A stretch of DNA of 64,000 nt, taken from NCBI GenBank assembly GCA_017979445.1, contig CM030709.1:1364001-1428000 (forward strand). The letters are read 5' to 3'. Positions 1 to 64,000 of the stretch are shown here, piece after piece. The DNA comes from Akebia trifoliata (Eukaryota > Streptophyta > Magnoliopsida > Ranunculales > Lardizabalaceae). A program made the translations under genes and the position numbers. Position 1 is the stretch's first letter. Each line of letters begins with the position of its first letter. The notes beneath the pieces are model-generated. The model did not search any database and was not told the DNA's origin. It saw only the letters and a list, made by a program, of their open reading frames with translations.

Positions 1-1472
1 CGTGGATCCCCATTCCAAGGTTTGATGGTAACCAATTTGATAAAGTAAGGTTTGGTGGGTAACAAACTTCATAAAGTAAGATTCCCTTAGAGTTATCGGG
101 TTCAAGGGAGTTTTTGTAATAAAAATGCAACAATTAGGTTTGTAGGGGAAGTCTCTCTTTTTTTTTTAAACACAAAAACCACTAATTAACCCCTTCATTT
201 TTCTATTGATGTTAGATACCCCCTCGGCTGTTTTTCACACTAGCCGTATGCGTATCCTTTGAAGAGCCATTTAATTTTATTAAAAAAAAAATAAAAAAAA
301 TGATGATTTAGCCCTCATGTTTTAACTAATATTACAGAGACCCTGCACTTTTCAAATTGATGACATGCAATCTTAAGTGCTCACATTCAACCTCTATTAT
401 TATTATTATTATTTTTTTTTTTTGAAAAAAGAAAGTGATTTACCCTCCCCCCTCTTTTGATTGATATTAGAGATGTCCATATATTTGCGTCCCTTACAGG
501 GGCGTCACTGAATCTTATAATTATATTTCTTTTGTTGATTTAGTTGTTTTCTATCTGACGACGTGCATCCATTGGCCTCAATCTTCCTAAATTAAGAAAA
601 ATGACTTAAAGGCCCTCACCAACCTTCAATCGTTGTTCAGTCCCAAGAATATATAGTACAAAGTTCGGATTCAGTAATTATTGGGAGGAGAATCAATTTT
701 GATTAATTTGGATAATTTAAAAAAAATTTATAAAAAAATCAAAAAAATAATTTAAAGAATATAAAAATGATGTTTTTGAGTTTCTTTTCATAATCCATCC
801 CTTCAACTCCCTAAAAATCTTTTCCTATTCTTAAGATTTTAATGTTGAAGAAAATAATATTTTTGAGATATCAAGCATAAGCCAAGCTTTTTATTTTTAT
901 TTTTTATAAATCCTAAAATTTATGATTTAAGTGTGAATCTTCCCTGCCCTCCTCCTCAACTATGACAACTAAATAACAAATTCTGTGATGGAAGAGAGAG
1001 GCGTATAGAGTGGGTGGTCTTGGGCAGTTGAGTTGATTTTAGTGTAAAGTTTTCTTTGCCACATGATGTGTCCAACACAATTTCACATCATGTAATGTGT
1101 TTAGATGGGTGTTTTAAAGAGAATATGGCTAACCTGACTAACTTAACATGATTTTAAATCTTACTAAGGGTCCTCGGGCCCACATGTGGTAATCCAACAC
1201 CAAACCCTATAGATTTCATGGTAAAACTCAAATTTTTTTTTTTTTTTATATATAAAAAAAATCTGGCTTTATCCAATGTCTCAAAAATGGACTGCCACCT
1301 AACTCCCAATTCTAAAATAAAAATACATTGATAAAAAATAGTTCTTTTTTATTTTTAAAGTTCTTAAAATTTTATGATTAACATCCTTGTGTCACCCAAT
1401 CATTATTTTGGATGCCACTTGGTGACGTGGTCATAGAACATTCCTTAGTGAGATAAGCATTATTATTATAAA

Positions 1473-1633
1473 AAGAATTGTGATGAATGCACACGGTTGA
1501 TATGCAACTGACATGACAAGTGCACAAAACCAAAGATCTTTTTCTTCAGGATATACAAGAAAAAGATCTGCGATTCTATGCTCTTACTACATCATCCGCC
1601 TACCAAAAACCGCATGCATTCATCATTATTCTT
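1473..1633. repeat. MITE-like inverted-repeat element
   Basis: The left end (AAGAATTGTGATGAATGC) matches the reverse complement of the right end (AAGAATAATGATGAATGC), and similarity continues inward to a CGG motif. The interior is itself partly palindromic around GATCTTTTTCTTC. A relative with the same interior order lies at about 14297-14443. Flanking TATAAAA-like bases could be a target duplication, but the AT-rich context makes that weak. Confidence 0.6.
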
Positions 1634-2949
1634 ATAAAAATGTTAGACCTAATATTTATCAAATTAGTCAGAGCACAGTTGCACCATGTTTTAATTAGTT
1701 GGATCAATGTGTGTTTTATTAAAAAGCTATAAAATATCTATCTATCTATCTATATATATATATGTATATTCTAAAACCATTTATTTATTTGGGCACCAGG
1801 ATAGTACTAAAAAACCTATGGTTCATTAGTTGAACAAATTCAATTGCAAAATTCAATCGATCAGACCATATTTTCGGTAAGATTTTTAGAACACTGGTAT
1901 TTACCATACTATTTCACAATGGTGGATTGACTGTTAATGCCCAAAACATGGTGATATATGGTGCAAATCAAAGTCAGCTGGATTTTGGTTTGACCTTATA
2001 TCTTGTTGGATTGGTTCTGGATCAACTATGTTCTTATCTAATAGGGACCTAATCCACTAAAATATGAAAAAATATTTGATATAATTATATTTCGTTAAAA
2101 TATGTAGAGTTTTTTAGATTTTATATATAAAATCAGATTTGGCCTGAATCAAATTTAAGCTAATTGTTATTGATAGTGTTTAGATCCTAATATTGAGACC
2201 CGATAAAGGTCTGGTCCAATGTTTATAAGATTAGTTTCTTGTCCAACTGATCAGATTCATTTTCAAATTATTAACAAACTAATTACCAACAAACTACTAA
2301 GAGAATTCAAACTCTCAAATACAAGTAGACTAACACATGATTCCTTTCTTGTTGGTTCTTATTTACGCAGAATCATATGCCATGCAATATAAAGTCATTG
2401 TGGTCTTTTTAAAAAGTGGTACATAATTCCTTTCTTCTTATCTATAGAGAATCATGTGGAGTCCGACTTTGAAGGGGACAGACCGTTTCAAATTTTGAAG
2501 GAACCCTCCTTGTTATAAGACAAGTGACGTTTTGAATTTATTTCATACCCTTACATTTCCACCAAAATTGAGAATACCTCCTGAAAATGCCACGTGTAAT
2601 CTAATGGAGAGAGTTCTTCGAAACTCTGAAGCGGGCTGCTTGCTTGAAAGATTTTTTTCGAATCATGTGCCATGCAATAGAAAATCCTTTAAATTCTCGA
2701 ATTGTTTATTTATTTGTTGATTAATGATACACATCTACACATCCCCATAACATTTATGCAAATGTGTATCGCAAGACATAAAATCTATAATTTTAGCACA
2801 TGCCATGTTAGGAGAGTATTTTTAGTATGTCGTGGGGGAGTCTGATAATCACGACTAAAAAATTAAAGGAGTTGTGATTTTCTAACTCCTTGCATGTTTA
2901 AGCATAGAACCATATATATTTTCCTTGAGAAGCACATGTGCAGTTGTAC

Positions 2950-3158
2950 TAAGGGTGCAACTTGGTTCGGGTTAGTTCAGTTTAGAGTAAACTTAGAATC
3001 GAACCGACCAAGATCAGTTTCATTATATGAGAACCAAAATCGAACCGAATTATTTTATAACCGAACCAATCCAAATCGAACTTATTTCGGTTTGGTTTGG
3101 TTCAGTTCCATGGGTTGTCAAGGAAGAGTAGAAATTCTTTAGGTTCTTTTGCATCTTA

Positions 3159-3206
<48 letters not shown>

Positions 3207-3756
3207 GGCGGGGGGAACCTGTCGCATCCTCAGGTGGCACCGTCGGAAGACACAGCATCGCAGGATGCACCATCACAGTCACAGGTCTTCCTGTCGCAGG
3301 TTGCAACTTGAGAGAGAGAAAGAGCGAGTGAGAGAGATAGGTGAGGCAGTCGATGGCAGTTGCAGGCCTCAGGCAGCAGAGATGACATAGAGAGAGCGAG
3401 CGAGCGAGAGAGAAAAAGAGGTGAGGCAGCTGGTGGCAGTAGCAGGCCTCAGGCCATAGAGACGACAGAGAAAGAGACGAGAGGGAGAGACGAGGGTTTG
3501 GTTAGGTTAGATTAGATTTTGTAAGAAATAAGAAATATAAATATAAATTTTATTCTTTTATTTTAAATTAATATTATTCGATTTTCGGGTTAGTTCAATT
3601 TTTTATATTACTTAAACAGAGAATCGAATCGAATTTATCGATTTTTTATTTTTTAAATTCAAAACCGAATCGATATCAATCTAAACCTAACCAAACCAAT
3701 CCAATTGCACGATTTGGTTCGATTCTTGATTTAAATCAAATTAAGTTGCACCCCTA
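2950..3756. mobile_element. hAT-like non-autonomous element with GA-rich cargo
   Basis: The termini are TAAGGGTGCAACTT on the left and the reverse complement of TAGGGGTGCAACTT on the right. Subterminal GGTTCGG / GAACCGAACC repeats follow on both sides. The flanking 8-mers (AGTTGTAC and TTTTGTAT) agree at five positions, so any target duplication has decayed. The same termini and subterminal repeats occur in the element at 51558-52690, which makes these two members of one family. The interior (3162-3500) is a GA microsatellite plus a degenerate tandem repeat unlike the AT-rich ends. No transposase is visible. Confidence 0.72.
3162..3500. repeat. GA microsatellite and 80-bp tandem repeat
   Basis: An uninterrupted GA run covers about 3162-3200. 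Further on, two imperfect tandem copies with an 80-bp period (from 3341 and from 3421) share GTGAGGCAG, then GGCAGT, then GCAGGCCTCAGGC, with GA-rich linkers. Open frames across it are low-complexity Arg/Glu runs and not genes. Confidence 0.8.
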
Positions 3757-3763
3757 TTTTGTA

Positions 3764-3940
3764 TCATGATAAAATGACTCCCCATTTGGTATACTCAATT
3801 GACTCCCCTATCGTGACATGTGCTAAAATCATAGATTTGCACTCTTTGGGATAAAGAAATGCAGATCTATGATTGTAGCACATGTCACATAACAAATGAG
3901 TCAATTGAGTATGCCAAGTGGAGAAGAGTCACGTTATCAT
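3764..3940. repeat. Long hairpin MITE upstream of ENGase
   Basis: Two arms of about 78 bp are near-perfect inverted copies (about 3764-3840 and 3862-3940). Both contain the sequence of TACTCAATTGACTC, ACATGTGCTA and ATCATAGAT in mirrored order. The element begins 8 bases after the hAT-like element ends and lies about 340 bp before the ENGase start codon. Relatives occur at 21783-21949, 28935-29027 and 36737-36873. Confidence 0.82.
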
Positions 3941-4276
3941 TACTCTATGCCGTCATGTACACCAAAGAAAAATATCTATGATTCTGTGCACCGACACGTG
4001 TGTTGTGATGAGTTTGGAAATCATTATTCAGAAAATATATATATCGTAAATCAGTTTCCACGTTTTAGGATTCGAAAAGCACGATAAGGAATGACTCTTT
4101 TAGAACTTGAGAGACGACCTTGGAGTTGCCGCTCGCTCGTCAACTTAAACTTAAAGCTACCGTCTCCACCACGTCCACCATAAATGAAGAATCTCCTTCT
4201 CATCTTCGTAAAACGCGAAACCATAATTTCTGCAAGAAACCTCCTCAGATCAATCCTTCAGTGCTTCTTCTCCGCC

Positions 4277-7200
4277 ATGGATCGATTAAAACATGAACAA
4301 TTACAATTACAAGAAGAAGAATCCTCTCTATCAGTGGATCCTCCTCCTTTCGATCCTTTGAAGCCCTCTTTACCGGTCTCGTTTCCCCTTAATAATCTCA
4401 AAGACCTAGAATCGAGATCCTATTTCAACTCCTTTCACTTCCCCTTCAACAAAGCCTCTGTTCCTCTTCCTTCAGCTTCATCTTCTTTGCCTTCTCGTCC
4501 AAGGATTCTTGTCTGCCATGACATGGCAGGTGGTTACATAGAAGATAAGTGGGTTCAAGGAGGGACGAATGAGGAGGGTTACGCCATCTGGCATTGGTAT
4601 TTGATGGATGTGTTCGTTTATTTCTCTCATACTCTTGTAACGCTCCCGCCTCCCTGTTGGACCAACGCCGCACACACTCACGGTGTTAAGGTACATTAAT
4701 TTTGGGATCAATTTGAGTTGGGGTTTTGGTTTATTTTGAGGTTTTCTCTTTTAGAAATTCTATTACGAAGTTTGCAATGATGCATAATTGAAATAATGAT
4801 GACAAGTTTTGAACTTTGGTCTTGGTTTAGACAAACTGGATTAGTTTAATCTATGAGAGAATAATTCAAAATTAAATTTCTGTTTGGATCATTTTTTATT
4901 TTTATTTTTTTTTGGTTCAGCAAAAAAAAAAAGGTTTTTTTTTTCAGGTTTGCAAATGGCTTTCTAAATGGGATTCATAATTATCTCCACGCTTTACAGT
5001 TTAACAATCAGAGCTTAATGGGTCCTATTCAGTCCTTCTACATTTCTTAATATATAATAAAAACTTCACCTTTTTATTACCCTGTTGTGTAAATCATGGA
5101 TCAATTACTAAAGTAATATAATGCAAATAAATAAGGTGGCCACTTAAATTGATTGTCCTAACACCGATACATCTAACGATCATACATTCACATTCTGGTT
5201 GTCGAAAGGTGAGGTCTTGACGTTTAAATCTGTGTCACTATCAAGATAAATTTTTTCCTATTAATGGGATTGATGAAATTTATGTTTACTGTTCATAGTT
5301 CATTATTTCCTAATTTCCCTTTGGTTTCATATCAATGTGAAGGTTCAATTCTTTTCTTTTACTTTCTTTATTCCAGTTTTTATTTGATGCTTGATTTCAT
5401 TGGTGCATGAAATTTAAGGTACTGGGAACGTTCATCACCGAGTGGGATGAAGGAAGAGTTATTTGCAATGCACTACTATCAACAAAGGAGTCTGCACAGA
5501 TGTACGCTGAGCGCTTGACAGAGCTTGCCACTGCTTTGGGCTTTGATGGCTGGCTGGTATGTTTGTATACTATGCAACTATTGACCATATCATCCATAAT
5601 TTGAAGATTTGTATTCAATGTTTATGGTAGATTATCATTTTTTTTTGTATAAAATTTTGTTATGCGGGCTTTACAACTATTCTAATTTTAATTGTCTTGA
5701 TAATGTTTGCCAAATCATGGATTATCTGAAAATATGCCCAAGTAATCCGTAATCTGGCCTAGAAATGCATTAGGATTGGCAAGCAAAAAAATCTGGCTTC
5801 TAAGACAAGCTTTGTTTTATAGAGCTGAATGTTAGATGGTAAAAAAAGCATCATGTTAATACATTTAGTGAAGCATAAGTAAGAATGTTGATATGGATGA
5901 TGAATGAAAAGACTAGTATAAGTAAAATTAGAAATAAATGCATTTGAGAAAATGTTGGAGGAACTCCAAGAGGTGATAAACTAAGTGAAAGTCGATTGAG
6001 GTAGTTTGGGCATGTTTGACGATAATTGATAATCATCACTAAATTGAGCAACTTATTGAAAAATTTGCGATTAAATCGTGACTTTTTCCTTCACCAATTT
6101 GATCACGATTGGTGTGAACTTTGCAATTCAATTATGAACTTCACAATGATTAAATTGGGAAAAACAAAAGATGACCTTAATGCACTAGTAAGAGGAGATG
6201 ACCATTTTACTGATGCAAATGAGGATGATGCTGAATTTGATAATTTTGATCGGTTGATGAATCTTAACTTGGAAACATTGTAGTCTTTTTATATTTTGAA
6301 TAATATAAACGTTGAATGTGTTATGGATTTGTGGTTACTTTTTGTTGAATTATAGCTGATATCAGTATTGGGTTTGGTGATTTATTATTGTAGTTTAATA
6401 TGGGATTTGATGATAAAATATGAGGCACCACTTAGTGGAAACAATTACACATCCCCAACCTAGCTTGATTTTTTTCTGATTTCCCCCCTATTTTAGCGAA
6501 TTTTCCGCTTGTCAACTTATTCTTGAACCCTGAATTGGCTACTATGATTGATACAATTCTAGTTAGAAGGAATATACAATTTGAAGGTTCTAAATGAGCG
6601 AGAGGAAGGCCCAAAAGATTGTGGGTTGACGCAGTGGAAACATACATGAACACACTTCCAAAAGTGAAAGTTGTGGCTTTGGAATATCAGAGAAAATTCC
6701 ACTATTTAAAGTATATAGGTTTAGTTTGAGATTATTATTGCATTTTTAAAATCATATCATGCCTTTATCATCTTTACATCGTGCAAGTAACACAACTCAA
6801 ATATAATCTGTAATTTCACAACTATACTTTCTAAGAACATAAGACAACCATCTCATTTTAGAATCAGGAAAATTGTGAGACACAAAAGGTTGACAAATGT
6901 ATTTAAAGTTAAGAATGAGAGCCCAAAACCTACTTTTCTTTTGGCATGAATTTTAGTGGTCATTTCTTGGACTCTCATTCTATAGTTGACATACAGCTAT
7001 TAATTGCAGATCAATATCGAGGTTAAACTGGATGTGGGACAAATTCCTAACTTGAAAGAATTTGTCAGTCATCTAACAAAGACTATGCACTCCTCTGTAC
7101 CTGGATCTTTGGTCATATGGTGATTGCTAGGATATCCCATTTATTCTTAGTTGTTGAAGTTTCTGTCATAGTGGCATCCTTTGTGAGTTGTGACATATGC

Positions 7201-10200
7201 TGTTAGCCATTGTTGTTGTTGATGCAGGTATGACAGTGTCACTAAAGATGGTAAACTCCTCTGGCAAAATCAACTGAATGAAAACAATAAACCCTTCTTT
7301 GACTTATGTGATGGCATATTTGTAAATTATTCATGGAAGGTAATGTTTCCCGTTCCTTACTGAAGGCTTTCATTTCAACTTTTTTATTTTATTTTATTTG
7401 GATTGCATTCAAATGTTATCCTACAGGAAGAGTATCCAAAGCTTTCAGCTTCTGTTGCCGGTGAGCGGAAGTTTGACGTGTACATGGGTATTGATGTTTT
7501 TGGGCGTGGTACATATGGTGGTGGACAGTGGACTGTACGTAGACTTAAACATGTCAAACACATAAAGGATTTTAGTTGTCATAAACTAATTGTTTATTCC
7601 TGCTGTAAATTTCATATTGTATTTCTAGCTTTGAATATGTATGATCACCTGGAGTCATGACTCTCATTCTCAAAATGCTATATTTTTGGGATTAGACCCA
7701 TAGCTCAATTGGTTTAACACATTGCAAAGTAACTTTGAGGTTGGGTTCAAATCCAGCTTACCCATTAAAAAAAAGTGGTGTATGTTAAATTTTATAGTGC
7801 ACCTCTAAAGGGCTTGGGCCCACTTGATATGTCCTAATGAAGGGGAACCACTTTACAAATTCATCCTGACTCAATAGGAGATTGTAACGTATTTTTCCTA
7901 CAGCGATTTTCCCATTCTTTTTTATGCTCACCATCATAATCAAAGAAAGCCTTCTCCAAAAAATTGGCTTCTACTAAATTTAGGCGGTGCGAAGTTTTCT
8001 CTCCAGCTGCTATCAATATGCTCACTAGAAAAAAAAAATCCCCCTTCATACCCAACAAATTAACTTTCTAGGGCCTATGTCAAAGGTTTTTTTCTCTCTA
8101 AATCATTAAAGATTATATATGTACCTCATCGCTTTCTCCCTCAATTTCATAGTGGCCCGTAAATTTTATGGTGAAATGCTTTTTTTTTGTACCACATAAC
8201 AACATTCAGGATATCTTTTGATTATAAAAATTATTTGCACATCAGACAAATGTTGCCCTTGATGTATTGAAGAAAGATGACGTATCAGCTGCCATATTTG
8301 CTCCTGGATGGGTCTATGAAACTAAGCAGCCGCCTGACTTTCAGACTGCCCAAAATCGGTACTATAATTTTCTTTTGATTTTGCATGTTTTCTGATAATT
8401 GTTAATTTCTACGTGTGCCTACTAGTAATTTTCCTGATTCTTTGCAGAAATCATTTAGTTTTATCAACAAAAAAATGCTGTCCTTGATTACGAGAATAAT
8501 TCTTGAACGTGTGATATTTCTAATCTTAGCATAGTTTAATGTAAGATGATGCACTCATGATTGCTGATGGTTTGGCATCCCTTTGGCACACAGAAAGTGA
8601 AATTGTTGCTGGAGTTGCATAAACCTCACACATGAATTCTAATTCCTTGAAGAGTTATAATCATATAAATTAGTATCTCTGTTTTTTTGTATGCATGTGA
8701 GAAATTTGCTGGAATTTCCTATGATTTACATCCCCACTGTTTTGTCACCTACAAATGATCTCCACATATAGCTTCTGTGGTCGATGTTACCATCTCATAT
8801 AGTCTGATTATCATAAGTTGTAACTGTCCATGCATTTTTAGAGTGCCTTCACAATTCAGACGACTAAAAGATTATCTTTTCTTTTGTTCCTGTGTTCCAT
8901 TTTGAAAATTGAAGCCTGAACTCAATGTTATATGCATGAGGTCCACCACTAGGGCAAATGCCTCTTCTCTGACAGCTAACATCTAAAGCGCATTATTTTC
9001 CATTTTTGTTAATCTTGCGTATTCATCTGGCACTTCAAGTATATAGCCGCTGTGTTCGTTGAAATTGGCCTTTACATATGTATGGATTATCAGTGTTTCT
9101 AAAACCAGACTAGACTGGCAGGTCGAACTGGTCAGCTTCAATACTTGAGAGCTGCTATAAAACTGATTTCTTGTGAGAGGATGGTTAAATTATTCAAACT
9201 GATGTCTTCTTTTATATAAAAAAAAAATAGCACATTTGGTTTTAAATAAATTTAATTTGGTGTTGTGTGACATAATGGTTCACCCTGGTTGACTTGGTGT
9301 TTGGATGCCTGGCAATTGTTTCAATTCACGGGCTAGTTTGGTTTTCAAAACACTGCAAATTATACCAATCCTTCCAGTTTCTTACATGTTATAATACTCT
9401 TTTCTATATAGCTCGTAATTGTTTGACATCTTTTCTGGTCGTGTTCTTTGTGTACACTGTGCAGTTGGTGGGGTCTTGTTGAGAAATCATGGGGAAAACT
9501 TCAATACTATCCCAAAGTACTACCTTTCTACTCAAATTTTGATCAGGTTGCAACTTTACTCCATTTCTTTTTGGGTAACAAAATTATAATTTCTAAATGT
9601 TCTAAAGCATATGAAAGATTACATTTAAAATAAATAAGCAAAAGCACTTGAGTATCCATTGTCTTATCTCTTAAGAATGTGTTGTTTTTTGAAATTTTAG
9701 TGACTTCATACCATTGATGACATTATCGTATATGGATATTACACTGTCTTTAAATTTGTTCAGGGACATGGTTATCATTTTTCTGTTGATGGGGAGCAAG
9801 TATCAAATGATCCTTGGTACAATATTTCCTGCCAGAAGTTTCAAGTATGCACCTAGTAGATTTGTTTCTTCTATTAAATTTCATTCAATATGATGAGCTT
9901 ATTTGTTAATTTGTCATTTATGTTGCCTGTCAATTTTCCATTGATGTAAGCGTAAAATGAAGTTATATGTATCAACTTATTAATTTTCTTCTTTATGAAC
10001 ATCTTGAAACAATTGAAATCTCAATGCAATGATGTCCAAAGTCATTCTTGAAACCTACATTTAACTGAACTGGCCTGGTAACCAACCGTATTATACGTAC
10101 ATGGGTCAACACCAACACAGATTAATGAAATTACTCATCGTTCTACCAAAACCTAGAAAAATCCAACTGGTTCACTTTTTTACTATTATTAATTGTAAAT

Positions 10201-12536
10201 AGACGTATCTACTTATATAAAAAAAGTTAGACATATCTTTGGTTTGTTAGCAAGCTTTTTTGCTTCCGTCTAAATTTTGAAGTCTCGAAAGTTTTTTTGT
10301 AATGTTTAAGTTACTTTCCATTACTTACTCCTCAATATTATTTCTCTTTTTTCCATTTATAACAGCCTACCCTGGACAATGCTGTGGACCCTAGTACAAA
10401 TACAATTGAAGTCTTGCTTGAGTAAGTTCTCAATGCGTATATATATTTTTTCATATATGAGAAAGTAGATTGACTGAAAATATATCCTGAATGTTAACCT
10501 TATCTCTCAGTAGGCTTCTTGGATGGGGTAAGGTCCCCCTGAATAAATCAACTGGACACATTTCATATACAGTCTGAATGTTAACCTTCTCTCTTGATAG
10601 CCTTCGGATTTTCAGTCAGTTGAGATCTTATCAGTTTGATTTTTTTCGTCTGCTTATAAATGGAAAGGTAGTACACCTATACATGGGCTGATTGCATATT
10701 ATGGTGTGTAGAGAGCGATATATCTTATCTGGCATTCTACGTTTCTTTTGAAATTTTGTATCATTACAATCTGTATGTAAGAGTGTATCATTGCCTAACT
10801 TCTTTTTTCCTTTTGAAAATTGTTTCTCTTGAAAGTATTTGCTTGTCGGAAACAGTAACAAAATTCTGTGATTTTTTCAGAAAAATCAGAAAAAACTCGG
10901 CGAGTAAGGGGTTCCCTGATTACTTTACCAAATTAATCGATGAATAGTAGAATCAATCATCGATTCTCCCAATTAGTCAGCGAATTGTTGAATTGGAAAA
11001 AAAAAATCTGATCAACTAAATCAGCCCTTACCTCACTCCATTTCTCAAAACCCTAACTCCGTAATGCACCTATTGTTTTGCTTAAATTTTTTATCATCCC
11101 CAATTTTTGCCCATTTTTTTTTTAATCTTTCCCAAATTAAACAAAACTACCTCCCACTAAATAATTTCCAAATTCGAACTATGTTACTATGGTTGGAAAC
11201 ATTATCTCTATTTTGCACTGTGGAGTTCTACATGGCATGTTTCTTTCTGCAGTTTGGTTAGAAAGTTAACTTCTGTGGATGAGGGTTCTGTGTTCTAATT
11301 TGTTGTATATGGTAGTTTTAAGGATACCTCTTATAGTGGCGGTGGTAACATCAAGTTTAAAGGAACTCTTGAAGACGGTGCTTATTTCGTGACAAGACTC
11401 TTTCAAGGAGAGCTTCCTCTGGATGATCAACCAATCCACGTTACACACTCTGTAAGCTCTCCCTTCTGATGGGTAAACTAGATTTTGAAAACAGTTATTA
11501 ATCCAATTTGATTCTTAATTCATGAATTGAAGATTAAAACATGAGTACAGCACCTGCATTCATTGTATCCCACTTAAAAAATAAGTTGGGCCAGAAGCTA
11601 GATCCAGTGGTTGATTTTCAGTTTATAAATATCTCATGCATCCAGTGGTTGTTTTGAAATAACATTAGGGCTTCACTCCTTGGTTCTAACATAAATTTAG
11701 GACATCTTAAAATTATCATTATCAGCACATCCCAAGCTTACTCTTAAAACTAACTTTATACTTCCATGCAGGTGAGGTCGGATGGAATCTCTATGTTGGG
11801 TCTCTCACTTGAATTCACTTCTAACACAAACAGAAGAACATCAGTCTTTCTTTCTTCTGGGGCAAGTACCTTATTTGCCATGAGCCACTTCGCCAGCAAA
11901 TTTGATAAAGTAATTATGCCACTTCGAGTTACAAAGTTAGAAAGAGAAGCTGAAAATGCTCCAGGATGGATCATAGTGGAGAGTGGGATCTCAATGGGAG
12001 GTTACACCTTAACAGAAATTCATGTCGTCTGCTACAAGTCAAATCCCAACCTTAGTGATTTGAAATTAGAGCAAGATCCCAAATCACTAGGTACTAAATT
12101 ACCTCAGAGCCCGTCAGAATATAATGCATCACTCGGTCATATCTTGATTGAAACTTCTACCAAGAATGCAGACTTCCCACCATCTACTTCATGGGTTGTT
12201 GATGGTCAATATATCTCGTGGGCCTCAGGTTCCGAGGGGTCTAAGATGGTGAGCATCAAGATCGTTTGGAGGTTGACAGGGGGTGGCTCGCTGTTTCCTA
12301 TGTACAATATCTATGTTGAAAAATTAGCAAAACAAGCTATTGGAGTTGTGGATGGTGGCCACGAAGGAGCTGAGTACCTTGGTGTGGCAAGAGTGGAAGC
12401 CTTCTATGTGTCGAATCTTGTAGTTCCCTCGGGCATTATGAGTCTCAAATTCATAATTCAAGCATGCAGTGTGGATGGGGCTTGTCAGAAGCTTAATTCT
12501 TCTCCAGCATTTATATTGGAAGTTGAAGGCCAATAA
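4277..12536 (+). CDS. ENGase: Cytosolic endo-beta-N-acetylglucosaminidase (GH85)
   Basis: ENGase cleaves the chitobiose core of N-glycans and releases free glycans in the cytosol, on oligosaccharides from degraded glycoproteins. Exons: 4277-4690, 5419-5556, 7010-7119, 7228-7339, 7427-7534, 8246-8358, 9465-9546, 9764-9844, 10366-10421, 11316-11451, 11772-12536. All introns are GT-AG, every join keeps phase, and the product is 704 aa, close to the length known for plant ENGases. The N-terminal GH85 region contains CHDMAGGY and HTHGVKVLGTFITEW. The catalytic Asn-x-Glu lies in GWLINIE (about N186 and E188), right at the exon 2/3 junction. WYDSV, DGIFVNYSW, DVYMGIDVFGRGTYGGGQW and APGWVYE follow in family order. 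The last exon (about 254 codons) is the C-terminal beta-rich region. An in-frame ATG at 4184 would add 31 residues; 4277 (GCCATGG context) is preferred. There is no signal peptide, as expected for the cytosolic form. Introns hold a LINE fragment, a SINE and a MITE. Confidence 0.95.
5864..6720 (+). mobile_element. Degenerate LINE 3' ORF fragment in ENGase intron 2
   Basis: Translation at about 5864-6010 gives a broken version of the C-terminal region downstream of plant LINE reverse transcriptases (RMLxWM, KIRN, then RLRxFGHV with stop codons). At about 6540-6720 it resumes with the RGRPKxxW-like segment (ARGRPKRLWVDAVE). About 530 bp of other sequence separates the two, so something inserted into the remnant or it was rearranged. 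The separator carries an acidic 85-codon open frame (6026-6283) that I do not recognise. Confidence 0.68.
7690..7775 (+). mobile_element. tRNA-derived SINE head
   Basis: An A-box-like TAGCTCAATTGG (7701-7712) and a B-box GGGTTCAAATCC (7743-7754) lie at polymerase III promoter spacing and are followed by an A-rich run. No cloverleaf can be completed, so this is a SINE head and not a tRNA gene. It sits in ENGase intron 5. Confidence 0.6.
9091..9355. repeat. MITE in ENGase intron 6
   Basis: The left end CAGTGTTTCTAAAACCAGAC pairs with the right end, whose reverse complement reads CAGTGTTTTGAAAACCAAAC, and similarity continues to CTAG. The flanks share only ATTAT, so the target duplication is decayed or absent. 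Confidence 0.6.
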
Positions 12537-12849
12537 GCACCAATTTCTTTGTTGATGTGCCTTTGCGGGAAGCTTGATTCTTCTGTCATTTATATCAAAG
12601 GGTGTCGGTAAAATTAATCCCTTGTTAAAAATGGAGGGTTGTCTTTAAGCTCTTCCCTTATTCATAATGTAGATTGGTCTGGTACATTATCGATCAAAAA
12701 ATAATATTTGCTCATAATAAAGTTGCTATGTTAATGGATGGATGTTTACACATGTAATTTCTTGGAATAATTAATAATTGGAGAAAATCCTTTCTACCCA
12801 CCCAGACAGGCCAAGGAGTTGTCCATTTTCTTTTGGTTTCCCTGCCGTG

Positions 12850-13330
12850 CATGTTGTGTTTGATTGGGCATGGGTGATGGGTTGAAAATTTATTTTTACA
12901 TGGAAGATGGTATTTTTCATGTGTTTGATTGAATTTTTTGTCAGAAAATGAATTCAATTTCATTCAAAATTCAGCAAAGACTGGATTTCATTTTCCCATT
13001 TATACCAATGAAAATATAAAATCTATTCTTAAATTTTATCTCTAAGTTTTAACCCTAATCTCTCTCCACTTCTTCTCCCAGCCACCTCCACCGCCAACAT
13101 CGTTGTCGTCTTTGGTGCCAATTGCCTCTCTCTCTCCCCGGCCCCAACGGTCTTTCTTCCCATCACCCTTTGCTCTGACCACTCTCTCTTTTATTTTTTT
13201 TTCCCTTGTATTTTTAAGATACAATCAAACTAAAAACATTGATTTTTCCACACTATCCCACTTTCCTCTACCATCTCCCCATGGATTTCAAAATCCATAG
13301 AAAATAAATTTACATACCATCAAACAGAAC
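12850..13330. repeat. Probable MITE with pyrimidine-rich core
   Basis: The left part contains GTTGTGTTTGATTGGGCATG and, further in, TTTATTTTTACATGGA. The reverse complement of the right end reads GTTCTGTTTGATGGTATG and then TTTATTTTCTATGGA. Between them lies a C/T-rich block (13060-13200) with CCACCTCCACCGCC. The architecture, TGTTTGAT-type ends around a strand-asymmetric core, resembles the element at 54739-55388. Exact ends are uncertain. Confidence 0.5.
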
Positions 13331-14296
13331 CAAAATAAATAAATAAATGATGCAGTGGCTACCAGGATTTTAGTTGTTTAACTTAGAGAACTTCTATTGC
13401 CACACCAACTTTTTTCTTATGGCAAACCAACAATAGGTAAATTACATTCACCATCATTCATTAGTCTTCCTTCAAAGAGAAAAAGAATATAAATAATGAA
13501 GTTCGGTTGTGAGGAAATGATTTTTCTCTGTTACATTTTTCTTATGAAATAATGGAAAGAACCGCAGGGATGACATTTAGAACCTGCCGACATCCTATTA
13601 ATTCCTACCACATGCACACACACTCCTTTGAAACTTGAAGAGAAGCGCCTCTCTCTTTTAAAGTCAAAAGCAATTATATTGAAGTTAGAAAACATTAGAA
13701 ATAGACTCTTCAAACTTCAGAACATGCCTTGAAAAATATGTCATTCTCATTTCCTGTCAAAGATGGAGAAATTAGCCCATTGTTCACCTTAGCCAAAGTG
13801 GAACAAATAATTTTGATGATGTAAAATGGACCCACTGACACATGAATGATTTCTAGTAGTCAGACTCCAATTTTATTATCGTTGGCTTTATGAACAGGTT
13901 CACGGGTGGATTACAAATCCATGATTATTATTATTATTATTATTTTTTGTTGGGGGGATTGTATACATAGGGGTTGAGGGGATTACCTATTTATAGGACT
14001 GCAAGTCCACATGGTACTCAAAAACATGATCGGGTGGTACGTGCATTTAGAACACAAATTTCTAAGAACTCTAAACAAAAAAAATATATATATTTTAAAT
14101 GCACTTTTTCAGTGTTCATTAACAAATTTTATATTTGGCATGTTTAGTGACCATACATGTTGAAGCTTTTGATCCGGAACAAAGCAAGTTTTTTTTTTTT
14201 AAAGCCCAATTCATACCATGAACTTTAAAGGATGAGGTGTCATTTGGGCCAATGTGACAGTCCACACAGCCTAAATGAGAATCTCGGTCAAGGTTC

Positions 14297-14443
14297 TAAA
14301 TGATTCATTGGTACACGGCTGACTTGGCAAGGGCACATAATGATAGATCTTTTTTATAGGAGACATAGGAAAAAGATGTGCAGTTTTATGCCTTTGCCAT
14401 GTCAACCACGTACCAAAACCGCGTGCGTTCATTATTATTCTTT
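14297..14443. repeat. Relative of the 1473-1633 MITE
   Basis: Shares with 1473-1633 the order: GACTTGGCAAGGGCACA, GATCTTTTT, a purine stretch with AAAAAGAT, then TACCAAAACCGCGTGCGTTC and ATTATTATTCTT. The ends form a weak inverted repeat around a CACGG / CGCGG motif. Confidence 0.5.
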
Positions 14444-15995
14444 TGGTAAAATGTAAAACAAGCAGGAGATTAAAGAGATTTAAATAAGTTAAAAGAGCAA
14501 AAAACACACACATGTACACATACAAAAAAGGAAGAATCCAAATTAATCACCCACTCCTGTTATAAGGTCCCACCTATATAATAACAAAACTATCAAAAAA
14601 TAAATCCCAAATTCTTTGAAAACTTTCATCAAAAGAAATAGGAGGCCTAAGATACTGATGATCACTTTATTTACTGTCAAAAATCCCATTATTCTTTCTC
14701 TACATCGTCCCAACAAATTGTAAATTAAACAAAATCAACCCCAAAAGAATTCGCGAATTGGACTTCAATGTCATGGTTTGCTAACTCCAAAATAATGAAA
14801 GAACCAATAAAGGAAAGGTCCAACCAATGCTGAAAAGTTCTAAGTTCATGATTAAAAATAATGTTCAAAACCGACAAGTAAAAAAAATCAATATTTATGC
14901 TGATTTTTGGTGTGTAGCGCTTCAACAAGGTGTTGGCCAACCATGTTTCAATATATATGACCCACCATGAACAATATAAGTGGGATCATCATTTTAATAA
15001 ATAAATGGCTAACGGCCACCAACAGCTTTGTTATTTATATTTTACTATATATTATAGAAAAAAAGTCATGATTTTTTTAATTAATTTAATAAGCTTAAGA
15101 AAGAGAAGAGAAACTGAAGAAGAAAAGTAAAAGAGGAATATATGAGATTTGAAACAAGCATACTTACCTTTGGAAGTATTATCCTCGAGCCCTCAAAAGA
15201 GAAATAGGTTCTCATCTTTGCTTCGTCTCGAAAAAGAAACAAATTGATAGATAGACGTCTTTGTCCTCTAATGCTACTTTAGAATTAGATTAAATCACGT
15301 CTTTTGTTAATTATTTTTTGGACTCCATTGACTCTAGCCACCCCTCCTCAATCCCTACAAACAAAACCTTCATGCATTTGAACCCTAATAACTTAGATAA
15401 TTTCTCTTAACAAACTCTCCTCACATGTGTGAATTATCTTTTATGAAACACTTCACATAAGCACATGCCACAACCACACACGTGGAAGGCTGTGATATCA
15501 TTGAGACACAACAATAGGTAGGTCTGTTGGCTTAGATGTCTTGAATTAAGATCTCTATGGGTATTGTTAATCAAATACCCAACATGGTGCCGCAAGGCAA
15601 ATATGACTTTTTGGATTTGGGAAGAGGAAATTTGGTTTGGGAAACTTACCTTCTTTTTTTTTCCATAATCATTTTCAATTATATGTAGTAAAACTCTCTC
15701 ATCTCTCATTTATGAACGTAAACTTGGTCAAATCACGTAAATCTTGATATAATTTTTTCACTACATGTATCTCTAAATATTGGGATCCAAACTCATAAAA
15801 TCCTATGAGGCTAATACCCAACTTAATATGATCTTAAGTCTTAACCATCCCATTATCTTAGTATTTTGTGGAGTCTCTAGATCTAACGGTTATTATTTTT
15901 ATTTTCTAGAAGGTGATGGGGGCAAAGCAGGCCCTATCAATTATAAATAGCTATCAATTTATTAACTTAAACATAAAAAATCTCTTTATTTTAAA

Positions 15996-16222
15996 ATGAG
16001 TGTTTATTTTGTAACTCAACCCGACAGAGTAACTCAAAAACTCATTGACATGACGGGTTTAAGAATCGTAGATTTTTTTTCTCAGGATACACACATGCAC
16101 ATATTTTATGGGGATATACAATTGTGTATCCCAAAGGAAAAAAAAATCTACGATTCGTGCAGAGTACACATCAATTGAGTTTTTGAATTACTCTACCAAG
16201 TTGAATTACAAAATCATTTACA
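15996..16222. repeat. MITE with long terminal inverted repeats
   Basis: The left side (about 15996-16045) contains TTTTGTAACTCAAC, AGAGTAACTC and AAAAACTCATTGA. The right side (about 16168-16222) mirrors it with TCAATTGAGTTTTT, ATTACTCT and GTTGAATTACAAAA. The interior holds a second palindrome (AATCGTAGATTTTTTT ... AAAAAAATCTACGATT) around GGATACAC, a motif also found inside the hairpin at 36737-36873. Confidence 0.7.
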
Positions 16223-17464
16223 CTATTAGAATACACAATTTTTTTTTCTTGTATTTTACTTCTATTGTATGTGTGCAAGGCATTTGAGATGTTGATTGCT
16301 TGCATTCCTCAACTATTAACAACCAAAAAAGTTGGATTTGATTAAGAAGAGTAGAAAACACCCTAGTTTGACTTAAGAAATACCTTTACATTAAAGAAAT
16401 CGAAGGAGGAATCTTAAAGTCAGGTGTTGCTTTGTTTTATTACCTCTAAAACAATACATTGATTCCACGCATAAATATATACTGAGCGATTAGGTTCAAA
16501 CTAATAATAATAATAATGATAGAGATGCCAATATAAGAATTTGTGGTTTGTCTTATTCTCACGAAGTGAGCACTTGCTTGAGCTGCCCTCCCACGTGAAC
16601 ACCAAGAAGGAGTTACTAACTTCACTAAAAAATATTTACTAGATTTTATGATTGAGAGAGTGGGCACCGACCCCTTGTGGAGAACAAGGTTAATTTGAAC
16701 TCCTCCCATTAAATAAAAAATAAATAATTATATGAATCGCATCGTCCCACCCACATATCATTAGAATTTACAAGTGCAAATTTGTAATTTTCATTAACAT
16801 AAAAAGTTTGTAGGTCTTCCTTAGAATGACTTATATTTAGACCATAATCTATAAGAAAAAAAATTAAGTTTGGTTAGTAATACAGGACCGTTCGATTTGA
16901 GTACTAAAAAATGATGAAATCATTGATTCTAATCAATCATGGAAACTATCAAATCAACTGTTTAGAAGTCACCAATGAAGTTGACTGCTTTTGTAGGTCC
17001 ATTAAAAGATCCATCTATAGAGTTAGTGGGCCCACAGAAGGAGACATGAAGCCCTTTTTGCTAAGGGAAACAGCCCATGAGGTGCAGTCCCTGGGAGTTT
17101 TGCATAGTTTTTATGCCAATAGCTTGCACCTAACTCTACTCCCTCAACTCGTTGAACAAGTAAAGCTTGTTGCACAAGTAAAGAAGCTTTGTTTGTTTAA
17201 TTAATAAATAAGTAACTCACAAAACCCATATTTACTCCATTGTTTCACATGCTGGGGTTGACCCCATCACTGCAATAACCCTTGTTTTCTAACATAACTC
17301 ATAACCTACTCTACCCACTCATAGTTATAATTATTTTATTTTTCACTAATAAACACACATCTATCTCTCTCTTTCATAAAAATAAAATTGAAGCTGTTAG
17401 ATAGTAATATTGAGAAGGAAAGTAGAAAAACATCTTCTTCATTTCATTATATTAGGAAACCATT

Positions 17465-18210
17465 TCAAGTCCAAAGAGATTCCCTCTTTAGAGGGTCTTG
17501 AATTACATTGCTAGAAGAAGCATAGTTGAGATATTGGGGAAGGTTATTGATGTTGCTATGAAGAAGAAGTGATTTATCATTGGGATCTATCTGATGAGTA
17601 GGCAAGGTGGGTTCTTGTTCTTGTTGCATCTGAATGCAGAGGATCTCAGTTTGAGCCACAGCAAGCTGCATTTGCAACTGTGAGACTTGGTTTTGTAGGT
17701 AAGATATGGCTCCCACACATCCGTAAACTGGGTCTCGCACTCTTGCGTTTGCCTCGTAGACTAGACTGCTTACAGCATCGCTTCTCTGATGAATGGGAAG
17801 CTCCTATGAGATAAATAACAAGAAAAGTTCATAACCCAAGAACACTAATGTAATTAATATGGAACCCATGAATGCATATACAATATATCATTAATATTGT
17901 TCAATTTTTAAATTTTTTTTTTTTTTTTTTGATAAGTAGTATTTCATTCAAGAACAGCACCAGGCCCGTCGAGGTGACCAGCCTAGTAAAACATTACAAA
18001 TATGACACTACTCACGCGAAATACATCGAATCCCATCCCAATTATACATAAAATCCTCGAAGAAATTAAATCCCCCTAAGGCTTTACAATTAGTATGTTA
18101 TGTGAATAAAACAAAATTTTGTGTTCCATTTTGAAGCAGAAATCCCACCCCACCATACCCAACCTTTTTCCCCACCCATGAAATACCACATAAAATAAGT
18201 GTGTGTGTGT

Positions 18211-18255
<45 letters not shown>

Positions 18256-18411
18256 CTGAAGCATTTTGCTAACATTGCTAGCACCAAAGACCTTGTGAAC
18301 AATGGCGAACTTGTGCGGATCATCGGAAGGGAAATAAGGAGCAAAAATGCAGTCCTTAGCACAGCGACGTCGCAGTAATTTGCAAGAAGCACAAGGTGAA
18401 TTTCCTCCCAT
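17465..18411 (-). CDS. LBD: Class I LOB-domain transcription factor, LBD4/LBD12-like
   Basis: LOB-domain proteins are plant-specific nuclear DNA-binding regulators of organ boundaries and meristem or vascular development. Exons run 18411-18256 and 17803-17465; the 452-bp intron is GT-AG and the product is 164 aa. The C-block is C7, C10, C17, C21 (CASCKLLRRRCAKDC). The GAS block runs from FAIVHKVFGASN to RDPVYGCVG. The leucine-zipper-like L-x6-L-x3-L-x6-I follows (residues 88-106, within ISYLQNQVSQLQMQLAVAQ), which places it in class I. The intron after KMLQ is at the usual family position. The wording of the LOB domain is closest to the LBD4/LBD12 group as I know it; the exact orthologue is inferred. 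The intron contains a LINE 3' tail and GT/GA microsatellites. Confidence 0.93.
17911..17995 (-). mobile_element. LINE-type 3' end with poly-A, in the LBD intron
   Basis: Read on the minus strand this ends ...AATACTACTTATC followed by about 20 A. The plus-strand block from GATAAGT through GGTGACC to AGCCTAGTAAAAC is repeated almost identically at 63812-63890. A shared body ending in a poly-A tail is the mark of a non-LTR retrotransposon 3' end. It lies on the coding strand of the LBD gene. Confidence 0.6.
18200..18250. repeat. GT and GA microsatellites in the LBD intron
   Basis: A short GT run (about 18200-18210) is followed by GA repeats (about 18220-18250), ending five bases from the exon 1 donor. 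On the gene strand this is a pyrimidine-rich CT/CA tract just inside the intron. Confidence 0.9.
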
Positions 18412-18588
18412 ATTTCGATATCAAAAATGTAACAAGAAGTATATAAAAAATAAAATATAAAAAGGTGGAGAAGCCTAGTTTAGAAGGGAGATTGGGAGGA
18501 GAAAGAGAAGATATTGGTTGTTTTCTCAATTAGAGGAAGATGACTTTACATAAAGCTAAAACTTGCAAGGGAATGAGACAGGAGTGCG

Positions 18589-18596
18589 TATTTATA
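18589..18596 (-). promoter_or_regulatory. Candidate TATA box of the LBD gene
   Basis: TATAAATA on the minus strand, 178 bp before the ATG. The position and sequence fit a plant TATA box with a leader of about 140-150 bases. No transcript evidence is available. Confidence 0.5.
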
Positions 18597-20704
18597 ATAG
18601 TTACAGGGCGTGTGAGCGCGTTGTGAAGTAGATGAACATGCACAAATATTAAATAATTAATTTTTTTTAAAAATCTATAATAATAATAATTCATAAGATA
18701 AGACTTTAGACTTAAAGAGAGTACTTGACATATGAGAAATTATTTTAATTTTGCACATGCGTTGTCACCAATAACATGCAAACACGTTATCATTTTTTTT
18801 TTTTTTTTCCTTCCAATAACCTTACAAATTAGATAGATTGTTTTATGTTTGTAATTGCAATATTTAGGATGCTAAGGATGTTTTGGTCATTTTAGTATAA
18901 CTTTATAGAGAAGCACGTCGGTCGTATTGAAAAACCATGAGTGAGAGGGTTGATTGCCGCCATGGCGCGTGAAAGGTTGGCATCCATGCAGATGTTTGGC
19001 TTCCACGTTCCCCCTTTGACTCTTCTCCCTAGCTACACACACACTTAGAGAGAGAGAGGGAGAGAGAGAGGGAGAGTAATTAGGGTTAGGATCTAGAGAC
19101 AAAGATTGGAAACGATGCAAAAAACCCTAATCAGGATGAGCCCGAGACACAGAAAAAAGGGCTCTACGTGAATGTTTGTTGAGAGACATTAAGCCCTCTC
19201 TCTCTCTCTCTTTTATTAAAATAAAGATATAATGGTCAACAATACGATTATATAAGCAAGTAAGCACAATATTTTTTGGCCCATTGATCCATGGCCCCCG
19301 ATTTGATGGATCTATCTTAATTGCTTATTTCTGACCGTTGGATTGGACATCTAATAACCTCCGTGAATAAACTCTTAGGTGGGTCCAAGCCCATTATGAA
19401 AAAGGCTAAAATCAAATTAATGAATGGGCCATTTGATTTTTTGTGGGTTGGTATAAGAATAGATGACTAGATATTAATAGATCTATAAATGTGGCATATG
19501 GCCTGCAATCAGACTTCGTGGATTACATGATGTTGCAGGAGTTAGGAATATCTTTATCTACAGATGCAAACACAACCACATACCTTAACCAAACACACAC
19601 CCATGACCCCATGGTGTACATAAGGTTGCATTACAAACCCGCCGTGCAAGGATCTTGCCTATGTGCATGGGGGCAACTAAGACACTTAAAAAATTTAAAT
19701 TTTTTTGCAAGGACTACTATAGTGATGTCACGGAACATAGGTTAACAAGCAAATACAATTAAAACACTTCAATTTAAATGTAAGAAATAAGTCATTTCAA
19801 CAACTTTTTGTTCAATTACTCGTAGAGAGTTAAATTTATAGTTATAGCATTAATCAAGAGAACAACCCTTCGGTTTCTAATATTGTTGTGTAAATGTCTT
19901 GTATTCTGTTGGTGGTACACAAAGTTGTAAGGTCTCCCTCAAGACTCAAAATTCTTAGGATTATGAGAAGGACAATCATGTAATATTTTCTTAAGAATTT
20001 TTTATTTTAAAATAATTTCTATATTTTGGAAAGTTGGATGCATTTAATTACTCCCAAACTTATAAAAAGAGATCTTAGAGTTGTAAAACAAAAGAGAGAA
20101 ACTATTGATTATTTTTTATCCGATCCGTGGACGTAAACACACCATCGAACCATGTAAATTCTTGTGTTTGTGTGATTTTGTCATCTTTGTTGTTTTTAAT
20201 TTATGCATACACATGAAGGTCACAACGAAGATAAAGGTATTCTTAAACACAATCAAATCAATTAGAAATGAAATCCTTTGAAGGATTCAATGAAGCATAA
20301 TAAATTTGAGGAGGTTGTGCTCCAATGGCAAAGCTTGTTCCCTTGGTTACCTTCGAATTTGCTTTAGAGAAGGAAAACGCTAGCCTCAACATACGGTTGA
20401 GGCTCTCCATAAAACAGACAGTGGGGTGCTTGGAACTCTCAAGACAATCTATCCCTAGAAAAGTGGCCACAAATCTCTAGGAAATTTGTGTTTTTACTCT
20501 TATCTCAATTATATATTTGACAGTGAGCCTCAACCAAAAAAGTCCTGCAAGGTTTGGAACCAACGTTGGTGAAAAATTATATTATATTAAGATTTTTTAA
20601 AAGAAAAAAATAAATTTCATTCAATGCCCTTTATATTGATGCTATCACGACGCATTTATTTATTTTTATCAATAAACATGGTTTCAATGAGTTCAGTAAC
20701 TTAG

Positions 20705-20775
20705 TGCAGGCAGGTTTTGAACCCAAGTCTTTTGTATCACCACTGAAAGGCTTTACCAACTAAACTAGCTGCACT
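20705..20775 (-). mobile_element. tRNA-derived SINE head
   Basis: On the minus strand there is an A-box-like TAGTTTAGTTGG and a B-box-like GGGTTCAAAACC about 35 bases downstream, inside GTGCAG / CTGCAC-flanked sequence. No full tRNA fold can be drawn. Confidence 0.55.
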
Positions 20776-21782
20776 TGCACTCACAAACAATTATTACTAA
20801 GCTCTTGAGTTAAACATCACATCTTAATTCCTAACTATTTTTTTGTAGCTTTCTCTATCATTAAAGAATTAATTCAAACAGTTAAAAAGTCATATCCACG
20901 CTGAATCCTCATCCCACCTCTATTTATAACTTAAAAAATTTGAAAAAATAATGTTGAAGCTAACCCATCATGTTTTCAAATATTAATACACTAATGGAAA
21001 CACCAACCGAGACATTAATGAGAACCACTTAATGAGATCCGACATCAAACTAAGGTCATAGGATTATTAAAATAAAACCTATTTCGAGGGTGATTGAAAT
21101 TGAAATTGTGAGTTGTAGAACCCTAAGTCATGTTCTCTCTCTCTCTCTCTCTCTTGCATTTAATGTCCTCCACATGATTCTAAATTTCTAATTTCCACAT
21201 CTTCTCTTCCAAGGAAAACAGCTCTCCTTCCCTAGTTGTTAAGGTCAATAGTGTCATATAAAATAAGTTCTTTTTTGCTTAGACCCTTGTTAAAAAAGGG
21301 GTGCCAGGCTTGAAATGTTGAAATTTCATAAGTGTGTTAGTTTACAAAGCGCGTATTTCCAAAAGAGATGACCACGTAAAGAGGTGAGAATCTGGTTGTG
21401 TGTTGTAATTTAAGGTAATAAAGTAGAAGAAAAAACAGACATCTTTCATCATCTTTGAAGTAAAACAAGCAAGCTCCAATGCAACATTGAATGCACTTGG
21501 TGGAGAGCAAGATTCGTTTTCGAGATACATAGTTTTCTTTCTCCCCTAAAATGGAGGTGGGATTACTTGATGTGTTTGTTTGTTGACATTGGCAATCACG
21601 CTAGTGCGTTTTAACTATTAAGTGCCAATTACGGATCTTGGGCTCAAACCATGTTAGGGTCTAGCTTTGATAATGATACAGTATCATGTATGCCAATAAA
21701 TTAAGCTTCTTCGCACCTTCAATTTCTAAGTTCCTGTGTGTTAGTGTAGGCTTACCATATATTTGATATAATTTTTTTTTTT

Positions 21783-21949
21783 AGTCATGATAATCAGACG
21801 CTCTATTTTGTGCTCTTTGTACATTCTTTGATATGGTAGTTCTCATAATCATAAATTTTTGTCTTTGTGAATCTCGAAACAAATGATTTATGATTTTGTA
21901 AAAGGAGCGTACAAAAACATACAAAAAAGAGAGTCAGATTGTCACGATT
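21783..21949. repeat. Hairpin MITE, TCATGATAATC family
   Basis: The left arm begins AGTCATGATAATCAGAC; the reverse complement of the right arm begins AATCGTGACAATCTGAC. Both arms then contain TTTTTGTAC/TTTGTAC and ATCATAAAT in mirrored order. It matches the ends of the hairpins at 28935-29027 and 36737-36873. Confidence 0.65.
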
Positions 21950-24879
21950 TTTTTTTCCCCAAAATGATTTGACATTATGAGTGTGGATCATGTACCCTAG
22001 TAAGTAACTTGGGTAGCTTTCCAACTCAAAGTTTCTTTCATGTCACAAATAAATTGATTACCCTTAGAAGATAACTCGTACAAGTTAATTTGCGTACCAA
22101 CGTACCACCATAATGGAATTTTCGGATGGTGAGGTGACTTACATATTATACAGCTTGATATTTTGCACCCGTGTGACGTGGATTGGTAAAAATATCATTG
22201 ATGTAAATTGAATGAAAGATCAGCTCCAACTTTTGTTTGTCATCCAATATTACTTATAAAGAAATTTTAAAAATATTGAGAACTCTTAGTTCTGTTCGTG
22301 AGAGGTTCTATGTGTATATTTACAAAGAATTCTATTTATCTACAACTGCAAGAGATTAACTTCAAATAGGAGAGCTGACACGTAGAGATGTAGATAAGCT
22401 GAAATCAAGTAGTTGTGGTGTACATGGTTGGTTGAACTAGAGCAGTGTGATCCTCCACAAAATCTGGAGAATCGTTGATAATTTTGGATAACAAAACAAT
22501 GATAAATGGAATGTTGGACCCCACTGCATGATGTAGGTTAGATCGAAATGAGTACTCACATAAACATGATTCCACAAATTAGACTGAAATAGGTTAATGA
22601 CACTTTGCGGGTGTTCGGATATGGGTGAAGCTTGCCAGAGTAAAGAATAGATGTAACCCATTAGGAATTTGAAATTGAGAGAATTCCCCAAACGAAGCAC
22701 AAAAATTGTTGAAATCCCAAGTGCACTATTGAAATTATTTTCGAAAATGGTAAATTACCATTTTCTGAAATACATTATTTTATCAAATCAGTAAAAATTA
22801 AAATGAATAGTGTTTTGATAATTTTTTTTACCCAAAATACCATTCTCTCTCTCTCTCTCTCTCAACACTTTCCTTACTGACATAGTAAGATTTTAAGTCT
22901 TAAGAGTCCTTTTACTCAAATGGGTTATCACATCAACAATCTGTCACCCATTTAATTTGTGAAAAGAGTGGGTCATATTCAACCTACATTTCAACTTTTT
23001 CAATCTATCATTTGGGTAATGTCAATCCTCATAGAATCTAATTGAGCCTCGACACAAATATGAAGATGAAGTCACTAATAAAATGGTTGTAGCTACATCT
23101 TTAAAATATCATGTCTTTGAAAATCATTCGAGATTAAGATAACTTTCCTAAGTCATCTCAGTATCGTTTATGAATAAGACGAGAAGCAATGGCCGAGAGC
23201 CCCCTTCTTTTTCATCTTCTTGCTTCATAAATTTTCAAGAAAATACTTATCTCACCCGAGTAGTCTTGGCTGGTATCCTTCGTGAACGAGAAGGAGAAAC
23301 CAAGATTGAAACCCATGTAAGGCACTAATGTTTTGGGACTTGTCTAGTCATTTTATATATATATTAAAATGCCTTACCATTACTAAGGAATGGGGTACTT
23401 AAGTTACTAATTGAAGTTAAAAAGAAAAATGATAAAATTGCCTTTTGATGGGTCACACTTTAAAAGATAATTATGTGTGGATTGCGTGCAATCCCCCCCA
23501 CCTCCTATTGGGTTTGTGAACACCTTTGTAAAGCTCACTTAATAATTTGATGGTATTTCACTAAACACCTTGTATGTCACACCTTCAAAGATTTTATTTG
23601 ATAATGACAATGAAGGATAAGCCAACTTATAATAGCAAATGCAAAGAAGATAAACAATCACACAAAGAAAGAGTAAGAACACAAAGAAAAAGTAAAAACA
23701 CAACCACAACAAGAGATTGTATGTGATTCACCAAAAGATTACATCCACGGTGATATGAGCGTTGGAGCTCAATTTCACTATGAAAAAAATAGGGCAAATT
23801 GATACAAGGAAACAACTCCATCACTTAGCTTCACCTTCTTCTAGATCTCAATCTTCCCAAATCTCAACTCAAACTCAAATTATCTTGGACCGACCCAAAA
23901 ATACACATACTTAGACTGAGTCCAATATGTTTTGAACAATACTTCAAACCTCCCGGAAAAAAATCTGATTTGTAGAACCTCTTATAATGCAGTTTCATGT
24001 TTTTATCTTTTGTTTTTCTTTTTAAAGTTTTCCTTATTGACTTCCGACTAGGAATTAAGAAATTTATGTAAGGTTCTAAAGAAACTTAGGAAAGGATGTT
24101 GAGATGCATTAGTGATGGGTTTATGTAGGAAAATATTAAAACTTAAGAACAGAAAACTAAATTTAAGAATAACTCAGATAGGATGTACCATAAAGATTTG
24201 GGCAATCAATGGGTTTTGGCCCAGACCATCATGGACTGGGCTTGGATTATGTTACTATGTGTGTTTAATGTTATCGGGCTGGGATGAGCCTTGGGAGCTA
24301 GGTGTATCAAGATCCCACAGCTAGAAATTTTACGTATCTCAAATAATACATATTTTAAAAATACTTATTCTGAGGATAAATCATGTCCGTTGAATTTCGT
24401 GCTTAGATAACCAGAAGCTTGGAGCAACTAAAACAATAAATAAAAAATTTAAAGATAAACTAAAACAATATTGGTTGATGTAAAATAAAATTTTGGCATT
24501 TGAATATTGTTAGCCCAGGTAATAATAACTTAAAACTTTTTTAAAAAAGAAATAGATTTACATGTCGAAATTAGTTTGAACAGGTTTGAATAGTCTAATT
24601 GAGATCGTTCCAGGCTTGGACCTTTCCCTTGGAAGTCTGGCCCAAAAAAAAAAGGCTTATTTGGCCCACAGTCCAATTCCTCCATTTCATGGTCCTTTCT
24701 CTCCAATCCAATTCTTCATTCTTCTACAAATATCTTAAAATCAGAATTAATCCCTGTTCTTCAGCTCTTGATAGACAAGTTAAGAGTTCATAATTAATAA
24801 AATATTAACTATTAAACTATTTTTTTTATTTTTTACTTAGATAAACAAGGTGTTTAGTTGTCAATATGAAAGTGGGTTC

Positions 24880-24955
24880 AATGAGATTTGAATCTAAGTT
24901 AAGTTGTGGGATCAACTCATAACACACCTTCACCAACTAAAGCTAAATTGGCAAG
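24880..24955 (-). mobile_element. tRNA-derived SINE head
   Basis: On the minus strand an A-box-like TAGCTTTAGTTGG is followed by a B-box-like AGATTCAAATCTC at polymerase III spacing. It has the same layout as the SINE heads at 20705 and 26881. Confidence 0.5.
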
Positions 24956-25018
24956 TTCATAGTAGCCATTAAACTATATTACTATACTTATTGAAAAAAT
25001 AAAAAGGTGAGATGGTAA

Positions 25019-25248
25019 CATGGTTTTAAAACTCATTCGAGACCAAGACGTATCGCCCGAGTTAACTTGGTGTCAAAGTTGAACGAGACCAACTCACAAA
25101 TCATTTTTTTGACCGAGATTTAATACCTCACGTTGAATTTTTTATATTTTTTGAACAAAACGTCTCAAACGTATAGGAAAACTCGTCCGAGACAACTCAA
25201 TATCAAGCCTAGACGAGACAAGATGCGAAACTGAGTTTTAAAACCATG
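25019..25248. mobile_element. 230-bp MITE with perfect 8-bp target duplication
   Basis: Terminal inverted repeats are CATGGTTTTAAAACTCA (25019-25035) and its exact reverse complement TGAGTTTTAAAACCATG (25232-25248). The element is bounded by GATGGTAA at 25011-25018 and 25249-25256. An 8-bp duplication fits hAT-type transposition. The interior is rich in ACTCGTCCGAGAC-like motifs. Diverged copies are at 26631-26858 and 33872-34216. Confidence 0.88.
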
Positions 25249-25752
25249 GATGGTAATAATTCTCATTTCAATAAAATTAAAATTTTGGACTTTTAGCTAG
25301 AGCTGGCAACGGATCGGTTCAGTACTAAATCACTATCACACCATTGCCTATCCGAAAACTTTACCCTATGAACTGAATAAGGTCCGATTGGATGAATGAA
25401 TCCCTGAATCAAATCCAATTCGATGAAGTTTTCATTCGAACCAAACCAATGAAAAATAGTGATCCAAAACCGTTAGGTTAGATTCAGAGTTTCAGATACC
25501 ACCGAACATAGTCTAGCCCAATTTACAGCCTACTGTCAAATAAACAACTTTGATCCAAATACCTACTCATAAAACCATGACTCGGGTTTCACAAATTTTG
25601 GGTTTTTTTTAGAGGCTGCGCAGCTGCAGCAGCGCCGGACCTTAATCCCATCCGCAGAAATCAGAACCCGAAACGAAAGCCTTGAAGTCGAAGAACAAAA
25701 ACACTCGCAGAGTTGCAGATCATCAACAAAGGTTTACAAAACCCTATCAGAC

Positions 25753-28296
25753 ATGGATGGAAGAAACCGTATTCCTCCACCAAATGCCCTACAATTCCGC
25801 GAAATACCTTTAACAAGGGTACCTCATCCAACCCTAATCGAAGACCCTCGACACCATCGTCTACCATTACCAATGTCAGCCGCTGCTGCTGTTGCTGCTG
25901 CTGCTGGACGACCCCACCAAGCCTTAATCGAAGAACGAATGGTGGCTCAGCACCGCGAGATGCAATCCCTCCTCCTTGACAATCAACAGCTCGGAGCCAC
26001 CCACGTGGCGCTAAAACAAGAGCTGGTCGCCGCTAACAAGGAACTCCACCACATCTCTGGCGCTGCGGCCAAGGTTAAGGCCGAAAGAGATGCTCAGATT
26101 CGAGAGGTCTACGAGCGGTCATTGAAGTTGGATGCTGAGGTCCGGTCGATTGATGCTCTTAATGGTGAGTTGACTCAGGTGAGGACGGATGTACAGAAAC
26201 TGAGTACGGTACGTGCGGAGCTAACTTCGCAATTGCAAGCAATCAAAGGTGATCTTTCACGGACTCGTGCGGAGTTGCAGCAGGCAGGAACGATCAAGAC
26301 GGAAATCGAGAACATGCATCAGGAGATCCAAAGAGGAAGGTTAGCTACATTTCTGTTTCGATTTCTTGATTTTAGGGTTTTAATTTTTAATTTCGTTTTT
26401 GATAATTTGACTTTTGTTTAGTGTATATGGTAATGGATGTGCATCATGTCTATTGTAGATTACAATAAATCGAATTCTGTTTGAAATTAATTCTAGTTCA
26501 TTACAAAATTAAAATATGTTTAGGGTTTTGGGGTGAGTTAAATTAATTATCACTGTTGGGTAGTAATATTATTCAAATCAAGGTTTAAAATCTCGTCTTG
26601 AGGCAATGTTTAGGTCATGAGATCAATAACCATAGTTTTAAATCTTGTCCAAGACCGGGACGACTCGTCCGATAAGTCTTGGTATCATCTACCAACGAGA
26701 CGGATAGACAAGTCAAATGTATTGGATGAGATTTTAAACCATAGATCATTTTTCTCATTATTGGACGAGACAACCCAAACGTATCGGAAAACTCGTCCGA
26801 GATGACTCGATCTCGTTCACGGATGAGATGAGACATCAGAACAAGTTTTAAAACCATGTCAAGAAATCGATGATGATGGTGGGAATTGAACCCAGGTCTA
26901 TGGTATCATCACCCGTAGATTTTACGAACTAAGCTATTATGGTATAGGAAGTGTCTCTATGTTGGTAGCAAAAGCGACATCAAAACTAGAAATTGAACGT
27001 TTTTATAACCGAAAGGTTGGAATGGGATTTAAAATTATGACCTTGTTTTGATACCAATGATATGTTCCCAATTTAACTTATTAATTAAATTAAAATAAAG
27101 AAAGAATATGATAAGATAAAAGATTTGACCTGCAAGGTGGTTGTGCCTCATAAATGGATCAATAATTGTTTTTTTTCAAATTTCCCATTGTTAATATTCC
27201 TTATAATAATTGATTGCCTTTCATTTAGGAAAGAAATGATAGGCAATCTTATTATCTATATCATCTGGATAGATGGGCATGACTATTTGTAATATGTATA
27301 GGACCGCCATCGAGTATGAGAAAAAAGTTCATGCTGAGAACCTCGAACACAGTCAAACAATGGAGAAAAGCATGATTGCCTTGGCTCGCGAAGTTGAAAA
27401 GCTGCGTGCAGAGCTTGGCAATGCAGAGAAGAGAGCACGAGCAGCTGCAGCAGCCGCCGCTGCAGCAAACCCAGGTATTTTGTGTCCATAACTTGGTTGG
27501 TTGTTTTGTAGCTGCACTGCACTTATTCTCCTGTTAACGCAGGTGATTCTGTAATCTTCAACCTGTACAAATATAGGCAGATTGTTTTTAACATAGATCA
27601 TCTTTCGTTTCAGGTCCCGGATATATTGGAAGTTATGGAAATACTGAGATGGGGTATGGAGGAAATTCTTATGTAATGCATCAGGTATTTGCTCAATTAG
27701 TTCAATTTATAGACTTCCAACATAACAATAACTCAGAAATCCTTTCTTCCATTATTTACCAACACTTATATAAGTAGGCATAAAAGTCCTTTGTGTATTA
27801 TAGCAAATTATTGTGCTGACGTACCCAAACAAATTTAGGAAAAGATGTTTATCATAAATTATAAAAATATTTGTATAATTATACAATCCGATTCCACTAT
27901 TCCATTTTACTTGGGGTCATATCTTCCTTTAGCCCTACTGGGGGCACACACACACACACAAAAAAAAAATTTTGAGTTTTTCCCCTATATGTTGCCTCAA
28001 TAGACACATTGAACAAGGATCTCAACCTTGATTTTTCCCGTCATTTTTTTTTCTTAGGTCTAAGTTTGGAAGAGGGATTTTGATCCCATGTTGCAGTATT
28101 AGCATGCACAGACATTAGCAACACGCATGCCTAATCCCAAACCCTAAAATAGATGGCTTTACTTGCTGCGCGTCTAAATTTTACACGTTCTGTATCTCAG
28201 GTTTCGGGTAGTGCCAGTTCTCAATATGGATCTGGAGCAGTTTCAAATGGTCCGTTTGACATGCCGCAAACTTATGCACATAGAAAGGTGGTGTGA
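25753..28296 (+). CDS. FLXL: FLX-like coiled-coil protein (FLC expressor-like)
   Basis: FLX and FLX-like proteins are plant coiled-coil proteins. Arabidopsis FLX works with FRIGIDA to raise FLC transcription; roles of the relatives are less settled. Exons: 25753-26339, 27302-27474, 27614-27684, 28201-28296. Joins keep phase and the product is 308 aa. Order: MDGRNR start and a Pro/His/Ala-rich N-terminus (about 1-60), then a long coiled coil (about 60-240) with [26 protein letters not shown] and RTAIEYEKK across the exon 1/2 junction, the typical [19 protein letters not shown], an alanine run (about 240-250), and a Gly/Ser/Tyr-rich tail ([17 protein letters not shown]) ending AHRKVV. The start and general design resemble FLX-like 1/3 more than FLX itself, but the exact orthologue is uncertain. 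Intron 1 contains a MITE and a SINE head. Confidence 0.9.
26631..26858. mobile_element. MITE in FLX-like intron 1, same family as 25019
   Basis: The ends (CATAGTTTTAAATCTTG and the reverse complement of CATGGTTTTAAAACTTG) and the interior GGAAAACTCGTCCGAGA match the 25019-25248 element. The flanking octamers TCAATAAC and TCAAGAAA agree at six of eight positions, a decayed target duplication. It is inside the intron between coding exons 1 and 2. Confidence 0.78.
26881..26945 (-). mobile_element. tRNA-derived SINE head in FLX-like intron 1
   Basis: The minus strand reads ATAGCTTAGTTCG (A-box-like) and, about 35 bases on, TGGGTTCAATTCC (B-box-like). It lies antisense to the host gene, 22 bp after the MITE. 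Confidence 0.55.
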
Positions 28297-30850
28297 CACC
28301 CTGGGTTCGAAGTTCTGTTTTTGTTTAGGGTACTTGGTGGATCACTGGATGCTTTCAGTGGGTTTTAAATAGAAATTTCCATGTTCTATTTGAAGCATTT
28401 GTCATATTAATATATTTATTACTATTTTATACTCAAAAGTTTTTGTAGCAACTGTACTGGGTATTTGTATGAATTAGAACCAGATGTTTGCATTTTCTTT
28501 CTAATTTTACCTTACTACTATATATTAGCAATTTTTTTTTTTTTTTGGATAGATAGTATTTGATTGTTATTCGCTTGCAAACACGAGAACTTTGCTAAAT
28601 TTACACTTGTATGGTTGTGGTTATTTACCTAATCTAGTACATTTGCAGAGATTATTTAATATTTGGCAATATAGCCACGAAACCCATAATTCTTCAAGAA
28701 GGATGGTGGGTTTACGATTTTCCTTAAAAATTGACGCACATTTTAATTTGTAAAAATGTCTTAACGTACACCAGTAATTGCTCTCAACAAGTCATTTTTA
28801 GAATCATCCTCTTTGGAGAGAGGGAGAGATTAAATCATAACACTTGTTTTCGACAAAACAAACTAATAAGATGGAATTACCGCAAGCCACGTGGATTAGG
28901 GAAGCTTACCAAACATTTCCCATTTTAAAGAAGAGTCATGATAATCTGATGCCCTCCATCGTAGAACCGTTTCCCAAGGCATATGATCTACGATTCTGTG
29001 ATGGAGGGCATATGTCAGAAAATCATTAATCTTCAAAGAATGATGCTTAAGCGACCTCAAGATTGTTCCTCATATAACACATCTTTGCAAGAAAGTGTAT
29101 AGCATAACCTCCATAGATAAAGAATGAAAAAGCATTTATGGTTCCTACACACTTTCACGTCAAGATGTGTGCTATGAGATACAATCTAGAGGTCACTCCA
29201 GCACTCCTCCATTTTAAAGGGTGCAAAAGGAACTTAGAAGGGCTTTTATCATTAACATCCACCAAACAAACACAGAACCATCATACACAAAGTTTCTGAG
29301 TTTTATTAAAAATTTAAAAACTGTGGAAGTTTACAATTACCATGCCCACCACGACTGCAAAATATTACTCCCAACTTCAGTGAATGGGGCACATTCAGAA
29401 AACGGGACTTGCCAAAAATGATTCAGGATGCAATCATGATAATATTTGAATGAACACATGGGCCCTACATCAAATTGTTCGAGGGACCTTAAATAAGTCC
29501 ACACTGCAGCCAAGAAGCTCGCACCACAACGCTCCCCCAGCTCGAGCAACATCAATCAAATCCAAAAGCCGCTACCATCCCAACCATAAATATTGAAACC
29601 AAAGTGCCAAGATTATTTGTGATAGTAAGAGTCCTACAAATCTAGATGCTGCAGAGGCTGGAGCAGAGTATGAAAAAAGATGGAGCTTCCTTGTAAATCC
29701 CAGCAAATGGTTTAAGTAACACAGCTTTCCTGGGATTTCGGGGCAAAGAAGTTTTGCTCACAACTGAAAGTACATATACATTATAGTAGAAGACGGTATG
29801 ATCATTAACATACGGAACACAATATAATAACGGAAAAGCTGGTCAGTAAAGATTGAGAAACATGTCCTAATTGAATGACCAGTGGAAACCATATTATATA
29901 GTTAATTAAATGGTGATTTAAATATTACCCTCCATCTCAATGAATATTTGAGATACCCCTATGTTTTCAAACTGATGGCATACCCATTGTTCTACTATGA
30001 AAGACTTGTAGAAAATCTTCAATCTCGGGTCACCTCTCTCTCTCTCTCTCTCTCTCCATAAAACCAGTTATCTTCAACCTCTAGGATTTCCTTTTCTCTC
30101 GTCTTCAAGCTAGAGATTCTCCCTTTCAAAGTTCAGACATCAAGAGCAAGATAAGATTTTTGGGAAGTATCACTAGACCATAGATTTTCAAAGGAGAAAG
30201 ACCAATGGTTTTCTACAAGAGGTTGAAGATGATGGATTGAAGATGAGGTTTAATAGGTTAAAAATAATTTACCATAGAGGTTCAAGAAGCTTGAAGATGA
30301 CATTTTTGGAAGAAAAGTCAACGGGTTTGGGTAGAAGTTGAAGTCAAGGGGTGAATGACATCAGTTTGCAAAACACGGAGGGGTATGGCTAAACCACCCT
30401 TATTTAATGCATTAAGAGAAGATATTATGTGAAAATGCATTTAGAAAAAAAAAAACAATATCACAGCCACAAGAAAATAAAAGCATGAAACAGACAGAAT
30501 GCAAATCCATAAACTGCACCATATTGTGTGGGGTGTAACACCCACGTCTAACAGTGAAATTTATGCAGTAGCAGCACTCACCTGTAATCTCAACCTACCT
30601 TAGCAGCAATTTGGAGATCATCCACTTGTCTCTATAAAAAGATTCACATAGTTTAAATTAATACAAAGATTAGAAAACAAACGCCCCCTCCAAATTGTAA
30701 TACTAGATAAAGGATAGATAGGGGTTTTCCTCGGAGAAAAGGACAACCTACCTCTTAGTTTCCAGTTTGTAAACAACCTTGCACGTATGAATAGAATTAG
30801 AAGTCTCTCAGACCAATATCTTAGTACATAACAAACTCCACTTAGATCTT
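28297..30850. other. Convergent spacer between FLX-like and TAF15b-like genes
   Basis: Contains the 3' flanks of both genes, a T-rich run near 28530, a hairpin MITE at 28935-29027, and a CT microsatellite at about 30031-30056. No coding gene is recognised; open frames of about 60-80 codons look random. Confidence 0.55.
28935..29027. repeat. Short hairpin MITE, TCATGATAATC family
   Basis: Left arm from TCATGATAATCTGATGCCC to CTCCATCGTAGA; right arm from TCTACGATTCTG and GATGGAGGGCAT to GTCAGAAAATCAT. It folds into one long imperfect stem and is the smallest member of the family in the window. Confidence 0.72.
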
Positions 30851-33769
30851 TCAGTACGGACGTGAGCGATTTCCACCATGATTGTGTCTATCAGGGCCGG
30901 AGCCTCCACCATCTCTGTAATTGTCTCTACGTCTATCTCCACCACCACCATAGCCACCTCTACCACCACCCCTGTTTCACAAACACAAACTCAATCATAC
31001 AACTACTCCATAGTTTGGCCGCTTTCTATAGCAAACTAACTCTGCAACTCAATGATCCCTTTTCCTTGGAACTTCTTTTTAAAATTGATTACATTGTCAA
31101 GTTATGACAAGGGAAACAAAAGTAATTACAAACTGCAATTAAGAACTTACAATTGTTAATTACTAACAAGTGCAAATTGAATATGAGAGAGAAAGAGGGA
31201 GAGAGAGACCCATGACCGTAGGAAGGTGCAGCTCTAGGTGCAGACTTCTCTGCCATCGTGACATTGATTTTATAACCCCTTAGATCATGATCTGACAAAC
31301 AAGGTCACGGTAACAATCAATGGAAGTACTCAGATTAAATACTGATTTATTTATTTATTTATTTTGATAGGTAGATTAAATACTGAAAATTGCTCCCAAG
31401 AACTTACCGTTGTAAAATCCCCCAGCAGAATGTGCTGCAGAAGGATCTTCATAAGACAGAACTGCATCTCCTTTGTTGTTTCCAGCATCATCTGTATATA
31501 TTTTTATATTCCAAGGCCATTGATCCTTGAAACCTCGCTTATGCTTGATTCTTCCAACCTAAATAAGATCAGCAACATTAGCATATTTAAATTGCACCAA
31601 TATGACACTTGTTAGCTTTCAAAATAAAATAACTTTCTCAAAAGGATCAGGTATAGAATCCATCGTTTGTCTATCCATTTCCATACCTATACATAGAAGC
31701 ATTAACTAAGAGAAACCAAACAACTCAGTTTAAATGAAATTTCCATAAATGGGACTTTCACTGTGCTAATCCAAATATGATTGCTCCAAACATGACAGAA
31801 AGTGATCCTGTCATTTTCTTGGTGTAGATTAATGATGAAGACAGTGATTTGGAGTTTAAGAGAGCAATAGGGGGAAAATCATGGTAAATCCATTTGTAAA
31901 GAATGCTTGGTGACAAGATTGAGGTTATGAAAATGGGATTGATATAGTACTAAAATGACCTCAGAGATGGTCTATTGATAATAAACTAAAGATGGTCGAT
32001 TGATATAGTATGGGCATGTTCAACAAAGCCCCAATTACAACCCCAAATAGAAGAAATATACAAGTTGAAGGTTCTAAAAGCGCTAGAAGGTAACCCAGAA
32101 GAATGTGGATTGATAAGGTGAAAGTGGATACACTCCCCATAAGAAACATGGATCTAGACAAAAATTTGAATGAGTGCGATTCGTTTGGCCGACCCAAATT
32201 TTAGGATAAGGTTTTGATAATGATGATTACCGCGAACAAGTTGCGAGAGGATAATGTGTATAAGGTAGAATTTAAGAAATTAACCATCTTTTGCAGATTT
32301 TAAAGAATGTATTCCTAGGTTAAACGAATGTCAATGTTAGTGTATTCCCAGTTTAATTAACACTTGAGGCACTACCCTCCACCATCTCACACCTCACATT
32401 TAAGAAACATAGCTCATTTTTTACAGAAGTTTGCCATGTCATGATGACATTGATTCATCAACAAATGGAATATAATTCAATTACATCTTTTCCATCGTAC
32501 AAACGCATCAATTCTACAAACTAAAAATCCATGGTGATACTTGATTACTAGCATGCATTCATTAGTGAAAAAAATAAAAAAATAAATAAAAGATTTTTTC
32601 TAGGTTCCCTCCAAATTAATTTTTGAATGAAAATATTCTACACAAAGGAATGCAAAATAAACATCCAATAATCTCATATGCATGCATACCAAACGAGTTT
32701 ATTTACCTGACCAATCCCTCCAAAAAGCTCTCTCAGCTCATCCGTAGTCACATCCCAAGGCAAATTTGATATGTAAATCCGCGAGTTATCGCAAGAATCA
32801 CCACACTTATTATCACATTGCTTCACCTTTGCAGGGGCCTCAACAGGAGTACTACTATAACCACCTCCAGTGTTCCTAGCACCACCATCATATCTAACTG
32901 GTGGGCCTCGTCCACCACTACCTCGCATATCACCTGGGCCATCACCACCATAACTCGGAGGTGGTCCACCATACGATGGTGGGTATGAATTGGTTCCTCT
33001 CGTATAACTGGATGCAGGAGGAACTGCTTCTGTTCCATAATTGTTGTTCCCGGCATAAGGATTTGCGGGTGGAGGGTAATTTCCACCAGCCCCACCATTA
33101 GAAGCTTGTGCGGGCGATGGAATCCGACCGTAACCACCACCATCTTCTCTTCCTTGATTACCACCATAAGAACCACCTCTTCCACTGCTACACTTACTGC
33201 TTCTATCGCCACGATTCCCACCAAACCCACCACCACTTCCTCCTCTGTTATAACCACCTCCGCCACTACCACTTGCAGGACTTGAAGCGCCACATTTATT
33301 ACACTCGACCCTTCTTGCAAAGTTCAAATTACCGCAACTATACCCAAAATTACAGATTTCAATTACACAAAATCCCATTTTTCTTTTAAAAATTTATTTA
33401 ACAACTAGGGTCGAAAACACACACACAAGAAGCAAAAATGATCGAAGAAGAGGAAACAGCATACCTTTGGTTAGGGCAGAGCCAATCGCCTTCTCTTCCG
33501 CTCCCACCACCACGACCGCCACCTCCTACAAAGCAAAACAATAGAAATAAGGAACCCTAACCCTGAAAAACGAATCAAAATCTAGATTGAGAGATTTCAC
33601 TACCTTGATTTTGTGAATCTCCACCATATCCCCCTCTGCTGCCTCGACCACCGCCTCCGTAACCTCCGCCGCCACCTTTACCGCCATAACCACCACCTCC
33701 ATAGCCGCCTCCGCCGCCACCTCTTGACGGACCAGATTCTTCACCTCCGGGAGCATACATTCCCGACAT
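30851..33769 (-). CDS. TAF15B: TAF15b-like RNA-binding protein (RanBP2 zinc finger + RRM)
   Basis: FET-type nuclear RNA-binding protein related to Arabidopsis TAF15b, which is linked to autonomous-pathway control of flowering and to immune-receptor regulation. Exons (minus): 33769-33604, 33525-33465, 33337-32707, 31558-31408, 31291-31210, 30971-30851. All introns are GT-AG and in phase; 403 aa. Order: RGG/GYGG-rich N-terminus (1-66); one RanBP2 zinc finger with C72, C77, C88, C91 (GDWLCPNQ, SCGNLNFARRVECNKC); a long Gly/Tyr/Pro/Ser-rich low-complexity region (about 92-255); an RRM with RNP2 IYISNL (263-268) and RNP1 KGDAVLSY (315-322); then a C-terminal RGG tail ending RSRPY. The exon 2/3 junction splits the first zinc-finger Ser codon. 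Intron 3 holds a LINE remnant. A MITE ends about 100 bp upstream of the start codon. Confidence 0.94.
31980..32222 (+). mobile_element. LINE 3' ORF fragment in TAF15b-like intron 3
   Basis: The plus-strand translation reads RLIxYGHVQQSP (with a stop), then IQVEGSKSARR, PRRMWIDKVKVD and DLDKNLNE. This is the region after the reverse transcriptase of plant LINEs (RWFGHVxRRP ... RGRPxxxW). It is antisense to the host gene, broken by stops and frameshifts, and paralogous to the fragment in ENGase intron 2. Confidence 0.7.
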
Positions 33770-33871
33770 GATTTAGGGTTTCTATAGGGCGTTCTTTCTT
33801 TGTTTTATTGAGAGAGAGGACTGAGGAGTCGACTGTTTGAAGCTTCCGAGTTGCGACAGGATATTTGTATG

Positions 33872-34216
33872 CATGGTTTCAAAACTCGGTTTGGCATCTC
33901 GTATCGTCCAATGGAAGAGACTGAGTCGTCTAGGACGAGACAATCCATTTAACACGGCTTAGAAAATGTTTAGCCATAAAATCATATTTTACTTATAAAA
34001 TAAATATTTAAATTTAAAAAAAAAAATTATAAAAATTTAAAAAGTCTTGATTAACTGGGCCAAGTTTTATCGACTCTGGCAAGATTTTCAAAATATCATC
34101 CGAAACATTTTGCTTATCTCACAAGATTATGTGAATGTTGAGACACGGTGTATATTCATATAGTTGTTGAACAAAATCGAGATGCCTCGTGGTCTCGGAC
34201 AACATTTAAAATCATG
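33872..34216. mobile_element. MITE immediately upstream of the TAF15b-like gene
   Basis: The left end CATGGTTTCAAAACTCG and the reverse complement of the right end (CATGATTTTAAATG) are diverged versions of the 25019 family ends. The flanking octamers TTTGTATG (33864-33871) and TTTGTGTG (34217-34224) match at seven of eight positions. The interior has the family's CGTCC / GGACGAGAC motifs but is about 115 bp longer. Its near edge is 103 bp from the start codon. Confidence 0.78.
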
Positions 34217-36736
34217 TTTGTGTGTTGGGAAAATTAATAAAAGAGAGTTAATTTTTAAATTAATTATAAGAGATTAATATGTTTTTGAAAATTATAAAAA
34301 TCAATTTAATTCTATGATTGTCCCAAGTAGTATAAAAATGTTGGATGGTCGAGAATTTCAAGTTTTGAGTTTGGCCCATTAACACATACGAAGCTAAGGG
34401 TCGTTGAACTAAATTGGATTATCAAATTGGTAATTCAACAATTCAGCACTCTAAATTTTAATGTAAAAAATCTCAAACTCAAAAGAAATTTAAAATTAAA
34501 AGTTAAAAAAAAAAAAAAAAAAAAATCTTTTTGTGCTTAATCGAAGATTTTGAAAATGGACAATTACTAAACTCTTTTAAATTTAAAATTAAAATTTAAC
34601 AAAACAAGTAACAGTTTTTAATTCTTTTTTTGTCTTTTTAAAATTTCCTCTACATCACCTAGCATTGGATCATGTTTTTGGATGCCACAAGGTAAACTCA
34701 ACTACACTTAGTAAGATTCAAATCTCACTAAGGTAATAAGGCTAGTCTTACTCAGTTAAGTACTCAAATATATACACGAGCCAAATTCGTTAGACGGTCA
34801 TGCCATTTGAGACAATGTCCACATGGATTATTAAATTGGCAATCCAACACCACAGTTTTCTATATTTCAAGAAAAAAGAAAATTAGATTTGAAAGAAAAT
34901 AATTAAAAAAATAATCTTTTTTTAACTTGATAGAAGATGTTAAAAATGAATTACTACTAAACTCTTAAAATTAGAATGAATATTCAAAGATAAAAATTAA
35001 CTATTTTTTTTTCAAAATTCTTGGAATTTCATCCTTTATAAAATCATGTGACATCAAATCATGTTTTTGGATAATACAAATTGATGCGGATAGAATCCAC
35101 ACTCAGGTATGTTATGTTACAATTAACCTCGTCAATTTGAATTTTATAATGTAGATTCCTATTCCAATGTTTGCTATGTAACAAACTTGATAAAGTAAGG
35201 TTGTATTGGAGATGTCAGAACTCCAAGAAAGTTTTGTTCTAAATTTTCAATCGTTAAGTTTACTGAATAAATCTCTCCTTACAATATTAATTAAAGGGTT
35301 CTTAAATACTATATAATAAAAAAGGAAAAAAAAAATTCTTTAGTAATTTTGAAAACCAAATGACTTGGATTGCAATTTATTTATTTTTACGAAAACAACC
35401 CTAATCATATTAAATTTAATATAATTGTAGGGGCGTTTATGATTGATCCCTTTGTCCCATGCACTAAAATTATATTTCAATAATAGCGAACGAAAGTTCT
35501 GTGTATCTAGCTTGCATGTGGAATATTCGTCATCCTTGTGTACCTAGGACAAATAAGACTTTGCCGTGTCAAACTTGGACAAAGATGGAATCAATCCTTC
35601 TATCCGCGTTCACACTTGTGTACTCTTTACGTCCAAATCATATATGGTCCACTATAGTGCCTTTTACCCTGCAAAGACGTTTGATTGATTAAGGATGAAT
35701 ATTTGCATTGTTTATTTTATTGATTTAAGAAAAAAAAAAAACGTGCTTAGATAAATATGACAATGAAAATTATATAGACATAGAGCATACCTTCTAACAA
35801 TCAAATCGAATTTCATGATGAGAAACATAGGGACAATCCCGTAGAGGCCCCGTCGATATATCTTTATTTCCGCGACAGGGCCGGCCGTCTGTGCATACAT
35901 TCCAGTGGTAATGGCAACTAGTGTGGGGGGATAATAATAAATTCAGGCCACTGAGCTTTTTTCCGAGCCATAGACCCCCGGTTGTAGTGCTCAGTCATAA
36001 AGGTGGTCAAATGACAATCGAACAAAAAATTGAATCAAAACAAAACATAAATCCTATAAAAACATAGATTTTTACACGATTTTCTTAAGATTGAGGTATG
36101 CCAACAGATCACACCGATTTCATTACGAAGAGAAAAGTTATTATTACAAATTATATCCTTTCATCAAAAACGAGAAATATAAATACCTTAGGAAATCTAA
36201 TTAGGATTTTACATAATATTAGTAAAATTACGAAAACCACAATATTTTAAAATTTGAAAAATTACGAAAGTAAGTAACTTGAAGCTAAATTCTCAAAAAA
36301 TCACTAATAATCTAACAAAAATCACCCCACACACCATTCAAAGTCATATTCTTCATCTAGATTTAACACTAATGATCAGCTGGGACTACATATGGCCAAG
36401 GTTTTTTCTTTTTCTTGAATATTAGTTTGGGTTGAAATTCGATATTCCATTCATGAACTCTTTTGAAGCAAATTATTTCGAAGAGATTGCTCTTATTTTT
36501 TTTTATTTTTATACTACCTCTCTTTATCTCTACAATCTAATCCTTATTCAACTCTTATTTCAAGCTTATAAGATTAGATCTCCCAAGGATTAACTCTTAT
36601 ATTTGCTTGTTTGTACTAATTCTCAATCTACTCGATTACATTTCAAACATCAATTGGCTATAGTAATGTGAGGTTGTGCACTTGAAGATGGTTGGTTGAT
36701 TATTTTTTTCTTTCAAAAAGAAAAATCTTTTATGAA

Positions 36737-36873
36737 GAATCGTGATAATTGGACTCCCCTCTAGCATACTCCCCTGGTGTGATAGTTTATAAAATCAAAG
36801 ATTTTCTCGGGATACACAACTACACATAAATCAGGGGAGAATATCGGACGGGAGAAGTCAAAAAATCATTATC
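36737..36873. repeat. Hairpin MITE upstream of ferritin
   Basis: The left arm AATCGTGATAATTGGACTCC pairs with the right arm, whose reverse complement reads AATGATTTTTTGACTTCTCC; both continue to CTCCCC. The interior GATTTTCTCGGGATACACAA is shared with the element at 15996. It lies about 530 bp before the ferritin start codon. Confidence 0.65.
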
Positions 36874-37216
36874 TAGATAACTCGTTTAGATACAAGGGCA
36901 TATTTAAATCTTATCCTTGGATTAGAAAGTTGTTATTATCACATTAACTTTTACTAATGCTACACGATTTCTTAGAGTTGCACATAGTGGTGTGACATTA
37001 GTAAAAGTTGATGTGGCAATAGTAATTCTACTTGGGATGACTAAGTCCATTTTTTTTTCCCACTCTTCAAATAAATAAAAAAATAGCTTTTTGTTTTTTT
37101 CTCAATGAATCTGGATCATATATTTTATTGATATACGACAGAAGAAATAAAAGAAGCATCTACATGGGGAGCGCGAGCTTGCCACGCGCACTTGTCCACT
37201 AAATCATCAACACCAG

Positions 37217-37224
37217 CCACGTGG
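37217..37224. promoter_or_regulatory. G-box (CCACGTGG) in the ferritin promoter
   Basis: A perfect palindromic G-box lies 177 bp before the ATG and 37 bp before the candidate TATA box. Plant ferritin genes are known targets of iron-status bHLH factors that bind G-boxes. I could not find a clear copy of the iron-dependent regulatory sequence known from maize and Arabidopsis ferritin promoters. Confidence 0.6.
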
Positions 37225-37260
37225 TAATCCATCCAACGGTCCTAACGAAGACCTACCCTC

Positions 37261-37268
37261 TATATCTA
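37261..37268 (+). promoter_or_regulatory. Candidate ferritin TATA box
   Basis: TATATCTA 133 bp before the ATG. It would place transcription start about 100 bp before the start codon, inside a CT-rich leader (37300-37395) typical of plant 5' UTRs. Confidence 0.45.
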
Positions 37269-37400
37269 ATCTCCTCGCCACACCTTTCTCGTCATTCATT
37301 TGCTCTTCTGCTCTGTCTCTATCTCTTCCCCTGTATTCATTATTTGTCTCAAATTTCTTCATTAAAACACTGAGATCTCTTTCTCTCTGTTATCTAAAAC

Positions 37401-39871
<2,471 letters not shown>

Positions 39872-41736
39872 TGAAGAAATAAACCGTTTTCTCGCTTGCA
39901 ATTCTAGGAGTGTGTGTTTGCGTGTGTTTTGTTAGTTTGATGGTGTTGGTTCTTTGTTTAGAGGGTGTTTTCATGTACGGGGGAGTTAGAAAACTATGTT
40001 TTGAGATGGGATTGTTCGAGGTAAAAATAATAGATAGTTTTAAGATCTACTAAAAATAATAGTTGTTTTGATGATCTTTTTCCATGTGGTTTGTAAGATC
40101 TCTTGTTCCATGGGTAAATGTCTATCTGTATCTTGAAACTAAGAAATTTGACTAGTTTTATGGTACCTTGGTTTCATCATTTTAATACTTCAATGATGAT
40201 TTTTAGAGGAGCCCAGGGACTGAGGAAAATAAATGCCCAAGTCCAATGGCTAGGAATTACCAACCAGGTTGCTTTTCACAAGGGCCTTTTAAGATACTCT
40301 CATAAGCTGATGTGCCTGAATGGTGTGCCATATGGTAATAGTCCACACCTATGTCACCTGGTTCGCTTGGTTTGAGTTCCTCTACTGGTTCTCTTTAGAA
40401 GTACAAGTACACAATGTTAAAAGATTCTAAAGTTAAATAGAAATAAATTAATATAATAATTCAAATTCCAAATATAAACAATGAAAAAAATATATAATAA
40501 ATTGGTCTGGTTAATTGAACTAATCAACATTTGGTGGATCAACGGTTGGCTTGATTTTATGAATCCAGCACGAGCCGTACCAATTTGTGGTTCGAACTAG
40601 TACCAATGAATTGGGTAACATGGGTCCGGTCCACGCTTGAGGTACAATACACCCATTACACTGATCTGTTGGACGGGAAGGGGGGGACTATGAATATAAG
40701 AGAGTCACGAGGCCTAACTGAGTATGACAGGCCCAAGTGTGGATGAAAATATTCACTCAACAACCCAATGATTGTGTGGCCCACCCCTTACCGGGGGCTT
40801 ACATACCAAAAGTCAACATGATGGATGATTTTTACTCATTGGATTGGAGCAGTTTTTCATCAGTCTTTACGAGTAGGACCATGGGGAGGTTCGTTGGCCA
40901 TGAAAAAAATTGCTTCGTGGGGAAATGATAGCCATGGTTTTGATGGAACTTTGCACTCAATTGTTTATAGCTGTGTAGTAATCTTGTATATATAGACCTA
41001 CCTGGCATCAACCAAGAGCCTGGATATTAATGTACTCATGTGCCTTTTTTTTGTTTATCTAGATATGTGTATGTAAACGGACTTTTATATCGAGCTTGGA
41101 CCATCTTTAAGTTTAGTATGGTTGGGTTCAAGTTTTGATGTTTCTTTCTGAAAATGGATGAAGTGGTGAAGATACAAGTCGAACACAAACCAAGCGCATA
41201 AGAGCTAGAATGTGCCTAGTACGACTCCAGTGTTATCTAGTATGACCACATAAAGTGTGACTTGTCAAGCATCCGTGCAAGGAGTTGTCTTGTAACGTGG
41301 CCTGTACAGTTTCTGCTGTGTAAGTTGCCTTAAAAGAAATTGCTTTAGGGCATTTACCCCCCCATAATCTTGTTTTGGTGATTTGGTTTACTTGCAGATC
41401 ATCACCTTTAAGTATCACGCAGTTCAGGTTATCATGTAATTATTAGTCTCATATTGGTATCGTTTAGCATGGATGGTAGGAAAATCATTGTACATTCACT
41501 CTTACGATTGTGGGTTAGTCATAAATGTTGGCTCAAATAATACTTCCTCAACTACCATGTGCACAGAGGAATTTGGTGGTCTCCTCCATTTGTACTTCTG
41601 TGATTCTACACAAATATGATTAAGATAGATTCTGTTCTTGCTCTCTCTCAAAAGCTAAATTGAAATAAAATAGAGAGAAACAAGGGATTGATTCTGCTTC
41701 CACCCTTCAAAGAACACTCTCAAGAAAAAAGGAAAA
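39872..41736. other. Spacer downstream of ferritin
   Basis: The ferritin 3' flank contains AATAAA-like signals (for example 39877). The rest is unremarkable AT-rich sequence; a weakly repeat-like stretch with GGTTGGCTTG / GGTTCGAACTAG motifs lies at about 40490-40640. No gene is recognised. Confidence 0.5.
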
Positions 41737-42197
41737 TCAAGCTGGCTTAAAGCAAAACCTCCAATAAGAACTTCTCTTTCTGCTGCTGTTGTTCATATTA
41801 TCACGGGGGGTATTTGGAGGATAAGAAGAGTGATGAAGCATCTCCCACATCACTTGTATGTCTCCATATCCACTGCAAGACTCCATGTCCTTGTAAAGAT
41901 TTACTAATCCACTCCTTCTTCCTGCCATTCCCATTAATCATAGATGAGATAAAATGAATTGTGAGATTTAAGATTTTTCGACTTTCGTAGCCCAATTTGG
42001 ATGGAAATCAAGATTGGGTTGCCAGAGTGGGGTTTGTGTGTGTGTGTGTGTGTGTTGTGAGCTAAAACATAGGATCCTAACCTTTGGCCCTGTGAGTAAG
42101 ACGAGAAGTAAGGCTGAACACTATACGCTTTGTAGGGCCGAGAAGCGTGTTCTTGCACCTCCACCAGCTCCTCCACCTCTCCATCTCCTATGCTCAC
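41737..42197 (-). CDS. Small two-exon gene of unknown function, no visible ATG
   Basis: Two compatible open segments on the minus strand look genuine. The upstream part (42197-42082) encodes EEVQEHASRP-like sequence with RPYKAYSVQPYFSSYSQGQ. The downstream part (41917 or 41914 to 41737) encodes SGLVNLYKDMESCSGYGDIQ, VMWEMLHHSSY, then a basic stretch and a WRFCFKPA end. A GT donor after 42082 and AG acceptors before 41917 or 41914 join them in phase into about 98 residues; the 160-bp intron carries a GT microsatellite. From memory the VMWEML and YWRFCFKP motifs recur in short uncharacterised plant proteins. The upstream frame reaches a stop (TAG) before any ATG; its first candidate is GTG at 42197. 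The start may be lost, lie in an unseen exon, or be non-AUG. Confidence 0.5.
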
Positions 42198-45100
42198 TTG
42201 GTTTCTCTCCTAACACTCCCCTCTTGCCTCTTTTATTTTATCTCAGTTCCAACTTCCCCCACCATTAATAAATTGAAATTTCATGTTTTGAGTGCAAAAC
42301 AACATAGAGAATACAACATCCATGAAGACAAGGGGCTCTTAACATTTAAGCTACTCAAATTGGCTTTAACAAACTACCCTTACATTCTAGTTGAATGACA
42401 TATGTATCCCACCCAACATGAATAAAATGGTAAGGCTTTTGGGTTTGTCTAATTTGTTGAATCTTAACCACACTTTCATGCCTAATGGGTTAGTGGGGAC
42501 AGTATAATCCGATGCTATTAAACGGGTTTACCAGGATCATACAAACATTAGGTTCATGTAATTAAGATCTTAAGCCCTAGGGAAGGTTTCTCATTTGAGA
42601 GTAAGTTCTTCAATTTTAAATTTTTGGAGGTTATTTTGGTCATTTAATGAGGACTAATTAAGAGTATGTATGTATGTATGTATGTGGGGTTATGATTAGT
42701 GTTATATGAAAACAAGATAAGAAGGGAAGTTGAAAGAGTTAAAAGCATCTTTCAAAGAAATGGACATTTAGTAGGAGCCTACTCTTGGACTTAGCCTTCC
42801 TCTCTTATTCTCTATTACCAAAGATTCTCTTCTTTAATCTATTTGAAAAGTGTTGATGGGGCCTATCGGTCAAACGGTTTGTTGGATTTTCTTTTAGAGA
42901 TCTCTCTCTCCTCTCACACATAATTCATGACTATTCTCGGATCAAGGGAGAGGCAAAAATATCCCGAGCCCAAAAAGTTCATTTACCTAAAGAAAAATTC
43001 CAACCAAGTGTTGACTCGAGATCCTGGGAACAAAATGATTGCTAGCATGATTCTTGATTAAATACATGTGAAATGATTTAGATAAGTTACGATATTTTAC
43101 TAACATGTAATTAATATATAACGAAAGATGCATACAAAATTTTAAAATTTGTGTAAATATCTCTGAGAGTGATATGAATAAGATATCATGCATTATGCTA
43201 AGAAAAAATGAAATCCTATAAAAATAGACGACTGATGAAAATAAGTAATCCTAACTAAAATTACCACTACATTCTACTAAAATTGTTATTGTTTTGATTG
43301 TTGTAATACATTGACAAGACTCTCGAGAGTCGAGAGAAGAAACAAACATCATAAATAAATGATTCAAAGATTGTGCTCATATTTGTGACCCACCACAACT
43401 ATTACTAAAGGTAAAGGGGTTAAAAAAGAATGCAGTTGATGTTGACAAGTTACCAAGACTAAACCATTGGATTAAATAATGGTTAACCATTTAAAGAATT
43501 GTTACCCATAAAAGAAAGAAAGAATTATGTCGTTGCTCGTGTAAAGAGATCTAGTAATCTCTTTCATTCACTTTCCAAGATCGCTTAACCCTACACGTTA
43601 ATGGTATATGTTAGAATTAAAGTGAAATTGAGGGGTCACAGGATCCATTGTTTGATTACAAGATAATTGTCCGATGAGAGTCAGTCTCCCAAAAAATACC
43701 CCACAAGGCCAGAATTAGGCTCATCTTTCTCCTTATTAATCACCATGGTTTGTTATCATTGACCAGAAGTCAATATTTTTCGATGAAATGTGACAAATCA
43801 AGTTCAAGCTTCCTACCAATCATGACCTTTTATGTGAGTGTGAAACCCAACGGTTGGGATAAAAGTTGTATCCAGAGAATACATTACAGATTTCTGAGAT
43901 AAATCTCATATATAGACGGTAGAGATTGTGTGAAGGCACGAGTTCACTTTCATGAGTCTCCAGATCCCAAACCTATGTTATATTACTTTTTTTTTTCCCC
44001 CAAAAATGTGATTAGTTGCTTACAAAATTATCAAACCTTCAACCATATAATAATTTTGTTAATTTTTTTCCCATATAATTTTCATAATCTTTTTGACAAG
44101 GTTTTAACCAGGCCATCTATAACTATAGCTTAGAATTAAGGATTTTTCAAAGTAAAATTTAAAAAAAAAAAAAAAAAACCTAACCCTAGATTATGGTTCA
44201 GTTAATTCAAGAGGCATAAGATCAAATTCCAAGAATCATTATTTCAAAATGAGAAATGCTAAATGGACACATTTTTGGGCAACGCACCAGACGCCATATG
44301 ACATGTTGGCTCACAACCCAACAAATGTTTGACATCTGGCACAATAACAATAATAAAGAGCTTCTCTCTCTTGTCCGCTGCTCACATATTTATATATTTT
44401 GATTTCAAATCTTAAAATAGGTTGTTAGACCCTCATTGACAATCCAACAGCACACACAGCTTTTTAGATTTCATGAAAATATTCATATAAAAAAAAATTA
44501 AATATTATTTTTCAAACTTGATCCAATGGACAGTCACGAGTAACAAAATTTAAAAACAAAATTCAACTATGAAAAATAACTATTTTTAAAAAAATAAATA
44601 AAATTTAAAGTTCATATAATTATCTTCAACAACTCCATTGCATTGGTCATGTTTTTAAATGTCACAAGGTGATCGACTCAGAAAGTTTGATTTTTTAACT
44701 ATGGGCAAGTGAGAGAAAAGGGCGCATTTAGCATCACTCTTTCAAAATTAGAACTTTTTAATGTTTTAAGAACTCACCCAGAGATTCATAACTCACCCTG
44801 AGATTCAAAATGACTCCTTATAAGATAATCAACATGAATCATCCACTACATTGATTCATCTAAGATGAGAGATGCTTCTATTACATATCCTGAATGATTA
44901 ATTTCAGTTTTTTCACATAAAAATAATTGAAATACGTATCATTATATACATACAAGAAATCTGTCATCCGCCTTATAACATTAAAATTATTATTATTTAA
45001 ATATAAATGCATATCTTAATGAACAATTTAAAGGACCTAAACAATTTGCTTTCCATAAGGTCAAACAAAAAGAATGCTCCGTAAGAAAACTAATAATGCA

Positions 45101-45624
45101 CAAGCATTTGGTTTCCATTGAAGGAGAAACCAAAAGGTCTTGCTGGCCAGCGCTAGTAGCATATAAAAGGTTATTTTATCTCAAGCCTTCAAATTTCTTG
45201 AGACCTTGTCAAATTTGAGGCTAAGGATTGAATTGGTATGTTCCAATTACTATTTCTGAATTCTGATAGCAACATCAGCTCTTCACCCATGTGTAGGTTA
45301 CCCGCAGCACGTTTACACACAATCCTTCAATAATTCAAAGATGCAAATTAACTGCATCATGTTTCTACACAATCCCTCCATCATTCGAAGATGCAAATTA
45401 CTCTGATGCCACATCCCAAGAAGGCATGACAAGGCAAGGGTTTCCAAACAAAATGTAAATTAAATCTTAAACCAATATTTCTAATTCAAAACTTTGTTCC
45501 ACGAAAACAAGAAGAGTAATAAACATAATAGTTCTTGAGCTAAACAGAGTTCATCGAAATCATGACATATCCAAAGAAGCCATGTAAAACTATACCTGGT
45601 GCCAAATTGTCGTTGGAAAAACAA
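42198..45624. other. Spacer up to the first eS4 gene
   Basis: From about 43128 this is the left part of the eS4 duplication unit. 43173-43935 is present only in this copy. A poly-A run lies at 44161-44178, and 44390-44710 belongs to the dispersed repeat described at 34217. No gene other than eS4 is recognised. Confidence 0.5.
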
Positions 45625-48640
<3,016 letters not shown>

Positions 48641-48735
48641 CTTGCGCTTGTTCTTCTGGAAATCTCACGCCTCCGAAGCTAACCCGCCACTCCTGCAGTT
48701 CTGCTTCAGCTATTAGGAACTGCTGTGGAAAACAA

Positions 48736-48743
48736 AAACCCTA
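48736..48743 (+). promoter_or_regulatory. Telo-box in the eS4 copy A promoter
   Basis: AAACCCTA about 96 bp upstream of the start codon. Telo-boxes are typical of plant ribosomal protein and other growth-linked promoters. The equivalent in copy B is at 59759-59766. Confidence 0.7.
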
Positions 48744-48769
48744 GCTGCTTTGTTAGATGAAATATAATG

Positions 48770-50025
48770 GATAGTCGAAAATTCGAATTCGTATTCGAAA
48801 TTTCGGATATCAAATTCGGATTCGGATATATTCTAAGTATTCGAATAGATTTCTGATACGAATTCGGATGTTGATACATCCGAATCGTTAATATCCGATC
48901 CGATACCAATTTGCTTTCAATTTAATTATATATAAATAAAAGTCGAAGACATCTTTTTTATATATTATATATGGGTCCCGTTCATCAACAAACATTTTGA
49001 CAAACATTTTGGCAAAACATTTTTCAAAACATGAGATAGAAGTTTTGGAATGGGCTGATTTTTGATGAGGATTATTGACAGTGAGAAAAATTTTTTGAAA
49101 ACCATTTTTTGTAAACCATTTTTGATGGGGTTAGAAGTTTTGGAATAGGCTGATTTTCGGTGATGATGATCTCCTCACCGTAGAGATCATCCTCACAAAA
49201 AATCAGCCCATTCCAAAACGTCTAACCCATGTTTTGAAAAATGTTTTGCCAAAATGTTTGTCAAAATGTTTGTTGCTGAACATTTCCCATTATATATATA
49301 AATAAAAAGTGTAGGGCAGCTTTTTTATATTATATATATAAATAAAAGTTGTTAAGCAGCTTTTTCTGTTAAGTATTATATATATATAAAAAAAATCATC
49401 ATTTACAAGACTTGTGTGGAGGTCTCTCTCGATCCATCCATCCATCCATTAAAGAGAAATATTTGATCTCACAATTTTGAAGACATGACAGCCTCAAAGC
49501 TTATGGTCGGACAAGAATTTCGATTAAATAGATGATCAGTGATCGTAGAATATCCGAAGATAAAATGCTTGAGTTGGACATCCAAATCAAAGGTAAGATC
49601 TCATCATAGCTCCATCGTCATGGTAGACTTCGAAAACTCATCATCGTTAGCCTTTCCTATCATAAAAATCTTTATTCATTTTCTCAAATGTATTGAGATC
49701 TTAGATTCCAAGTGATTCCTCTCTCTCTCTCTTCCTTCAAACCACAACAAAAAACCCTTGATATTTTTGGGTTGAAAATGATTGAGTTGGAGAGGGAAAA
49801 TTTTAGGGTTTTTGGCTATGGGTTGAAGATAAGGTCATTTCGATCAATCATATATTAATTTCAAATCGGAAAATATAGGATATCTGACAAGTTAGTCGAA
49901 TTCGGATTCGAATGTCAATGTATTATATTTGATCAAATTCGAATTCGAAAATCAATATTTTTTTTTAAATTCGAATTCGAATATAGACATATCCGATCGG
50001 ACACTCAGTTAGCAAAAAAAAAAAA
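48770..50025. repeat. AATTCGAATTCGGATTCGG repeat upstream of eS4
   Basis: Motifs such as AATTCGAATTCG and ATTCGGATTCGGATA occur at the left (48780-48860) and right (49890-49995) sides around AT-rich sequence. The left part is also present upstream of copy B (59800-59900), so it predates the duplication. The MITE at 48973-49288 is nested in it. The element ends about 130 bp from the eS4 start codon, so the native promoter may be very short. Confidence 0.5.
48973..49288. mobile_element. 316-bp MITE with perfect 9-bp target duplication
   Basis: Terminal inverted repeats of about 60 bp: the left runs from GGGTCCCGTTCATCAACAAA to TTTTTCAAAACATG, the right is its near-perfect mirror from CATGTTTTGAAAAATG to the terminal TTTCCC. 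ATTATATAT flanks both sides (48964-48972 and 49289-49297). Nine bases fit Mutator-like transposition, though the AT-rich target reduces the weight. The interior holds a second hairpin (49137-49223). There is no coding capacity. Confidence 0.82.
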
Positions 50026-51557
50026 AAAAACCTAGACTAGGATTCGTTAATCTACAATTTTCGTGTTTGTCTCGTTGGACTTTAAACATAAATTGAAATA
50101 GCGTGTCCCAAACGGATTTCTAGTAACTTGGAAATTAAAGAAACTGGAATCCCACGAAATACATGGGATTCCACTTTCTCGTATCAATGCTCCTAGTGGT
50201 CAAGTTTTTCAACGCCTATGCCCTTCAATGCCTCTTCTCTATCTTTTTTCTCACATATATACTGAACTTATTTTCCTCACTAATCCATTCAAAATATCAA
50301 TTTTAAAATTGTGATTTTTTTTTAGTTTCATTAAGCTTCCTCTTATTTTCAATTTATACAGATTTTAGTCAAAATTTAATCATAAAATCATTTTTATTTT
50401 AAAAAATAGGCATTATTTATGATCTGATCCAAATGGTAGGTTCCCATTTTGAAAGAAAAAATACTAGTTTTTCTATTTTAAGTTTTAGTTTTGTTTATTT
50501 TTAAAATTTTAGAAATTATTTAATCACAAAATTTTATTTTTGGTTAATTAAGTTGAGTTTGAATCTTCATATTTATTTACTTGATAGCTAGAGATTTCAA
50601 AATTAGATGTAGCTTAAAAACAAATTTAATGGATTTTTTTAATTATCCGAATTTGAAAATTCACTATCATTTTTATGTTTTTGAAGCAAATTCCATAATA
50701 AACAATTTATTTTGAAAGTAGTTTCAGTTTTTCTTTCTTCTATTTTAGGAGTTAATTTATACTATCTTCTTCACTTTCAAATTTTAAAAATAGTTCTTGA
50801 TTTTTATTTTTTTATTTTTTTTTATTTTTGTGAGTTTTATGTATATTTTGTACTAATTTTTATATGCTTTAACATTAGATTTTTAAAAAAAGAACAATTT
50901 TCTCATAATGAATTTCAACTTCCTTTCTATTTCATTTTCTGAGTATTTTGTGTCACATTCATTTTTTAATATAATTCTAATATTTATTTTCTTTCCCTTT
51001 TCATTAATTACGGATCTTTGAATTATAATAATTTCTCTATCAATCACTCCCCCACTTGAAATATCTATGGAATTTTCATTTTTTTTAATATATTCTAGTA
51101 ATTTTTTATCCTATTTATGATCTTGTTCTTACTTTTGTGTGTATTTTACTAACGTGGAGTGATTTTCAAAAATTATAATGATGAAATATTTTTTAATTTC
51201 TAACAATTTAAGTTTTTCTATTAAGATTTTATTTTTTTATACTTGTTTTGGGGTTACAATTTAATATGAAATTCAAATTTTAAATATTTAGTACATCAGA
51301 ATAGATTGACACCAATGTCAAATAAACAATAAACAAACTAAATATATTTCATGAAAAATGTCGGACAAACAACATGAAAACTAATCCAACTCAAGATTTA
51401 TCACAACAGAGTCAAGGAAAATCCAATCCAGGATATGTAAAATGATTTTTGTTATTGCCAAACAGACACGGTGATGTCACTATAAAATAACCTAGAACAG
51501 CAGCTTGATGTCAATTTACGATATTGTCCTCCGGGTATAGAGCTGCATCGTATAAAT
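49298..51557. other. AT-rich spacer between duplicates
   Basis: Strongly T-rich plus strand from about 50250 to 51300 with many TTTTATTT runs. Open frames (for example 50712-50942) are low-complexity Phe/Leu/Tyr strings. No gene is recognised. Parts before 50025 belong to the repeat described at 48770. Confidence 0.55.
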
Positions 51558-52690
51558 TAGGCGTGCACATGGTTCGGATTGGTTCGGATTTTGGCAAAAT
51601 TGGAACCGAACCAAATATGGTCGGTTCTGCAAATTTAGAACCGAACCAATCGAATTACCCTATAGAACCGAACCAATCCAATCCAATCTTGGTTCGGATC
51701 GATTCTCATCAGTTGCTAATTTGGAAGATGTGTTCTTGAGGTTTGCTTTCCACAATATTTTTGTTGTTACATTTGGGAAGAATCCTAATTATCTTTCTAG
51801 GAATTTTCCTATTAACGAACTTTCCAAGGCGATTGACGTTGCTACTGAAGCCATATTTTATAGGCATGTAATTCCTAAAACATGGTGGAAATGGTGTCGT
51901 TGGTTGATGATCGGGAAGGAGAAGAAATTGGAGAAGGCAAAGAAAATCATAGATCGATATATGTCACAATTCATATCCTCAAAGAGAGAAGATATGCTTA
52001 AAGGTGTGGAAGAAACTGGTTTAATAACAGCTTACATGACTTCTTCTGAAGAAATTTCAAGAAATGATTTGCTACCTAAAGGTGAAGAGTTCCTTAAAGA
52101 CACAGGGTTGACCTTCCTTTTCGCGAGTCGAGATTCAACTGGTACAGCTCTTGCTTGGTTCTTCTGGGTGATTGCGAAGTCACCGCATGTGGAGGCGAAG
52201 ATCTTAGAAGAACTCAGCATTGTATTCTTGAAGAACACGAAAAGTGAAGGTGGCGTATAAACCAATCCAATCCACAGATGCAATATGGGTTAGTGTCACT
52301 GTTACCTCTTCGTAACACAGTTGAGAGAGAGAGAGTTACCTTTTCGTTTTCCGACGAGATGGCGAGGTGAAGTGAGTGAGGGAGACGAACGACGACGACG
52401 GCTAGGTTTTCAGCTTCTTCTAACTGGAAGAAGAGAGAAATACAAAACGAAAGTTTTGTTTTTTAATAATTAAATATATAAATATATATTAATATTATAT
52501 ATAAATTTGGTTCGGATTTCGGATTGGTTCGGTTCTATTATATGTCTAATTCGGAACCGAACCAAATCAACCAGATTTTTTTCTTTCGATCCGTACCCAA
52601 ACCATGAGTGTGTTCAATCCGAACCAATCCAATCCAAAAGCTTCGGATTGGTTCGGTTCTCGGATTTATCCAATCCAATGTGCACCCCTA
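51558..52690. mobile_element. hAT-like element carrying a P450 gene fragment
   Basis: The left terminus TAGGCGTGCACA (51558-51569) and right terminus TGTGCACCCCTA (52679-52690) are inverted repeats with one mismatch. GTATAAAT (51550-51557) and GTATAAAC (52691-52698) form an 8-bp target duplication, 7 of 8 matching, as for hAT elements. Both sides carry subterminal GGTTCGGATTGGTTCGG / GAACCGAACCAA arrays. Between them lie about 555 bp of CYP96A coding sequence and a GA-rich block with GACGACGACGACGG (about 52320-52440). No transposase is present, so mobilisation would need one in trans. Confidence 0.85.
51706..52260 (+). pseudogene. CYP96A-like cytochrome P450 fragment inside a hAT-like element
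   Basis: A continuous frame of about 180 codons corresponds to the middle of CYP96A P450s, a family that includes midchain alkane hydroxylases of cuticular wax synthesis. It contains LEDVFLRFAF, FGKNPNYLS, AIFYRHVIPKTWWKWCRWL, KAKKIIDRYMSQFISSKRE and the I-helix region LFASRDSTGTALAWFFWVIA. The usual AGRDTT reads ASRDST. The N-terminal anchor, the ExxR helix and the haem-binding Cys loop are all missing, so it cannot be a working P450. The frame starts without an upstream ATG (TTG at 51721) and ends in TAA shortly after KILEELS. CYP96A genes are usually intronless, so a genomic capture would look like this. There are no frameshifts over the length. Confidence 0.88.
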
Positions 52691-53712
52691 GTATAAACCT
52701 TAATGAGCGAGCAGGCTTGGGCTATGAAACATAAGCCCATAACTAACCTGTTTGCATTCCTGTTTGGGCTGGGTTTCGGGCCTCACTTTTTTTTAAATTT
52801 TTTTTTAACATTCCTATTAATGGCTTAACCAGAATGATTATTAGAATCAACAGAATTGATGAATGTAATCCTCGTAAACCTTTCAAAGTCTTTGGCTTAT
52901 AAATAAGGGATCAAAGTCTATTGGTGGCTTATCCTCCCTTGAGTTTGTGAGGGGTACTTACATGTAAGGTTTAGAGCTATCCATGATTCGGGATTGGCCC
53001 AACGGGTCGGAGACTAGGTTTGGTTAAATGTTACTGTATCCATTTAGTTATGGACCAGAGCTGAATTGGTTAGGTTTGATTCATGTTTTGGGCTGGGCCA
53101 ATATATATATATATATATAAGAAAGTGTGTGTACAAAATTTTAAGATTTGTGATAATATCTCTGAGAATGACACGACTTCACTTTCATGAGTCTACAGAT
53201 CCCAACCTATATCATATTACTTCTTTTTTTTTTTTTTTTTTCTAAAAATGTGATTAGTTGCGTGCAAAATAATCAAACCTTCAATCATATAATAATTTTG
53301 TTAATTTTTTTCCCATATAATTTCCATAATCTTTTTGACAAGGTTTTAACCAGGCCATCTATTACTACAGCTTATTATTAAGAATTTTTCAAAGTAAAAT
53401 TAACAAAAAAAAAAAAATCTAACCCTAGATTATGGTTCATTTAATTCCAGAGACATAAAATCAAATTCCAAAAATCATTATTTCAAGATGAGAAATTCTA
53501 AATGGAAGCATTTTTTGCCAAAGCCCCTGGCATCGTATGACATGTTGGCTCACAACCTAACAAATGTTTGACATGTGGTGCAATGACATCAGCAATAGAG
53601 AAAGCTTCTCTCTCTTGCCCCCCTACCCACGTATTTACTTTTTTAGATTTCAAATCTTAAAAAAGGATTGACATTGATTATTATAATGACAATCCAATAA
53701 CACAGCCTTTTA

Positions 53713-55509
53713 GGACTTGTGTGGATACTGTAGTCAGAAGTACTCCGCCCAAAAGTTGGATTTGAAGTACTTTACGAAAGAGTTAGAGAAATACTTCAAA
53801 ACAAGACATGTGTTTAGAACAAAACTCTACAAAGTACTTCTGTGCTAGAATTACATTTGAAAGTTATTCTGACTTTCGAAAAACTAGATTACCCTTATAT
53901 TGAACATGTTATTATATAATTTTTTGTCCATTTTTGATAATAGAGAATTTCATATATAATGAAAAGATCTTTCTTGAGAAGGGCATTTCTTGCCAACCTT
54001 AACTGAAACACCTAAAATTACCTATAATACTAAAAAAAACAAACTTATATGGTCAAATTTCATTGTGAGAGATTTTAGCTACAAGTTTGAACCAGAACAA
54101 AAGCCAATCTTTATTACTTCTATAATACAGAGACCTTCAAGTTTGGAGGACAAAAGAGATGAAAATAGCAAATGCGTTTTGCACATATGAGATTATTAGA
54201 AATTAATTGCGATGGATGCAATAATCGGAAAATTTTAAAACAATTACTTGTTTCAAATGAATTGATTGCCATGGAATAGTGTAACATCAAAGACAAACAA
54301 ATTAGTTATTGTTTCTAAATTTGAACAAATTAATTCAAATTTGAAATGTCCAAACAAAATTAATTGGAAATTTAAAAGGGAAATTTTGAAAGAAATTGAT
54401 TGCCATGGAACACATCTTTAATTTGTACGATCGATAGAGATCATGTGTTGGAAAAGACATTTGGGGGTTTGATATTTTATTAGTAGAATATTGATCGAAT
54501 GCATGGAAGGACCTATTCGTCCTCGATTTTTATTTTATTTCAAAATAAAAATAACATTTCTGACAATGGAAAAAGAGAACACGACGATGGAAGTCCTGGC
54601 ATCTAGAAATGGAAATCAGAGAAGAGAGGGATTAATAGAGAAGATGATGAGTTCGTGCAATTAAAGAAGGGGCATGTGTGAAATTTCATAAATGTATGAG
54701 GGGCATAAAGGTCATTTGAAGCCATTTTTTTACTGTAAGGGTATGTTTGATTGCATGGAAAGTCACTTTGCATGGAATTTGAAATCCATGGAAAATAGGT
54801 AGGGTTGGAAAGTCAAATTCCATTGTTTGATTTCACTTGGATAAAATCATGGAAAAAATATGAGAAAAAAGAAGAAGAGGAGAAGGAGGAAGAAGACGAG
54901 AAGATGGGGAGAGGAAGAAGAAGATGACGAGGAAGAGGAAAGGGGGAGGATGTGGCGACGGTGGCGACGGCAGCGAAGGTGGCGGCGACGGGGACGACCG
55001 AGGTAAGTGAGGAAGATGGGGGGAAAACGTCGTGGTGGTGGTGGTGGCAGAGGAGGTGAGGGATGGAGAAGAAGAAGAGAGAGAGAGAGAAAGTGGTCGG
55101 AGACAGAGCCGACAGCGACGGCGACGGTGATGGTGACGACGACGACAACGACGGCGAGGTTAGTGTAATGGTGGTGGTGGTGGTAGGAAAGAATTGAGGA
55201 TGGAAAATATGGGTGGATTTCATTTTCCCACCCATATGGGTGGGAAAGTGAAATCCATGATTTAATGGACTTTTTGAATGGGATGGAAAATAAATTTCCA
55301 TTTCATGTGCAATCAAACACTTGAAAAATGCCATTTTCCATGGAATTTAATTTTCCACCCTATTTTCCATGTGCAATCAAACATACCCTAAATATTGCTC
55401 CCCGCAAGAGCAGTGTTAGGAACCCCTTTTTGTTATTTTTTTACTGGAGAGCTTTTAGCTCTTGTGAGCAGAAGTATTTGAGAAGTCGTATCCAAAGGCC
55501 AACTAAGAT
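53713..55509. mobile_element. Copy B-specific 1.8-kb nested insertion
   Basis: Copy A reads continuously across the point where copy B has this block (copy A about 44463-44475). The left end GGACTTGTGTGGATAC and the reverse complement of the right end (GGCCTTTGGATAC) resemble each other, and both continue to CAGAAGTACT / AAATACTTCTG motifs. This suggests a DNA transposon of about 1.15 kb into which the element at 54739-55388 later inserted. Exact ends and target duplication are unclear. Confidence 0.65.
54739..55388. mobile_element. 650-bp PIF/Harbinger-like MITE with TAA duplication
   Basis: The left end GGGTATGTTTGATTGCATGG is mirrored by the right end, whose reverse complement reads GGGTATGTTTGATTGCACATGG. 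TAA flanks both sides (54736-54738 and 55389-55391), the target preference of PIF/Harbinger elements. CATGGAAA/ATCCATGG motifs recur inward on both sides. The core (54850-55190) is extremely purine-rich on the plus strand (GAAGAAGAGGAGAAGGAGG-type) with GGTGGCGACGG repeats. Its 173-codon minus-strand frame is low-complexity Ser/Pro/His and not a gene. Confidence 0.83.
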
Positions 55510-56669
55510 ATTATGAAAATATTCATATTTTAAAAATTAAATTTTTTTTTAATATTATTTTTTGAATTTGATCCAATGGATGATCACGAGTAATCAAATT
55601 TAAATAACAAAATTCAATGGTAAAAAACAATTATTTAAAAAAAAATTAAGTTCATATAATTTTGTCGTCTACAACTCCATTGCATTGGATCATGTTTTTG
55701 AATGTCACAAGGTGATCAAATCAGAAAGTTTACTTTTTTTTCACCATAGGCAGGAGAGAGAAAGAACATTGCATTTAACATGACTCTTTCAAAATTCGAA
55801 CTTATCTAACGTTTTAAGAACTCACCCGGACATTCATAACTCACCCTGAAATTCAAAATGACTCCTTATAAGATAATCAACATACGTCATCCACTAAATT
55901 GACTCATCTTAAGATGAGAGATGCCTCTATAACATACCTTGAATGATTAATTTTGATTTTTTTTACAAAAAATAATTGAAATACAAGAAATCTGCCATCC
56001 GCCTTATCAAATTAAAATTATTATTTAAATATAAATGAATATCTTAATGAACAATTTAAAAGACCTAAACAATATGGTTTCCATTAAGGCCAAACAAAAA
56101 GAATGCTCCGTTAAGAAAGCTAATAATGCATAAGCATTTGGTTTCCATTGAAGGAGAAACCGAAAGGTCTTGCTTGCTTGCCATTCAGCAAGAACAGAAC
56201 CAGCACTAGTAGAGCATATAAAAGGTTATTTTATCTCAAGCCTTCAAATTTCTTGAGACCTATGTTAAAATTTGAGGCTAAGGATTGAAATGGTATGTTC
56301 CAATTACTAGTTCTGAATTCTGATAGCAACATCAGCTCCTCACCCATGCGAATGTTAACCGCAGCATGTTTACACACAATCCTTCAATCATTCAAAGATG
56401 CAAATTAACCGCAGCATGTTTTTACACAATCCTTCCATCATTCAAAGATGCAAATTACTCTGACACCACATTCCAAGAAAGCATGACTTCTAAACAAAAT
56501 GTAAATTAAATCTTAAACCAATATTTCTACTACAAAACTTTGTTCCACGAAAACAAGAAGAGAAAATAAACATAATGGTTCTTGAGCTAAACAGTTCATC
56601 AAAATCATGACATATCCAAAGAAGCCATGTAAAACTATACCTGATGCCTAATTGTCGTTGGAAAAACAA

Positions 56670-59673
<3,004 letters not shown>

Positions 59674-59758
59674 TCTTGCACTTGTTCTTCTGGAAATCTC
59701 CCGCCTCCGAAGCTAAACCTCCACTCCTTCAGCTATTAGGAACTGCTGTGGAAAACAA

Positions 59759-59766
59759 AAACCCTA
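59759..59766 (+). promoter_or_regulatory. Telo-box in the eS4 copy B promoter
   Basis: AAACCCTA about 86 bp upstream of the start codon. The leader is about 10 bp shorter than in copy A because of a small deletion around 59725. Confidence 0.7.
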
Positions 59767-60101
59767 GCTGCTTTCTTAGATCAAATATACTTAGGTTGTC
59801 AATGGATAGTCGAAAATTCGAATTCGGATTCGGATATATTCTAAGTATTCGAATAAATTTCGGATACGAATTCGGATGTTAATACATCCGAATCGTTAAT
59901 ATCCGATCCGTTACCAATTTGTTTTCAATTTATATTATATATAAATAAGAGTTGAAGACATCTTTTTTTTATATTATATATTAAAATAAAAAGTGTAGGA
60001 CAGCTTTTTTATATTATATGTTATATATAAATAAAAATTTTATATTATAAGTTATATATAAATAAAAGTCATTGTTATCAAGATTTTTATATTATATATA
60101 T

Positions 60102-60441
60102 GGTCCGTTCAGCACCAAACATTTTGGCCAACATTTTAGTCAATCATTTTTGTCTTACATGAGTTAAAAGTTTTGGAATGGGCTGATTTTTGGTGAGGAT
60201 GATCTCTACGGTGAGGAGATCACCCTCACCAAAAATCAGCCAATTCCAAAACCTCTAGCCCCATGTTTATAAGTTGAAAAATCGTGGACCGTCCATTTTT
60301 TGTAAACCATTTTTGATGGAGTTAAAAATTTTGGAATGGGCTGATTTTTGGTGATGATGATCTCCTCACCGTAGAGATCATCCTCACCAAAAATCAGCCA
60401 ATTCCAAAACTTCTTACCCATGTTTTGAAAAATATTTTGCC
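60102..60441. mobile_element. Truncated relative of the 48973-49288 MITE with two hairpins
   Basis: The left end GGTCCGTTCAGCACCAAAC is a variant of the 48973 terminus. The right side reaches CATGTTTTGAAAAATATTTTGCCA and then stops, without the terminal part. The interior has two successive hairpins (60170-60252 and 60330-60415), each with arms of about 36 bp containing GGCTGATTTTTGGTGA. Their loops are in opposite orientation (CTACGGTGAG against CTCACCGTAG). It sits at a different point of the upstream repeat than the copy A element. Confidence 0.7.
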
Positions 60442-60559
60442 ACGACCCTCATCGCGACACAATAAATCAGCCATTGGATTTAGCGCAGATCAGCGGTCTA
60501 GATCGCATGTAGATTTAAATTCGATTGTAATGTAACAAAGTTTGCATATTTGCAAACGC

Positions 60560-61034
60560 CTCCCCGTTAAAAAAACCCAAATCTAAATAACAAAACAGAT
60601 CTTCGTCTTCTTCGTTTCTGCGTTCAAAGACACACAGATTCAGCTCCTTCCTCTTCGAAACTCTACACATCTGAAAATCAGACGAAGACGATCTCTTCTG
60701 AACTCTAGACATCTGAAAACACCTTCCCGTAAATAATAATAATAAAAAAAAAAAAACAGATCTGAAACTTCTAACGGATCTTCGTCTTCTTCGTCTTACA
60801 CAGACTTCTCTTCGTTTTCTTCATCTTCGTCTTCTTCGTCTTCTGCCCTTTGCGTTCGAAGGAATTACAGACTTCTCTTCGTCTTCTTCCTCTTCAACAA
60901 CGATGACGAAACCCTCTTTCGTCTTCTTCCTTCATCTTCTTCTTCTGCCCTCTGCGTTTGGATGACACACAGACACACGTCTTCCTCGACAGACTTCGAT
61001 CTTCATCATCACTCTCTCTCTCTCTCTCTCAGGT
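60560..61034 (+). other. Pyrimidine-rich, leader-like region with splice donor
   Basis: Repeats of CTTCGTCTTCTTCGT and TCAGCTCC-like motifs give a strongly CT-rich plus strand, ending in a CT microsatellite and CAG|GTAAGAAA (donor at 61031). This looks like a plant 5' UTR exon followed by a leader intron. No ATG-initiated frame in it is convincing. It could belong to the fragments at 62577 and 63607, but no continuous gene can be built. Confidence 0.35.
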
Positions 61035-61815
61035 AAGAAATCATAAACCCTTAATTACTTTTCTTTCTCTTTTTTTTAATTTTTTTAATTTTAAATTTTA
61101 TAGCTATGAAATTATCACCTTTAAACATTTATTGTTTATTTTTTTTTCCATCATAGTTTATATTTTTGATGTATTTTCTTTGCCTTTTTATTAATGTTTA
61201 CGATTTTATTTATGTTTATTTGAAGAAGGAAAACCAGATTTATTGTGCAGAAATTTATTCACTTTGTGTTTGAAGAAAAAGCTCAAAGGTGTTTGAAGAA
61301 ATAGGCTTGTTCACTGGATGTTTGAAGAAAATCCCTAAAGGGATTTCTTGTTAAGCATGTGATATTCCTAGAAAGCCATACTCTGTTGTCCCCCTATTGA
61401 TTTGTTTGGCTTGATATGTGTGTGTGTAGGTGCACTACTTGTTGGGTCTACGTAGATATTTGTGGAATGGGGGTTTGTGCATCCTCTAGTGTGATTGCCC
61501 AAGTCCACAAAATATGTCTGATTGTCACTACATAGGCTCATTGCTTTCACCTATCCCATAGTCCGTAAAATTCCTAAGTGTTAATGTGCCTTCTCATCAG
61601 TACTTTAAGTCGAATCTGAAATGATTGGTTTGACTACATTGTTGTAATAACATTTCTAACTCATGGGGATTGACTAAGTTTGTGAATTGTACCAAACTAG
61701 CTTGGAAAACTCTTGGGGTTAATTGTTGTGATTTGAGATTCATCAAAGTTAACCTGTAATTAGGATTTGTTGTTAATTTTGTAGTTTAGAAGAATAAAAA
61801 GTTTGATTAACATGA

Positions 61816-61818
<3 letters not shown>

Positions 61819-61910
<92 letters not shown>
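61819..61910. repeat. AT microsatellite of about 92 bp
   Basis: Uninterrupted AT dinucleotides, followed by TGATAAGTAG, which resembles the LINE-type 3' ends at 17931 and 63829. The repeat may have grown at the tail junction of a retrotransposon. Open frames of alternating Tyr/Ile through it are spurious. Confidence 0.9.
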
Positions 61911-61912
<2 letters not shown>

Positions 61913-62576
61913 ATAAGTAGATCAATTGTATTAAAATAAACCAATCGGTTGAGGTAACCGATGTCCAACCTTTGTTATACATATCATTGGCAACCTTTGT
62001 TAACCAAACTTTGTTATACATATCCATCACTGAGGTCTATAGGTTTCAAAGGTTGGGCAACTAGCAAGTTGTCTGATGTTTATTAAATGAATTCTGTTGA
62101 CCTTATGCCATAGTGATCATTCCAAAGGTTGGACATGGGTTTTGTATGTTATTGAATGGGTCACTTTCTCAACAAACAAAATAGAGGAGAGAATTGCAAC
62201 TCAAACCACATTGAACTTGATCCAATGTTCACCTTTGATTACCCTTGCACCTGACCTGCTTTAGATTTATGACCATTACCCTGTTTATAGCTCAAATTTC
62301 AGTCAAGATCATACTTTCATAGGTATTTAGACACATTCTTTCAAGATTGAAAAGCACTCCTTTCATTCAGCATGCTTTGCTTGCCTCCTTTTTTACCATT
62401 AAACCAAATATCTAAGATCACCAATACTGTTTATTTTAAGTTTTTTTATTTCCGTCTAACTAATTCTTTTGCCGAGCCAAGCAAATTATTATTTGAAAGA
62501 ATCTTACATTACTCTTTTTTGAGATAAGTTAACTAGCTATCTGACTCATTTACCACTATTTTTTTTTTTTAAGGCA

Positions 62577-62864
62577 ATGGTTCTAAAGGAGAAAGGAAAT
62601 TTAATGGAGTTGGTGGATCCATGGTTGGGATCTGAATTCAACCAGGAAGAGGTGTTGGGGATGATTAATGTGGCTCTCTTATGCACTAATGCATCTTCAA
62701 TACTTAGGCTTACAATGTCTGCGGTGGTGAGTATGCTCAAAAGTAGAACCATTGTTGAAGAAATAGTTTATGATCCGAGTATCTCTAGTGATGATTCAAA
62801 ATTTGATGCAATCAGAAACCATTTTCAACATTCATGTATGTTTAGAGCGAATATAGAGCTGTGA
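62577..62864 (+). pseudogene. C-terminal kinase fragment of an LRR receptor-like kinase
   Basis: The frame reads VLKEKGNLMELVDPWLGSEF, INVALLCTNASS, LRLTMSAVVSMLKSR, then YDPSISSDDSKFDAIRNHFQ. This is the end of the kinase domain and the tail of LRR-VIII-2 receptor kinases (At1g53430/At1g07650-like group). The expected LRPTMS reads LRLTMS, altering a normally conserved proline. No extracellular LRRs, malectin-like domain or kinase N-lobe are found upstream in the window. An AG (TTTTTAAG) just before GCAATGG could be an old acceptor, as in the last exon of these genes. It ends in TGA at 62862. Confidence 0.85.
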
Positions 62865-63606
62865 ACACTATTTTGATCGTCTATTTTTTTTTACATGCAT
62901 ACGGACACGTATTTCATCATTTTCATTGTGATGATTGTTGCTCAACATTAATGTATGTTTAGGAAAACAAAGCTTTTATTTGAATTAAAAAAAACATGGG
63001 GTGATTGCAGGTTTGAACATTTTGATCTCTCTTTACAAGTGGTGTAAAGATGCCTTTGAGCCATGGTGTTGTCGTGTCTGTTATGGATTCAAAGACCCTC
63101 TCAGTAACCCCTTATGATCCAAATGTAACAAGCCATACCTTCTCTATAACTGGTCATGACTTATTTAGTTGCATGGGCACCAGTTCTACTATCTTGATCA
63201 TGCTTAGATTCCATATTTCGTGCCCTAGGATTTTACAATGGATTTTTTATTGGTACTTATGTTGGTGGGCAAGCTCGGGTGGTTTACATTCTTATTAAAA
63301 CAAAATTGCAGTTTTTGATTAGTTCAGTTGGTAAATTTTGGAAGCTTTACAGCTACTTTTTCTTTTTCTTATTTGTTTTGTTTTTGTTTTTCAATACACC
63401 CACTATTAACCTCTCTGATTGAATTATTTTTATGTTTTGCTATGGTCTATACTACCAGGTTAACCAAAGAGCATATGCAGGTCAATTCTTTATTTTGGTG
63501 TAATTCTTTAACCAAATTCTTATTTGTTTATATGTGAACTATAAAGGTCTTGGAAATGATGATTTCTTTCAACTGGGGAGTAACTCGATCGAGTTTGTGT
63601 TTGCAG
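62865..63606. other. Stretch after the kinase fragment, no gene recognised
   Basis: Open frames at 63050-63298 and 63328-63537 show no family signature. The run contains T-rich sequence and several possible splice sites but nothing that assembles into a known protein. Confidence 0.45.
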
Positions 63607-63671
63607 ATGAAGTTGTGAAGAAGAATCTGAGAGAGATCGTTGATTCCACTACGAGGAAGTTCGTGCTATGA
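63607..63671 (+). CDS. Possible terminal exon of an unidentified gene
   Basis: After an acceptor (TTTGCAG) a short frame reads DEVVKKNLREIVDSTTRKFV, one more residue and TGA at 63669. The first base of the Asp codon would come from an upstream exon. The following 100 bp contains AATGAA/AATAAA-like polyadenylation motifs. The charged, helical character looks protein-like, but I do not recognise the family and found no upstream exon in phase. Confidence 0.25.
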
Positions 63672-63811
63672 AATCATTCTCAATATAAATGAATTGAATG
63701 TATGATTGTATCATTCATCTTGTCGTTGGATATTGTACTAGACTGAAATTTACCCATTATAATGAAATCAATTGTATGTCAGATACAATTTTTTTCAGCA
63801 TTTCTTTTGGT

Positions 63812-63890
63812 ATTTTTTTTTTTTTTTTGATAAGTAATATTTCATTCAATGCAGCACTAGGCCTGTTGAAGTGACCAGCCTAGTAAAACT
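63812..63890 (-). mobile_element. LINE-type 3' end with poly-A
   Basis: Same block as 17911-17995: on the minus strand it runs from GTTTTACTAGGCTGGTCAC to AATATTACTTATC and an A run of about 16. The two copies differ by several substitutions and a short gap, so the insertions are not recent. Confidence 0.6.
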
Positions 63891-64000
63891 CTCTTTGACT
63901 AATCTATATTAATCGATTTGGGTAACGAATGTGAGTAATTTTTTATTAATGTCTGTATGAAGCAAAAACGACTAGGTGGTTACAAGGATCTGATTTGGTC

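What the first reader, a model, noticed from the sequence alone, without database searches (positions are those of the whole stretch)
51558..52690. hAT-like element that has captured an open CYP96A fragment
Readable termini (TAGGCGTGCACA / TGTGCACCCCTA), a 7-of-8 target duplication (GTATAAAT / GTATAAAC) and subterminal GGTTCGG arrays enclose about 555 bp of uninterrupted P450 coding sequence that stops at the cargo edge. Gene-fragment capture is best known from Pack-MULEs. In a small non-autonomous hAT-type element it is less commonly described, and an intact frame suggests recent capture or constraint. The cargo could yield a sense or antisense small-RNA source against wax-pathway CYP96A genes; that part is inference.
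Basis: partly seen in the sequence, partly recalled or inferred. Interest (0 to 1): 0.78.

Follow-up and report, generated by a model that had tools for sequence, protein, structure and literature searches.

The report
Small transposon carrying a stolen gene piece
A short, non-autonomous hAT-type jumping gene in a plant genome carries a copied piece of a cytochrome P450 gene; the piece looks like a decaying passenger, and the genome still holds the source gene, related elements without the piece, a transposase-coding relative and empty insertion sites, so the capture can be read step by step.

Summary
51558-52690 is a 1,133-bp element with short terminal inverted repeats and an 8-bp target duplication (7 of 8 match). 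Three paralogous empty sites on the same contig lack it exactly between these coordinates. It is hAT: same-end elements include a 5.3-kb copy with an open 704-codon frame matching zf-BED, hAT RNase-H and hAT dimerisation domains. The cargo (51706-52253) is 96% identical to part of an intact intronless MAH1-like P450 gene on C4. Seven cargo-bearing copies were found, consistent with one capture. The open frame is not evidence of constraint: 2 of 7 copies are open, the window branch fits neutral change (6 silent of 18; 5.15 expected), and no stop by chance has P 0.38, substitutions only. A 4-bp junction microhomology and a 15-nt stretch matching the element's own subterminal repeat favour template switching during repair over fusion of neighbouring elements. 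Gene capture by hAT elements is in print (grapevine 2008, maize 2011 and 2022). A well-resolved new member of a known kind. Small-RNA silencing is untested.

The parts
51550..51557 (.). left copy of 8-bp target duplication, GTATAAAT
   Evidence: single copy at three paralogous empty sites
51558..51569 (+). 5' terminal inverted repeat, TAGGCGTGCACA (commonest family form TAGGGGTGCACA)
51570..51705 (+). 5' subterminal region with GGTTCGG/CCGAACC and CCAAT repeats, shared with the cargo-less elements
51706..51709 (+). TCAT, 4-bp microhomology between element body and donor gene at the left capture junction
   Evidence: chance of 4 bp or more at a random pair of breakpoints 0.020
51706..52253 (+). 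captured P450 (MAH1-like/CYP96) coding piece, donor residues about 172-353 of 517; includes the I-helix region, lacks the heme-binding Cys motif
51556..52260 (+). 234-codon stop-to-stop frame through the 5' arm and cargo; first in-frame ATG at 51907
52254..52274 (+). right junction: CGTATA (source not found) then AACCAATCCAATCCA (52260-52274), a 15-mer identical to 51671-51685 and 52622-52636
52270..52690 (+). right body, closest to L021/L022 among 22 cargo-less two-ended elements compared
52494..52678 (+). 3' subterminal repeat region
52679..52690 (+). 3' terminal inverted repeat, TGTGCACCCCTA
52691..52698 (.). right copy of target duplication, GTATAAAC

Best explanation
A non-autonomous hAT element (Pack-hAT). 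An element, probably of the L021/L022 type, lost about 420 bp of its interior and had it replaced, during repair of a break or a stalled fork inside the element, by 548 bp copied from the MAH1-like P450 gene at C4:14316912-14318462 or its recent ancestor: synthesis switched to the gene at a 4-bp TCAT, copied one stretch of exon, switched through the element's own subterminal repeat (15-nt match) and returned to the right body at ATCCA. The chimera was then spread to at least seven sites, presumably by the transposase of related full-length elements; one copy inserted between two tandem repeats on C6. The cargo now decays neutrally. Shown: boundaries, empty sites, superfamily, closest donor gene, copy number in this assembly, fit to neutral change. 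Inferred: single capture (tree and shared junctions), parent subfamily, order of template switches, transposase supply in trans, absence of function.
For: Borders: 8-bp duplication, three empty sites. hAT: 5,291-bp same-end element L060, target duplication CATAGCAC 8/8, open 704-codon frame with zf-BED, hAT RNase-H and Dimer_Tnp_hAT, PDB relatives named transposase or Hermes transposase; transposase DNA of L048 has 24 matches covering the whole query or all but its last base, 84-100% identical, itself included, with 40 of 126 candidates scored. Donor: 96% over 548 bp; intact 517-residue intronless frame. One capture: cargo copies group together (support 84) and with the donor (100) against two other cluster genes; shared junctions where preserved. 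Junctions. Neutrality: four lineages 19 silent of 71 changes, 20.35 expected; donor branch 5 silent of 7, P 0.026.
Against: The 4-bp microhomology is modest (P 0.02, one junction). CGTATA has no source identified. Parent: the right arm is closest to L021/L022, but the left arm is closest to other elements (L041, L040, L035, L034; L021 is not among the eight listed), and L020, a copy with only its 3' part and not in that comparison, is closer on the right arm (90%) and may be a derivative of the cargo elements. Only three of seven cluster genes were in the tree. The donor is intronless, so DNA and RNA templates cannot be told apart. Two open frames of seven do not exclude weak or recent use. 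The ancestral cargo was inferred by weighted vote.
Confidence: 0.82

Rival explanations
1. Capture by fusion: two neighbouring elements flanking the P450 gene were mobilised as one, with later loss of internal ends (the Pack-CACTA model extended to hAT in PMC8903248).
For: Published model for all Pack-TYPE superfamilies (section 9 read).
Against: BLAST of the whole element (E<=1e-5) against L011-L019, C4:14240001-14330000 around the donor, found the P450 part only; short end motifs occur 0-2 times per locus there and were not examined. No internal terminal repeat seen in the element; the cargo joins both bodies in their interiors, with microhomology and a subterminal-repeat stretch. Flanking elements could have left the donor locus since.
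Confidence: 0.12
2. Selected cargo: the open frame, or a transcript of it, is kept because it regulates the CYP96 genes (sense or antisense small RNA) or makes a protein.
For: 178 of 525 cargo 21-mers match the donor gene perfectly (36 in locus L016, 8 in L011-L014); two copies keep an open frame; pairwise dN/dS donor-window is 0.32, like that between cluster genes (0.24-0.33); a CHG-context excess of C>T/G>A in the window copy, 6 of 41 against 11 of 346, P 0.005, hints at methylation.
Against: 5 of the 11 silent donor-window changes lie on the donor branch; on the window branch counts fit neutrality and P(no stop) is 0.38; window against L003 dN/dS is 1.37. No in-frame ATG before 51907; no heme motif; the donor's I-helix AGRDST reads ASRDST here. 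Five of seven copies are broken. Polarity of the CHG changes is not secured.
Confidence: 0.05
3. Not capture: a degenerate P450 gene at this locus with repeats inserted around it.
For: None found.
Against: Cargo copies at other sites share the junctions; three empty sites lack P450 sequence.
Confidence: 0.01

Closest known systems
Pack-hAT / Pack-TYPE elements of maize and rice (Gisby and Catoni 2022, PMC8903248; passages and section 9 read)
   Same: Non-autonomous hAT ends, 8-bp duplication, host gene piece inside
   Different: Another genome (probably a basal eudicot); donor, cargo-less relatives, transposase-coding relative and empty sites all found; junctions favour template switching rather than element fusion
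Ds elements with gene fragments in maize (PMC3260210; passages read)
   Same: hAT, gene piece copied from a known donor on another chromosome; the authors already mention repair of excision breaks as a suggested route
   Different: Ds-l4 share little with Ac beyond the 11-bp ends; here about 150 bp (5') and 370 bp (3') of body are shared with cargo-less relatives
Hatvine-6 of grapevine (PMC2528002; passages read)
   Same: One hAT family with constant ends and variable, often genic interiors
   Different: Hatvine-6 members are described as sharing transposase coding sequence; the element here is short and does not code for transposase
Pack-TIRs of animals, gap-filling/FoSTeST models (PMC8277862; abstract and passages read)
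   Same: Microhomology at breakpoints, interior breakpoints, multicopy spread after template switching
   Different: Animals; the authors say that application to plant Pack-MULEs is worth exploring

Membership tests
hAT superfamily | 8-bp target site duplication | tested here: met
   7/8 in the window copy, at least 7/8 in 24 of 28 copies, empty sites
hAT superfamily | short terminal inverted repeats shared with a transposase-coding element | tested here: met
hAT superfamily | transposase with zf-BED, hAT RNase-H and Dimer_Tnp_hAT in the same-end family | tested here: met
   L060; the window copy itself encodes none
hAT superfamily | mobilisation of these ends by that transposase | not testable with these tools
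   needs a transposition assay
Pack-TYPE (Pack-hAT) | non-autonomous, own ends and duplication, host gene piece inside that most of the family lacks | tested here: met
   7 cargo copies; 425 five-prime ends
Pack-MULE | Mutator ends and 9-bp duplication (recalled definition) | tested here: not met
   8-bp duplication, hAT transposase
CYP96A | donor is a full-length P450 close to named MAH1-like P450s | tested here: met
   (120 of 697 hits listed; MAH1-like names from 58% identity down; a few named 86B1-like or 86A2); F-x-x-G-x-R-x-C-x-G motif at 456
CYP96A | more than 55% identity to a named CYP96A (recalled nomenclature rule) and placement in a CYP96 tree | not tested
   no protein labelled CYP96A was compared; no CYP96 tree was built

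The most novel reading that the evidence does not exclude
This hAT family is a serial gene shuffler whose interior is swapped rather than only enlarged: the CYP96 piece replaced an earlier interior that itself shares 168 bp (95%) with a C12 locus; other members hold a 269-bp piece, a possible GDSL-lipase piece (in a transposase-coding copy), and in one 7.7-kb copy a patchwork matching C8, C12 and C13. All would arise by template switching at the element, a route suggested before for Ds and for animal Pack-TIRs but absent from the passages that I read of a 2026 review of plant gene capture.
Probability: 0.4. Interest if true: 0.62.

Novelty: new member of a known kind. Interest (0 to 1): 0.42.

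Why it matters
How cut-and-paste transposons pick up host genes in plants is unsettled: fusion of neighbouring elements or template switching during repair. One genome here holds cargo-less relatives, the donor, seven products, empty sites and a transposase-coding relative with an open frame, so the two models make different, checkable predictions. It also shows why an open reading frame inside a transposon is weak evidence of function.

Tried and rejected
Constraint on the cargo: not supported by the substitution counts and stop simulation; pairwise dN/dS donor-window 0.32 looked like constraint, but 5 of the 11 silent changes lie on the donor's branch. Other cargo copies against the donor gave 0.36-0.58. 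Pack-MULE: rejected (8-bp duplication, hAT transposase). Fusion of neighbours: disfavoured, not excluded. Donor of the GDSL-like piece in L060: the genome search did not complete and Pfam gave no match, so that name is a recalled resemblance. Pfam gave no match above cut-off, and PDB nothing, for the C12 piece. IQ-TREE printed no tree in the first run and was rerun with a simpler model. Species: the best protein hits are from Kingdonia, Macleaya, Aquilegia and Thalictrum (all Ranunculales, recalled), and with 16 large contigs and 652.5 Mb I guess Akebia trifoliata; the held paper on subsp. australis reports 682.14 Mb (abstract and passages). I made no search for related loci, the DNA search, search_dna_similar or structure prediction.

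Full report
What was checked. The element at 51558-52690 is as described: 12-bp imperfect terminal repeats, subterminal GGTTCGG/CCGAACC arrays, an 8-bp flanking duplication with one mismatch. The window lies in a 652.5-Mb genome of 878 contigs (window = C6:1364001-1428000). A search with the element plus flanks found three places on C6, about 21-29 kb downstream (one inverted), where the left and right flanks meet without it; alignment shows one copy of TTATAAAC or TTATAAAT where the window has GTATAAAT and GTATAAAC. These are nearby paralogues, so the insertion is younger than their duplication.

Superfamily. The 30-base consensus 5' end occurs 213 + 212 times (up to 3 mismatches; reversed control 0 + 0). 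Of 28 both-ended copies tabulated, 24 have at least 7/8 matching duplication at the offset given by their termini, L021 and L037 8/8 with one boundary moved by a base, L047 6/8 and L004 4/8. L048 (4,901 bp) has the same ends and broken hAT transposase pieces. L060 (C4:1213583-1218873, 5,291 bp, duplication CATAGCAC 8/8) holds an uninterrupted 704-codon frame with zf-BED (E 5.7e-9), hAT RNase-H (3.8e-30) and Dimer_Tnp_hAT (1.5e-30); its four PDB matches are named transposase or Hermes transposase. L060's first 157 bp are 92% and its last 256 bp 86% identical to the window element.

Cargo and donor. P450 (PF00067, E 8.5e-15) matches residues 4-173 of the translated 51709-52257. A genome search with the cargo scored all 17 candidates: seven element copies (window, L002, L003, L004, L005, L006 and the split C15 copy L009/L010), seven places in a C4 cluster, and two weaker places (C4:834191, C2:11668005). 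Best non-element match: C4:14317422-14317969, 96%, inside an intronless 517-residue frame with the heme motif, whose best relatives are P450s of Kingdonia, Macleaya, Aquilegia and Thalictrum (up to 64%), several others being named alkane hydroxylase MAH1-like. Only the stretch of residues about 172-353 was taken.

One capture. The tree is ((((W,((L002,L003,L004,L006)100,L005)61)92,L009+10)84,donor)100, two other cluster genes), support in figures; copies share the junctions where these are preserved. L002-L004 and L006 differ from each other at 0-4 sites, so that branch moved recently.

Constraint. Relative to the voted ancestor the window branch has 6 silent and 12 replacement changes; random placement of the same number of mutations gives 5.15 silent on average; P of no stop is 0.38. 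Window, L002, L005 and L009+10 together: 19 silent of 71, 20.35 expected. The donor branch has 5 silent of 7 (P 0.026). Frames: window open; L003 open with a 12-bp deletion; L002 loses 1 bp, L004 gains 2 bp, L005 loses 13 bp and has two stops, L006 is truncated with a stop, L009+10 has two stops and an insertion of about 11.5 kb. The window copy also changes the I-helix glycine (AGRDST to ASRDST). Against this, the plain pairwise dN/dS donor-window is 0.32, of which the donor's own branch explains part.

How it was captured. At the left, cargo-less L021 reads GATTCTCAT-ACTTATT, the donor AATCAT-CTGTTG, the cargo copy L005 GATTCTCAT-CTGTTG: TCAT shared; 4 bp or more arises at 2% of random breakpoint pairs. 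At the right, GGTGG of the donor is followed by CGTATA, then AACCAATCCAATCCA, a 15-mer found at two other places in the same element, then sequence closest to L021 and L022 (87% and 85%) among 22 cargo-less two-ended elements. Two facts weaken the choice of parent: the left arm is closest to L041 and others (93%), not L021, and one-ended L020, outside that comparison, matches the right arm at 90%. BLAST found no element sequence other than the P450 part in the 90 kb around the donor. I read this as template switching; fusion (PMC8903248) remains possible.

Context. Capture by hAT elements is in print: grapevine Hatvine-6 (PMC2528002), maize Ds (PMC3260210), Pack-hAT (PMC8903248). PMC3260210 already mentions replication errors during repair of excision breaks as a suggested cause. 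I saw no report of this element or of a CYP96 piece in a hAT in the lists returned for Pack-TYPE with hAT (15 of 3,357 listed), 'nonautonomous hAT'/'gene fragment capture' (13), 'Pack-hAT' (2), hAT with P450 and transduplication (13), template switching terms (10 of 15) and Akebia with capture terms (10 of 38); I judged these by titles and abstracts except where passages are cited, and subscription journals are mostly missing from the library. The 2026 review (PMC13317346, passages) has no occurrence of 'hAT'; for DNA transposons the passages describe the Pack-CACTA fusion route and add that another, undiscovered mechanism may exist.

Limits. No expression, small-RNA or methylation data; the CHG-biased C>T/G>A pattern (6 of 41 against 11 of 346, P 0.005) is a hint of methylation only. 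Species and age were not established. Searches scored only the best 40 candidates where more existed.

Noticed in passing
L047 2086-9810 (C8:9669885-9677609): 7,725-bp same-end element; its part 4600-9200 matches, in order, C8:4251320-4252649 (96%; also matched elsewhere on C11), C13:307018-307876 (89-95%), C12:33413551-33414280 (94%), C13:10560201-10561005 (95%; receptor-kinase-like by eye, no Pfam match), then two repeat pieces. Three joins overlap by 2-5 bp, two are separated by 33 and 107 bp. Flanking duplication only 6/8 (40 of 3,987 candidates scored).
   Followed up: partly
L060 4309-4704: 131-codon frame resembling a GDSL esterase/lipase (recalled resemblance; Pfam gave no match) inside the 5.3-kb transposase-coding element, possibly another captured gene piece.
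   Followed up: partly
window 50838-51106: 269 bp close to the element is 89-92% identical to a stretch at 11 other places; 10 of these also show both end regions of this family close by and one shows a 5' end only. One, L057, has TTAACAAC on both sides. Direction of transfer unknown.
   Followed up: partly
L021/L022 interior; L059 582-749 (C12:6125581-6125748): The subfamily nearest on the right arm has an interior (4 copies) with 168 bp 95% identical to a C12 locus; perhaps an older captured piece that the P450 piece replaced; gene not identified.
   Followed up: partly
L004 and L006 (C8:9443907-9461643): L004's 5' flank GAATTTAT equals L006's 3' flank, while L004's own two flanks do not match: fits an inversion of about 16 kb by recombination between two inverted copies.
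   Followed up: partly
L009/L010 (C15:8552855-8564330): About 11.5 kb inserted into the C15 cargo copy; not identified.
   Followed up: no
window 2950-3756: A second, diverged element of similar design (ends like TAAGGGTGCAACTT / AAGTTGCACCCCTA, read by eye).
   Followed up: no
window 43937-49343 and 53172-60442: Duplication (91% over 4.5 kb) with ribosomal-protein-S4-like frames (name recalled), the element lying between the two copies.
   Followed up: no
L049 127-1020 (C67): A truncated same-family 3' end overlaps the start of the first frame of what looks like a WD40 gene.
   Followed up: no
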